From: a virus
Strand: one strand, 5' to 3'
Length of the DNA: 33,399 bases
Virus record (IMG/VR): IMGVR_UViG_3300045733_000248
Location: 1 to 33,399 of that record
Below are positions 1 to 33,399 of this stretch, piece by piece. Numbering within the stretch: position 1 is the stretch's first letter; each line of letters opens with the position of its first letter. A program made the translations under genes and the position numbers. The notes beneath the pieces were generated by a model, which was not told where the DNA came from, made no database searches, and saw nothing but the letters and a program-made list of their open reading frames with translations.

Positions 1-226
1 TCACCGCATCGGGGGTAAAGAGCATATCGCCATCAATAAACATGATATGGGAGGCGCCTATCTCCTTTGCCTTTTCTACCGTCTTATTCCTGTTGTATAT
101 GGAATACCCGCTGATGGGCATGGAGAAGTAGAGGGGGATATGGTGTTGTGTGAGAGCGTAAAGATTAGCGACCGTCTGCGTTTTGATCGTACCGCCATTG
201 GGGACACCGACACAGAGTTTTACCAT
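1..226 (-). CDS. Glycosyltransferase (GT2-like), N-terminal 75 residues, runs off left edge
   Basis: The reading frame starts at ATG 226 and is open to the window edge. The visible part begins MVKLCVGVPNGG and carries the DGD metal-binding motif of GT-A glycosyltransferases at residues 65-67 (context IMFIDGDMLF). The family transfers a sugar from a nucleotide-sugar donor; acceptor and donor cannot be told. The start is chosen because an extended -10 (TGATATACT, 233-241) ends exactly 6 nt before this ATG and there is no Shine-Dalgarno, so the message is probably leaderless. It lies 12 nt downstream of the preceding capsid-region gene. In a phage it may modify virion proteins, host surface glycans or phage DNA. 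The GT-A assignment is fairly sure; the role is inference. Confidence 0.75.
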   Translation of the reverse strand, partial: MVKLCVGVPNGGTIKTQTVANLYALTQHHIPLYFSMPISGYSIYNRNKTVEKAKEIGASHIMFIDGDMLFTPDAV

Positions 227-238
227 TCATGTAGTATA

Positions 239-769
239 TCAAAGCACACTCAGATTTCCGTCCGGTGATAGAGGAATATACCCGCAGAAGAACGTCATGG
301 CTCCGGTAGTAGGATTAGTTGAACTCGTAAATCTGTATTCTATGTCCGTTTCAATACCATTCTTCTGAACCAGAACGGTCGGCGTGAATATTTGAGTCTG
401 AACGGTGGTCGGCTCTAAGACTGCCCGTGCTGCGGATGTCAGTAGCGTTACCGCTGCTGCCGCGAGCTGGTCTTTTATAATGACCGATCCTACCGATGCG
501 CTGTCTAAAGTTGTCCCACCGATTGCGGTAAGGTAAGTGACTGCCGTCTGGTCATTTAACCGGAATGATGATGCCCGGTGATTCGCGGCTAAGGCCGTAG
601 TTACTACGCCATAGAGCGCATTGACCAATATGGTTCCGGTAACTTTGAAAAGAGGAATAACCAATGTGCCTGTACTGACAAAGGTCGTATCACGCGAAGC
701 CATGACACCCACCTGGGTAATCGGTACTCGGTTTGCATCGCGCCAAAAGGATGAAGTGGACGTTGACAT
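239..769 (-). CDS. Virion-region protein of unknown function, 176 aa
   Basis: I do not recognise a named family. The protein is 176 residues, rich in Thr, Ala, Val and Ser, with alternating hydrophobic/polar stretches typical of beta-rich phage structural proteins, no membrane helix and no cysteine cluster except one near the C-terminus. A good Shine-Dalgarno (AAGGAG) lies upstream of ATG 769. It is the third small gene downstream of the major capsid gene, so a decoration, stopper or head-fibre role is plausible by position only. A strong hairpin (784-807) separates it from the gene upstream. Confidence 0.6.
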   Translation of the reverse strand: MSTSTSSFWRDANRVPITQVGVMASRDTTFVSTGTLVIPLFKVTGTILVNALYGVVTTALAANHRASSFRLNDQTAVTYLTAIGGTTLDSASVGSVIIKDQLAAAAVTLLTSAARAVLEPTTVQTQIFTPTVLVQKNGIETDIEYRFTSSTNPTTGAMTFFCGYIPLSPDGNLSVL

Positions 770-783
770 AATTTGCTCCTTAT

Positions 784-807
784 TCTAACCCCTGTAGGGG
801 GGCTAGA
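784..807 (-). promoter_or_regulatory. Intergenic RNA hairpin (9-bp stem)
   Basis: Read on the minus strand, TCTAGCCCC pairs with GGGGTTAGA around a 6-nt loop, with one G-U pair. It lies between two capsid-region genes, just before the Shine-Dalgarno of the 176-aa gene. There is no clean T-run after it, so an RNA processing or stability element is as likely as a terminator. Confidence 0.5.
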
Positions 808-817
808 GAAACAGCAA

Positions 818-1423
818 TTATGCTTTCGTTGGATATACAGTCCAAAAATATGAAGTAGAACCGATTTTTATTTCGATATCTACATTCGTACCAGACAACG
901 TGCTTGCGGCTGCGTTCTTTAAGTTTGTAAGTACGCCTCCGTTTGCCCCCGTTCCCGTAAAGGATAACCCTTTTGCGTTTGCCGATACTACGATATTTCC
1001 ATTGGTAACCGTAAGGTCACCCGTGGTTATTGTTGTTGCCCGTCCCAAGGTGACTCCACCTGTTGCGGTTGCGTTCAGGGAAATTGCCCCTGACCCTTTG
1101 GCGTTGATAATAAGCGGCTCATTCGTCCCCCCAAGGGCGGTGAGTGCTACCCCATCGCCTGTTGCGGCTGCGGTAATCTTTACCCCCGTAATGGCACTCG
1201 TGGTAGACTCATCAACCTGCAAACCGTAATTACTGCCTGTAGAGGCTACGGTAAATGCGGTTGATGTCGCCGCGGTAATTGCGCCGAGCGCTGCTACACT
1301 TGATCCCCCGATGGTGGTTGCCGCCGGAAGGGCTGCGGTTGCCGAATTACTAAAATCTACTGCTTTTGCTGTATTTAGTCCGTTGAACTTTACAACGGGC
1401 AAATGATCCTCAATATAAATCAT
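818..1423 (-). CDS. Ala/Thr/Gly-rich repetitive structural protein, 201 aa (head-fibre or decoration type)
   Basis: The protein is 201 residues and dominated by Ala, Thr, Gly and Ser. Short strand-like repeats such as TTITTGDLTVTNGNIVVS are typical of beta-helical shaft segments in phage fibres and head decorations. The C-terminus (IGSTSYFWTVYPTKA) looks like a compact end domain. No enzyme motif is visible. The ATG has no Shine-Dalgarno of its own and sits 11 nt after the stop of an HNH gene. A strong Shine-Dalgarno about 420 nt upstream (1841-1849) has no gene directly after it and probably belonged to this gene before the HNH insertion. Position downstream of the capsid gene supports a virion role; the exact role is unknown. 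Confidence 0.65.
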   Translation of the reverse strand: MIYIEDHLPVVKFNGLNTAKAVDFSNSATAALPAATTIGGSSVAALGAITAATSTAFTVASTGSNYGLQVDESTTSAITGVKITAAATGDGVALTALGGTNEPLIINAKGSGAISLNATATGGVTLGRATTITTGDLTVTNGNIVVSANAKGLSFTGTGANGGVLTNLKNAAASTLSGTNVDIEIKIGSTSYFWTVYPTKA

Positions 1424-1434
1424 AATTATTTTGA

Positions 1435-1803
1435 TTATCTATCTTTACTATTACACCTGGGACACATTTGTTTCCAATCCGATAAGTCGCGTTTATATTT
1501 GTGACTTATGTTCGCCCAATGATATCGTGTTGAGTAATGAGTCGGGTCGTTTTCACATTTATGGGCTTTTCCCAACTTTCTTACTACCCATGAATGTAAA
1601 CTTCTGTAACTTACTTTATCGCCTCTCCAATTCCAATTTTTTTCTCCTTCAGCATCGGGTCTTTTTATTGAATGTTTCCCTTTGTTGGATTCACTCATTT
1701 TCTTTAACTGCTCTGGTGTATGTTTCCGTCCTATCATCCATTTCCCCACGCCGTTTCTTTTGCACCCGATACTAATTTTTTGGCGAACTTCCTTAGACCT
1801 CAT
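1435..1803 (-). CDS. NUMOD3 / HNH-like homing endonuclease, free-standing
   Basis: The 122-residue protein has an N-terminal NUMOD3 DNA-binding motif (RKHTPEQLKKMSESNKGKH, about residues 26-44). Its C-terminal block (HKCENDP, RYHWANISHKYKRDLSDW, CPRCNSK) is found in many phage and intron homing endonucleases and is HNH/zinc-finger-like. Such enzymes cut an allele lacking the insertion and spread by repair. Here it is free-standing, in line with the operon, between a promoter/hairpin leader with an orphan Shine-Dalgarno and the 201-aa structural gene. An extended -10 (TGATATACT) ends 6 nt before its ATG, so it is probably expressed from its own leaderless message. The DNA is AT-richer than its neighbours, consistent with recent arrival. 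Confidence 0.8.
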   Translation of the reverse strand: MRSKEVRQKISIGCKRNGVGKWMIGRKHTPEQLKKMSESNKGKHSIKRPDAEGEKNWNWRGDKVSYRSLHSWVVRKLGKAHKCENDPTHYSTRYHWANISHKYKRDLSDWKQMCPRCNSKDR

Positions 1804-1809
1804 CCTCTA

Positions 1810-1818
1810 AGTATATCA
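1810..1818 (-). promoter_or_regulatory. Extended -10 for leaderless HNH gene
   Basis: TGATATACT on the minus strand ends 6 nt before ATG 1803, which would place transcription start at the A of ATG. No convincing -35 hexamer is visible. Confidence 0.5.
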
Positions 1819-1840
1819 TGTAACACTAAAAATAAATAAT

Positions 1841-1849
1841 CTCCTCCTT
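1841..1849 (-). promoter_or_regulatory. Orphan Shine-Dalgarno (AAGGAGGAG)
   Basis: On the minus strand this near-perfect ribosome-binding sequence is not followed by a start codon at usable distance; the next ATG (HNH) is about 38 nt away. The bases after it resemble the start region of the 201-aa gene at 1423. The simplest reading is that the HNH gene was inserted between this site and its original gene. Confidence 0.5.
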
Positions 1850-1851
1850 AC

Positions 1852-1887
1852 GAGAAACGCCCACAAAGGGGCGCTCTCAAAATAACC
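1852..1887 (-). promoter_or_regulatory. Leader element E1: conserved box plus hairpin
   Basis: Minus strand: box GGTTATTTTG (1878-1887), then a hairpin CGCCC/GGGCG extended by GAGA/TCTC (1852-1878), then the orphan Shine-Dalgarno. Box and hairpin match elements before the major capsid gene, the portal and the ejection gene. Unlike those copies, no -10 is evident 10-11 nt upstream of the box, so this copy may be a terminator/leader only. Confidence 0.5.
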
Positions 1888-1937
1888 TTTGTATTTTTCT
1901 CTCCCCCGACCTTTTTAGAAGGCGAGGTCAAGAGCGA

Positions 1938-2081
1938 TTAAACTGCTTTTCCTGTTCCTGCGCAGACCGGACAAAGTGTCCGTTGGTCTGCGATTCCCGT
2001 ACCTTTACAGGCCGGACAAAGTTTTTCTTCAGGAACTTTTACCTTTGGTTCTTCAACCTTTGGTTCGACTGATTTCTTCAT
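1938..2081 (-). CDS. Zinc-knuckle microprotein, 47 aa (two CxxCxGTG motifs)
   Basis: A 47-residue frame with a good Shine-Dalgarno (GAGGTAAC) 7 nt downstream of the capsid accessory gene. After a charged Lys/Glu/Pro/Val-rich N-terminal half it carries two DnaJ-type half-motifs, CPACKGTG and CPVCAGTG, spaced to bind one zinc ion. DnaJ cysteine-rich domains use this motif to hold unfolded proteins. Whether this protein helps capsid folding is inference. It sits in the head gene block, immediately before leader element E1. Cysteine spacing and Shine-Dalgarno make it very likely to be a real gene despite its size. Confidence 0.75.
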   Translation of the reverse strand: MKKSVEPKVEEPKVKVPEEKLCPACKGTGIADQRTLCPVCAGTGKAV

Positions 2082-2088
2082 AGTTACC

Positions 2089-2832
2089 TCAGTCAATCTT
2101 CAATAGTACCGGTAACGGTTTTCCAGATGAGGCTGCCCGCATGGCATATCCAACATTGGGAAGTCCTGCTACTGCAAGAGTTACTGCTCCTGCGGTTGCT
2201 GACGTTCCGGTTACCTGGCTTCCGACAAGAATGGAAGTCGAATCTGCCAAAACAGCGCCGACACCTTTTGTCTGAATCCATCCGTATTCGCCTGCCGCGA
2301 TCTCATAGATTGCAACTCCTACGATTGTACTGGTGAGTGTTGAGGCGATTGCCTGTAACACACCCATATACGGACTCAACCTCATGGTTACTTTCGTGGT
2401 CGAGGTTGTAAGTGCGACACGAAGCGGCCGGTCAATATTTACCTTGAGTGATGCTCCTGAAATCGCCGCTGAATTTCCGACAATGGTGTATTCATCAGCA
2501 AGCGTTGTACCGGAAGCACTGTTAACGGATACCATGATGGTTCCGCCAACGAACTCATTACCTGTTAAGGCTGTGGTTCCATTGGTGACTTTGATAAACA
2601 TATCACCAACGACTCCTGCAACTCCTACCGCCATGTCGTCAAACTGCGTATCAATTGCCGGGCCTTGTAAAAGGTTTCCGACTACGAGTGCTGATACCCC
2701 TGCTTTGACGTATCGGTATCCCTTACCTGCGTCTCCGTAGATAAGCTGTCCGATTGCCGTATTGCCTTGTGAGGCATTACTTGTGTACAAATCCACTGTC
2801 CCGATTGTTGGGCTTCCGCCTAGTCCTGACAT
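2089..2832 (-). CDS. Capsid accessory/decoration-type protein, 247 aa
   Basis: The gene follows the major capsid gene by 43 nt. The protein is 247 residues, rich in Gly, Ala, Val, Thr and Ser, with an N-terminal stretch (SGLGGSPTIGTVDLYTSN) and a beta-rich remainder lacking Cys and membrane helices. This composition and position resemble phage head decoration proteins or DUF2190-like capsid-adjacent proteins; I cannot fix the family. Its 5' leader (2841-2866) is nearly the same as that of the major capsid gene, including the Shine-Dalgarno AAAGGA, suggesting matched high translation. A structural role is likely, the exact one inferred. Confidence 0.65.
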   Translation of the reverse strand: MSGLGGSPTIGTVDLYTSNASQGNTAIGQLIYGDAGKGYRYVKAGVSALVVGNLLQGPAIDTQFDDMAVGVAGVVGDMFIKVTNGTTALTGNEFVGGTIMVSVNSASGTTLADEYTIVGNSAAISGASLKVNIDRPLRVALTTSTTKVTMRLSPYMGVLQAIASTLTSTIVGVAIYEIAAGEYGWIQTKGVGAVLADSTSILVGSQVTGTSATAGAVTLAVAGLPNVGYAMRAASSGKPLPVLLKID

Positions 2833-2840
2833 AATTTTAT

Positions 2841-2866
2841 TCCTTTCTTAAAAGAACCTTTTATAT
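2841..2866 (-). repeat. Copy 2 of capsid-gene leader repeat
   Basis: Minus strand: ATATAAAAGG, then TTCTTTTAAGAA, then AGGA, ahead of ATG 2832. It repeats the leader of the major capsid gene at 3978-4004 with few changes. The inner TTCTT/AAGAA can form a short hairpin next to the ribosome site. Confidence 0.5.
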
Positions 2867-2875
2867 TTCTATTTC

Positions 2876-3970
2876 TTAGACTGCTGTGATCCCGGTCAGC
2901 TTCCCTTGTCTGCGGAAACTTCTTGGAACCATTTGTCCGATGACATAGAACCTTGCGATACGACCCGCTTGATCTGGGATCGTCAACGGTTTCTGGTAGA
3001 ACCATCCGTTATATTCGCTCGGCAAACTTAATGCTTCGGCTCCTGTGCCTTCATAGGCTGACATGGTTCCGAGGTTCACTTTCTCCAGTGTATCTTTATA
3101 CATCTCAGGAACGAGCGTTCGCCCTTTCCAGTCAAAGTATTCTTCGTTGAGGAAGAATAAGACACCGCTTGTGGCAAAGTCATCTTTGATAAGAGGAATA
3201 CCGCGATAGGAAAGTGCGGTAAATCCCTGAGCGTTTTTCAGCTCAGATTTATTTCTCATCATAAACTTCCCGCGAACGGCGAGTGCCGGATACCCTGCCT
3301 CATTGTAAGAGGTTCGGATGTTCGGTGAGAGGAGCTGTTCATACAGGCTCCATACTGCTTTCGTGGTCAGTCCGACATTCGGTTCCTCGCTTGCGAGTCC
3401 CGCCGCGGATACCGCGTCATAGAGAGTCGCCATCTTCGCGAGCGTTAATGTTCCGCCTGATGCGGTAACAGTTGCCGAAAGGCTCGGATACGTGGCTCTT
3501 GCGAGTCCACCGACTGATCCACTGTCATTGACGATTTGTCCGAGTCCGAGGGGTTGGTTTCCTGTCCCATCCCCGTAGATTGCACTGCCGAGAGCCTGAA
3601 GGGCTTGGGCTGCTGCTTTCTCAAACTTGAAATCATCAAGCGAAATCGCCTGTTGTGTTCCTACGTTAGCAAAGCTCTCAAGCATGATAGATACTTGGGG
3701 CTGTGTGTAGGCCGTGTGTGCATAGCTTCCTGTCACCGTTGTTGAAACCGCTGCACTATTTAATGTTTCCAGTCCGGTGAAGAACTGTCCCTGCGTGTCG
3801 GCGAGAATATCGTATACGACATCTTCCGTTTTTCCCTCAAAGGGTTTTCCTGCGGAAACAACTCTTGAATAATAGGTCGGTGAATTGAGGACTTGATCTA
3901 CGACCTTTGCGTATATCTTTTGGTATGTTAGGTCTGATACACGACTTGTGTTTGGGATTCCATCTGCCAT
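2876..3970 (-). CDS. Major capsid protein (HK97-like fold)
   Basis: The 364-residue protein matches HK97-type major capsid proteins in size, order and composition. It has a charged helical N-terminal arm (to about residue 70), a long central region with a Gly/Thr/Ser-rich segment (around 155-185), and a C-terminal domain with IPLIKDD and LFFLNEEYFDWKGR typical of the A-domain core. It self-assembles into the shell. A separate scaffold gene lies directly upstream. Start ATG 3970 has a good Shine-Dalgarno (AAGGAG). The leader contains promoter-box-hairpin element E2 and a T-rich repeat shared with the next gene, so it probably has its own strong transcript. No N-terminal protease cleavage site was assigned. 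Confidence 0.85.
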   Translation of the reverse strand: MADGIPNTSRVSDLTYQKIYAKVVDQVLNSPTYYSRVVSAGKPFEGKTEDVVYDILADTQGQFFTGLETLNSAAVSTTVTGSYAHTAYTQPQVSIMLESFANVGTQQAISLDDFKFEKAAAQALQALGSAIYGDGTGNQPLGLGQIVNDSGSVGGLARATYPSLSATVTASGGTLTLAKMATLYDAVSAAGLASEEPNVGLTTKAVWSLYEQLLSPNIRTSYNEAGYPALAVRGKFMMRNKSELKNAQGFTALSYRGIPLIKDDFATSGVLFFLNEEYFDWKGRTLVPEMYKDTLEKVNLGTMSAYEGTGAEALSLPSEYNGWFYQKPLTIPDQAGRIARFYVIGQMVPRSFRRQGKLTGITAV

Positions 3971-3977
3971 ATTGAAC

Positions 3978-4004
3978 TCCTTTTCTTAAAAAAAACTTTT
4001 ATAT
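3978..4004 (-). repeat. Copy 1 of capsid-gene leader repeat
   Basis: Minus strand: ATATAAAAG, then a run of eight T, then AAGAAAAGGAG, ahead of the major capsid ATG. It is nearly repeated before the next gene at 2841-2866. A small hairpin GTGC-AATAA-GCAC lies just upstream. Confidence 0.5.
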
Positions 4005-4026
4005 TATGTGCTTATTGCACGAAAAA

Positions 4027-4055
4027 ACCGCCAACTACGGCGGTCTAAAATAACC
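4027..4055 (-). promoter_or_regulatory. Leader element E2: conserved box plus hairpin before major capsid gene
   Basis: Minus strand: box GGTTATTTTA (4046-4055), then stem ACCGCC/GGCGGT (4027-4044) and a run of T. The hairpin plus T-run has the form of an intrinsic terminator, yet it lies between the capsid gene's promoter and its ribosome site. The same arrangement recurs at the portal and ejection genes. Confidence 0.65.
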
Positions 4056-4065
4056 TTATGAAATC

Positions 4066-4095
4066 ATGCTAACACTAAGAGAAGATACTTGTCAA
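4066..4095 (-). promoter_or_regulatory. Promoter of major capsid gene
   Basis: Minus strand: -35 TTGACA (4090-4095), 18 nt, then TGT-TAGCAT as an extended -10 (4066-4074). The -35 begins 2 nt after the scaffold stop codon. Transcription would start about 4 nt before box E2. Confidence 0.65.
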
Positions 4096-4096
4096 G

Positions 4097-4924
4097 TTAT
4101 TTTTTCACCAAATCACTAAGGAATGAGTGCCAGGGTTTTTTGAGTTCCTGATAGCTCACTTTATCTTCCGGGGCAGCGTTGCCCCCCGTTCCTCCGGCAA
4201 TCGGAGCGTCAGCGCCAGCCGGTTGTCTATTGGGTGCTTTGTAGTATTTGTGGAATATCTTGTAAATGGAATACTCAATAGGTTTGCCTTCACTTTGTAG
4301 TTTCGTATTGACATCAAGCATGGTCTGAAAGAGAGCTTTACGTGCAACAACGCCGGGGTCGGTCGCACTATTGGCATCTTTTATCTTCGGGAGTTTGCTT
4401 TCCGCGTAAAGGTCATCCAACTCCCGGTCTATAAAGGCGTTCCAGTCGCTCGTAACTTTCTTTTCTTCCTCTGCCTGTGTAGCCTTTTTATCTTCTTCCT
4501 CTTTGGCTTTGGCTTCTTCTTCTGCCCGTATTTCGCGCTTGGCGTTTTCTTTGATAAACTCGGCGGCTTGTTTCCAATTGGGTTGCTTGCCGGTTTCATC
4601 AAAGACCTTCTTGGCCCATGCCTCGTACTCATCAACTTCTTCTTTGGGTTTGTCTTGTAGGGCTTCAATGACCTGTTTCTTTGCTTCCGCAGCCGCTTCT
4701 TTTTTCAACGCCTCGGTATCCAGTTCTTCAAGCTCCACATCCACTTCCTCATCGTCTTTTTTGGGAATTTCCTTTGCTTTCTTTTCAACTGCGTTATCTT
4801 CCGGGGGTTCGGGCTTGGTCGCATCAGACACGACTTCAGAAATATCCTGATCGTGCATCTTCTTATAATCTACGCCTTCGGGGACATCTTCTTCTGTAAC
4901 GGTCGTAACCTTTTTTCTTGCCAT
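4097..4924 (-). CDS. Capsid scaffolding-type protein, 275 aa
   Basis: The protein is 275 residues, very rich in Glu and Lys, and predicted as long charged coiled coil through residues 30-170 (runs such as EEEAKAKEEEDKK), followed by a more folded C-terminal third and a basic end (FLSDLVKK). Highly charged helical proteins directly upstream of the major capsid gene are typical phage scaffolds, which template shell assembly and then leave. No protease motif is visible. An extended -10 (TGCTATACT) ends exactly 6 nt before ATG 4924 and no Shine-Dalgarno is present, so it may be made from a leaderless message. Scaffold assignment rests on position and composition, not on sequence match. Confidence 0.7.
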   Translation of the reverse strand: MARKKVTTVTEEDVPEGVDYKKMHDQDISEVVSDATKPEPPEDNAVEKKAKEIPKKDDEEVDVELEELDTEALKKEAAAEAKKQVIEALQDKPKEEVDEYEAWAKKVFDETGKQPNWKQAAEFIKENAKREIRAEEEAKAKEEEDKKATQAEEEKKVTSDWNAFIDRELDDLYAESKLPKIKDANSATDPGVVARKALFQTMLDVNTKLQSEGKPIEYSIYKIFHKYYKAPNRQPAGADAPIAGGTGGNAAPEDKVSYQELKKPWHSFLSDLVKK

Positions 4925-4930
4925 GAATAC

Positions 4931-4939
4931 AGTATAGCA
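4931..4939 (-). promoter_or_regulatory. Extended -10 for leaderless scaffold gene
   Basis: TGCTATACT on the minus strand ends 6 nt before ATG 4924. No good -35 is seen, which extended -10 promoters can lack. Confidence 0.55.
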
Positions 4940-4955
4940 TTATCTACCCGAAATC

Positions 4956-5147
4956 TTAGTGATGCCACTTGGCAGCGTTGAGGGCAAAAATTTTTCGCTT
5001 CTTCGTGAGGGCGCTGTCGGTAGATTTAACAGCTTCTTTTTTCGCAGGTATCTTTTCTCCCTGAGGAACACCCAATGACTTATGAAGTGCGCCTTTCTTC
5101 AGGTGCAATACTAACTTACCGGTCTTTTTGTTCTTTGTGGCTTTCAT
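4956..5147 (-). CDS. Small basic protein, 63 aa
   Basis: A Lys-rich 63-residue protein starting in a 4-base ATGA overlap with the DUF6496 gene upstream. The first half (KTGKLVLHLKKGALHKSLGV) looks like a compact beta-hairpin/helix unit seen in small phage proteins near head genes; the rest is a basic tail. High charge and lack of hydrophobic core suggest DNA or RNA contact, or a packaged basic protein, but this is inference. No named family is recognised. Confidence 0.6.
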   Translation of the reverse strand: MKATKNKKTGKLVLHLKKGALHKSLGVPQGEKIPAKKEAVKSTDSALTKKRKIFALNAAKWHH

Positions 5148-5323
5148 GCGGCCTTCTTTCCTTTTTTCGCTTCGGAAATTCCGATTGCGATAGCTTGATC
5201 GCGTGCTTTCACTTCCGGGCCTGATTTACTGCCTGAATGAAGCGTACCAGACTTAAACTCGCCCATGACCTTTTCCATTTTCTTTGCCTTGTAGGTTTTG
5301 CCCTTATATTTAACTACTTTCAT
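5144..5323 (-). CDS. DUF6496-like protein, 59 aa
   Basis: A 59-residue frame with ATGA overlaps at both ends. The core MGEFKSGTLHSGSKSGP followed by VKARDQAIAIGISEAKK matches the DUF6496 pattern (GEFkrG-LhSGSk-GP-V-srkQAIAIaLSEA), common in phage and metagenomic contigs. Function is unknown. The N-terminus is basic. The motif match from memory is strong; a profile search would settle it. Confidence 0.75.
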   Translation of the reverse strand: MKVVKYKGKTYKAKKMEKVMGEFKSGTLHSGSKSGPEVKARDQAIAIGISEAKKGKKAA

Positions 5324-5631
5324 GTTTCCTCCTCATCTGTACCGGCTTTTTCTGCATCTTTATCCATTTGTGCGAGTTCGTTTTCTTTTCCTTTGAGTTT
5401 GAGGATTGCTGCTGAAAGTTCCGTCACCATCTCGTCCCACTTCATATCCCCGTCACAATAGAGGTCGCGGGCGGCATCCTTGAGGACACAAATCGCCTCA
5501 AAGACCTCGTACTTATCGTGTTCTTTCTGATCCTCACCCATCGCGGCGGTGATCTTACTCTTGCCGACCATCTTGGTCAGCTTCTCTATATTCTGATCTG
5601 CGCCGGGATATCCGGGTTGTAAATGACTCAT
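5320..5631 (-). CDS. Small acidic protein of unknown function, 103 aa
   Basis: The protein is 103 residues, acidic, mostly helical, with many Lys/Glu/Asp in the second half (KLKGKENELAQMDKDAEKAG). No catalytic motif or membrane helix. It ends in an ATGA overlap with the DUF6496 gene. An extended -10 (TGGTATAAT, 5644-5652) lies 12 nt before its ATG and would give a leader of only about 6 nt containing AAGGAAACC. It belongs to the portal-to-scaffold cluster; a head assembly role is guessed from position only. Confidence 0.6.
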   Translation of the reverse strand: MSHLQPGYPGADQNIEKLTKMVGKSKITAAMGEDQKEHDKYEVFEAICVLKDAARDLYCDGDMKWDEMVTELSAAILKLKGKENELAQMDKDAEKAGTDEEET

Positions 5632-5643
5632 AGGTTTCCTTTC

Positions 5644-5652
5644 ATTATACCA
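5644..5652 (-). promoter_or_regulatory. Extended -10 (TGGTATAAT)
   Basis: Minus-strand TGGTATAAT overlaps the stop codon of the DUF5661-like gene and lies 12 nt before ATG 5631. It is identical to the -10 elements of the portal and ejection gene promoters. Confidence 0.5.
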
Positions 5653-5830
5653 TAGCCTTTTTTAATCTCGTGTAATAATCAGACTTTTCTTTCAAGTGTG
5701 CCATGACTATTTTCTTCGTAAGTTTCGGGTCGCCCCCCGTTACGTCCTTATGTTCCATTTCCTCTTTCATACCCATCTTCATTTGTGCGGGATCAACGTA
5801 GAGTTTTCCGTTTTTTAGTTTTGCTTTCAT
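5645..5830 (-). CDS. DUF5661-like protein, 61 aa
   Basis: The 61-residue protein contains GMKEEMEHKDVTGGDPKLTKKIVMAHLKEKSDYYTRL (split here only in description), which fits the DUF5661 pattern: GMkvEMEHtdVT-GDp--TaKIalaHLkEdpdYYtkL. That family is frequent in environmental phages and has no known role. The preceding N-terminal part (KNGKLYVDPAQ) is a short strand segment. It starts in a 4-base overlap with the ADP-ribosyltransferase-like gene, so the two are likely co-translated. Confidence 0.7.
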   Translation of the reverse strand: MKAKLKNGKLYVDPAQMKMGMKEEMEHKDVTGGDPKLTKKIVMAHLKEKSDYYTRLKKAMV

Positions 5831-6738
5831 TTGCCTCCTCTCACCAGTTGTTCTGGATTAGTCTGCATGAGTTGTTGTTGGGCTTTGAGTTTCGCAAGCG
5901 GCCCCTCTGGTACTCCCCCCTTAGGTATCTCTCCTGAACTAACTGAAATAGGTTTATAAGTTTTCTTTCCATTAGTATTTATAATTACATCAACTCTATC
6001 TGCATACGTACCATCAACAGCTAAATCTTTAAGAGGTACTTTAATTTTAACAAGCCCACCACTACCATAATCTTCAGCAACTGATTTCCCTGTAGAAGCA
6101 TATACTCCATAAGAAGAAGGAGCATCTTCTGGCATACCCATAATTCCATTTTTAACTATATTTTTAGCGTTTTCTGGACTTGTTGCGTGATATAAATCAA
6201 CAGTCCCATCAGGATTTACAGGTATATTTCTATTTTTAAGTTCTTGTAATACTAATTTAGCTCTATCTGGTAATTCTTTTGTTACTCCCCCTATCTCTCC
6301 TCCTGTAGGAGCTTGGGGTTCTAGGGGGGGTTCTGTTTTCGCAACGGGGCCGGAAGTCATAAACAAGTACGGCATCATCCTCGTCAAAGACTCCGGTGTG
6401 GTGTCCCGCATCTTCCCTAACTCCGATAAATCCTGAAGTGTATTGCCTGCCTGTTTTGCCCGAATGGGTAACTGTAAAGGGGGAACGAGTGTTTGAAGTG
6501 CCGTAGTTACCGGGGATTGGGTTTTCTGTTCCTGAGTAGGCTGTAACATTCCCGAAACGTAATCCGTTGCCATTTTCGCCTGCGGGGTTTGGGTAATAAC
6601 CTGACTTAGAGGAATACCGCTTTGAATGGCGTTTTGAATAGGATTGGTCGGCGTAAGACTACGAATCGCCTGTTCCACATCCTGTTTGGCAACTGCACCT
6701 TTCTGCTTAAAGAAATTCCACAAGTCCTGCGGGGTCAT
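5827..6738 (-). CDS. Virion-region protein with ADP-ribosyltransferase-like domain, 303 aa
   Basis: Residues 1-150 are a Gln/Pro-rich helical region with no family match. Residues about 170-270 look like an ADP-ribosyltransferase fold: LYHATSPENAKNIVKNG (182-198, candidate NAD-binding His184), YGVYASTGKSVAEDYG (210-225) and a strand-rich end. ARTs move ADP-ribose from NAD to a target. The final Glu/Gln motif could not be fixed, so activity is unproven. The DNA for the domain (about 5930-6290) is clearly AT-richer than both flanks, suggesting acquisition as a cassette. The gene starts in the portal stop codon (TAATG), the place where some phages encode virion proteins carrying injected ARTs (T4 Alt is the known precedent for injection). 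Confidence 0.65.
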   Translation of the reverse strand: MTPQDLWNFFKQKGAVAKQDVEQAIRSLTPTNPIQNAIQSGIPLSQVITQTPQAKMATDYVSGMLQPTQEQKTQSPVTTALQTLVPPLQLPIRAKQAGNTLQDLSELGKMRDTTPESLTRMMPYLFMTSGPVAKTEPPLEPQAPTGGEIGGVTKELPDRAKLVLQELKNRNIPVNPDGTVDLYHATSPENAKNIVKNGIMGMPEDAPSSYGVYASTGKSVAEDYGSGGLVKIKVPLKDLAVDGTYADRVDVIINTNGKKTYKPISVSSGEIPKGGVPEGPLAKLKAQQQLMQTNPEQLVRGGK

Positions 6739-8858
6739 TACATCCCCCTCGGACTCCCCTGCGGCGCGGTGACTGGCGGGGCCGCGGGAATAGCCGCCGT
6801 ATTATTCGGTGTCGGGTTTATCGGAGTGGGGGCAACAGGGGGAGCGTTTATGCCAGCAGGCGCGGGAACTTGCCCTGTCCCACCTCCCGGTGACGCTGTC
6901 GCGGCTCCCTGTCCACCCCCAAGAGCCTGCGCGGCTCCTGCTCCTAACAATCCGTCAACCAATTGAGGCGTGTTCGTCTCCATGACATATTCTGCCATGT
7001 AGGAAGCCGGATCGCCCATAAAAGTAAGAAGTTTCTTGGCTCTCCCCTGGGGATCGGAGAGTCCCATATCTTCAAAGAACGTAATCGGATCAATCATTTT
7101 CAAGGTAGCCATTTGCATCGCATTGTTCTGCGCTTTCAACTTGTCCGTACCGGAGGCTTTAATCATTACTTCCATGCCATCAGAAATTAAATCCCTGTGT
7201 AATTTGATGAACATGACCTTCCCCTTATCCCCTAACAGTTTTCTAAAATGATCTTCCGTATATCTAAGTCGGATAAACTGCATCGCCCATTGGGACATCC
7301 ATTCGCTTGCGGCGTTTATCGTATCCTCTACCACATCATCAGCCCGCGTAAAGTCAGCTTCCCTGGCGATTTGATTGGTCGTTGCGACATTTGACTGCAT
7401 CGTTCCCCGGATTGCTGAGGAACCGGATATTCCGTACATCCTTGCCCTTGTGTCATTTATGGAGGCAAACTCCTGCGGTGAGGGTTGTTCGGGGGCGATA
7501 AACGAATGGACTTTATTCACATCCCCTTCAACAAGAATATCCTGCTTGGGATCGTTCATATCCATTCGCTCTATATCGTCAGGTTTTAACCCCCCGTCTT
7601 TACTAAAGACGTGCTTCCCGCGATCGGAGAGCATTTCATCAATTTGTTTTCCCCTGCGGTCAAGAATTTCCTGATTGTGTAAGTTCTGTTCCAACCAGCT
7701 CGTTTCATCCATCGGCTGTTTGCCCCATTGATCGTACCCCATGAAGAAGAATGGTTTGCGGGGCATATCAAAGAAGTTATGATAAATCTGTTCCTTTGAA
7801 ACATTGGGGGGCATCACACCCGTTACCAAAGCGGCAAGAGCCTCCGGTGCGCCGAGTTCTTTCTTCGTGGTCGGATCGCCCGCAACTTCATAGGTAAATA
7901 TCTTTTCTTCCCCCTCATGGTCATAGTTGGGATTCTTCATCTTCTTTAAGATAATATCGTCATACTTCCAAATTACACCCGATACTTTTTCCCATTTGTT
8001 ATTCTGCTTGTCTAAAGGAGGTTGGGTATCGGCGAGTTTGCCCGTATCGTTTCTCTTATACCAGTCGCTCCATATCTCCCAAATTTTAATCGGCGAAGCT
8101 AAATCTTTCCAAGTTGGATTCTCGCCTAACATTAACCCCTGAGTTTTTAACTTGGCAAATACTTCTTCTTTTTTGTCGGGGAAGCGCATGACTAACTCCT
8201 GAACGGTCATAGAAACGCTTTGGGCGACATAACTCATATCATCCGCGTTATTTGTCGTACAGAAGTGGTCAAAGATGATATTGTCGGGATGGATGACCTC
8301 AAAGACATAATCCCCTGATTCTCCGAGTTGCGGATCCCAACGGGCTTTAATACATCCCATGAAATATACGGGAAAATGCTTGAACGCCAATCCTAAGACT
8401 TTCCTATTATTCCTTGATTTAATATCCGAGTCTACACATTCGCCTAAATCTTCCGCGGCTTGTTCGCTCTCCTTATCCCCCGGTTTACCGGCGGTAACAA
8501 TCATATCCGGTAGGTGAGTCATGGCAAGGGGTTTAATCGTTGCCATGATTTCGTAGAGGGCATTGTCCTGATTGCGACTCTCATATTCTTTTAACTCACC
8601 CTTTCTCTCCCGTTCGGCCACTTGTCGCCCGAAGTAGTAAACTTCATTTTTATGTCGCCGGGTACTTAAATGGTATTTCTGTTCATAGAACTTCTGGTCG
8701 TCATCTATTCTCTTTTTTGAAATCCGTGCCAGCTCGTCATCGTCTATCTCTAACGAGAGTGGGTCTTGCCGCGCCTCAACCATTTCCTTTGCTATGACGG
8801 GGTAATCAATGGGTGCTTTCGTAAATGAACCTTGGAGGATGCCTTGACTATTGTCCAT
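6738..8858 (-). CDS. Portal protein, podovirus-like, about 706 aa
   Basis: A 706-residue protein of the large portal type found in podoviruses (P22-like size). Residues 1-110 are charged and helical. The central part contains strand/helix blocks such as VYFMGCIKARWDP and FEVIHPDNIIFDHF. The long helical C-terminal half ends in a Gly/Ala/Pro-rich tail (after about residue 630). It forms the dodecameric DNA gate at one vertex. A GTG 18 nt further upstream lies inside the leader hairpin, so I chose ATG 8858 (MDNSQGILQG), right after the hairpin. The gene is directly preceded by promoter-box-hairpin element E3 and follows the terminase block, as usual. Confidence 0.85.
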   Translation of the reverse strand: MDNSQGILQGSFTKAPIDYPVIAKEMVEARQDPLSLEIDDDELARISKKRIDDDQKFYEQKYHLSTRRHKNEVYYFGRQVAERERKGELKEYESRNQDNALYEIMATIKPLAMTHLPDMIVTAGKPGDKESEQAAEDLGECVDSDIKSRNNRKVLGLAFKHFPVYFMGCIKARWDPQLGESGDYVFEVIHPDNIIFDHFCTTNNADDMSYVAQSVSMTVQELVMRFPDKKEEVFAKLKTQGLMLGENPTWKDLASPIKIWEIWSDWYKRNDTGKLADTQPPLDKQNNKWEKVSGVIWKYDDIILKKMKNPNYDHEGEEKIFTYEVAGDPTTKKELGAPEALAALVTGVMPPNVSKEQIYHNFFDMPRKPFFFMGYDQWGKQPMDETSWLEQNLHNQEILDRRGKQIDEMLSDRGKHVFSKDGGLKPDDIERMDMNDPKQDILVEGDVNKVHSFIAPEQPSPQEFASINDTRARMYGISGSSAIRGTMQSNVATTNQIAREADFTRADDVVEDTINAASEWMSQWAMQFIRLRYTEDHFRKLLGDKGKVMFIKLHRDLISDGMEVMIKASGTDKLKAQNNAMQMATLKMIDPITFFEDMGLSDPQGRAKKLLTFMGDPASYMAEYVMETNTPQLVDGLLGAGAAQALGGGQGAATASPGGGTGQVPAPAGINAPPVAPTPINPTPNNTAAIPAAPPVTAPQGSPRGM

Positions 8859-8870
8859 AGTTATAAAAAG

Positions 8871-8900
8871 CGCCACCTTTTCAGGCGGCGTAAAATCACC
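8871..8900 (-). promoter_or_regulatory. Leader element E3: conserved box plus hairpin before portal gene
   Basis: Minus strand: box GGTGATTTTA (8891-8900), then stem CGCCGCC/GGTGGCG with one G-T pair (8871-8890) and CTTTTT. The hairpin ends only about 12 nt before the portal ATG, leaving no room for a Shine-Dalgarno. If it terminates, portal expression needs read-through; if not, it structures the very 5' end of the message. Confidence 0.65.
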
Positions 8901-8911
8901 GAGTTGTCCTC

Positions 8912-8920
8912 ATTATACCA
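8912..8920 (-). promoter_or_regulatory. Extended -10 promoter of portal gene
   Basis: TGGTATAAT on the minus strand, 11 nt before box E3. It lies in the short gap after the zinc-protein stop. The -35 region is poor, as expected for an extended -10 type. Confidence 0.65.
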
Positions 8921-8923
8921 CAA

Positions 8924-9178
8924 TTAAACAATGCTTCTGAAAAGGTACTTTGCATTACACCGCCTCGTATTTGTGCAACGGGCTATGATAGGGAGAGTAA
9001 CGGGTTCCATGCCGGGGAACATTCGTGCCACGAACCCGCTGTATTGAACTACAGGAGAACCACAAACGGGACAATGAAACATTTTTATCCGTGATCCAGT
9101 GGGGTCGGTAATATCGTGGGCGAGCGTAACCGTTGTAACCTGAATATCCTCAACGATATGGTCTATGATAACCTGCAT
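8924..9178 (-). CDS. Zinc-ribbon protein, 84 aa
   Basis: The 84-residue protein has an N-terminal strand-rich part and a zinc ribbon made by HCPVCGSP (about 35-42) and RCTNTRRCNAKYLF (near the C-terminus), similar in layout to Com-like phage zinc-finger proteins. These bind nucleic acid or act as translational regulators in some phages; here the role is unknown. TATAAT ends 7 nt before ATG 9178 with no Shine-Dalgarno, so it may be leaderless. It sits between large terminase and portal. Confidence 0.65.
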   Translation of the reverse strand: MQVIIDHIVEDIQVTTVTLAHDITDPTGSRIKMFHCPVCGSPVVQYSGFVARMFPGMEPVTLPIIARCTNTRRCNAKYLFRSIV

Positions 9179-9185
9179 TATTTGT

Positions 9186-9192
9186 ATTATAC
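9186..9192 (-). promoter_or_regulatory. -10 element for leaderless zinc-ribbon gene
   Basis: Minus-strand GTATAAT, preceded by TG, ends 7 nt before ATG 9178 in the 27-nt gap after the terminase stop. Confidence 0.45.
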
Positions 9193-9205
9193 ACTACACC
9201 TTTTA

Positions 9206-10663
9206 TTATTTTGGATAATAGGCTTTCTTCTTTATTCCCGCCCGTTCAAATTGTTCCAGTGATACCGCAACGGACTTTCCCTCATCCCATTTCGGAAGCC
9301 ATACTTTTGGTTTCCCACCAAACTTTATTCCCCCTATCTTCGCTCCGTCAAGCCACTTGAGAGCCTTCAAACAATACCGGCAATCATCCGGGGCATGATC
9401 CTCGCCGGTCGTATCCACATCTTCCACATTATTCTCATCGTGAACGAGTTGCGGGAGGGTTCTAATTAAATTAACGCAGGTTTCCGCAACAATCCAATAC
9501 GGAAGTCCGTCCGGCGCAAGACTGAGCCAGTTGTGCATATTCTCCCACCCGCCTACCCGGTCGTTGCTTGCGGGTTTAATACGAATGTCCTCACGAAGAA
9601 ATTGGTCGGCGATGGAGATAGACCTGTCCTGACCTTTAGTAAACATAGCCGGATCACCCTGAGTCCATGTAATGTCGCGTGTGGTCAACTGGAAGCCTTG
9701 TAGACGGTCTTTAATAATCTTCGCCCACTCCTTTGGGGTCTTATCAGTTCCGTAGACTTCCAAGAACGTAAATAGTCTATAAAACTTTATGGATTGCCCT
9801 TCCTCGGTAATATAGTTCTTGAACTGTAGCGCGGAAAGGTGGAAGGAAAAAGGTGCGGTGCGACCCCAATCCATTCCTCCTACTACCGCAGTAATCTTTT
9901 TGACGTTCTTCACATCGGGAATAAAAGGGGGACAAGTATGTAAGTCGGTGCGCCATTCTTTGAAGAATTGCCCGGCGAATGTTGACCAGTCCCCTAATCG
10001 CCATGCTTTCCAAAGTTCTACATCGGTACTTTTCAATCCATCTAAGAACCGCACATAATCAGGGTCGTTGTCTACAAGAGTAGGGTTGTCATCTATCCGC
10101 GCGGGGATGAAGATGCGCGTTTGCCCCGTTTCTTTATCTTGGAATGGTGTACCGGGCGGGGCGGGATCAACGAAACGAGCTTTGACCCACCCATGCCCCA
10201 CTCCACCGGGATTTGTCGTGGCGAATACTTGCGGGACAAGTTCTCGAACGGTTGAACGGCATGACGATAAAAGCTGGAGGTATCTGCGTTCTTCAGGAAT
10301 TTGCGTGAGTTCTTCAACGAGAAGTCGTTGGTATTCATGCCCTTGATATTTCGTGTAGGCTTGGTCATCTTTAAGGTGTCCCGTTTTAATTGTCGCCCCG
10401 GATGGGAATGTAATCTCTGCCGGACGGTATGCAATCTTAGCCCCCATGCCATGATAGAAGCGCACAGCACGATCCACCCAATCAGATAGGTCATCGGCAT
10501 TACGCCGTATAACCAGAGCGCGATAGCGAGGATGAGTAGCGCCATTGAGTAACCATACCAACCCTGTATCAGTTTTGCCGCCTCCCCTTGCCCCTCCGAA
10601 AAGTATTTCGAAGGCGTTTTGCCTGAGCGCTTCTTCTTGCTTTGGATGAGGTTTCCAATCCAT
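9206..10663 (-). CDS. terL: Terminase large subunit
   Basis: The 485-residue protein has the two-domain architecture of TerL. The ATPase carries Walker A GGARGGGKT at residues 23-31 and a Walker B-like LLVEELTQI near residue 115, with the coupling region TTNPGGVGHGWV following. The C-terminal RNase H-like nuclease begins with GGMDWGRTAPF (first acidic residue), with TQGDPAMF and later DHAPDDCRYCL supplying further acidic positions. It pumps DNA into the prohead and cuts concatemers. The start is one base after the DUF4258 stop, with a weak GGAG upstream. Length is normal for the family. Assignment is secure. Confidence 0.95.
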   Translation of the reverse strand: MDWKPHPKQEEALRQNAFEILFGGARGGGKTDTGLVWLLNGATHPRYRALVIRRNADDLSDWVDRAVRFYHGMGAKIAYRPAEITFPSGATIKTGHLKDDQAYTKYQGHEYQRLLVEELTQIPEERRYLQLLSSCRSTVRELVPQVFATTNPGGVGHGWVKARFVDPAPPGTPFQDKETGQTRIFIPARIDDNPTLVDNDPDYVRFLDGLKSTDVELWKAWRLGDWSTFAGQFFKEWRTDLHTCPPFIPDVKNVKKITAVVGGMDWGRTAPFSFHLSALQFKNYITEEGQSIKFYRLFTFLEVYGTDKTPKEWAKIIKDRLQGFQLTTRDITWTQGDPAMFTKGQDRSISIADQFLREDIRIKPASNDRVGGWENMHNWLSLAPDGLPYWIVAETCVNLIRTLPQLVHDENNVEDVDTTGEDHAPDDCRYCLKALKWLDGAKIGGIKFGGKPKVWLPKWDEGKSVAVSLEQFERAGIKKKAYYPK

Positions 10664-10664
10664 G

Positions 10665-10901
10665 TCATAACTCCGCTGCTTTCAAATTCAGCCGTTGGTC
10701 ATAGACCGTAATCAACACTTTTCTTTCTTTATCCATGACGAATAAATACGGGCCATTCTTAAGGGTAATGGAGTCATCCTTCTTACTGTGGTGGCTTGGG
10801 GGCCATGAGATTGCAGTATCTAAAAGCGCTTCAAGTTGCGAATAGGTAATCCCAAATGATCTCAGTCTTTCAATGGCGTGTTTGGTGATAATAGGTTTCA
10901 T
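10665..10901 (-). CDS. DUF4258-like protein, 78 aa
   Basis: The 78-residue protein begins ITKHAIERLRSFGITYSQLEALLDTA and ends with RKVLITVYDQRL, the pattern of DUF4258 (K/RHA-eRm--RgIs ... v-VvTvy). The family is related to RelE/BrnT-like small toxins in fold, but no toxin activity is shown and no antitoxin partner is obvious. It lies between the two terminase subunits with an ATGA overlap upstream, an unusual place for a toxin, so a packaging accessory or nuclease role is possible. Confidence 0.7.
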   Translation of the reverse strand: MKPIITKHAIERLRSFGITYSQLEALLDTAISWPPSHHSKKDDSITLKNGPYLFVMDKERKVLITVYDQRLNLKAAEL

Positions 10902-11218
10902 TTGTTTTTTTCCGGAATATAAATATGTAAAAGGTCTTCCATCTTATCTTCACCCATATCAACATTCGGTTGAATGGGTTTACCCTCCGTCCGATCTAAG
11001 ACCTCACGGATAGCGGCTATATCGCCTTCTGCGGCCATCTGCATCAGCTTCGCCATAATCGCCTTCTTAATCTGCGGCGTTTCATCCATCATCTCCCGCA
11101 TGAGATCGGTAAGTGCCATACCTTTCTTCGGACGGCCTTCACGATTTATATTCTCTGGGTGATCTCCAAAACCTCCTTTGCCAGGCTTGTTTTCTTCTTG
11201 CTTTACAAGGTCTGCCAT
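10898..11218 (-). CDS. terS: Putative terminase small subunit, 106 aa
   Basis: The 106-residue protein has a basic Gly/Asn/Arg N-terminal motif (DHPENINREGRPKKG), a helical middle (LTDLMREMMDETP, AIMAKLMQMAAEGD) and the phrase AAIREVLDRTEGKPIQ. This layout, a DUF5681-like N-terminus with the DRTEGKP ending, is common in proteins next to large terminases. It would recognise the packaging site. A Shine-Dalgarno (GAGGAAGA) precedes ATG 11218, which lies inside the end of the methylase gene. The role is inferred from position and family likeness. Confidence 0.75.
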   Translation of the reverse strand: MADLVKQEENKPGKGGFGDHPENINREGRPKKGMALTDLMREMMDETPQIKKAIMAKLMQMAAEGDIAAIREVLDRTEGKPIQPNVDMGEDKMEDLLHIYIPEKNK

Positions 11219-12378
11219 TCTTCCTCTTTTCCTATAAACTTATAATAGCGTTTTCTGATGACATCACAGTATTTTGGATCTAATTCCATCATATAGCAGA
11301 TACGGTTGGTTTGTTCTGCTCCTAAGAGAAATGAACCACTGCCTCCATATAGGTCTACAACAATATCATTCTCCTCACTAAACTTCTTGTAAAACCATGT
11401 AGATAATTCAACTGGTTTTCTTGTGGGATGTAGTGTCTGTTTGTCTTTCTCTTTTTCTCTACCAAATATACCAGCCCATTTAACTCTTACCATATCTTGC
11501 TTGTGTTTATTCTTACTCCACACTAGTTCAAAACAACTTCCATACATTTTATCCATACTCTCCTCTAGTCGTTTATCCCAACAGAACCAACTACCATCAT
11601 TCTTTTTCTGCAGTCTTTCTGCATAATAATTTGCTCCCCATAAAAACATCTCTTTGCAATAATCAAAATATGTAAATATATGACTTGGATCAAAATCTTC
11701 GTGATCGCCTATTACTTCTCTATGTTTTTGTCCACCAGTAACTCCTTTGTCCTTCATGAAAGTTAGACTACTTTTTGCATCACTCCAATCAGTATCTAAA
11801 AACATTCCATACGGTGGATCAGTAAACACCATGTCAGCCTTCTGACCATCCATTAGCTTTTCAACATCCTCTATCTCTGTACTATCCCCACACATCAGTC
11901 TATGACGCCCCAGCTGATACACTTCACCTAGTTTTGATATAGCCTCACCCTCTGATACTTCAGGTGCTTCATCCTCCTCAACCGGTGCTATTCTATCTAT
12001 TAACTTTTGTATATCTTCCGGCGGTTTCATATCTACCGCATACTGTGACCAGTCTATTTGGTAGTTTGGAATGAGGTTGGCAAGCATATCGTCATCGTAG
12101 TAACCAGCCCTATCGTTATCCGAAAGCGCGTATTCAAGCATTTGGTTTTTGTCTTTCGGCTCAATAATGGACACCCATATATCGGTAACACCTAACTCTC
12201 TATAGGCACGAAGCCGCATATTACCCCCGATTACCGTCCCGTCAGGGGTTATGAGTAAGGGCTTGTATTGCCCCAGGCGGGCTATTTGCCCCTTGAGGCG
12301 GGTGAAGTCCCCTTCTTTTATGTTGCGGGGATTGTCCTTCCATTCATGCAAGGTGGCTATGTTTCGTGTGTCCTTCAT
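11203..12378 (-). CDS. ParB-domain / DNA adenine methyltransferase fusion, 391 aa
   Basis: Residues 1-130 are a ParB/sulfiredoxin-like domain (VIGGNMRLRAYRELG, 49-63). Residues about 150-385 are an amino-methyltransferase of the N6-adenine/N4-cytosine type: catalytic DPPY at 187-190 (context MVFTDPPYG) and the SAM-binding loop DLYGGSGSF near 345. It methylates DNA from S-adenosylmethionine; such fusions are common in phages and may guard against host restriction. The DNA encoding the methylase part (about 11220-11985) is clearly AT-richer than the ParB part, marking a fusion point near residue 130-140. A good Shine-Dalgarno (GAGGAG) precedes ATG 12378. No restriction enzyme is present, so it is an orphan methylase. 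Confidence 0.9.
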   Translation of the reverse strand: MKDTRNIATLHEWKDNPRNIKEGDFTRLKGQIARLGQYKPLLITPDGTVIGGNMRLRAYRELGVTDIWVSIIEPKDKNQMLEYALSDNDRAGYYDDDMLANLIPNYQIDWSQYAVDMKPPEDIQKLIDRIAPVEEDEAPEVSEGEAISKLGEVYQLGRHRLMCGDSTEIEDVEKLMDGQKADMVFTDPPYGMFLDTDWSDAKSSLTFMKDKGVTGGQKHREVIGDHEDFDPSHIFTYFDYCKEMFLWGANYYAERLQKKNDGSWFCWDKRLEESMDKMYGSCFELVWSKNKHKQDMVRVKWAGIFGREKEKDKQTLHPTRKPVELSTWFYKKFSEENDIVVDLYGGSGSFLLGAEQTNRICYMMELDPKYCDVIRKRYYKFIGKEEEWQTL

Positions 12379-12499
12379 CTTTCATCTCCTCTAAAAATAT
12401 CATGGTTTCCGTTTTGTTTAATTTCTTAAATAATCTAACCAGAGCGTTCGGGTTCTTCTTATGGTCTTTCGCCCATTTTCTTATATTGTCGTATTTCAT
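12344..12499 (-). CDS. Small basic helical protein, 51 aa
   Basis: The frame begins MKYDNIRKWAKDHKKNPN and is charged and helical throughout; it starts in an ATGA overlap with the TM gene upstream and runs 35 nt into the methylase gene. Its second half contains the Shine-Dalgarno of the methylase. No family is recognised. Coding support is the overlapping start/stop and sensible composition. Confidence 0.55.
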   Translation of the reverse strand: MKYDNIRKWAKDHKKNPNALVRLFKKLNKTETMIFLEEMKDEGHTKHSHLA

Positions 12500-12750
12500 G
12501 GCTGCAACTCAGGAAAATCCTTTAATGAATCAATCATCGCTTTTTCCTCTGCCGCTTTCTTGGGATCGGCCCATGCTGCCAGTTGCTTGGCGCTTGGACG
12601 GTTGACCGGCCCTACGGGGGTCGTGTCAAACTTCTTCTTCATGGTCTTGATGACTTCCTCGCGGGTCGGGTAGTCCCGGCCGATAAAGTACCCGATAAGG
12701 GCGCTCACCGTAGACATCAGCCAAATAAGAACCATAGAAAGAATACTCAT
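12496..12750 (-). CDS. Small single-pass membrane protein, 84 aa
   Basis: Residues 1-24 form one hydrophobic helix (SMVLIWLMSTVSALIGYFIG) followed by a charged cytoplasmic-looking tail with PTREEVIKTMKKKF and an Ala/Lys-rich segment. It starts in an ATGA overlap with the gene upstream. No family recognised; N-terminal anchor and soluble tail only. Confidence 0.6.
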   Translation of the reverse strand: MSILSMVLIWLMSTVSALIGYFIGRDYPTREEVIKTMKKKFDTTPVGPVNRPSAKQLAAWADPKKAAEEKAMIDSLKDFPELQP

Positions 12751-12992
12751 AATTGCACCGGATTGTATGCCGTTTTTCCCATATCCATTGTATCATTTGC
12801 ATCCCGTATATCTTCAAAATCCTTCTCCTCGCTCCACTCCTCATAATCGCGTTCTAAAAGTACATGGAGAATTGGGAGGTTGGGTTCGGTGGGATCAATG
12901 ACAATCGTACAACTGCGGTAGACATGGGCGACCAGAAGGGGCTTGCCGGTCGTCTTATTCCTGATTATTTGCTGGTTGTGGAATTTTTGCAG
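12747..12992 (-). CDS. Hypothetical protein, 81 aa, apparent CTG start
   Basis: The frame between the stop TAA at 13005-13007 and its own stop at 12747 has no ATG, GTG or TTG near its beginning. CTG 12992 lies 8 nt after a perfect AAGGAG, which makes a CTG start the best reading. The product (QKFHNQQIIRNKTTGKPLLV onward) has a beta-rich first half (CTIVIDPTEPNLPILHVLLE) and an acidic second half (EEWSEEKDFEDI). It ends in an ATGA overlap with the next gene, supporting a real coding region. The function is not recognised. Confidence 0.6.
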   Translation of the reverse strand: MQKFHNQQIIRNKTTGKPLLVAHVYRSCTIVIDPTEPNLPILHVLLERDYEEWSEEKDFEDIRDANDTMDMGKTAYNPVQL

Positions 12993-12994
12993 AG

Positions 12995-13024
12995 TAAAAT
13001 CTCCTTAATGGTTGTATTCTATCA
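12995..13024 (-). promoter_or_regulatory. Promoter with conserved box, no hairpin (element E5)
   Basis: Minus strand: TGATAGAAT (13016-13024) as extended -10, 11 nt, then GGAGATTTTA (12995-13004). Box and spacing match elements E3 and E4 except one base; here the box doubles as the Shine-Dalgarno and no GC hairpin follows. It would start the packaging block. Confidence 0.5.
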
Positions 13025-13037
13025 CACGAGTCAATAC

Positions 13038-13337
13038 CTACTTCCACACATTCTTTGCGTTCCTTAATTCCTTTTTAGTGAATGTCTTTTTGGCGCGTTC
13101 CGGGTACGCTTCTATAAACTCGCGGGACGCTTCACCCGCACGATAGGGTTGTAAAATATCTTTGGAAAACTTCTTCCGATCCTCTTTAATTCGTTGGGGA
13201 ACCCACTCGTGTTGCGGGGGCTTGAACCATTTATCGCAGAACCATCCCCACTTCACTTCCTCAACATTTGAAAGGGATGCAAAGCGCCAGTTTAAGGCAT
13301 CATGTTTCTTTCGACAGAGAATACAGTAATTTATCAT
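13038..13337 (-). CDS. Hypothetical protein with Cys motifs, 99 aa
   Basis: The 99-residue protein opens with YCILCRKKHDALNWRF, a CxxC pair, followed by a Trp-rich stretch (KWGWFCDKWFKPP) with another Cys, and a basic helical C-terminal half ending in KNVWK. A small zinc-binding fold is plausible from one CxxC plus Cys/His. It starts in a TAATG overlap with the zinc-finger microprotein upstream. Not a recognised family. Confidence 0.6.
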   Translation of the reverse strand: MINYCILCRKKHDALNWRFASLSNVEEVKWGWFCDKWFKPPQHEWVPQRIKEDRKKFSKDILQPYRAGEASREFIEAYPERAKKTFTKKELRNAKNVWK

Positions 13338-13486
13338 TAGTAATACGTCCGTTTCTTACTCCAATGCACAAGTTTCTTATATATCAGGGAACACCTCGCG
13401 CTGCAAAACGTCTTATGCTTATACCACCGTTCTGTCGGAGAAACAACAAACTCCTTATGGCATTGAATACAGTTTCTTGTTTTCAT
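13337..13486 (-). CDS. Zinc-finger microprotein, 49 aa
   Basis: The 49-residue frame MKTRNCIQCHKEF ... TFCSARCSLIYKK has a treble-clef-like C-x2-C ... C-x3-C arrangement typical of small phage zinc fingers (the FCSxxC form is common in MYND/FCS-type fingers). It joins its neighbour by a TAATG overlap. It probably binds nucleic acid or protein; the role is unknown. Confidence 0.65.
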   Translation of the reverse strand: MKTRNCIQCHKEFVVSPTERWYKHKTFCSARCSLIYKKLVHWSKKRTYY

Positions 13487-13547
13487 GGTTTCTCAATTCT
13501 TGGGCGTAGGCATCTGGGTACTCTAAATCCAAGCGTTCAATAACCAA
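13455..13547 (-). CDS. Possible 30-aa peptide, TTG start
   Basis: A short frame beginning TTG directly after the stop of the secreted protein gene encodes VIERLDLEYPDAYAQELRNH and a short end. Composition is protein-like and acidic, and the frame fills an otherwise empty 60-nt gap before the zinc finger gene, which it overlaps. There is no good Shine-Dalgarno, so this is a weak call. Confidence 0.3.
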   Translation of the reverse strand: MVIERLDLEYPDAYAQELRNHENKKLYSMP

Positions 13548-14129
13548 TCATGGATCGAGCGGTTCACTGCATTTTACACATCCGTCTTTAATTGCGCACA
13601 CCTGCGCCCACCGCATTATTCCTACCTTTAATTCTCCCGTATCCTGATTTGTCTTACCGGCCGGAATATCCAGCACGCTGTAAGGCATATTGTTTTTCGT
13701 ATACCCATACGTCAGCCATTGGTGTTCAATTCCCTGCGTGACTGACGGCCACCAACTCCATAAAACCTTTGTCGGCGACAACGCCTTGAATCCCTGGAGT
13801 ATCGGCGCTTCTATCGGCACCGTACATATCGCAGCTACCGGAGCGTTCGTAGAGCTTCCTGCAAATTGCGGGGGACTCCCACCGCTTCCCGTACTTGCGA
13901 TCGGGGTTACTTCCGGCGTTACTTCAGGAGTCGGCGTTATACAATCCTCATTCACCGTACACTCATTCGTTCCTATTCCTGCCGCCCGTACACACGCATC
14001 ATCCCGACATACCGCGTGAGTGGAATTGCAGGTATAACTTGCCTCTGCTTTTCTTGCAAATATAAACGAGAGAAGAATAAGAAGTAATAACCCTAAAATT
14101 ACCCATAAATACGTTCTATCTCTTTTCAT
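13548..14129 (-). CDS. Secreted or membrane-anchored Cys-rich protein with FnIII-like end, 193 aa
   Basis: Start ATG 14129 is chosen for its Shine-Dalgarno (GGAGGTGAT, 8-nt region). Residues about 5-28 are a signal anchor (LWVILGLLLLILLSFIFA) followed by AEAS, a plausible cleavage site. Then comes a Cys-rich segment (YTCNSTHAVC, CVRAAGIGTNECTVNEDC) and a linker TPTPEVTPEVTP. The C-terminal 100 residues (FKALSPTKVLWSWWPSV, YGYTKNNMPYSVL, AQVCAIKDGC) have the strand pattern of a fibronectin III-like domain. This combination recalls surface proteins of Patescibacteria genomes, from memory. An exported phage protein in the early region might alter the cell surface, for example against superinfection. 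Confidence 0.65.
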   Translation of the reverse strand: MKRDRTYLWVILGLLLLILLSFIFARKAEASYTCNSTHAVCRDDACVRAAGIGTNECTVNEDCITPTPEVTPEVTPIASTGSGGSPPQFAGSSTNAPVAAICTVPIEAPILQGFKALSPTKVLWSWWPSVTQGIEHQWLTYGYTKNNMPYSVLDIPAGKTNQDTGELKVGIMRWAQVCAIKDGCVKCSEPLDP

Positions 14130-14156
14130 TTTTATCACCTCCCTCCGTCTATCATA

Positions 14157-14348
14157 TCACCCTTTTTTCAACGCCCATGTTACCAGTTCTTTCTGACACT
14201 TCTTGCAAATACAAAGAACCTGTGAATATGAATAAACTATTGTTTTTCCTCGTTTTTTTGGAGTTCTGGTGGGTAAAGTAAGCGCCCAAAACGTATTCCC
14301 CATATTTCCCTTACACCTATCACACTTCTCTGGTAGTGCCATCATCAT
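14157..14348 (-). CDS. Zinc-binding small protein, 63 aa
   Basis: From ATG 14348, chosen for the AAGGAAAGG ribosome site, the protein reads MMMALPEKCDRCKGNMG and later VLCICKKCQKELV: two Cys pairs about 35 residues apart, a zinc ribbon. The middle is basic (PKKRGKTIVYSYS). Nucleic acid or protein binding is likely, otherwise unknown. A longer frame upstream lacks a start signal and crosses a long inverted repeat. Confidence 0.6.
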   Translation of the reverse strand: MMMALPEKCDRCKGNMGNTFWALTLPTRTPKKRGKTIVYSYSQVLCICKKCQKELVTWALKKG

Positions 14349-14379
14349 ATGTTCCTTTCCTTGTAGGATAGACTCGGTG

Positions 14380-14437
14380 GGTTGGGAACGCCCCAAAACT
14401 CTTAGTGAGTTCCATTCCGAAAACTCCATTCCCAACC
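14380..14437. repeat. 9-bp perfect inverted repeat with 40-nt insert
   Basis: GGTTGGGAA (14380-14388) and TTCCCAACC (14429-14437) are perfect complements. The insert also holds two near-identical AAAACTC direct repeats and a small CTC/GAG hairpin. It lies in the 127-nt gap between the 85-aa and the zinc gene and may be a structured leader RNA or an operator. Confidence 0.45.
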
Positions 14438-14475
14438 AATCCAATCTACCTTTCTCTCTCGTTATAGAGGGAGAG

Positions 14476-14733
14476 TTATTTTTTAGTTTTTGGCGTTAAT
14501 ACAAACATTACTGAATTTTCTTGTTCTTCTGCACGATAATATCCACCTTGACACTCATAAACATTTGCGCCGAAAACTCTGTCATGTCTAGCATCAACGA
14601 ATGTTCCTACCTTAATAACTGTATGAATATCATCATCAGGCGAAATATAACTCAATGCTTCTTTTTCTGCATCATTTTCAGCCGTAAACATTATTTGCTT
14701 TACTTGGTCTGTAATTAAAATTGCTGTTTTCAT
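14476..14733 (-). CDS. Hypothetical protein, 85 aa
   Basis: Start ATG 14733 follows a strong Shine-Dalgarno (GAGGAGGAAT). The protein (MKTAILITDQVKQIMFTAEN ...) is a small alpha/beta protein with an acidic helix (DAEKEALSYISPDDD) and a C-terminal strand region (ANVYECQGGYYRAEE). No motif is recognised; the look is of a small single-domain soluble protein. Confidence 0.6.
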   Translation of the reverse strand: MKTAILITDQVKQIMFTAENDAEKEALSYISPDDDIHTVIKVGTFVDARHDRVFGANVYECQGGYYRAEEQENSVMFVLTPKTKK

Positions 14734-14759
14734 ATTCCTCCTCTCGTTATAGAGTAGAG

Positions 14760-14891
14760 CTATTTCCAAATTGCTTTTACTATTATTTCTAGTGATGCAA
14801 AAATTGTTGGTAATGACAACGCTATTCCTGCGGCAAGTATCATACACCCACAACCCATTCCCTCATATAAGTCTTTTTTATCATTTTTCAT
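14760..14891 (-). CDS. Small single-pass membrane protein, 43 aa
   Basis: The frame reads MKNDKKDLYEGMGCGCM followed by a hydrophobic helix (ILAAGIALSLPTIFASLEII) and a short VKAIWK tail. It is flanked on both sides by the repeated junction motif; the stop codon lies inside one copy. It has no clear Shine-Dalgarno. Function unknown. Confidence 0.5.
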   Translation of the reverse strand: MKNDKKDLYEGMGCGCMILAAGIALSLPTIFASLEIIVKAIWK

Positions 14892-14912
14892 ATAGAGTAG
14901 AGCTACTACAAC

Positions 14913-15008
14913 TTATGCGTTATTCCTCCCGCACCAATTACATTGTACAACACCTTTTTTATTTGATAGTAAGTGTCCGCAGTGTTTACAAAATCGTAAT
15001 TTATTCAT
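14913..15008 (-). CDS. Zinc-ribbon microprotein, 31 aa (paralog of the 30-aa one at 15.6 kb)
   Basis: MNKLRFCKHCGHLLSNKKG followed by VVQCNWCGRNNA is a complete zinc-ribbon pair, CxxC-x(13)-CxxC. It is closely similar over its whole length to the 30-aa protein encoded at 15568-15660, so one is a duplicate. It starts in an ATGA overlap with NinG. Such minimal ribbons resemble the ribbon of transcription factors or primases; the role is unknown. Confidence 0.7.
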   Translation of the reverse strand: MNKLRFCKHCGHLLSNKKGVVQCNWCGRNNA

Positions 15009-15379
15009 ATAAGTTCCTTTAGTTTTTCTTCATAGAATACTTGGTTAAACGTGATCTTTTTTTGTTGGTCTTTCAATAATCCGGTATATTCTTTCACATA
15101 CTTTACCATCATGGATCGCCAGAACTCCGGGTGGTAAGTGTAATAGACATGGTGGCCGCTACAAATACACAAAGCGTTTCTGAAGTCCCACCGTAAGAAT
15201 AAATTTCCCCGACCTATGATGTGTGCCGTTTGTAATACTCCCCCGCAGTTCACATGGTCTTTTCCTTGAAGATAACATCGTCCAAACTCCCGTACTTTCA
15301 AGCTAAATAGTTTATCCAGCTTATTCTTCGCCGTTGTTTTATTCCATTTCTTTTTCTTCGCAAACATCAGCTTTTTCAT
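15005..15379 (-). CDS. ninG: NinG/Rap-like recombination nuclease, 124 aa
   Basis: The core GRCYLQGKDHVNCGGVLQTAHIIGRGNLFLRWD, then NALCICSGHH, matches lambda NinG (Rap)-like proteins of the HNH superfamily: a Cys pair, AHI-GR, RWD, N and C-x-C-x2-H. Rap resolves recombination intermediates. The protein has a basic N-terminus (KKKKWNKTTAKNKL). It lies in the recombination/early cluster with the ERF-like annealing protein about 2 kb upstream. The family call is good; the substrate in this phage is unknown. Confidence 0.8.
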   Translation of the reverse strand: MKKLMFAKKKKWNKTTAKNKLDKLFSLKVREFGRCYLQGKDHVNCGGVLQTAHIIGRGNLFLRWDFRNALCICSGHHVYYTYHPEFWRSMMVKYVKEYTGLLKDQQKKITFNQVFYEEKLKELI

Positions 15380-15397
15380 ATCTCTTGAATAGTAGAA

Positions 15398-15571
15398 CTA
15401 AATATATCCTTCTCTCATTAAGTGTCCAATTATTGGGTCTTTCATCAAAAACGCTTTCATTCCTTGCTTAAAATGCGCTTCGCACAAATGAACGGTCTTT
15501 TTCAACGTATGGTCTATCACTGTATATCGTATTTTTATTTTACAACCTTCTAACGCTTCACACTTTTTCAT
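15398..15571 (-). CDS. Small Cys/His protein, 57 aa
   Basis: Start ATG 15571 overlaps the stop of the zinc-ribbon gene (ATGA). The protein has CEALEGCKIK and HLCEAHFKQG, a C-x5-C and C-x2-H arrangement able to bind zinc, followed by a helical end. No family recognised. Confidence 0.55.
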   Translation of the reverse strand: MKKCEALEGCKIKIRYTVIDHTLKKTVHLCEAHFKQGMKAFLMKDPIIGHLMREGYI

Positions 15572-15660
15572 GCGTTTACCCTTCCGCAATTCTTACAAAT
15601 AACAATACCTTTTTTCTTTGACAATATATGGCCGCAGAATTTACAGAACCGTATCACCAT
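15568..15660 (-). CDS. Zinc-ribbon microprotein, 30 aa
   Basis: Start ATG 15660 has a Shine-Dalgarno (GAGGAAGAAAT). The protein MVIRFCKFCGHILSKKKG, then IVICKNCGRVNA, is a minimal CxxC-x(13)-CxxC ribbon, paralogous to the 31-aa one at 14913. It overlaps the HTH gene by 7 nt, suggesting coupling with a DNA-binding partner. Confidence 0.7.
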   Translation of the reverse strand: MVIRFCKFCGHILSKKKGIVICKNCGRVNA

Positions 15661-15818
15661 ATTTCTTCCTCTTTGGCTTGCTTTAATCTCCGGCCGACTG
15701 TCCCCACACTGATATTGTACTTCTTGGCAAGCTGGTTCCACGACATACCCCCCCGGTGTTCCCGAAGCATCTTTTGTCGGCGTTTCTTCCATGTGTTTAA
15801 CCATGCGGCTCGTTTCAT
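15654..15818 (-). CDS. Helix-turn-helix microprotein, 54 aa
   Basis: MKRAAWLNTWKKRRQKML, then GMSWNQLAKKYNISVGTVGRRLKQAKEEE, forms a textbook HTH (LAKKYNISVGTVGRRL with the turn at NIS-VGT). The N-terminus is strongly basic. At 54 residues it is a minimal DNA-binding regulator or a Xis/terminase-type adaptor. TATACT lies 6 nt before its ATG. It is the first gene after an intergenic hairpin, so it may head its own transcript and regulate the genes after it. Confidence 0.7.
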   Translation of the reverse strand: MKRAAWLNTWKKRRQKMLREHRGGMSWNQLAKKYNISVGTVGRRLKQAKEEEIW

Positions 15819-15824
15819 AATAAT

Positions 15825-15830
15825 AGTATA
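15825..15830 (-). promoter_or_regulatory. -10 (TATACT) for leaderless HTH gene
   Basis: TATACT ends 6 nt before ATG 15818. A TTGACA lies 8 nt further upstream, too close to pair with this -10, but at 16 nt from TATTAT, which overlaps the ATG. Which pair is used is uncertain. Confidence 0.4.
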
Positions 15831-15855
15831 TACCCGATTGTCAATAGTTCCCTGT

Positions 15856-15880
15856 ATTGCCGTCAGTGTATGGCGGCAAT
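15856..15880. terminator. 9-bp intergenic hairpin after ParB-like gene
   Basis: ATTGCCGTC pairs with GGCGGCAAT (one wobble) around a 7-nt loop, directly after the ParB-like stop codon and before the HTH promoter. It lacks a clear T-run, so it may be a weak terminator or a binding site. Confidence 0.45.
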
Positions 15881-15887
15881 CACGAAA

Positions 15888-16568
15888 TTATTTCACGTAA
15901 CTTAACAAAATTTCGTACATTTCGTCCGTATCGGTTGAAATGGCAATAATCTTCCCGCGTGTTTTTATTGCATTTGCAACCACCACGTCTTTCTTCTCCT
16001 GGGCAAGTCTACGCGCTGCATACGCTACCGACCGGGGCAACATACCCTTTCTATTACTTAACTGACGAACGTCAAAAAGTAAATCCGCTGCCCGATGAGC
16101 GATCTCCCGTTGTTCCGGGTTAAACCGCAACCGTTCCAAAAGCGTCTTGGAGTTCAAACTTCCTCCCGCCAGTCCCCCGACATGAAGAAGTATTCCTATA
16201 CTTGGGGAAAGGGCGTAATCATCACAAAACCCCCTCAGGTAGAGCATTGTTTTATTCCCCAGTACAATCATGCTATCTATAAAATCTTTCAACTTCCAGT
16301 TGCGTAGGGTCGTATTCAGCTCAATAATCTCATCCAGTCCCGACCGGGGAACGACAAGGTAATAAATCGGCCATTTATTTTGCTTCGCAACCTCAAGGCG
16401 GTGTTGACCGTCAATAACTTCCATTGCCTCATTGACGAGAATAGGAGCGTATTCCAAGAGGTTTCGCTTGCTAATACTGACCGTCAACTTCGCAAGATGT
16501 CCCTGATTTAATGTTCTGTTTCCGTTGACAAACTTAAATTGATCGTAATTTGTTGTTTTTTGGATCAT
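15888..16568 (-). CDS. ParB-like (ParB/sulfiredoxin fold) protein, 226 aa
   Basis: The 226-residue protein has the ParB-nuclease fold signature in VNEAMEVIDGQHRLEVAKQN (near 45-65), followed by WPIYYLVV and a helical part (residues 85-226) that lacks an obvious ParB HTH. DGQHR is the catalytic/nucleotide loop of this fold. Phages use such proteins as CTP switches, nucleases or regulators. No ParA is nearby. A strong Shine-Dalgarno (AAGGAGGTGA) precedes ATG 16568, which lies inside the zinc gene upstream. Confidence 0.75.
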   Translation of the reverse strand: MIQKTTNYDQFKFVNGNRTLNQGHLAKLTVSISKRNLLEYAPILVNEAMEVIDGQHRLEVAKQNKWPIYYLVVPRSGLDEIIELNTTLRNWKLKDFIDSMIVLGNKTMLYLRGFCDDYALSPSIGILLHVGGLAGGSLNSKTLLERLRFNPEQREIAHRAADLLFDVRQLSNRKGMLPRSVAYAARRLAQEKKDVVVANAIKTRGKIIAISTDTDEMYEILLSYVK

Positions 16569-16728
16569 GTTTCACCTCCTTCCATCTATCCAGACTTTTC
16601 TTTACAAACTCTGGCTGACACGAAAAACAGAGGTCAACCATGCCCCGCAAGCGACACCACTCATGCGACCTCTCGCTTATCTTCTCCCGACACTTAATAC
16701 ACCGGTAGTCAAAACGGACATCGGTCAT
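16534..16728 (-). CDS. Zinc-binding small protein, 64 aa
   Basis: YRCIKCREKISER and LCFSCQPEFVKK supply two CxxC pairs about 25 residues apart, with a His in between, a small treble-clef finger of HNH/zinc ribbon type. The C-terminus is basic. Start overlaps the upstream stop (ATGA), with GAGG before it. Function unknown. Confidence 0.65.
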   Translation of the reverse strand: MTDVRFDYRCIKCREKISERSHEWCRLRGMVDLCFSCQPEFVKKSLDRWKEVKHDPKNNKLRSI

Positions 16729-16979
16729 ATATTTAACCTCTTAGCAATTATCTCAGCGTTCGGGTGTCCCCCCGGATCGCACCCGTTTTCATCGTAGGTA
16801 TCCGCTTCCCATGTTTCTTTCCATGACTCATACGCGGCTTCGCTTGCGTTTTGCATCTCATCAGCAAGCGCAATAATATCCATATCGCTTAGTCCCTCAA
16901 TGTCTACCTCAATTCCGTATTTCTCACACCCATTGAGAAAGTCTATGGCATCTTGTAAGCGTTTCTTAACATCTTTCAT
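16725..16979 (-). CDS. Acidic hypothetical protein, 84 aa
   Basis: From ATG 16979 (ATGA overlap with the annealing protein gene) the protein is 84 residues and acidic: KKRLQDAIDFLNGCEKYGIEVDIEGLSD, with a Trp/Glu/Asp-rich end. Highly acidic small phage proteins can mimic DNA, but there is no specific evidence here. No family recognised. Confidence 0.6.
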   Translation of the reverse strand: MKDVKKRLQDAIDFLNGCEKYGIEVDIEGLSDMDIIALADEMQNASEAAYESWKETWEADTYDENGCDPGGHPNAEIIAKRLNI

Positions 16980-17431
16980 AGTTTTCGTGAACACCCCGGT
17001 TTATGATATTTCCCGGTTGCGCCACACTCAGGACATTTAGTAATTACTGGTTCATCAGGAAAGCCCTCGTGGGCCATTGAGCTGCCCGTAGAAGCCTTGA
17101 CCATCTCATCGGCGGTTGCTATACCCTCTACCAGCCCAAAGCCGGCAAACCCCAATGCCCGTCCGACCGCCGAAGTTTCCGCTACTTCGTAGGGCGACAT
17201 CTTTTCAATAGCCTTGCCCGGATTGGCGGCACTCATGCCGGTAAACGTCTGCGTGGCAATTCTCCCCGCAACCGTTACCGTTGCCTTGACCAGAATATAT
17301 GGTTCATGGGTGACCACTTCCGTTTGAATGGAAATAAACTTGCCGCTATCGTGAGCCATTTGCACCCGTCCGGCGACCGTTAGGTATTGTTTTCCGTGTA
17401 TTCCTACGGTGAATTGTTTGAGATCGGTCAT
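16976..17431 (-). CDS. ERF/Rad52-like single-strand annealing protein with zinc tail, 151 aa
   Basis: The 151-residue protein has KQYLTVAGRVQMAHD, then VKATVTVAGRIATQTFTGMS, and the highly typical AETSAVGRALGFAGFG (about 83-98) of ERF-like phage annealing proteins. The C-terminal CPECGATGKYHKPGC is a small zinc ribbon. ERF proteins anneal complementary single strands in phage recombination. At 151 residues it is a short member. With NinG nearby it forms a recombination module. A weak upstream site (GGAGGC) precedes ATG 17431. Confidence 0.8.
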   Translation of the reverse strand: MTDLKQFTVGIHGKQYLTVAGRVQMAHDSGKFISIQTEVVTHEPYILVKATVTVAGRIATQTFTGMSAANPGKAIEKMSPYEVAETSAVGRALGFAGFGLVEGIATADEMVKASTGSSMAHEGFPDEPVITKCPECGATGKYHKPGCSRKL

Positions 17432-17640
17432 AGAGCCTCCTGTTCTGAATATATTGTACTTTCCGCCTGTTGGCTTTGTTCAGTAATTCCGCCGGTTTTT
17501 ATGCGTTCCACCATAGCTTCACAATTTGCGCACAAAATAGATCCGTACCATGTACCGGAAACCTGCCTATTCGTCCCACACTGATCGCAAACCAGATCTG
17601 GATAGTAATCCTCCTGATTATCCATATATGCGTTGTTCAT
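17428..17640 (-). CDS. Zinc-ribbon protein, 70 aa
   Basis: From ATG 17640 (Shine-Dalgarno AAAGGAAAAGT) the protein has LVCDQCGTNRQVSGTWYGS, then LCANCEAMVERI, a CxxC-x(17)-CxxC ribbon, followed by a Gln/Glu/Ser-rich tail. It ends in an ATGA overlap with the annealing protein gene. Role unknown; coupling suggests partnership in recombination or regulation. Confidence 0.65.
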   Translation of the reverse strand: MNNAYMDNQEDYYPDLVCDQCGTNRQVSGTWYGSILCANCEAMVERIKTGGITEQSQQAESTIYSEQEAL

Positions 17641-17831
17641 ACTTTTCCTTTCTTCAAATCCGTAAAGACGGTATCGTTGAAAATTGCCTGTGTTGCATCT
17701 ATCCCCGCGCGGCAACAAAAAAGAGCAAGTTCATTGAGCGTAATTTTACGTTCAAGGTATTGCTCCTGAAACTCATTAAGCTGGTACACCAGCTTTTTTC
17801 CTCTCTCCCCGCCTTTTGCTTTAGCATCCAT
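17637..17831 (-). CDS. Hypothetical helical protein, 64 aa
   Basis: MDAKAKGGERGKKLVYQLNEFQ, then charged helices and GIDATQAIFNDTVF. Small, soluble, with a Cys pair (FCCRAG). The first gene after the strong promoter at 17879-17908, with Shine-Dalgarno AAAGGATAGT. No family recognised. Confidence 0.6.
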   Translation of the reverse strand: MDAKAKGGERGKKLVYQLNEFQEQYLERKITLNELALFCCRAGIDATQAIFNDTVFTDLKKGKV

Positions 17832-17843
17832 ACTATCCTTTCC

Positions 17844-17859
17844 GCCTGTATAATCAGGC
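17844..17859. promoter_or_regulatory. 16-bp inverted repeat GCCTG-N6-CAGGC, likely operator
   Basis: A perfect 5-bp palindrome arm pair around TATAAT lies between the early promoter and the first gene, about 12 nt downstream of the expected transcription start. Two related TTATAC units lie in the promoter itself. It is a good candidate for a repressor site. Confidence 0.5.
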
Positions 17860-17878
17860 TATACGTTTCTATAATGGG

Positions 17879-17908
17879 AGTATAACAGGGTATAACCCCT
17901 TATGTCAA
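17879..17908 (-). promoter_or_regulatory. Strong early promoter
   Basis: Minus strand: TTGACA (17903-17908), 18 nt, TATACT (17879-17884), with TG-T before the -10. The spacer contains GGGTTATACCC, a palindromic unit. It drives the 64-aa gene and the recombination operon behind it. Confidence 0.75.
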
Positions 17909-18123
17909 GGGGCAAGACCCGCGGCGTTCTTTTTCCGTTCCAACGCCCATTTCAAAAGTAGCCCGCGTTTTTTCACCATCTCCCTATCGGGGCCAACACT
18001 TGTTGTATAGAGTACCCGGAGTTCTTCTATTCTTTTTTCAATTTCGGGAATAGACAATCCCTGACGGGAAGGGAACTTTATGGGAACGAATGGTACTTTT
18101 ATCTTATCCATATCATTTATCAA
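17905..18123 (-). CDS. Hypothetical helical protein, 72 aa
   Basis: The protein has a Pro/Val-rich start (KVPFVPIKFPSRQG), then LSIPEIEKRIEELRVLY and basic helices (MVKKRGLLLKWALERKK). ATG 18111 (MDKIKV) is an alternative start; neither has a clear Shine-Dalgarno. The stop overlaps the -35 of the next promoter. No family recognised. Confidence 0.55.
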   Translation of the reverse strand: MINDMDKIKVPFVPIKFPSRQGLSIPEIEKRIEELRVLYTTSVGPDREMVKKRGLLLKWALERKKNAAGLAP

Positions 18124-18204
18124 CGCAACTATATCATTTCAACTGCTAACGCACTCCTCCCCTAAAACCATTCCCGCCCATCCAAAAGCCGTTTCCTAGA
18201 ATTA

Positions 18205-18233
18205 ATTGTCCCACCTGAGTTTTGTCAGGTCAA
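18205..18233 (-). promoter_or_regulatory. Promoter with palindromic operator in the spacer
   Basis: Minus strand: TTGACC (18228-18233), 17 nt, GACAAT (18205-18210). The spacer holds ACCTGA-N6-TCAGGT (18213-18230), a perfect 6-bp inverted repeat overlapping the -35. A protein bound there would block polymerase. Confidence 0.55.
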
Positions 18234-18235
18234 TA

Positions 18236-18448
18236 TCAATTCTGAGGTATCCGTATTTTATTAGAGCGCGGCCCAGTCCGTTTTATTGCAACCTTTTCAG
18301 GAAACGGCGGCTGGCCAGTCTGCTTCTCTTTTTTAATGAGATATTTATAGTGACGTTTGAGGTTGGTTAATACGCGGGATTGATCCTGCGACCGGGCCTT
18401 ACTATTTACCAAATACCAATTGCCAATAAGATGAATGGTGTGGGTCAT
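18236..18448 (-). CDS. Possible basic protein, 70 aa
   Basis: From ATG 18448 the frame reads MTHTIHLIGNWYLVNSKARS followed by a strongly basic helical region (TNLKRHYKYLIKKEKQTG) and a basic end. The ATG comes immediately after a terminator T-run and there is no ribosome site, so expression is doubtful unless leaderless or read-through. A longer version starting at 18577 would have to be translated through the terminator stem and is not accepted. Confidence 0.4.
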   Translation of the reverse strand: MTHTIHLIGNWYLVNSKARSQDQSRVLTNLKRHYKYLIKKEKQTGQPPFPEKVAIKRTGPRSNKIRIPQN

Positions 18449-18515
18449 AAAAAAATCGGCTCTGTTCCTCTGGCCTGGTTGCGCTTGAACACGCTGACCA
18501 GAAGAACAAAACCGA
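18449..18515 (-). terminator. Long-stem intrinsic terminator
   Basis: Minus strand: CGGTTTTGTTCTTCTGG pairs with CCAGAGGAACAGAGCCG (17 positions with a few G-U pairs) around a 22-nt loop, followed by A and seven T. It is the most convincing terminator in the window. Confidence 0.75.
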
Positions 18516-18533
18516 CTTTGTTCAAGTATTTCC
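18449..18533 (-). ncRNA. Candidate small RNA, about 85 nt
   Basis: The promoter at 18540-18568 and the terminator ending at 18449 are only about 90 nt apart, which would give a short transcript made mostly of one long hairpin. Its 5' part also holds TTGAAC, complementary to GTTCAA in the loop, allowing an alternative fold. No known RNA family is recognised. It could be a regulatory small RNA or an attenuator for the 70-aa frame. Confidence 0.5.
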
Positions 18534-18539
18534 AATAAC

Positions 18540-18568
18540 ACAATACCGCAAAATAAGGGGATGGTCAA
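18540..18568 (-). promoter_or_regulatory. Promoter of candidate small RNA
   Basis: Minus strand: TTGACC (18563-18568), 17 nt, TATTGT (18540-18545). It lies in the gap directly after the 185-aa gene. Confidence 0.55.
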
Positions 18569-18598
18569 GACTATCAATGTGGTACAAACTAGGGCAAG

Positions 18599-19156
18599 TT
18601 ACTCCGTGTCGCCGTTGAGGAGGTGTTCCTCGCGGAGCTTGGCAATAAGTTCGTTTCTTTCTGCTGGGTCTAATTTAAGCATATCCTTATATGCGCTATT
18701 TGCTATTTTTTTGAGTTGAGCGCGTTCACCTTTCATCTTCCGGTCATATCCCTCAACAACGACATTGATGGCAAGGGCGGTCTTTTTATCGCCGTTAACG
18801 GGAATAAGCCAATAGCGTTCCCGATCACGGACATACGAAAACATCCGCCTGCTGCTCATGGGAATTTCATCACTCCAATAAAATCTTCGTATTTTCCCAA
18901 TTGCACAATTGCAGGCACTATTCCAAACCCATCGTTCCCCCGGAGATATATGGCCCGATCCCGCAACGGCCCGTATCATTTCGTCTTTAGAAAAATTGTC
19001 CGTTCCCTTATCAATCTTTGCGATTGTCCCGCGGAATATCTTGTCGGCAAGCGAATTGCTCATCCTGCGGGAACGCATTTTGGATTTATGCTTTGAGTCT
19101 ACCGCGGCCTCCTGCATCTCCAAATCCGATTTATACGGTTTATTAAAAATTGACAT
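18599..19156 (-). CDS. Hypothetical protein, 185 aa
   Basis: The protein is basic and helical in its first 60 residues (KHKSKMRSRRMSNSLADKI), followed by a middle part with ERWVWNSACNCAIGKIRRFYW and YVRDRERYWLIPVNGDKK, which looks like a small beta domain, and a C-terminal helix. I recognise no family. It follows the ParB gene by one base with a GGGG ribosome site, so ParB and this protein are co-expressed; a DNA-binding or ParB-partner role is conceivable only by context. Confidence 0.65.
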   Translation of the reverse strand: MSIFNKPYKSDLEMQEAAVDSKHKSKMRSRRMSNSLADKIFRGTIAKIDKGTDNFSKDEMIRAVAGSGHISPGERWVWNSACNCAIGKIRRFYWSDEIPMSSRRMFSYVRDRERYWLIPVNGDKKTALAINVVVEGYDRKMKGERAQLKKIANSAYKDMLKLDPAERNELIAKLREEHLLNGDTE

Positions 19157-19157
19157 A

Positions 19158-20132
19158 TTATTCCCCTTTCAATGTTCTGCCTGTTTTTGTAAGCTCCCCA
19201 CGGGTAATCATGTACTTCTCAAGTTCCCCGATATAGTCAGTCAGACCCGGCAGCACGGTCGTCAGCGTCCGGTGTAACTTCACCCGAATTTCCACGGGGG
19301 CCAACTTGTAATCAAATCCTTGTAAGGCGGCCCGTAGGGAAAGAGCGCTTCGCATGAGTTGATCCCATTGGTCTACCTGTTTGAACATTTTGTCGGTATT
19401 CCGACCCATTTCCTCCAATTCCTCAATGTCTATATCCGACTCCGCCACTTCAAGCCGGAGCTTCCATTGATTACTTCCCTCATGCGGGTCAGTATAATCC
19501 TGCGAGAGAATCTGTTTGGTGCGCAGCGGGTGTTCGGCGATTGAACGCCTGATGTCTCTCGCCTTATCTGTTGTCCAATCTTCCTTTATTGCCTTTTCTG
19601 CTAGTTTCTCACGGAGTTTGACATCGGGTTCGTTACCGATAATGGTGAGAGGCCAAAATCGTTTCGGTTCGGGGGTCGGAAATTTCGACCCCTTGCTCAA
19701 TACCGACATTGAGGCCAAATACGCACCGTAATCACTTACAGAAGAAGAAAACACCGACTTTGTCGTACCAAGTTTTTTAGCAAGAAATTCATGTGATTGT
19801 TTTGACCCTTTATATAGGTTGTACCATGCCTCTAACCGTTCCGGTGGCTGAAGTTCCGCGCCCTCGGATTGCAGTTGATACAATAGCCGTTCCCACGGCT
19901 GGATATTCGTTTTCACTTCAACGGGAATTTCGGTAATGCCCACCTTTTTAGCAGACCTCCATCGGCGTTCACCGTCTATAATGATATTTTTGTCGTCAAT
20001 AATAACCGGGTATTCTTTTCGGAACCCATCGGCCTTCATGGATGCTTCAAGAGCTTCCATTTTCTCGGCGTTAAAGGTTCTTCGTGGTTGGTTTGGATCG
20101 GGTTTGATACTGGATGTTTTTATAAATTGCAT
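19158..20132 (-). CDS. ParB/RepB/Spo0J family protein, 324 aa
   Basis: Residues 1-85 are a ParB domain: IKPDPNQPRRTF, then PVIIDDKNIIIDGERRWRSAKKVG with the DGERRWR nucleotide loop, then IPVEV. Residues 95-135 hold the HTH part (EFLAKKLGTTKSVFSSSVSDYG). The rest is helical. ParB family proteins bind a centromere-like site and act as CTP-dependent clamps; no ParA is in the window, so transcription control or another DNA role is likely. It heads an operon with a strong promoter (20166-20193) and Shine-Dalgarno AAGGAGGAAT. Confidence 0.85.
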   Translation of the reverse strand: MQFIKTSSIKPDPNQPRRTFNAEKMEALEASMKADGFRKEYPVIIDDKNIIIDGERRWRSAKKVGITEIPVEVKTNIQPWERLLYQLQSEGAELQPPERLEAWYNLYKGSKQSHEFLAKKLGTTKSVFSSSVSDYGAYLASMSVLSKGSKFPTPEPKRFWPLTIIGNEPDVKLREKLAEKAIKEDWTTDKARDIRRSIAEHPLRTKQILSQDYTDPHEGSNQWKLRLEVAESDIDIEELEEMGRNTDKMFKQVDQWDQLMRSALSLRAALQGFDYKLAPVEIRVKLHRTLTTVLPGLTDYIGELEKYMITRGELTKTGRTLKGE

Positions 20133-20165
20133 ATTCCTCCTTTATTCGACATTGATAATTTTTGT

Positions 20166-20193
20166 AGTATATACTTTATTTTATGAATGTCAA
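20166..20193 (-). promoter_or_regulatory. Strong promoter of the parB operon
   Basis: Minus strand: TTGACA (20188-20193), 16 nt, TATACT (20166-20171). The -10 forms part of a perfect 10-bp palindrome AGTATATACT. The 163-nt gap between 20132 and 20296 otherwise holds a run of eight C on this strand and no gene that I can see. Confidence 0.8.
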
Positions 20194-20295
20194 TAGGGAC
20201 GATTAGTACGCGCCATTTTACTCTTTGAGGCTAAAGCGAGAGGTATGAACATGAGGGGGGGGAAAATAAGCCGTTGTAGGGCAATACAGAGCCTT

Positions 20296-20529
20296 CTACT
20301 CGTCCAAGTCAAAATTGTGTTTCTCGTTTATATCCTTTGCTGAGGGTATGGTTGTTTCCCCGGACATGAGGGAATTGAAATCTTTAATCCGTTTGCGCCA
20401 ATGCTCACCCAAAGGATTATCCCATCCCCCGATCGTCACAGCCCAAGACAAAGGAACACCATATAAATCCCTGAAAAGGGAATTGAGTTCCCGCTTGCTT
20501 TCATCCATGTGGGGAACCTGCTCTTTCAC
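20296..20529 (-). CDS. Hypothetical protein, 77 aa, GTG start
   Basis: GTG 20529 is chosen because it overlaps the upstream stop (GTGA) and follows GGAGGAAC. The protein has SKRELNSLFRDLYGVPLSWAV and a WRKRIKDFNSLMSG segment, acidic at the end (NEKHNFDLDE). Soluble, mostly helical; no family recognised. It closes the late/lysis block. Confidence 0.6.
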   Translation of the reverse strand: MKEQVPHMDESKRELNSLFRDLYGVPLSWAVTIGGWDNPLGEHWRKRIKDFNSLMSGETTIPSAKDINEKHNFDLDE

Positions 20530-20693
20530 GGTTCCTCCAGAGGTGCGGGCGCGGGTGTACCGGGCTTGGGGAGTTCCGGTTGGTCTGTCCACACGACTAC
20601 TTCCTCATTGTGTATGGTTTGTTCCCCATGCTTCCCCGGATTATGACGGAACGCCCACTTCTTTTCTGTTGGCTTGGGTTGCTGTTCGTTCAT
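20526..20693 (-). CDS. Pro-rich small protein, 55 aa
   Basis: MNEQQPKPTEKKWAFRHNPG and then an acidic, Pro-rich end (ELPKPGTPAPAPLEEP). Overlaps at both ends (ATGA and GTGA) support coding. Probably flexible; role unknown. Confidence 0.6.
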   Translation of the reverse strand: MNEQQPKPTEKKWAFRHNPGKHGEQTIHNEEVVVWTDQPELPKPGTPAPAPLEEP

Positions 20694-21028
20694 ATTCCTG
20701 ACTGGTGCGTTATCGGTTCCTGCGGCTCAACAGTAGGCTGTATAACCGGTGCGGCAATAACCGGCTTCACCTTACTGGCTACGCCGCCGCTAAACTGATA
20801 CAGTCCCGCCATGCCCGTTGCAATCCCCACGGCATCCCGTATACGCGCAACAATATCATTCCCGACACCCATAGGGATATACGACCAGCCAAAGGCGATA
20901 AGGACAGCAATAATGAACTTCACCTGCGAGTCCATGTCCTGTCCGAACAGTTTTTTATATATCGCATTAATAAACCACACCCCCCCAAACGAAATGAGGG
21001 CGGTGCCGGTTACATTTTGCACATCCAT
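20690..21028 (-). CDS. Holin-like membrane protein, 112 aa
   Basis: ATG 21028 is chosen for AAGGAGGT 5 nt upstream. The protein has hydrophobic helices around residues 5-21 (VTGTALISFGGVWFINAI), 32-50 (VKFIIAVLIAFGWSYIPM) and a third weaker one (AVGIATGMAGLYQFSGG), then a Pro/Glu-rich soluble tail. Size and topology fit a holin, which makes membrane holes at lysis time. It sits near the amidase with several tiny membrane proteins. Holin is inferred from topology and position. Confidence 0.6.
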   Translation of the reverse strand: MDVQNVTGTALISFGGVWFINAIYKKLFGQDMDSQVKFIIAVLIAFGWSYIPMGVGNDIVARIRDAVGIATGMAGLYQFSGGVASKVKPVIAAPVIQPTVEPQEPITHQSGI

Positions 21029-21036
21029 ATACCTCC

Positions 21037-21099
21037 TTAAAATACCCGTATCAGAAAAAGGACAATAAGAATAATGATAACAATTCCTATAATACTCAT
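21037..21099 (-). CDS. 20-residue transmembrane microprotein
   Basis: MSIIGIVIIILIVLFLIRVF is a single membrane helix with a positive end and nothing else. It starts 2 nt after the stop of the 65-aa membrane gene and ends immediately before the holin-like gene's ribosome site. Position and hydrophobicity are hard to explain by chance. It may be an antiholin-like or helper peptide. Confidence 0.5.
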   Translation of the reverse strand: MSIIGIVIIILIVLFLIRVF

Positions 21100-21101
21100 A
21101 G

Positions 21102-21299
21102 TTATCGAATGATGGGCTGCATAATACCAAGTGCCGACAATGCCCAAAGCACTATTAATAAGACCAGAACCCAGTAAATTATCTGTGCCCATGGGGCCGG
21201 AATACCGAGTGCTGACTCAATTAACCCTAACAATTTGAAAAGAATAAACAAGACAATGACAATCGCAATAATCATTAACACGGTCGCTACTGTAATCAT
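21102..21299 (-). CDS. Two-helix membrane protein, 65 aa
   Basis: Two hydrophobic helices (TVLMIIAIVIVLFILFKLLG and IIYWVLVLLIVLWALSALG) linked by a short ESALGIPAPWAQ turn. An excellent ribosome site AGGAGGTGAT precedes ATG 21299. The hairpin topology is common among small class II holins. Confidence 0.65.
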   Translation of the reverse strand: MITVATVLMIIAIVIVLFILFKLLGLIESALGIPAPWAQIIYWVLVLLIVLWALSALGIMQPIIR

Positions 21300-21340
21300 A
21301 ATATATCACCTCCTCGCTGTGATAAAATAAAGCGTTTTCT

Positions 21341-21365
21341 CTGTTGGATAATAATTACCCAACAG
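21341..21365. promoter_or_regulatory. Intergenic hairpin (7-bp stem)
   Basis: CTGTTGG and CCAACAG pair around an 11-nt loop just after the 40-aa gene and before the two-helix membrane gene. No T-run follows, so a terminator is unlikely; RNA stability or processing is possible. Confidence 0.4.
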
Positions 21366-21375
21366 GGAAACTGTT

Positions 21376-21498
21376 TTACTTGACCTCTTTATCTCTGAGC
21401 GCTTTCAACTCTACTTTCTCTGCTTCTGTAAGCATTCCTGATTTTTCTTTCCCTACGAGAACTGCTTTTCTATCTAATTCAACTTGTGTTAATACCAT
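21376..21498 (-). CDS. Small charged protein, 40 aa
   Basis: MVLTQVELDRKAVLVGKEKS followed by GMLTEAEKVELKALRDKEVK is a charged helical protein with a strong Shine-Dalgarno (GGGGAGGTGAGG). It lies among membrane microproteins. Not recognised. Confidence 0.55.
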   Translation of the reverse strand: MVLTQVELDRKAVLVGKEKSGMLTEAEKVELKALRDKEVK

Positions 21499-21516
21499 TT
21501 TTACCTCACCTCCCCT

Positions 21517-21651
21517 CTACATCCGTACTATTCTTATAATAAGCAAAATGATAAAGATGATAAATAAGAGGTGGATGAGCGGAAAGAGCGGGAAGATGAT
21601 AACTCCCGTAAACCAACCGACCAATAAAAGAATAAGTAGAATGTCTATCAT
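21517..21651 (-). CDS. DUF5670/Lmo0937-like membrane protein, 44 aa
   Basis: LLILLLVGWFTGVI, then PLIHLLFIIFIILLIIRIV matches the short Lmo0937-type family (LLVLWLLG ... GG-IHLLLVIA-V-LLIRL): two helices with a conserved His between. Function unknown; widespread in bacteria. Starts in an ATGA overlap. Confidence 0.65.
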   Translation of the reverse strand: MIDILLILLLVGWFTGVIIFPLFPLIHLLFIIFIILLIIRIVRM

Positions 21652-21818
21652 GGTAATGGCCCTAGTTGTACCATATTATTATACGCCCAATGGCTACCGA
21701 CTGAAAACCCGATAATCCCTATTATAAACCCTAATATAACCGCAATAAAAAAATAGCGTAATGTCACATCAATCGTTATCCGTAGATAATCCGGTTCGTC
21801 TATTCTATGCCCCGGCAT
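21648..21818 (-). CDS. Small single-pass membrane protein, 56 aa
   Basis: Start ATG 21818 is chosen for AAGGAAAAAAGT. A charged N-terminus (MPGHRIDEPDYLRITI) is followed by one long hydrophobic helix (YFFIAVILGFIIGIIGFSVG) and a short tail. It overlaps the coiled-coil gene by 14 nt and the next gene by 4 nt. A spanin, holin or antiholin role is possible by location. Confidence 0.6.
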   Translation of the reverse strand: MPGHRIDEPDYLRITIDVTLRYFFIAVILGFIIGIIGFSVGSHWAYNNMVQLGPLP

Positions 21819-22146
21819 ACTTTTTTCCTTGTAATAAAAGCAATATCCGCTGGACAACGCTCATCTTTGCCGCCTTTACGACAACTGTCCGTTCGTTAAA
21901 GTTCTCATTCACTTGGTCTACCTTTGCCTCCACAATATCCTTGACCCCGTTAATATCCTCTTTAATCTGCTTTACGTTATCGGTCGCGACACTGCGGGAG
22001 AGGTGCATAGCGTTTTCCACAGCCGTCAGCCGGGTGAGTACATCTTCTAATATATCACGGTCCGCGGATACTAAATCTACGACCCGGCCTATTTCTTCAA
22101 TCCGCCGGGATAACCGTTTGAGTTCGTTGGTGATGTCCTCGTTCAT
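21805..22146 (-). CDS. Coiled-coil protein, 113 aa
   Basis: Almost wholly amphipathic helix: MNEDITNELKRLSRRIEEIG, then long heptad stretches to about residue 85, ending with LLLLQGKK. Starts in an ATGA overlap with the amidase stop. It could be a lysis regulator or i-spanin-like protein, but it has no signal peptide. Confidence 0.6.
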   Translation of the reverse strand: MNEDITNELKRLSRRIEEIGRVVDLVSADRDILEDVLTRLTAVENAMHLSRSVATDNVKQIKEDINGVKDIVEAKVDQVNENFNERTVVVKAAKMSVVQRILLLLQGKKYAGA

Positions 22147-22892
22147 TTTGGAAGTAAAACTTTAATAGCGTTGAGGCGTGTCCACCAGTATCCCGGCCCC
22201 CACGTGATATCATGTATCCTCTTTACAAGGGACGGGTAGTCTACGGGGATCGTAGGAGGCGGAGGCGGTATCGGAGTGGGAGCCGGGGGAGCTTGAATTA
22301 GCCAAAGTAATACTCCCTGGGTATTTTTATATGCGTGATACGTTACCCCATCTTTTGTTACGGTTTGGCCCTCGAATGTCGGTGCGTAGCCGGGATTTGG
22401 TTCCGGTAATGGTGTGGCAAGTATTTTCGCTTCCCGTACAATTCTCTCTACGTCTAAAGCATCTGGGCAACCAGTCGGATGAACCTCTGAATGCTTCAGG
22501 ATATGCTGCCGGTCAATGGGAATATTATAAAACGTACAGATGTCAGCAACGAGTGCGGCGCTTGTTTTATAAAGTGTATCCGGTCGTGTTCCGTTATAGT
22601 TACCCAAATCCGAATGTTCCACCCCTATACTTCTTTGATTCATGGCGTAATCGCCAGCCTGATATGCAGTAAATGTTTCTTCTAACCCATGATAAAGTTT
22701 CCCGTCCCAATCAACGATGTAATGAGCCGAAACTTTCGTCCCTATAGTGGAAAATCTTGCAATAGCACCATCTTTTGTTCCCACAACCGTATGTATTATC
22801 ACTCTGTCTATCGGCTTACGGGTTTCATCGTAATTGCCATCCGCAACTGTAAATTCAGTAAATGGTAAAGACGTTGAAATTCTGCTAGGCAT
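22143..22892 (-). CDS. N-acetylmuramoyl-L-alanine amidase endolysin, 249 aa
   Basis: Residues about 25-150 are an Amidase_2/PGRP domain: His34 (VIIHTVVG), Tyr58 in SAHYIVDWDGKLYHG, IGVEHSDLG, then KHSEVHPTGCPD with His134 and Cys142. The spacing of 8 equals the zinc ligands His122/Cys130 of T7 lysozyme. It cuts the amide bond between MurNAc and L-Ala. Residues 165-249 form a Pro-rich linker and a C-terminal WGPGYWWTRLNAI segment that may bind cell wall. Start ATG 22892 has GAGAGGA upstream. A plus-strand HNH gene starts 17 nt further on and separates it from the promoter at 23354-23362. Confidence 0.85.
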   Translation of the reverse strand: MPSRISTSLPFTEFTVADGNYDETRKPIDRVIIHTVVGTKDGAIARFSTIGTKVSAHYIVDWDGKLYHGLEETFTAYQAGDYAMNQRSIGVEHSDLGNYNGTRPDTLYKTSAALVADICTFYNIPIDRQHILKHSEVHPTGCPDALDVERIVREAKILATPLPEPNPGYAPTFEGQTVTKDGVTYHAYKNTQGVLLWLIQAPPAPTPIPPPPPTIPVDYPSLVKRIHDITWGPGYWWTRLNAIKVLLPK

Positions 22893-22902
22893 ATGTTATC
22901 CT
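22874..22902 (+). promoter_or_regulatory. Plus-strand promoter of HNH gene 1
   Basis: TTGAAA (22874-22879), 17 nt, TATCCT (22897-22902) with TG-T before it. It ends 6 nt before ATG 22909, so a leaderless message is expected. It lies within and just upstream of the amidase start, on the opposite strand. Confidence 0.55.
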
Positions 22903-22908
22903 CTCGGT

Positions 22909-23340
22909 ATGGAACATATTACTACGGGTAGAATTAAAGTCCAATGTGCCAATTGCGGTAAACAATTTATTAAATGGAGAACGGAACTTCATAAAAATAA
23001 CTTTCATGCTGCTAATTGCTATTTTGATTTCATCAGAAAAGGAAAACATGATGTTATTGGCTTGTCTGCGGAAAGACACCCGAATTGGCAAGGCGGTAGA
23101 ACGTACATTAATGAGGATGGATACAGATTGGTTTGGGCATTTCATCATCCGAGAGCGCATCAAAATGTAGTTAGGGAACATATACTGGTTATGGAAAAGA
23201 AACTTGGCAGATTTCTTAAAAAGGGAGAAGAAATTCACCATATCAATCATATTCGTGACGATAACCGTCCTGAAAATCTTGAATTGTGTTCTTCTCACAG
23301 TAAACACCTTTCTACTTATAAACATCCTCATCATGCGTGA
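22909..23340 (+). CDS. HNH homing endonuclease 1, 143 aa
   Basis: MEHITTGRIKVQCANCGKQF carries a CxxC knuckle. The C-terminal half has the HNH_3 core: REHILVMEKKLGRFLKKG, EIHHINHIRDDNRPENLELC and SHSKH. The enzyme nicks or cuts DNA and is typical of mobile endonucleases in phages. It is on the opposite strand to almost everything else and AT-rich compared with its neighbours. It sits between the amidase promoter (23354-23362) and the amidase itself. A longer frame starting at 22834 would overlap the amidase gene and is not needed. Confidence 0.85.
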   Translation: MEHITTGRIKVQCANCGKQFIKWRTELHKNNFHAANCYFDFIRKGKHDVIGLSAERHPNWQGGRTYINEDGYRLVWAFHHPRAHQNVVREHILVMEKKLGRFLKKGEEIHHINHIRDDNRPENLELCSSHSKHLSTYKHPHHA

Positions 23341-23353
23341 TGTCATATTTTTT

Positions 23354-23362
23354 ATTATACCA
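23354..23362 (-). promoter_or_regulatory. Extended -10 promoter facing the amidase
   Basis: Minus-strand TGGTATAAT, identical to those of portal and ejection genes. HNH gene 1 (antisense) now lies between it and the amidase. An ATG 7 nt downstream opens only an antisense frame through the HNH. Confidence 0.5.
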
Positions 23363-23375
23363 TTCACGTCCGTTA

Positions 23376-23453
23376 TCATTTTAAGAACCGAGAAAGGATG
23401 GCGACAATGGCTGATACAATGCCGATTGCTGTTGATATTGTATGCCATTGGTG
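23376..23453 (-). pseudogene. Displaced C-terminal membrane helix, remnant
   Basis: A stop-to-stop minus-strand frame without a start encodes QWHTISTAIGIVSAIVAILSRFLK-like sequence (25 residues, one membrane helix). It aligns well with the C-terminus of the coiled-coil protein at 23898-24509 (GWGISIAAFGMIIGILGVMF...): W, IS-A, G and the hydrophobic pattern match. It lies between two HNH genes and before the amidase promoter. It is probably the former 3' end of that gene or of a lost paralog. Confidence 0.5.
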
Positions 23454-23460
23454 TTATAGA
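23432..23460 (+). promoter_or_regulatory. Plus-strand promoter of HNH gene 2
   Basis: TTGATA (23432-23437), 17 nt, TATAGA (23455-23460) with TG-T before it, ending 7 nt before ATG 23468. Leaderless expression is likely. Confidence 0.5.
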
Positions 23461-23467
23461 TATAGTC

Positions 23468-23914
23468 ATGGTGAAAAGCGGGAAATATCTGTCGTGTCAT
23501 GTATGTCATAAACTCGTCTATATTCAGAAGTATAGATGGGAAAGTTTTCTGTGTTGTTCCCCTCATTGTCGGGGTGTGTATTCGGGAAGCAAACAGAATA
23601 CAGGGCGATTTCAGAAAGGGGAACACATGGGGGAAAACCATCCCCGATACAAGGGGGGCTGTGTGCTGAAGTCTGGTTATAAACAAATTTTTCATAATGG
23701 AAAGAGATTTTTGGAACACCGTTTTATAATGGAACAATATATTAAAAGAAAACTTAAAAGAAACGAGGTAATTCATCATATAAATCATATTAAAACTGAC
23801 AATAGAATAGATAATCTTAAATTGATGAGCAATTCGGAACATACTAAAGCTCATCCTGAAGTAAGTTTTAAAAAAGGTCATCCACCTTATTTTCATATTA
23901 GCCAAAAACTTTAA
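23468..23914 (+). CDS. HNH homing endonuclease 2, 148 aa
   Basis: MVKSGKYLSCHVCHKLVYIQ has a CxxC knuckle paired with CCSPHC. The segment GENHPRYKGGCVLKSGYKQI is a common DNA-contact stretch in these enzymes, and RFIMEQYIKRKLKRNEVIHHINHIKTDNRIDNLKL (described in parts: HHINHIKTDNR) is the HNH core. It is a distant relative of HNH 1. ATG 23468 is chosen because upstream in-frame sequence overlaps HNH 1 in another frame and a promoter ends 7 nt before it. The 3' end overlaps the convergent coiled-coil gene by 17 nt. Confidence 0.85.
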   Translation: MVKSGKYLSCHVCHKLVYIQKYRWESFLCCSPHCRGVYSGSKQNTGRFQKGEHMGENHPRYKGGCVLKSGYKQIFHNGKRFLEHRFIMEQYIKRKLKRNEVIHHINHIKTDNRIDNLKLMSNSEHTKAHPEVSFKKGHPPYFHISQKL

Positions 23915-24509
23915 ACATAACTCCCAATATTCCAATAATCATTCCGAAAGCGGCTATAGAAATTCCCCACCCTTGTCCTACGCCCACTCCCTTTCCCGTT
24001 GTCCCTGCCTGAGCATCCCGTAATTCATTCACTTGCCGTTGGAGTTCTTCGTGACGCTGATTATATGATGTTATTGAGATGAAGTTTGTTCCTTGCAGTT
24101 GCAGGTCTGAAATGAGTTTCTTCAGTATGTCATACCTGTCATCTGTATTCTTGGTTGATAAAGCAAACTCCCCGCGTGATATGACCTGTGCAAGTGCTTG
24201 CTGAAGGCTTCCTATGGACACATAGACGGCATCATTCCGTTTCTCCTGTGCGCCTTCAGATTTTGATATTGCTTGTTGTGCCGAAGCAAATGCTTCATGC
24301 ACCGCTTGGTCAGAACTATCAAACCGCTGGCTATACAGTTTGTCGTTGGCGGTCATGGCGGTAGCCAGTTTTTCTTCTACCGAGATAATCTTGTCATCTT
24401 GCTGTTCTTTTAATTCCTTGACCAGGGTTTCAACATAGTCGCGAAGGGTGACCCCATCCTTTGAGGAAAAGGACTCATGGCAAAGGAATTTATTTTTTGT
24501 CGCTTCCAT
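23898..24509 (-). CDS. Coiled-coil protein with C-terminal membrane helix, 203 aa
   Basis: Residues 15-170 are largely coiled coil (LRDYVETLVKELKEQQDDKI, ALAQVISRGE, EELQRQVNELRDAQ). The C-terminus has a Gly-rich turn and one helix (WGISIAAFGMIIGILGVMFKVFG). Tail-anchored coiled-coil proteins of this type occur near phage lysis genes. Its last codons overlap HNH 2, and a similar C-terminus lies beyond it (23376-23453), so this 3' end may be replaced sequence. No Shine-Dalgarno; TGTAATAT lies 6 nt before ATG, a weak leaderless candidate. Confidence 0.65.
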   Translation of the reverse strand: MEATKNKFLCHESFSSKDGVTLRDYVETLVKELKEQQDDKIISVEEKLATAMTANDKLYSQRFDSSDQAVHEAFASAQQAISKSEGAQEKRNDAVYVSIGSLQQALAQVISRGEFALSTKNTDDRYDILKKLISDLQLQGTNFISITSYNQRHEELQRQVNELRDAQAGTTGKGVGVGQGWGISIAAFGMIIGILGVMFKVFG

Positions 24510-24518
24510 ACGCCGATA

Positions 24519-24881
24519 TTACAGCATTGGAGTTTGGGGAGGTGTCCCCCCACCCGCTTCTAATTTTGTCAATGCTGCCAGTCGGGTACTCAACGCCCGG
24601 ACAATGAGCTGTGCCTCCGGGTTTACTGCACCCATCGCGCTCGCCCCAAGAGTCCCTTGGGGAGCCGCTTGTGGGCTTGTAGGTTGACTTGTAGGGGCTT
24701 GGGGAGCTGCAGATGGTAAACTACCGCCTGTAGGGGCGGGAGGGGGTTGTGTTTGCGGGTTAAATGTGGCCGCCGCGGGGCTAACTTGTCCCGTTCCCGA
24801 CATAGGGGACATACCCCTTCTTGCAAGGGCCTGAGCTATTGCCGATCCACCACCGATTGCATTTCCGAATTGTCCTGCCAT
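24519..24881 (-). CDS. Pro/Ala/Gly-rich small protein, 120 aa
   Basis: MAGQFGNAIGGGSAIAQALARRG, then a disordered Pro/Ala/Gln/Thr-rich middle and a short helical segment (AQLIVRALSTRLAALTKLEAGG). It has a strong ribosome site TAGGAGGAAT. Disordered proteins with one amphipathic helix are frequent next to internal virion proteins. Role unknown. Confidence 0.6.
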   Translation of the reverse strand: MAGQFGNAIGGGSAIAQALARRGMSPMSGTGQVSPAAATFNPQTQPPPAPTGGSLPSAAPQAPTSQPTSPQAAPQGTLGASAMGAVNPEAQLIVRALSTRLAALTKLEAGGGTPPQTPML

Positions 24882-24893
24882 ATTCCTCCTAAC

Positions 24894-24922
24894 TTGACTT
24901 TATCTTATAATAATGTTATACT
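24894..24922 (+). promoter_or_regulatory. Strong plus-strand promoter
   Basis: TTGACT (24894-24899), 17 nt, TATACT (24917-24922) with TG-T upstream of the -10. It points against the main operon and lies 10 nt before a 25-codon frame. Confidence 0.6.
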
Positions 24923-24932
24923 TTGATATAGT

Positions 24933-25010
24933 ATGATTGAATTATATTTCACTATTTTTATCCTCTCCCTCATCATCGTTTCTGCGATGTGGTTTATCTC
25001 ACTATTTTAA
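24933..25010 (+). CDS. 25-residue transmembrane peptide, plus strand
   Basis: MIELYFTIFILSLIIVSAMW followed by FISLF is a single hydrophobic helix. It follows a near-consensus promoter and ends 1 nt before the stop codon of the convergent ejection-protein gene. No Shine-Dalgarno; leader of 3-4 nt. It resembles small toxin/holin peptides in form only. A chance frame in AT-rich DNA cannot be excluded. Confidence 0.45.
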   Translation: MIELYFTIFILSLIIVSAMWFISLF

Positions 25011-25011
25011 C

Positions 25012-27051
25012 CTACTGATTCAATTGTACCAAATCGTTAAACCCGAACGATTGTGCTTGTGTCAATAATTCATTTCTTAATTTATTCAATTTTAATTGTG
25101 CAAACTCCGGTGTATCATTTACGTCAGGTAACGATTCCATATATTGTTCAATAACATTCCCGGCCGGACGCGATCCCCCGGTAATGGCTTTTGCCATTTG
25201 TGTTGCAAGTTCTATCTTCGTTGCATGATAGGAAGCACCTTTCGGGTTAATAACCCCACCAATAACTGGAAGCGTTGATGTCCATCCCAACAATGGCCCC
25301 TTTGCTCCTCCTGCTACTCCAAGATTTATATCTGCCGCTTCAAGAGAAGAAAGCGCAGTTTGTAAATTGTCATGGCGTGTTTGGTCGGCAGTTGAAAGAT
25401 TGCCCGATTTTGCATTGGCAGTCTGCATATCATACATATCTTTTATTCTGTTCGCCGCTACCGTATCTCCCGCTGCTATAGCTTTCGTATATCCTGTTGC
25501 GAGTTGATCGTTCGTATATCCTGAAATTGGGGGCAGAGTTGGTATACTAGGAGTATGTGGGATATTTTGGGTGCTATCGCCATTATTGGTATTATTCAGA
25601 TTTTGATCTGGTACATTAATCTTTGGGAGTGATGTTCCAATAATTGTGGCCCCCTTTTCAACATTAGGATTCATAAGAATAGGCGGAAGTGTTGATAAGT
25701 CTTGCAGACCCTTTCCCGCCGCGGATGTTCCTTTTCCAAGAATACTCATGCCTCGTTGTGATGCTGCTCCCGGTATAGAAGTTCCAGCAAGACGAAGTGT
25801 CGGAGGGTTCTGCCGTGCAGCAGACAAAGATTTGGCCGCATCGTATAAATTGCTTTGTTGTCTGGTTAATGTTTTAACCGCCGGATGATTCTCTGTAATA
25901 ATGTCATCAAAAGTTTTACGCGCTACTGCTTGTACTTGTTCAGCGGGAGTAAGGGGCTGACCGCTAAATAACTTATCCGCAATCCGCGAAAAATCCTTAT
26001 TGGCTGCTTGTTTCAAAGCGAATAAGTCACGGCTTTCAATACTGTTCCCTAATTTATTCCCCGATGCATTATAAAGGCTTTGAATATAATCCTGTGCTTC
26101 TGACTTGACTACCTTTGAAGATAGAACTTTTCCGCGAATTTCACTATCTAGGTTCTTTTGAAAGTCAGATACGATGCTACTTATTTTTATCGGTTTTGAT
26201 TCAGCGGATAAAATATTATCAATCTGTGTTCCTAGTTCTGCCACTTTCGGTTGTAAAAGTTCATATTGTTTCTGTGGACTTCCCGTAATTCCTAGCGCAT
26301 CAAGGGTTGCGTTGATTTCTTTTTCTTTTGCGGCACTATAAATACTTGGTTTCATGTGGATTTTTCTCACCGATGATTGTGCATTCCCCCCCACTTCTTC
26401 CGCTTTTAGTCCCAACTTTTCAAGTGTCGGCCCTAATAATTTACCAGCTCCATGAAAAACTCCTGCTATTGTTCCGCCCGTCACAGCACTTCCAACAACC
26501 GATTCAGGCGTTGCTCCTGGTTCGGATATTCCCTGTAATCCACCGACGGCCGCACCGGGAATAAGGGCTTTTGTTGCTATGTTCGCACCCTTTCCAAACG
26601 GAATTGCATACGAAGCCATCGCCGCATCCCGTTTTAACTGGTCAACCTGTGCCTGACCGGGGTTTGCGTGAACCGCAGCGGTTTCCTGTGGATTAAGACC
26701 GACTCCCGATGAACCAAGACCCTGTACGATATTCGATTCGGTTTTTCCTACTTTTCCGGCTACTGACCGTATCCATGCGGGGAGAGCTTGATTTCGTGCC
26801 GCTGCTTCTGCCTGAGTTGATTGAACGGAAAGGGGAACCTGTACCAATCCTCCGACAAGCGTTTTTCCGGTGTCTACAAACGGCTTGGTAATGGAACCAA
26901 TAAGATTCTGCACCATATTCGGCTGAGTCTGAGGAACGGCCGGCGGCGCATCCTGCATCCTTGCCTCCTGCGCTTTAGCCTGAATCTGATCTTCGGGGTA
27001 TCCCGCTGCTCTTGCTTGTTGTATTGCCGCCTGTATCTGTTCTTCTGTCAT
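25012..27051 (-). CDS. Internal virion / ejection-type protein, 679 aa
   Basis: The 679-residue protein has an N-terminal Ala/Gln-rich helix (EEQIQAAIQQARAAGYPEDQ), a Gly/Ala-rich hydrophobic part (about 85-205; NIATKALIPGAAVGG), a long charged helical middle (220-415), a Pro/Asn-rich linker (about 465-510) and a helical end. No catalytic motif was found. Long helical proteins with an amphipathic Gly/Ala-rich segment next to tail genes are typical of podovirus ejection proteins that cross the cell envelope with DNA. It starts 1 nt after the stop of the preceding gene. Confidence 0.6.
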   Translation of the reverse strand: MTEEQIQAAIQQARAAGYPEDQIQAKAQEARMQDAPPAVPQTQPNMVQNLIGSITKPFVDTGKTLVGGLVQVPLSVQSTQAEAAARNQALPAWIRSVAGKVGKTESNIVQGLGSSGVGLNPQETAAVHANPGQAQVDQLKRDAAMASYAIPFGKGANIATKALIPGAAVGGLQGISEPGATPESVVGSAVTGGTIAGVFHGAGKLLGPTLEKLGLKAEEVGGNAQSSVRKIHMKPSIYSAAKEKEINATLDALGITGSPQKQYELLQPKVAELGTQIDNILSAESKPIKISSIVSDFQKNLDSEIRGKVLSSKVVKSEAQDYIQSLYNASGNKLGNSIESRDLFALKQAANKDFSRIADKLFSGQPLTPAEQVQAVARKTFDDIITENHPAVKTLTRQQSNLYDAAKSLSAARQNPPTLRLAGTSIPGAASQRGMSILGKGTSAAGKGLQDLSTLPPILMNPNVEKGATIIGTSLPKINVPDQNLNNTNNGDSTQNIPHTPSIPTLPPISGYTNDQLATGYTKAIAAGDTVAANRIKDMYDMQTANAKSGNLSTADQTRHDNLQTALSSLEAADINLGVAGGAKGPLLGWTSTLPVIGGVINPKGASYHATKIELATQMAKAITGGSRPAGNVIEQYMESLPDVNDTPEFAQLKLNKLRNELLTQAQSFGFNDLVQLNQ

Positions 27052-27052
27052 A

Positions 27053-27979
27053 TTATTTTAGTGTTGCGCTTGATGTTGGTGTTTTTCCAAAGATTGTATC
27101 GAGAGAAACCGTTGGTGTTGGTTGCGTTAGATATGTCGAGGGATTTCCCCCTCCCGTTCCACTAGAACTGCTCCCCAAATCCTGAATTGTCTGTCCGGTT
27201 GCGGAGTTTATAAGTAACTTTCTCCCCCCAACCTCTACTATTTGTGTATTGGCTTTTGCCGCTTCGGTATACGCTTGTTCTTTCGCTGCTAAATCTGCCG
27301 CCTGGGATGATTCCTGCAAGGTAAGAGCTGACCCCTCCCGCATTTTTTCAAGGAGCGTATCAAGTTGCGCCTGCATGATTGACGTGTAGCCGGAAACTTC
27401 TCGCGCTGCCGTATCTGACACCATGCCAGCCTCGGTAGTCCAGGGCAAAAGTTCATTCTGCATTTGTTGTGTCGCAAGAGGAGTAACGGCTGCAAGCGCA
27501 TTGGAAATTCCTGTTGCTGCCGGGCCAAGTTCGCTTTGTTTCTGGTTAATTATTCTCTGAAGTTGATTGGCATTGGTATCAAAATAACGATTTGCCGCCA
27601 ATTGTGTTGTAGGCATATTGGTTATATTGGTTGCCATATCCTGCGCAGCTTTAGAAAGTGCGGGGATTCCGAGTTCAGTTTGTATTCTCTCTGCCATACC
27701 GGGAGTGGCTGCGGTCGTATCTGTTGCGGGAGTACCTGAAATTGCTGCGCGAAACCTAGCAAGGAAATCGGTTTGATTTGTCGCTGCATTTTTAAGCGCA
27801 TCGGTTATGGCTGAGGTATCTACCGAGGCCGATCCTCCTCCACCTGACCCGTTTCCGGCCCCACCGGTCGTTCCCTGTTGTACCCACGATCCACCAGGCT
27901 GGCCTTTCCAGTTATATCCGCCAAAATCTACCGTCTGATTTACTGTGTTCGGAGCATAGGGGGGTGGTGTAGCTGCCAT
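27053..27979 (-). CDS. Putative internal virion protein, 308 aa
   Basis: ATG 27979 has a good ribosome site GAAAGGAAAA; a GTG 30 nt upstream lies in the leader hairpin and is not accepted. The protein has a Gly/Ser-rich N-terminal region (GNGSGGGGSASV, about 40-60), then long helices (about 65-245) rich in Ala/Gln/Thr, and a Gly/Ser/Thr-rich end. It is headed by promoter-box-hairpin element E4. By order it belongs with the ejection proteins. Confidence 0.6.
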   Translation of the reverse strand: MAATPPPYAPNTVNQTVDFGGYNWKGQPGGSWVQQGTTGGAGNGSGGGGSASVDTSAITDALKNAATNQTDFLARFRAAISGTPATDTTAATPGMAERIQTELGIPALSKAAQDMATNITNMPTTQLAANRYFDTNANQLQRIINQKQSELGPAATGISNALAAVTPLATQQMQNELLPWTTEAGMVSDTAAREVSGYTSIMQAQLDTLLEKMREGSALTLQESSQAADLAAKEQAYTEAAKANTQIVEVGGRKLLINSATGQTIQDLGSSSSGTGGGNPSTYLTQPTPTVSLDTIFGKTPTSSATLK

Positions 27980-28000
27980 AATTTTCCTTTCAAAAAAAAT

Positions 28001-28029
28001 GCCGCCCACAAGGACGGCGTAAAATCACC
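28001..28029 (-). promoter_or_regulatory. Leader element E4: conserved box plus hairpin
   Basis: Minus strand: box GGTGATTTTA (28020-28029), stem GCCGTCC/GGGCGGC with one wobble around TTGT (28001-28018), then A and eight T, then the Shine-Dalgarno of the ejection gene. It has the form of a complete intrinsic terminator in a 5' leader. Confidence 0.7.
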
Positions 28030-28040
28030 AATACAAACTT

Positions 28041-28049
28041 ATTATACCA
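28041..28049 (-). promoter_or_regulatory. Extended -10 promoter of the ejection gene block
   Basis: Minus-strand TGGTATAAT, 11 nt before box E4, the same spacing as at the portal gene. It begins in the short gap after the 61-aa gene. Confidence 0.65.
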
Positions 28050-28051
28050 TA

Positions 28052-28237
28052 CTAAGTCACGATACTTGTTTCCTGCTGTCCTTCGGTTTTCACGGGCTTC
28101 GGAAAGTATGTATCCATATTCTCCTGTGTGGCTTCCACTTCCCCGACAACCTCATCATTTATTTCAATCTTATGCCCTTTTGTATCAGTGTTTATAAGTA
28201 CAGCTGATCCATTTTTGTAAAGACGTATAAATATCAT
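28052..28237 (-). CDS. Small beta-rich protein, 61 aa
   Basis: MIFIRLYKNGSAVLINTDTKG followed by HKIEINDEVVGEVEATQENM is a compact beta protein. It overlaps the gene upstream by 4 nt. Tail block member; function unknown. Confidence 0.55.
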   Translation of the reverse strand: MIFIRLYKNGSAVLINTDTKGHKIEINDEVVGEVEATQENMDTYFPKPVKTEGQQETSIVT

Positions 28238-28725
28238 ATATCAGCAACCCCGCTTGATGTATCAAGAATATATCGCCCTTGTAATAGTACCATGACCGTC
28301 TTGTTCCCCCCCGATACATTTACGAGTGTTGTTTTAATAACTAAGTTGCTTTCCGAACTTCCATCAAAGTTTGTTCCGGTAAACACCGGCATCGTCATAG
28401 GGCCAAAAATAAGATAATCCGTGGCTGTTGGCAGTTGAAAAGGGATAAATACGAGTGAGGTGGGGGAAGTGCCTTCTGCAAACGCAATCATGTAGGGAAC
28501 CGCACCAACCCGGATTAAAGGATTGTCTGTGGCAACAATCGTAGACGTGATATTTAACGCGGCTCCGTTTGAAAATGTCACCGGCCCAAGAATTTGAAAT
28601 GTAGACTCAGTAATAAGTTTACTAGATAGTTGTCTGTTTTTTACCGCAGTCGGAAGAATGTTTCGTTGATTGGGACGGACATTCTGAACATATTGCACCT
28701 GATCTATAGTAGGAAAGTCCGTCAT
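28234..28725 (-). CDS. Tail-region structural protein, 163 aa
   Basis: Strand-rich with Thr, Val, Asn, Gly and Phe throughout (TFQILGPVTFSNGAALNITST, YLIFGPMTMPVFTG). The look is of a jelly-roll or beta-sandwich tail component. Overlap ATGA-type with the propeller gene upstream. No family recognised. Confidence 0.6.
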   Translation of the reverse strand: MTDFPTIDQVQYVQNVRPNQRNILPTAVKNRQLSSKLITESTFQILGPVTFSNGAALNITSTIVATDNPLIRVGAVPYMIAFAEGTSPTSLVFIPFQLPTATDYLIFGPMTMPVFTGTNFDGSSESNLVIKTTLVNVSGGNKTVMVLLQGRYILDTSSGVADI

Positions 28726-30611
28726 AATCTGAAGTTCCTCTCCTGTGCATTATCGTCAAAGGCGAAGTAAATCCCCGTAATCTGAGGGAACGTACCGGTT
28801 GAGGTTCCATTAAATCCAAACTCTATCTCTCCGAACCGGTCATTGATTTGTAACCTCGCCTGTGAAGCGCCTACGGTTGACACCATATCCCCAAGAGTAA
28901 AGTTGGTTGCGCGGTTTATCTTGAACTTTGGGGTGATCGTTTCTCCCGAAGCGAGGGGCAGGAATTGAATGACTAAATCTAGAGCGAGTTTATCTTTCGC
29001 CGGATTACCATTATCAAAGATAAGTGACTCCCATGAAAACGAAGCGGACGCGTCATCGGTTGTTATCATCTTGTCTACACCATACGAAGCCCCGTCCCGC
29101 CACCCGACATACAAGGATTTTCCAACACCTTTTACCATGCCGATTTTGAGTGTTGTTCCTTGTGTCGTACCGGTTGAAATGGAAAAGGCATAGGTCAGGC
29201 TTTCCGGTATGGCATCATACTTATTCCCCCAGGCATACACGCCCTGTTCAACGCCCGTAGAATCATCCGTAGTCGCTCCGTACCCGATAAACACCTGCCG
29301 TTGCCAGGTCGTCATCGCGCCGGGATAGACTTCTATGGTCTTTTTCGGAGCTAACTTCGGTACTTGTTGGATGTTCTGGAATGGCTCGCTCCCCACGAAT
29401 AGTTGTCCGAACGATCCATAAATGCCATAAAGTTTATTGTCAGCGTTATAAATCGCGTTGGGAAGTCCCATCGTTACCGGTTTGAAGAAATTAGCAACCG
29501 GTGAAATGCCATCCCAATAATATAACCGCCCTTCTTCAACCGAACTTATAGAGTCCCCGCGCCAACACGCGATAACAAGATATTCGTTGTCTTTTGACAA
29601 TGCCCGCACCTTAAAACCATGATCGAAAGCAATTGCGTTGGGATTGTAAATAGCCGTGTCCCATGTTGCGACATAATTATTATTACCGATAACCAATAAA
29701 TCATTTATTATTTGCATGGGATGGAAATCAGGATCAGTAATGAGAATCCCGAAAAACTCCGTAAATGTCACGGTTTCTAAATTAGCCGAAGTTCCGGTCT
29801 GAACCGTACCGTCAGCAACGGTTGAGGTAACGTGAAAATGATATTCGTTTCCTATGTCAATACGAAGTGGTGTAGAAAATGTAAAGACATTAAGCGCCGT
29901 ATTTGTCAAACTCGCGTTTGCGATAGTTTTTGCCCCTACTAAAACATTGTTTACGTCATGCACCGTTACTGTCCAATCCCCTGTTCCTTTGGCTACAATA
30001 AATACGGAGATTGCTTTAATGGGATCATATTTCAATTCTTGCTGTCCTACCGGGCTATGCGGAAAAGCGGATGAATTAGAAAACGTAAACCTATTTCCCG
30101 CCGTTTCCGCTATGGCTACGGGAGTGGTATAGACTTGTGCCGCCCCAACTATCGCCTGGCTTATATCCACATTCGTTGTCCCGTCTGATAAAAAGTCATC
30201 GTTATATGCCGGGGTTCCATCTAAAGGATACTTTCTTCCCAATGTGGTTGAGGTAGCATAATAGAGTCCATCCGTAAACACTTTCAATCCTTGTCCCGCA
30301 GCTCCGTTGGCTATCGTTGCCCCCGCGCGGTCTACACTCCATGAAAAGGCGCTTGTTTCTTTATAAATGTTTCCCGCCAAATCATAAAACCACCGATTCG
30401 TATCATACGGCGTACCGTCCTCCATCCATTTGACTAAATCCACCACGGTAGAACCGGAAACTTTCGTAGGTTTTTGAAACGGGGAGAGATAGCTTGGGTC
30501 TAAATAGGGATTGAGGAATTTAACAAACCTACCAGAGCCGGGAAGCCCGACTTTTAAGGATTGGGATATTGCACCGCTAAATGTTGTAACTGAAATGTTT
30601 TGTTCAGCCAT
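28722..30611 (-). CDS. Tail protein, beta-propeller-like, 629 aa
   Basis: The protein is 629 residues, almost wholly beta. It contains repeated blade-like units such as NDLLVIGNNNYVATWD, NEYLVIACWRGD, RLYYWDG, NKLYGIYGSFGQLFVGSEP and RQVFIGYGATT, spaced 40-60 residues, as in podovirus tail nozzle/hub proteins (P22 gp10-like or T7 gp12-like role). The C-terminal domain (from about 535) is a beta-sandwich (FKINRATNFTLGDM). Position just after the adaptor-like genes supports a tail tube role. Family naming is from structure-like pattern only. Confidence 0.65.
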   Translation of the reverse strand: MAEQNISVTTFSGAISQSLKVGLPGSGRFVKFLNPYLDPSYLSPFQKPTKVSGSTVVDLVKWMEDGTPYDTNRWFYDLAGNIYKETSAFSWSVDRAGATIANGAAGQGLKVFTDGLYYATSTTLGRKYPLDGTPAYNDDFLSDGTTNVDISQAIVGAAQVYTTPVAIAETAGNRFTFSNSSAFPHSPVGQQELKYDPIKAISVFIVAKGTGDWTVTVHDVNNVLVGAKTIANASLTNTALNVFTFSTPLRIDIGNEYHFHVTSTVADGTVQTGTSANLETVTFTEFFGILITDPDFHPMQIINDLLVIGNNNYVATWDTAIYNPNAIAFDHGFKVRALSKDNEYLVIACWRGDSISSVEEGRLYYWDGISPVANFFKPVTMGLPNAIYNADNKLYGIYGSFGQLFVGSEPFQNIQQVPKLAPKKTIEVYPGAMTTWQRQVFIGYGATTDDSTGVEQGVYAWGNKYDAIPESLTYAFSISTGTTQGTTLKIGMVKGVGKSLYVGWRDGASYGVDKMITTDDASASFSWESLIFDNGNPAKDKLALDLVIQFLPLASGETITPKFKINRATNFTLGDMVSTVGASQARLQINDRFGEIEFGFNGTSTGTFPQITGIYFAFDDNAQERNFRL

Positions 30612-30615
30612 AGGC

Positions 30616-31599
30616 TCATGTCGAGAGCCGTGTGGCCCACACTTGATAGCTGAGTGGGTTCAAGCGCGGCCGTCTGTTGATTATTCGCTCGTTATTTCTA
30701 TCCGAATATCTGTTGACTAGTCCGATAAGTCCCCCGACAATATCCACATTCCCCTCATCGCGCGCGGTATTATTCATATCTCCCGTCCAGAAACGATTGT
30801 TCCATGCCGTCATTGAAGCATAGTCTTTTCTCGGCCCGCCGTAGAAGTCAGCCGTTGCCCCGTCTACTAAGACAATATGCCCTTCGTCAGGAATTAAAGG
30901 AACTTCTCCAATACGATAGGTTAGTGATCCGGCAGTTGCCCCCGCCCATGTCGGCGTTACCTCAATGGTTGATGGATCGGTATACGAGTTAATAAGATAC
31001 CAATAGCCCTGTCCGGTACTTGTTGCACTCGTTACCTGAAACCATCTCCCTGCCATAGCGGGAGTGAATGTTACTCCTGATCCTACAATCGTTCCTATCC
31101 CATTAGTCGCGGTGACTGTTCCGGTTGTATAGTCTGCGATAGACAAATCCCGATCCCGATAATGTTTATTAAATGTAATCGTATTTATTTGTTGGGGTAT
31201 GGGCCAAATCCCAAATCCCCCGCCCCCCGCGACACTTACATACGGACTCCGGGGGAAGATAAACTGCGGGATGGCCGAAGCCTGTATTTGTATGCTATTT
31301 AATAAATCCCAATTATGTTGTGAGTTTATAATTTCAAGCGGATAATTCACATTTCCCACCTGCACCACCACATCTTCTATATTCATAATACCAAGAGGAT
31401 AGTCATAATATTGCTGGCTGATGACCGTAGCCATTGTGGTTGTATTCTGCGTGGTGTAGTTGGCAAGTTTTCCGACAACAAGCTGGTATCGCTGCGCCAA
31501 ATTGCTGTTAAAATCGGCAATAACATTCGTATCTGTGGAACCTACGAATCCTATGTTTCTGAGGAATTGAGATTTAATATCCGAGTATGTTAGTTTCAT
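30616..31599 (-). CDS. Adaptor-like tail connector protein B, 327 aa
   Basis: Start ATG 31599 (MKLTYSDIKSQFLRNIGFVG) is chosen over one 18 nt upstream because the paralog starts the same way and the -10 TATAAT (31606-31611) would lie inside the longer gene. Residues 1-180 are helical then beta, as in SU10/P22 gp4-like adaptors; the remainder ends with IPDEGHIVLVDGATADFYGG and a helical basic tail (ERIINRRPRL). It probably joins the portal to the tail. The N-terminal 180 residues are clearly paralogous to the gene upstream. Confidence 0.65.
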   Translation of the reverse strand: MKLTYSDIKSQFLRNIGFVGSTDTNVIADFNSNLAQRYQLVVGKLANYTTQNTTTMATVISQQYYDYPLGIMNIEDVVVQVGNVNYPLEIINSQHNWDLLNSIQIQASAIPQFIFPRSPYVSVAGGGGFGIWPIPQQINTITFNKHYRDRDLSIADYTTGTVTATNGIGTIVGSGVTFTPAMAGRWFQVTSATSTGQGYWYLINSYTDPSTIEVTPTWAGATAGSLTYRIGEVPLIPDEGHIVLVDGATADFYGGPRKDYASMTAWNNRFWTGDMNNTARDEGNVDIVGGLIGLVNRYSDRNNERIINRRPRLNPLSYQVWATRLST

Positions 31600-31605
31600 A
31601 TTTTT

Positions 31606-31611
31606 ATTATA
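31606..31611 (-). promoter_or_regulatory. -10 (TATAAT) for leaderless adaptor B gene
   Basis: Minus-strand TATAAT, preceded by TG, ends 6 nt before ATG 31599 and follows the stop TAG of the upstream paralog. No Shine-Dalgarno. Confidence 0.55.
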
Positions 31612-31616
31612 CACCA

Positions 31617-32597
31617 CTACCCAAAGCTCAATCGGTCATTACGGTAAGAGGAAAGGTAATTGGTGGTAGGGGGAGGGACATCTTCTGTCTGTAGGACAAT
31701 TCTCCGTACCCCTGACCATGCTCCACTTGCTCCCCAATCATCAGAAAACTTGAACGCATAGTATTGATATGCTGTTGAATTAGTTACAGTTATATACTTA
31801 GGGACTGCCGTATCTGATGCACTGTGTTCATCAAATGTAGATGATGCTGTTGTCAGTTGCGTCCAGTTGGTATCCGTTCCATACGTTAAATCTGCAAACG
31901 CTCCTGAAGTATTTGAACCCCAAAAGGTAAAAGTTTTGAATCCTCTATTTGTATATCCACCACTTACATGACTGTTTTCGTAATAAATCCTATGGATAGT
32001 TTTTGCGCTTCCCAAGTCTATATGAAATCGTTGCTGTGCGTATGGTCCTGCACCAACGAACCACCGTCCGGCCATCGCGGGGATGAATGTCGTCCCTGAG
32101 CCGGTGACCGTAGCACTTCCATTGGTAACGGTCACGGAGCCTGTGGGGTAATCCTCAACACTTAGATTTCGGTCACGGTAGTGGTAACTGAATGTAATGG
32201 AATATCCGTTTGTCTGCGGGATAGGATAAATCCCGTAATCACTTTGACGGGGCAAGATGAATTGCGGGATAGCAGTCGGTTGCACTTGCAGGGCATTTAA
32301 CCAGTTCCATTGCCACTGTGAGTTTACAACGGTCATGGGGTAGTGTACGTTCCCAATAGTTATAACAACACCTTCAATGTTTACGATACCCGGAGGGTAT
32401 TGATAATATTGCTGATTTGCGACGGTTGTCTGCGTAATATCCTTTTGCGTTTCATAGTCCCGCATACGCGCAAGAATCATCTGATAGCGGCTCCCGAGAT
32501 TTGTTTGAAATTGCGTGAGGATATTGGCATCGGTCGATCCGTCCATGCCGATATTTGAAAGATAGATATTTTTAAGGTCGGTATACGTTAATCTCAT
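31617..32597 (-). CDS. Adaptor-like paralog A with discoidin/F5-8C-like C-terminus, 326 aa
   Basis: Residues 1-180 match paralog B closely (LTYTDLKNIYLSNIG, NQQYYQYPPGIVNIEGVV, IPQFILPR, HYRDRNLS, GSGTTFIPAMAGRWF). After GRWF (near nucleotide 32057) the sequence changes completely to QRFHIDLGSAKTIHRIYYEN, KTFTFWGSN, YYAFKFSDDWG and GVRRIVLQTE, the strand order of F5/8 type C (discoidin) sugar-binding domains. So one copy of the duplicated gene lost its own C-terminus and gained a likely glycan-binding domain. TACAAT lies 6 nt before its ATG. It may be a tail-associated receptor binder rather than a connector. Confidence 0.7.
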   Translation of the reverse strand: MRLTYTDLKNIYLSNIGMDGSTDANILTQFQTNLGSRYQMILARMRDYETQKDITQTTVANQQYYQYPPGIVNIEGVVITIGNVHYPMTVVNSQWQWNWLNALQVQPTAIPQFILPRQSDYGIYPIPQTNGYSITFSYHYRDRNLSVEDYPTGSVTVTNGSATVTGSGTTFIPAMAGRWFVGAGPYAQQRFHIDLGSAKTIHRIYYENSHVSGGYTNRGFKTFTFWGSNTSGAFADLTYGTDTNWTQLTTASSTFDEHSASDTAVPKYITVTNSTAYQYYAFKFSDDWGASGAWSGVRRIVLQTEDVPPPTTNYLSSYRNDRLSFG

Positions 32598-32603
32598 ATT
32601 CTA

Positions 32604-32612
32604 ATTGTACCA
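32604..32612 (-). promoter_or_regulatory. Extended -10 for leaderless paralog A gene
   Basis: Minus-strand TGGTACAAT ends 6 nt before ATG 32597 in the gap after the fibre stop codon, mirroring the next junction. Confidence 0.45.
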
Positions 32613-33399
32613 CTACATTGCCAGAAAGAAGTTCGTCGAATTTCCTGCCGCAGTTGCTACAAAGTTTGTCCCACTATCGGCAAGAAGGAAGGTGTGGATA
32701 GTATCGCTTCCATCTGTGGTCTTGGTGCCGCCCGTACATACGCCAAAATCTGCTGTGTGATAACGGATAATAACTATGCCTGAGCCGCCTTTCGCCCCTG
32801 CCCCGCCTGCATACGCATATCCACCACCACCACCACCCCCCGTATTGTCAGTACCCGCAGTTGCGGCAACAGAGATATTATCTCCTGTTCCACCGCCTCC
32901 ATTACCCCCTGCGCCACCTGTGGGGAAGAAACATCCACCACCGCCACCACCATAAAAGACTGAACTTCCTGAGATTGAATTGGAAACTCCTACACCACCC
33001 GTTCCTATATCGTTTGTTCCCACCGCTCCCGCGCCGCCTCCGCCACCCGTTGAAGCGCTACCAGTATTTGAGCCAGTTCCTCCATCATTGCCTTGACCTG
33101 CGGTTCCCGTACCTTTGGTCGCTGAGGCTCCAACAGGAGAATAGACTCCTGCTCCTCCGCCAGAACCTCCATTTCCTGCATTCAATGAAGTACCATCTGA
33201 TTTTCCGCTACCACCAGCTCCACCCCCTGTTGCAGTTATCGTATCAAAAACCGAATTAGCACCATTGTGTCCTGCCGTTTGATTACCAACTGCAGCACCA
33301 CCATCTCCTACAACAACGGGATACGTGCCAGGAGCAAGGGTGTGTGTGGCATCATACAAAACTCCACCAGCGCCGCCTCCACCTGAAATGGAACCACCA
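32613..33399 (-). CDS. Gly-rich tail fibre, C-terminal part, runs off right edge
   Basis: The frame is open to the window end, so the beginning is outside. About 262 codons are seen. Most are Gly (runs such as GGGGGGGYAYAGGAGAKGG) with Ala, Ser, Thr and Asn, and the core phrase GGSGIVIIRYHT is typical of Gly-rich domains at phage fibre tips (Gly_rich_2 type). The last 45 residues (TKTTDGSDTIHTFLLADSGTNF) form a small end domain. Polyglycine adhesins of this style bind host receptors. It is the first tail gene visible in the operon direction. Confidence 0.75.
   Translation of the reverse strand, partial: GGSISGGGGAGGVLYDATHTLAPGTYPVVVGDGGAAVGNQTAGHNGANSVFDTITATGGGAGGSGKSDGTSLNAGNGGSGGGAGVYSPVGASATKGTGTAGQGNDGGTGSNTGSASTGGGGGAGAVGTNDIGTGGVGVSNSISGSSVFYGGGGGGCFFPTGGAGGNGGGGTGDNISVAATAGTDNTGGGGGGGYAYAGGAGAKGGSGIVIIRYHTADFGVCTGGTKTTDGSDTIHTFLLADSGTNFVATAAGNSTNFFLAM

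Follow-up and report, generated by a model that had tools for sequence, protein, structure and literature searches.

Small hairpins overlapping promoter-proximal terminators before virion genes of uncultivated tailed phages: candidate three-strand attenuators

Leaders in the window

The DNA analyzed here (the window) is the 33,399-b virus record IMGVR_UViG_3300045733_000248, whose genes lie nearly all on the minus strand. At three places on this strand, E4, E3 and E2, an extended -10 element is followed by a spacer of 10-11 nt, the sequence GGTKATTTTA (the "box"), a GC hairpin, a U run and a structural gene (Table 1; the subdivision into arms and loop is explained below). The initial annotation had placed leaders of this order in front of structural genes, and reading of the DNA bears it out for these three, with the portal gene behind E3 and the major capsid gene behind E2. 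Its fourth place, E1 (1887-1852), does not belong to the series: there is no -10, the box is mismatched, and both a complementary arm and a T run are missing. The gene behind E4 had been called an ejection gene; it is indeed a conserved gene of the structural module, but an ejection protein is only a putative identity for its product.

Table 1. Features of the three leaders and associated genes in the window.
Feature	Positions	Strand	Sequence or identity	Basis or remark
E4 extended -10	28041..28049	-	TGGTATAAT	DNA reading; in relatives, such promoters are enriched ahead of terminators
E4 box	28029-28020	-	GGTGATTTTA	DNA reading
E4 arm1	28026..28029	-	GGTG	5' arm of mini-hairpin
E4 loop	28020..28025	-	ATTTTA	
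E4 arm2	28016..28019	-	CGCC	pairs with arm1; common to terminator foot
E4 terminator hairpin	28001..28018	-	GCCGTCC-TTGT-GGGCGGC	7 bp
E4 T run	27992..27999	-	8 T	after one A
E4 gene (cluster 7)	27053..27979	-	conserved virion-module gene	leader precedes it in 14/17 genomes
Terminase	9206-10663		terminase	recognised by PHROGs
E3 extended -10	8912..8920	-	TGGTATAAT	
E3 box	8900-8891	-	GGTGATTTTA	
E3 arm1	8897..8900	-	GGTG	
E3 loop	8891..8896	-	ATTTTA	
E3 arm2	8887..8890	-	CGCC	
E3 terminator hairpin	8871..8890	-	CGCCGCCT-GAAA-AGGTGGCG	8 bp
E3 T run	8865..8869	-	5 T	after one C
E3 gene	6738..8858	-	portal, phrog_156	ATG at 8858; GTG start at 8876 also open
E2 -35	4090..4095	-	TTGACA	
E2 extended -10	4066..4074	-	TGTTAGCAT	
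E2 box	4055-4046	-	GGTTATTTTA	
E2 arm1	4052..4055	-	GGTT	
E2 loop	4046..4051	-	ATTTTA	
E2 arm2	4042..4045	-	GACC	
E2 terminator hairpin	4026..4045	-	GACCGCCG-TAGT-TGGCGGTT	runs into T run
E2 gene	2876..3970	-	major capsid, phrog_9953	

By itself the box carries little weight: with one mismatch allowed, the window gives 12 matches against 7.1 in shuffles (7 of 100 shuffles reach 12), and terminator-like sites show no clear excess as such. A homing-endonuclease-like gene (1435-1803, minus strand; weak match to phrog_314) belongs to the capsid module and follows shortly downstream of E1. Two HNH endonuclease-like ORFs, judged from their sequence alone, stand on the plus strand (22834-23340 and 23204-23914) among other genes of the minus strand.

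Named relatives of the portal and capsid proteins are only distant, namely the TM7 (Saccharibacteria) phage DolZOral124_53_65 (22-34% identity) and an environmental Caudoviricetes genome (27-32%). Both of these, and most of the related phages, carry a GroEL gene, in most cases with an adjoining GroES-like gene (clusters 11 and 12, e.g. 14396-15961 and 15963-16259 in L262). The window has neither, probably because its genome is incomplete (33 kb vs 38-44 kb).

Arm pairing and terminator coupling in related phages

Viral contigs were searched with the terminase and the capsid protein, and about 80 loci from each search were taken, out of 185 and 475 confirmed. This comparison is the basis for the order of the parts, the pairing and its covariation, the link to terminators, the gene context and the constancy of the loops. 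Upstream of genes in the relatives, an extended -10, 10-18 nt, a hairpin and a U run follow one another at most capsid loci and at several portal loci. A strong -10 is found 10-30 nt upstream of 132 of the 240 gene-strand terminators at the related loci, compared with about five strong -10 elements per 10-nt bin farther away and with 4/131 on the other strand; the combination of promoter and terminator is far beyond chance.

The letters of the box are not conserved: relatives have other letters at its position, and what stays is that the bases preceding the AU-rich loop can pair with the foot of the terminator 5' arm. The pairs seen (arm1/arm2) are GGTG/CGCC, CGAC/GTCG, GGAC/GTCC, GAGT/ACTC, AGGT/ACCT, AGCG/CGCT, CGAG/CTCG, GGCT/AGCC, GGAG/CTCC and GGAA/TTCC, as well as GCC/GGC with G and C exchanged. 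Since the arms vary yet stay complementary, the "box" of the window is to be read as arm1 and loop of a mini-hairpin, and arm2 of this mini-hairpin also belongs to the terminator. Hence GGTKATTTTA cannot be maintained as a conserved element; what is kept is the complementarity of its first four bases with the foot of the terminator hairpin. The test proposed along with the box, conservation or compensatory change in relatives, is thus passed by the structure but not by the letters. A box conserved in sequence was also sought directly by scanning viral contigs for TATAAT-N8-16-AAGG-N-ATTTTA-N0-2-CC; this candidate was rejected, as most of the 101 stretches obtained were without a terminator.

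Pairing was scanned with a GC requirement, so that A/T-only pairs cannot win. An arm1:arm2 mini-hairpin with a score of at least 9 occurs in 59.9% of 162 non-redundant leaders from 71 sources (near-duplicate sequences removed, the remaining leaders still related by descent). When terminator hairpins were swapped between leaders, a control that keeps composition and position, the value dropped to 19.4% (sd 2.7, maximum of 500 swaps 26.5%), and among terminators without a promoter it is 23%. About 40% of the promoter-terminator leaders fall below the threshold, having 3-bp arms or none. Contigs from another capsid alignment served as a hold-out and were tested by the same criteria: 10 of 13 leaders score at least 9 and 12 of 13 at least 8, the swap means being 3.3 and 4.9, and 0 of 1000 swaps came as high. 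Ten leaders were aligned, with loops padded with N, from one single phage (G003, the L189 contig), eight of them found by script and two with terminators that missed the scan criteria. All 40 of their 40 cells are paired, changes occur on both sides at all four pairs, and the covariation score is 1.01 vs 0.39 shuffled and at most 0.13 with a slid partner; as these ten arms were picked with the pairing known, the unbiased tests are the swap test on 162 leaders and the hold-out.

A further possibility is that hairpin and U run are insulators against upstream read-through or stabilisers of mRNA 5' ends, with no regulated termination at all. In its favour, the leaders lie between tightly packed co-directional genes. 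A promoter placed upstream of the terminator, however, would have its own transcript blocked, and the arm1-arm2 pairing competes with the hairpin instead of supporting it, so that we give this explanation hardly any credence.

Strong promoters of 17 genomes were then divided by what follows them. With a terminator, 47 of 69 have the mini-hairpin (shuffled 9/69); without one, 66 of 767 do (shuffled 65/767). The mini-hairpin is therefore tied to terminators and not to promoters, and a general 5' tag of promoters was rejected as an interpretation, the rate without terminators being that of chance. By the same figures the fifth copy of the initial annotation (13024-12995) is at chance level: a -10 is present and so is a weak mini-hairpin of 4 pairs, but there is no terminator, and the copy cannot be counted as a member. 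Tandem second modules without a promoter of their own do retain their own mini-hairpin (L185, L190, L261). A further tandem module was read by eye in the near-identical contigs L221/L222; all these modules (L185, L190/L193, L261, L221/L222) stand upstream of the capsid gene, directly behind the first module. The L261 contig (JANLHC010000032.1), whose leader has the loop of the window (GGTT-ATTTTA-GACC) in addition to its tandem second module, is a phage capsid contig inside a Candidatus Scalindua MAG, which likely reflects the binning of a viral contig and is not proof of a host. A genome search for the host gave a single match, a 4.4-kb contig in a Candidatus Scalindua MAG, which is uninformative.

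Judged by its distance from the -10, arm1 would lie at about +2 to +8 (most often +5) and the end of the terminator at about +27 to +43, the whole leader being 27-43 nt long. This near-fixed position of arm1 at about +5 would suit a processive antitermination of the Q or put type, for which HK022 put RNA and lambda Q are precedents; here the 5' hairpin would be a pause or loading signal, the terminator a gate, and the polymerase would go on to ignore later terminators. We regard this scenario as quite improbable, because mini-hairpins occur only where they overlap terminators, because tandem second terminators have their own mini-hairpin, which would be needless after processive modification, and because loops such as ACATA, CTA and TAAA, judged by eye, do not look like -10-like pause elements.

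In two relatives with few or no attenuator leaders, G005 (L270-L272) and G012 (L300-L301), many genes have their ATG only a few nt downstream of this same TGnTATAAT, which suggests leaderless mRNAs and lends independent support to real promoters with the start assumed here.

Gene context was counted in annotated genomes, and the counts are lower bounds, since neither near-duplicate leaders nor 3-bp or imperfect forms entered them. A leader stands before the cluster 7 gene, which follows E4 in the window (27053-27979), in 14 of 17 whole genomes, before the major capsid gene in 12/19, before an SU10-adaptor-like (tail-adaptor-like) gene in 7/19, before the portal gene in 6/19 and before cluster 16 in 6/9. 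No leader was found in the annotated genomes before the terminase, GroEL, the GroES-like gene or cluster 6, whose place is upstream of the capsid gene. More distantly related phages, namely L303 (MW202566, capsid gene at 14045) and those of the L241-L260 group, have a promoter and a terminator before the capsid gene, together with a mini-hairpin that is GCT-[TTA/TAA]-AGC or unclear and a frequent ACGC..AGCAGTCC motif; these are perhaps an older form of the same switch.

A proposed switch before virion genes

The arms of all mini-hairpins are 3-5 bp and their loops 3-8 nt long, which gives 9-18 nt overall (14 nt in each leader of the window). When nascent prefixes were folded, the mini-hairpin was part of the minimum-energy fold in 85 of 88 leaders before arm3, the 3' arm of the terminator, and in 4 of 88 after it. 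Mean energies are -2.5 kcal/mol for the mini-hairpin vs -11.5 kcal/mol for the terminator; in the window they change from -4.4 to -14.4 kcal/mol at E4, from between -5.4 and -5.8 to -15.4 kcal/mol at E3 and from -3.3 to -13.3 kcal/mol at E2. With the terminator so favoured by energy the default state should be off. At -2.5 kcal/mol, the mini-hairpin may have little effect unless a partner assists it.

The leaders thus contain two mutually exclusive hairpins that share one strand, the downstream one in the form of an intrinsic terminator, and compensatory changes preserve the antiterminator pairing while the terminator is kept (in G003 and in the pair types across 88 leaders). We propose, with a probability of roughly two in three, that each leader is a minimal three-strand attenuator before a virion-gene module, off by default and opened by a factor. 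Start site, termination, antitermination, the factor and its timing are what we infer in this scenario, which would run as follows. Transcription would start about 6-7 nt past the -10, which puts arm1 at about +5. In the nascent RNA arm1 would pair with arm2 across the AU-rich loop, a pairing that the covariation supports, and form the weak mini-hairpin. As soon as arm3 is made, arm2 would switch to it and form the strong terminator hairpin, followed by the U's at about +30 to +40, and by default the polymerase would stop before the gene, as the energies and the terminator form suggest. Late in infection, a factor recognising the phage-typical loop would hold the mini-hairpin and thereby keep the terminator from forming; with several copies per genome, all virion modules would be opened together. 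The phage-wide late switch of the initial annotation survives in this reduced shape: a recurring leader of promoter and terminator before structural genes, consistent with antitermination, but without the box, E1 and the fifth copy. Counted against a switch is G005, which has the same promoters almost without leaders and yet the same core genes.

A passive attenuator would do without any dedicated factor, the mini-hairpin slowing or weakening the folding of the terminator and a fixed read-through setting the dosage of virion proteins. The three-strand design physically works without a protein, some leaders have 3-bp arms or none, and our searches for a factor came out empty (see below). On the other side, the terminator is favoured by about 9 kcal/mol, so that any passive effect should be small, and the loop sequence is constant within a phage, for which a passive device has no need; on balance we consider a passive attenuator unlikely. 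The loops are 90% A/T and phage-typical, with ATTTTA in the window, ..TTC or ..ATC in G003, ACATA in G004 and G017 and ACTATA in G007. Their edit distance is 0.227 within a phage vs 0.435 between phages (0 of 300 shuffles), although arms from one phage likewise resemble each other somewhat more than arms from different phages, and loop constancy could thus partly reflect recent copying between loci.

The factor that would open the attenuators was sought among phage-encoded proteins. None of 24 related phages has an ANTAR protein above the PF03861 cut-off (one sub-threshold match, 18.6 bits), and no gene was found that is present in all leader-rich and absent in all leader-poor genomes. Two near-universal small proteins of zinc-binding type, clusters 9 and 10, could not be tied to the loop, which they track no better than structural genes do (correlation of loop and protein distances, rho 0.30 and 0.09 vs 0.28 for MCP). 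The best correlation, rho 0.55, is that of GroEL and perhaps reflects host lineage. In the window these two small proteins are encoded on the minus strand. One, of zinc-ribbon type (8924-9178), lies between terminase and portal and is present in nearly all relatives and in MW202566; its AlphaFold model (pLDDT 90) had no PDB match at E<=0.001. The other (13038-13337) contains cysteines, carries the conserved motif IKExRKxYxKDILQPFRxGxLSKEY and is present in 14 of 14 leader-bearing genomes examined; it matched no Pfam family, and its model is poorer than that of the first.

More tentatively, and as something we hold possible without quite expecting it, a large clade of uncultivated tailed phages may run its late programme through a multi-copy RNA switch of about 35 nt and a loop-specific factor that in each phage co-evolves with the loop; this would be a new, minimal kind of antitermination system that differs from N/nut, Q, put, RAT and ANTAR. 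If true, a large uncultured phage group would control its virion genes by scattered, unusually small antiterminator/terminator switches, where other phages might use one gate of the Q type or a late sigma factor. There would then be a precise RNA element by which late promoters can be recognised in metagenomic phages, and a search criterion for the RNA-binding antitermination factor. Saccharibacteria (TM7), in which phage gene control is little known, are the hosts of the nearest named relative, though they need not be those of the window phage.

Comparison with known systems

No covariance model of Rfam 15 matched the leaders, even when filters were permissive and E<=5 was allowed, and no earlier description of such leaders was found in the open-access literature, most subscription journals lying outside this search. 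The initial annotation had named lambda Q and put as precedents, a parallel not supported by our data: the RNA is about 30-40 nt long with one mini-hairpin, which is not enriched where the terminator is missing, and the loops do not resemble a -10-like pause. Lambda Q loads at a sigma-dependent pause that requires a specific DNA element (PMC7171158). Late genes behind a promoter-proximal terminator are common to pR'-tR' and the present arrangement, but here the leader has about 35 nt and a covarying RNA hairpin is tied to each terminator. Compared by eye with NANNAT, the -10-like pause element of the initial transcribed region, ATTTTA does not seem to fit, and ACATA, CTA, TAAA and ATTTTC do not look -10-like. 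HK022 put is an RNA of about 70 nt with two stem-loops that binds polymerase and takes effect across distances of at least 10 kb (PMC9378689). It is likewise a promoter-near phage RNA and defeats terminators, whereas here each terminator is overlapped by its own mini-hairpin within a leader of 27-43 nt.

Judged by analogy, the closest precedents are the RAT (BglG/SacY) and ANTAR attenuators, neither of which the initial annotation had named. In ANTAR targets (EutV, NasR, AmiR) there are two hairpins, whose loops have A in the first place and G in the fourth (PMC3369931). The leaders share with them a mini-hairpin with a loop of about 6 nt that lies directly upstream of an intrinsic terminator and overlaps it, and the spread of several such terminators across one regulon. 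They differ in having one hairpin, the position of arm1 at about +2 to +8 leaving no room for a first one, and in loops of 3-8 nt such as ATTTTA, which has no G. RAT, the target of the BglG/SacY family, is a stem-loop antiterminator of 29-30 nt (PMC3369931). There, as here, a single antiterminator hairpin partly overlaps the terminator and only one of the two can form; the RAT antiterminator is stabilised by a protein, the counterpart of which would be our putative factor. The present hairpins, by contrast, measure 9-18 nt, have an AU-rich loop and occur in phages, in many copies per genome. The leaders work like RAT and ANTAR attenuation, yet they depart from the defining features of both.
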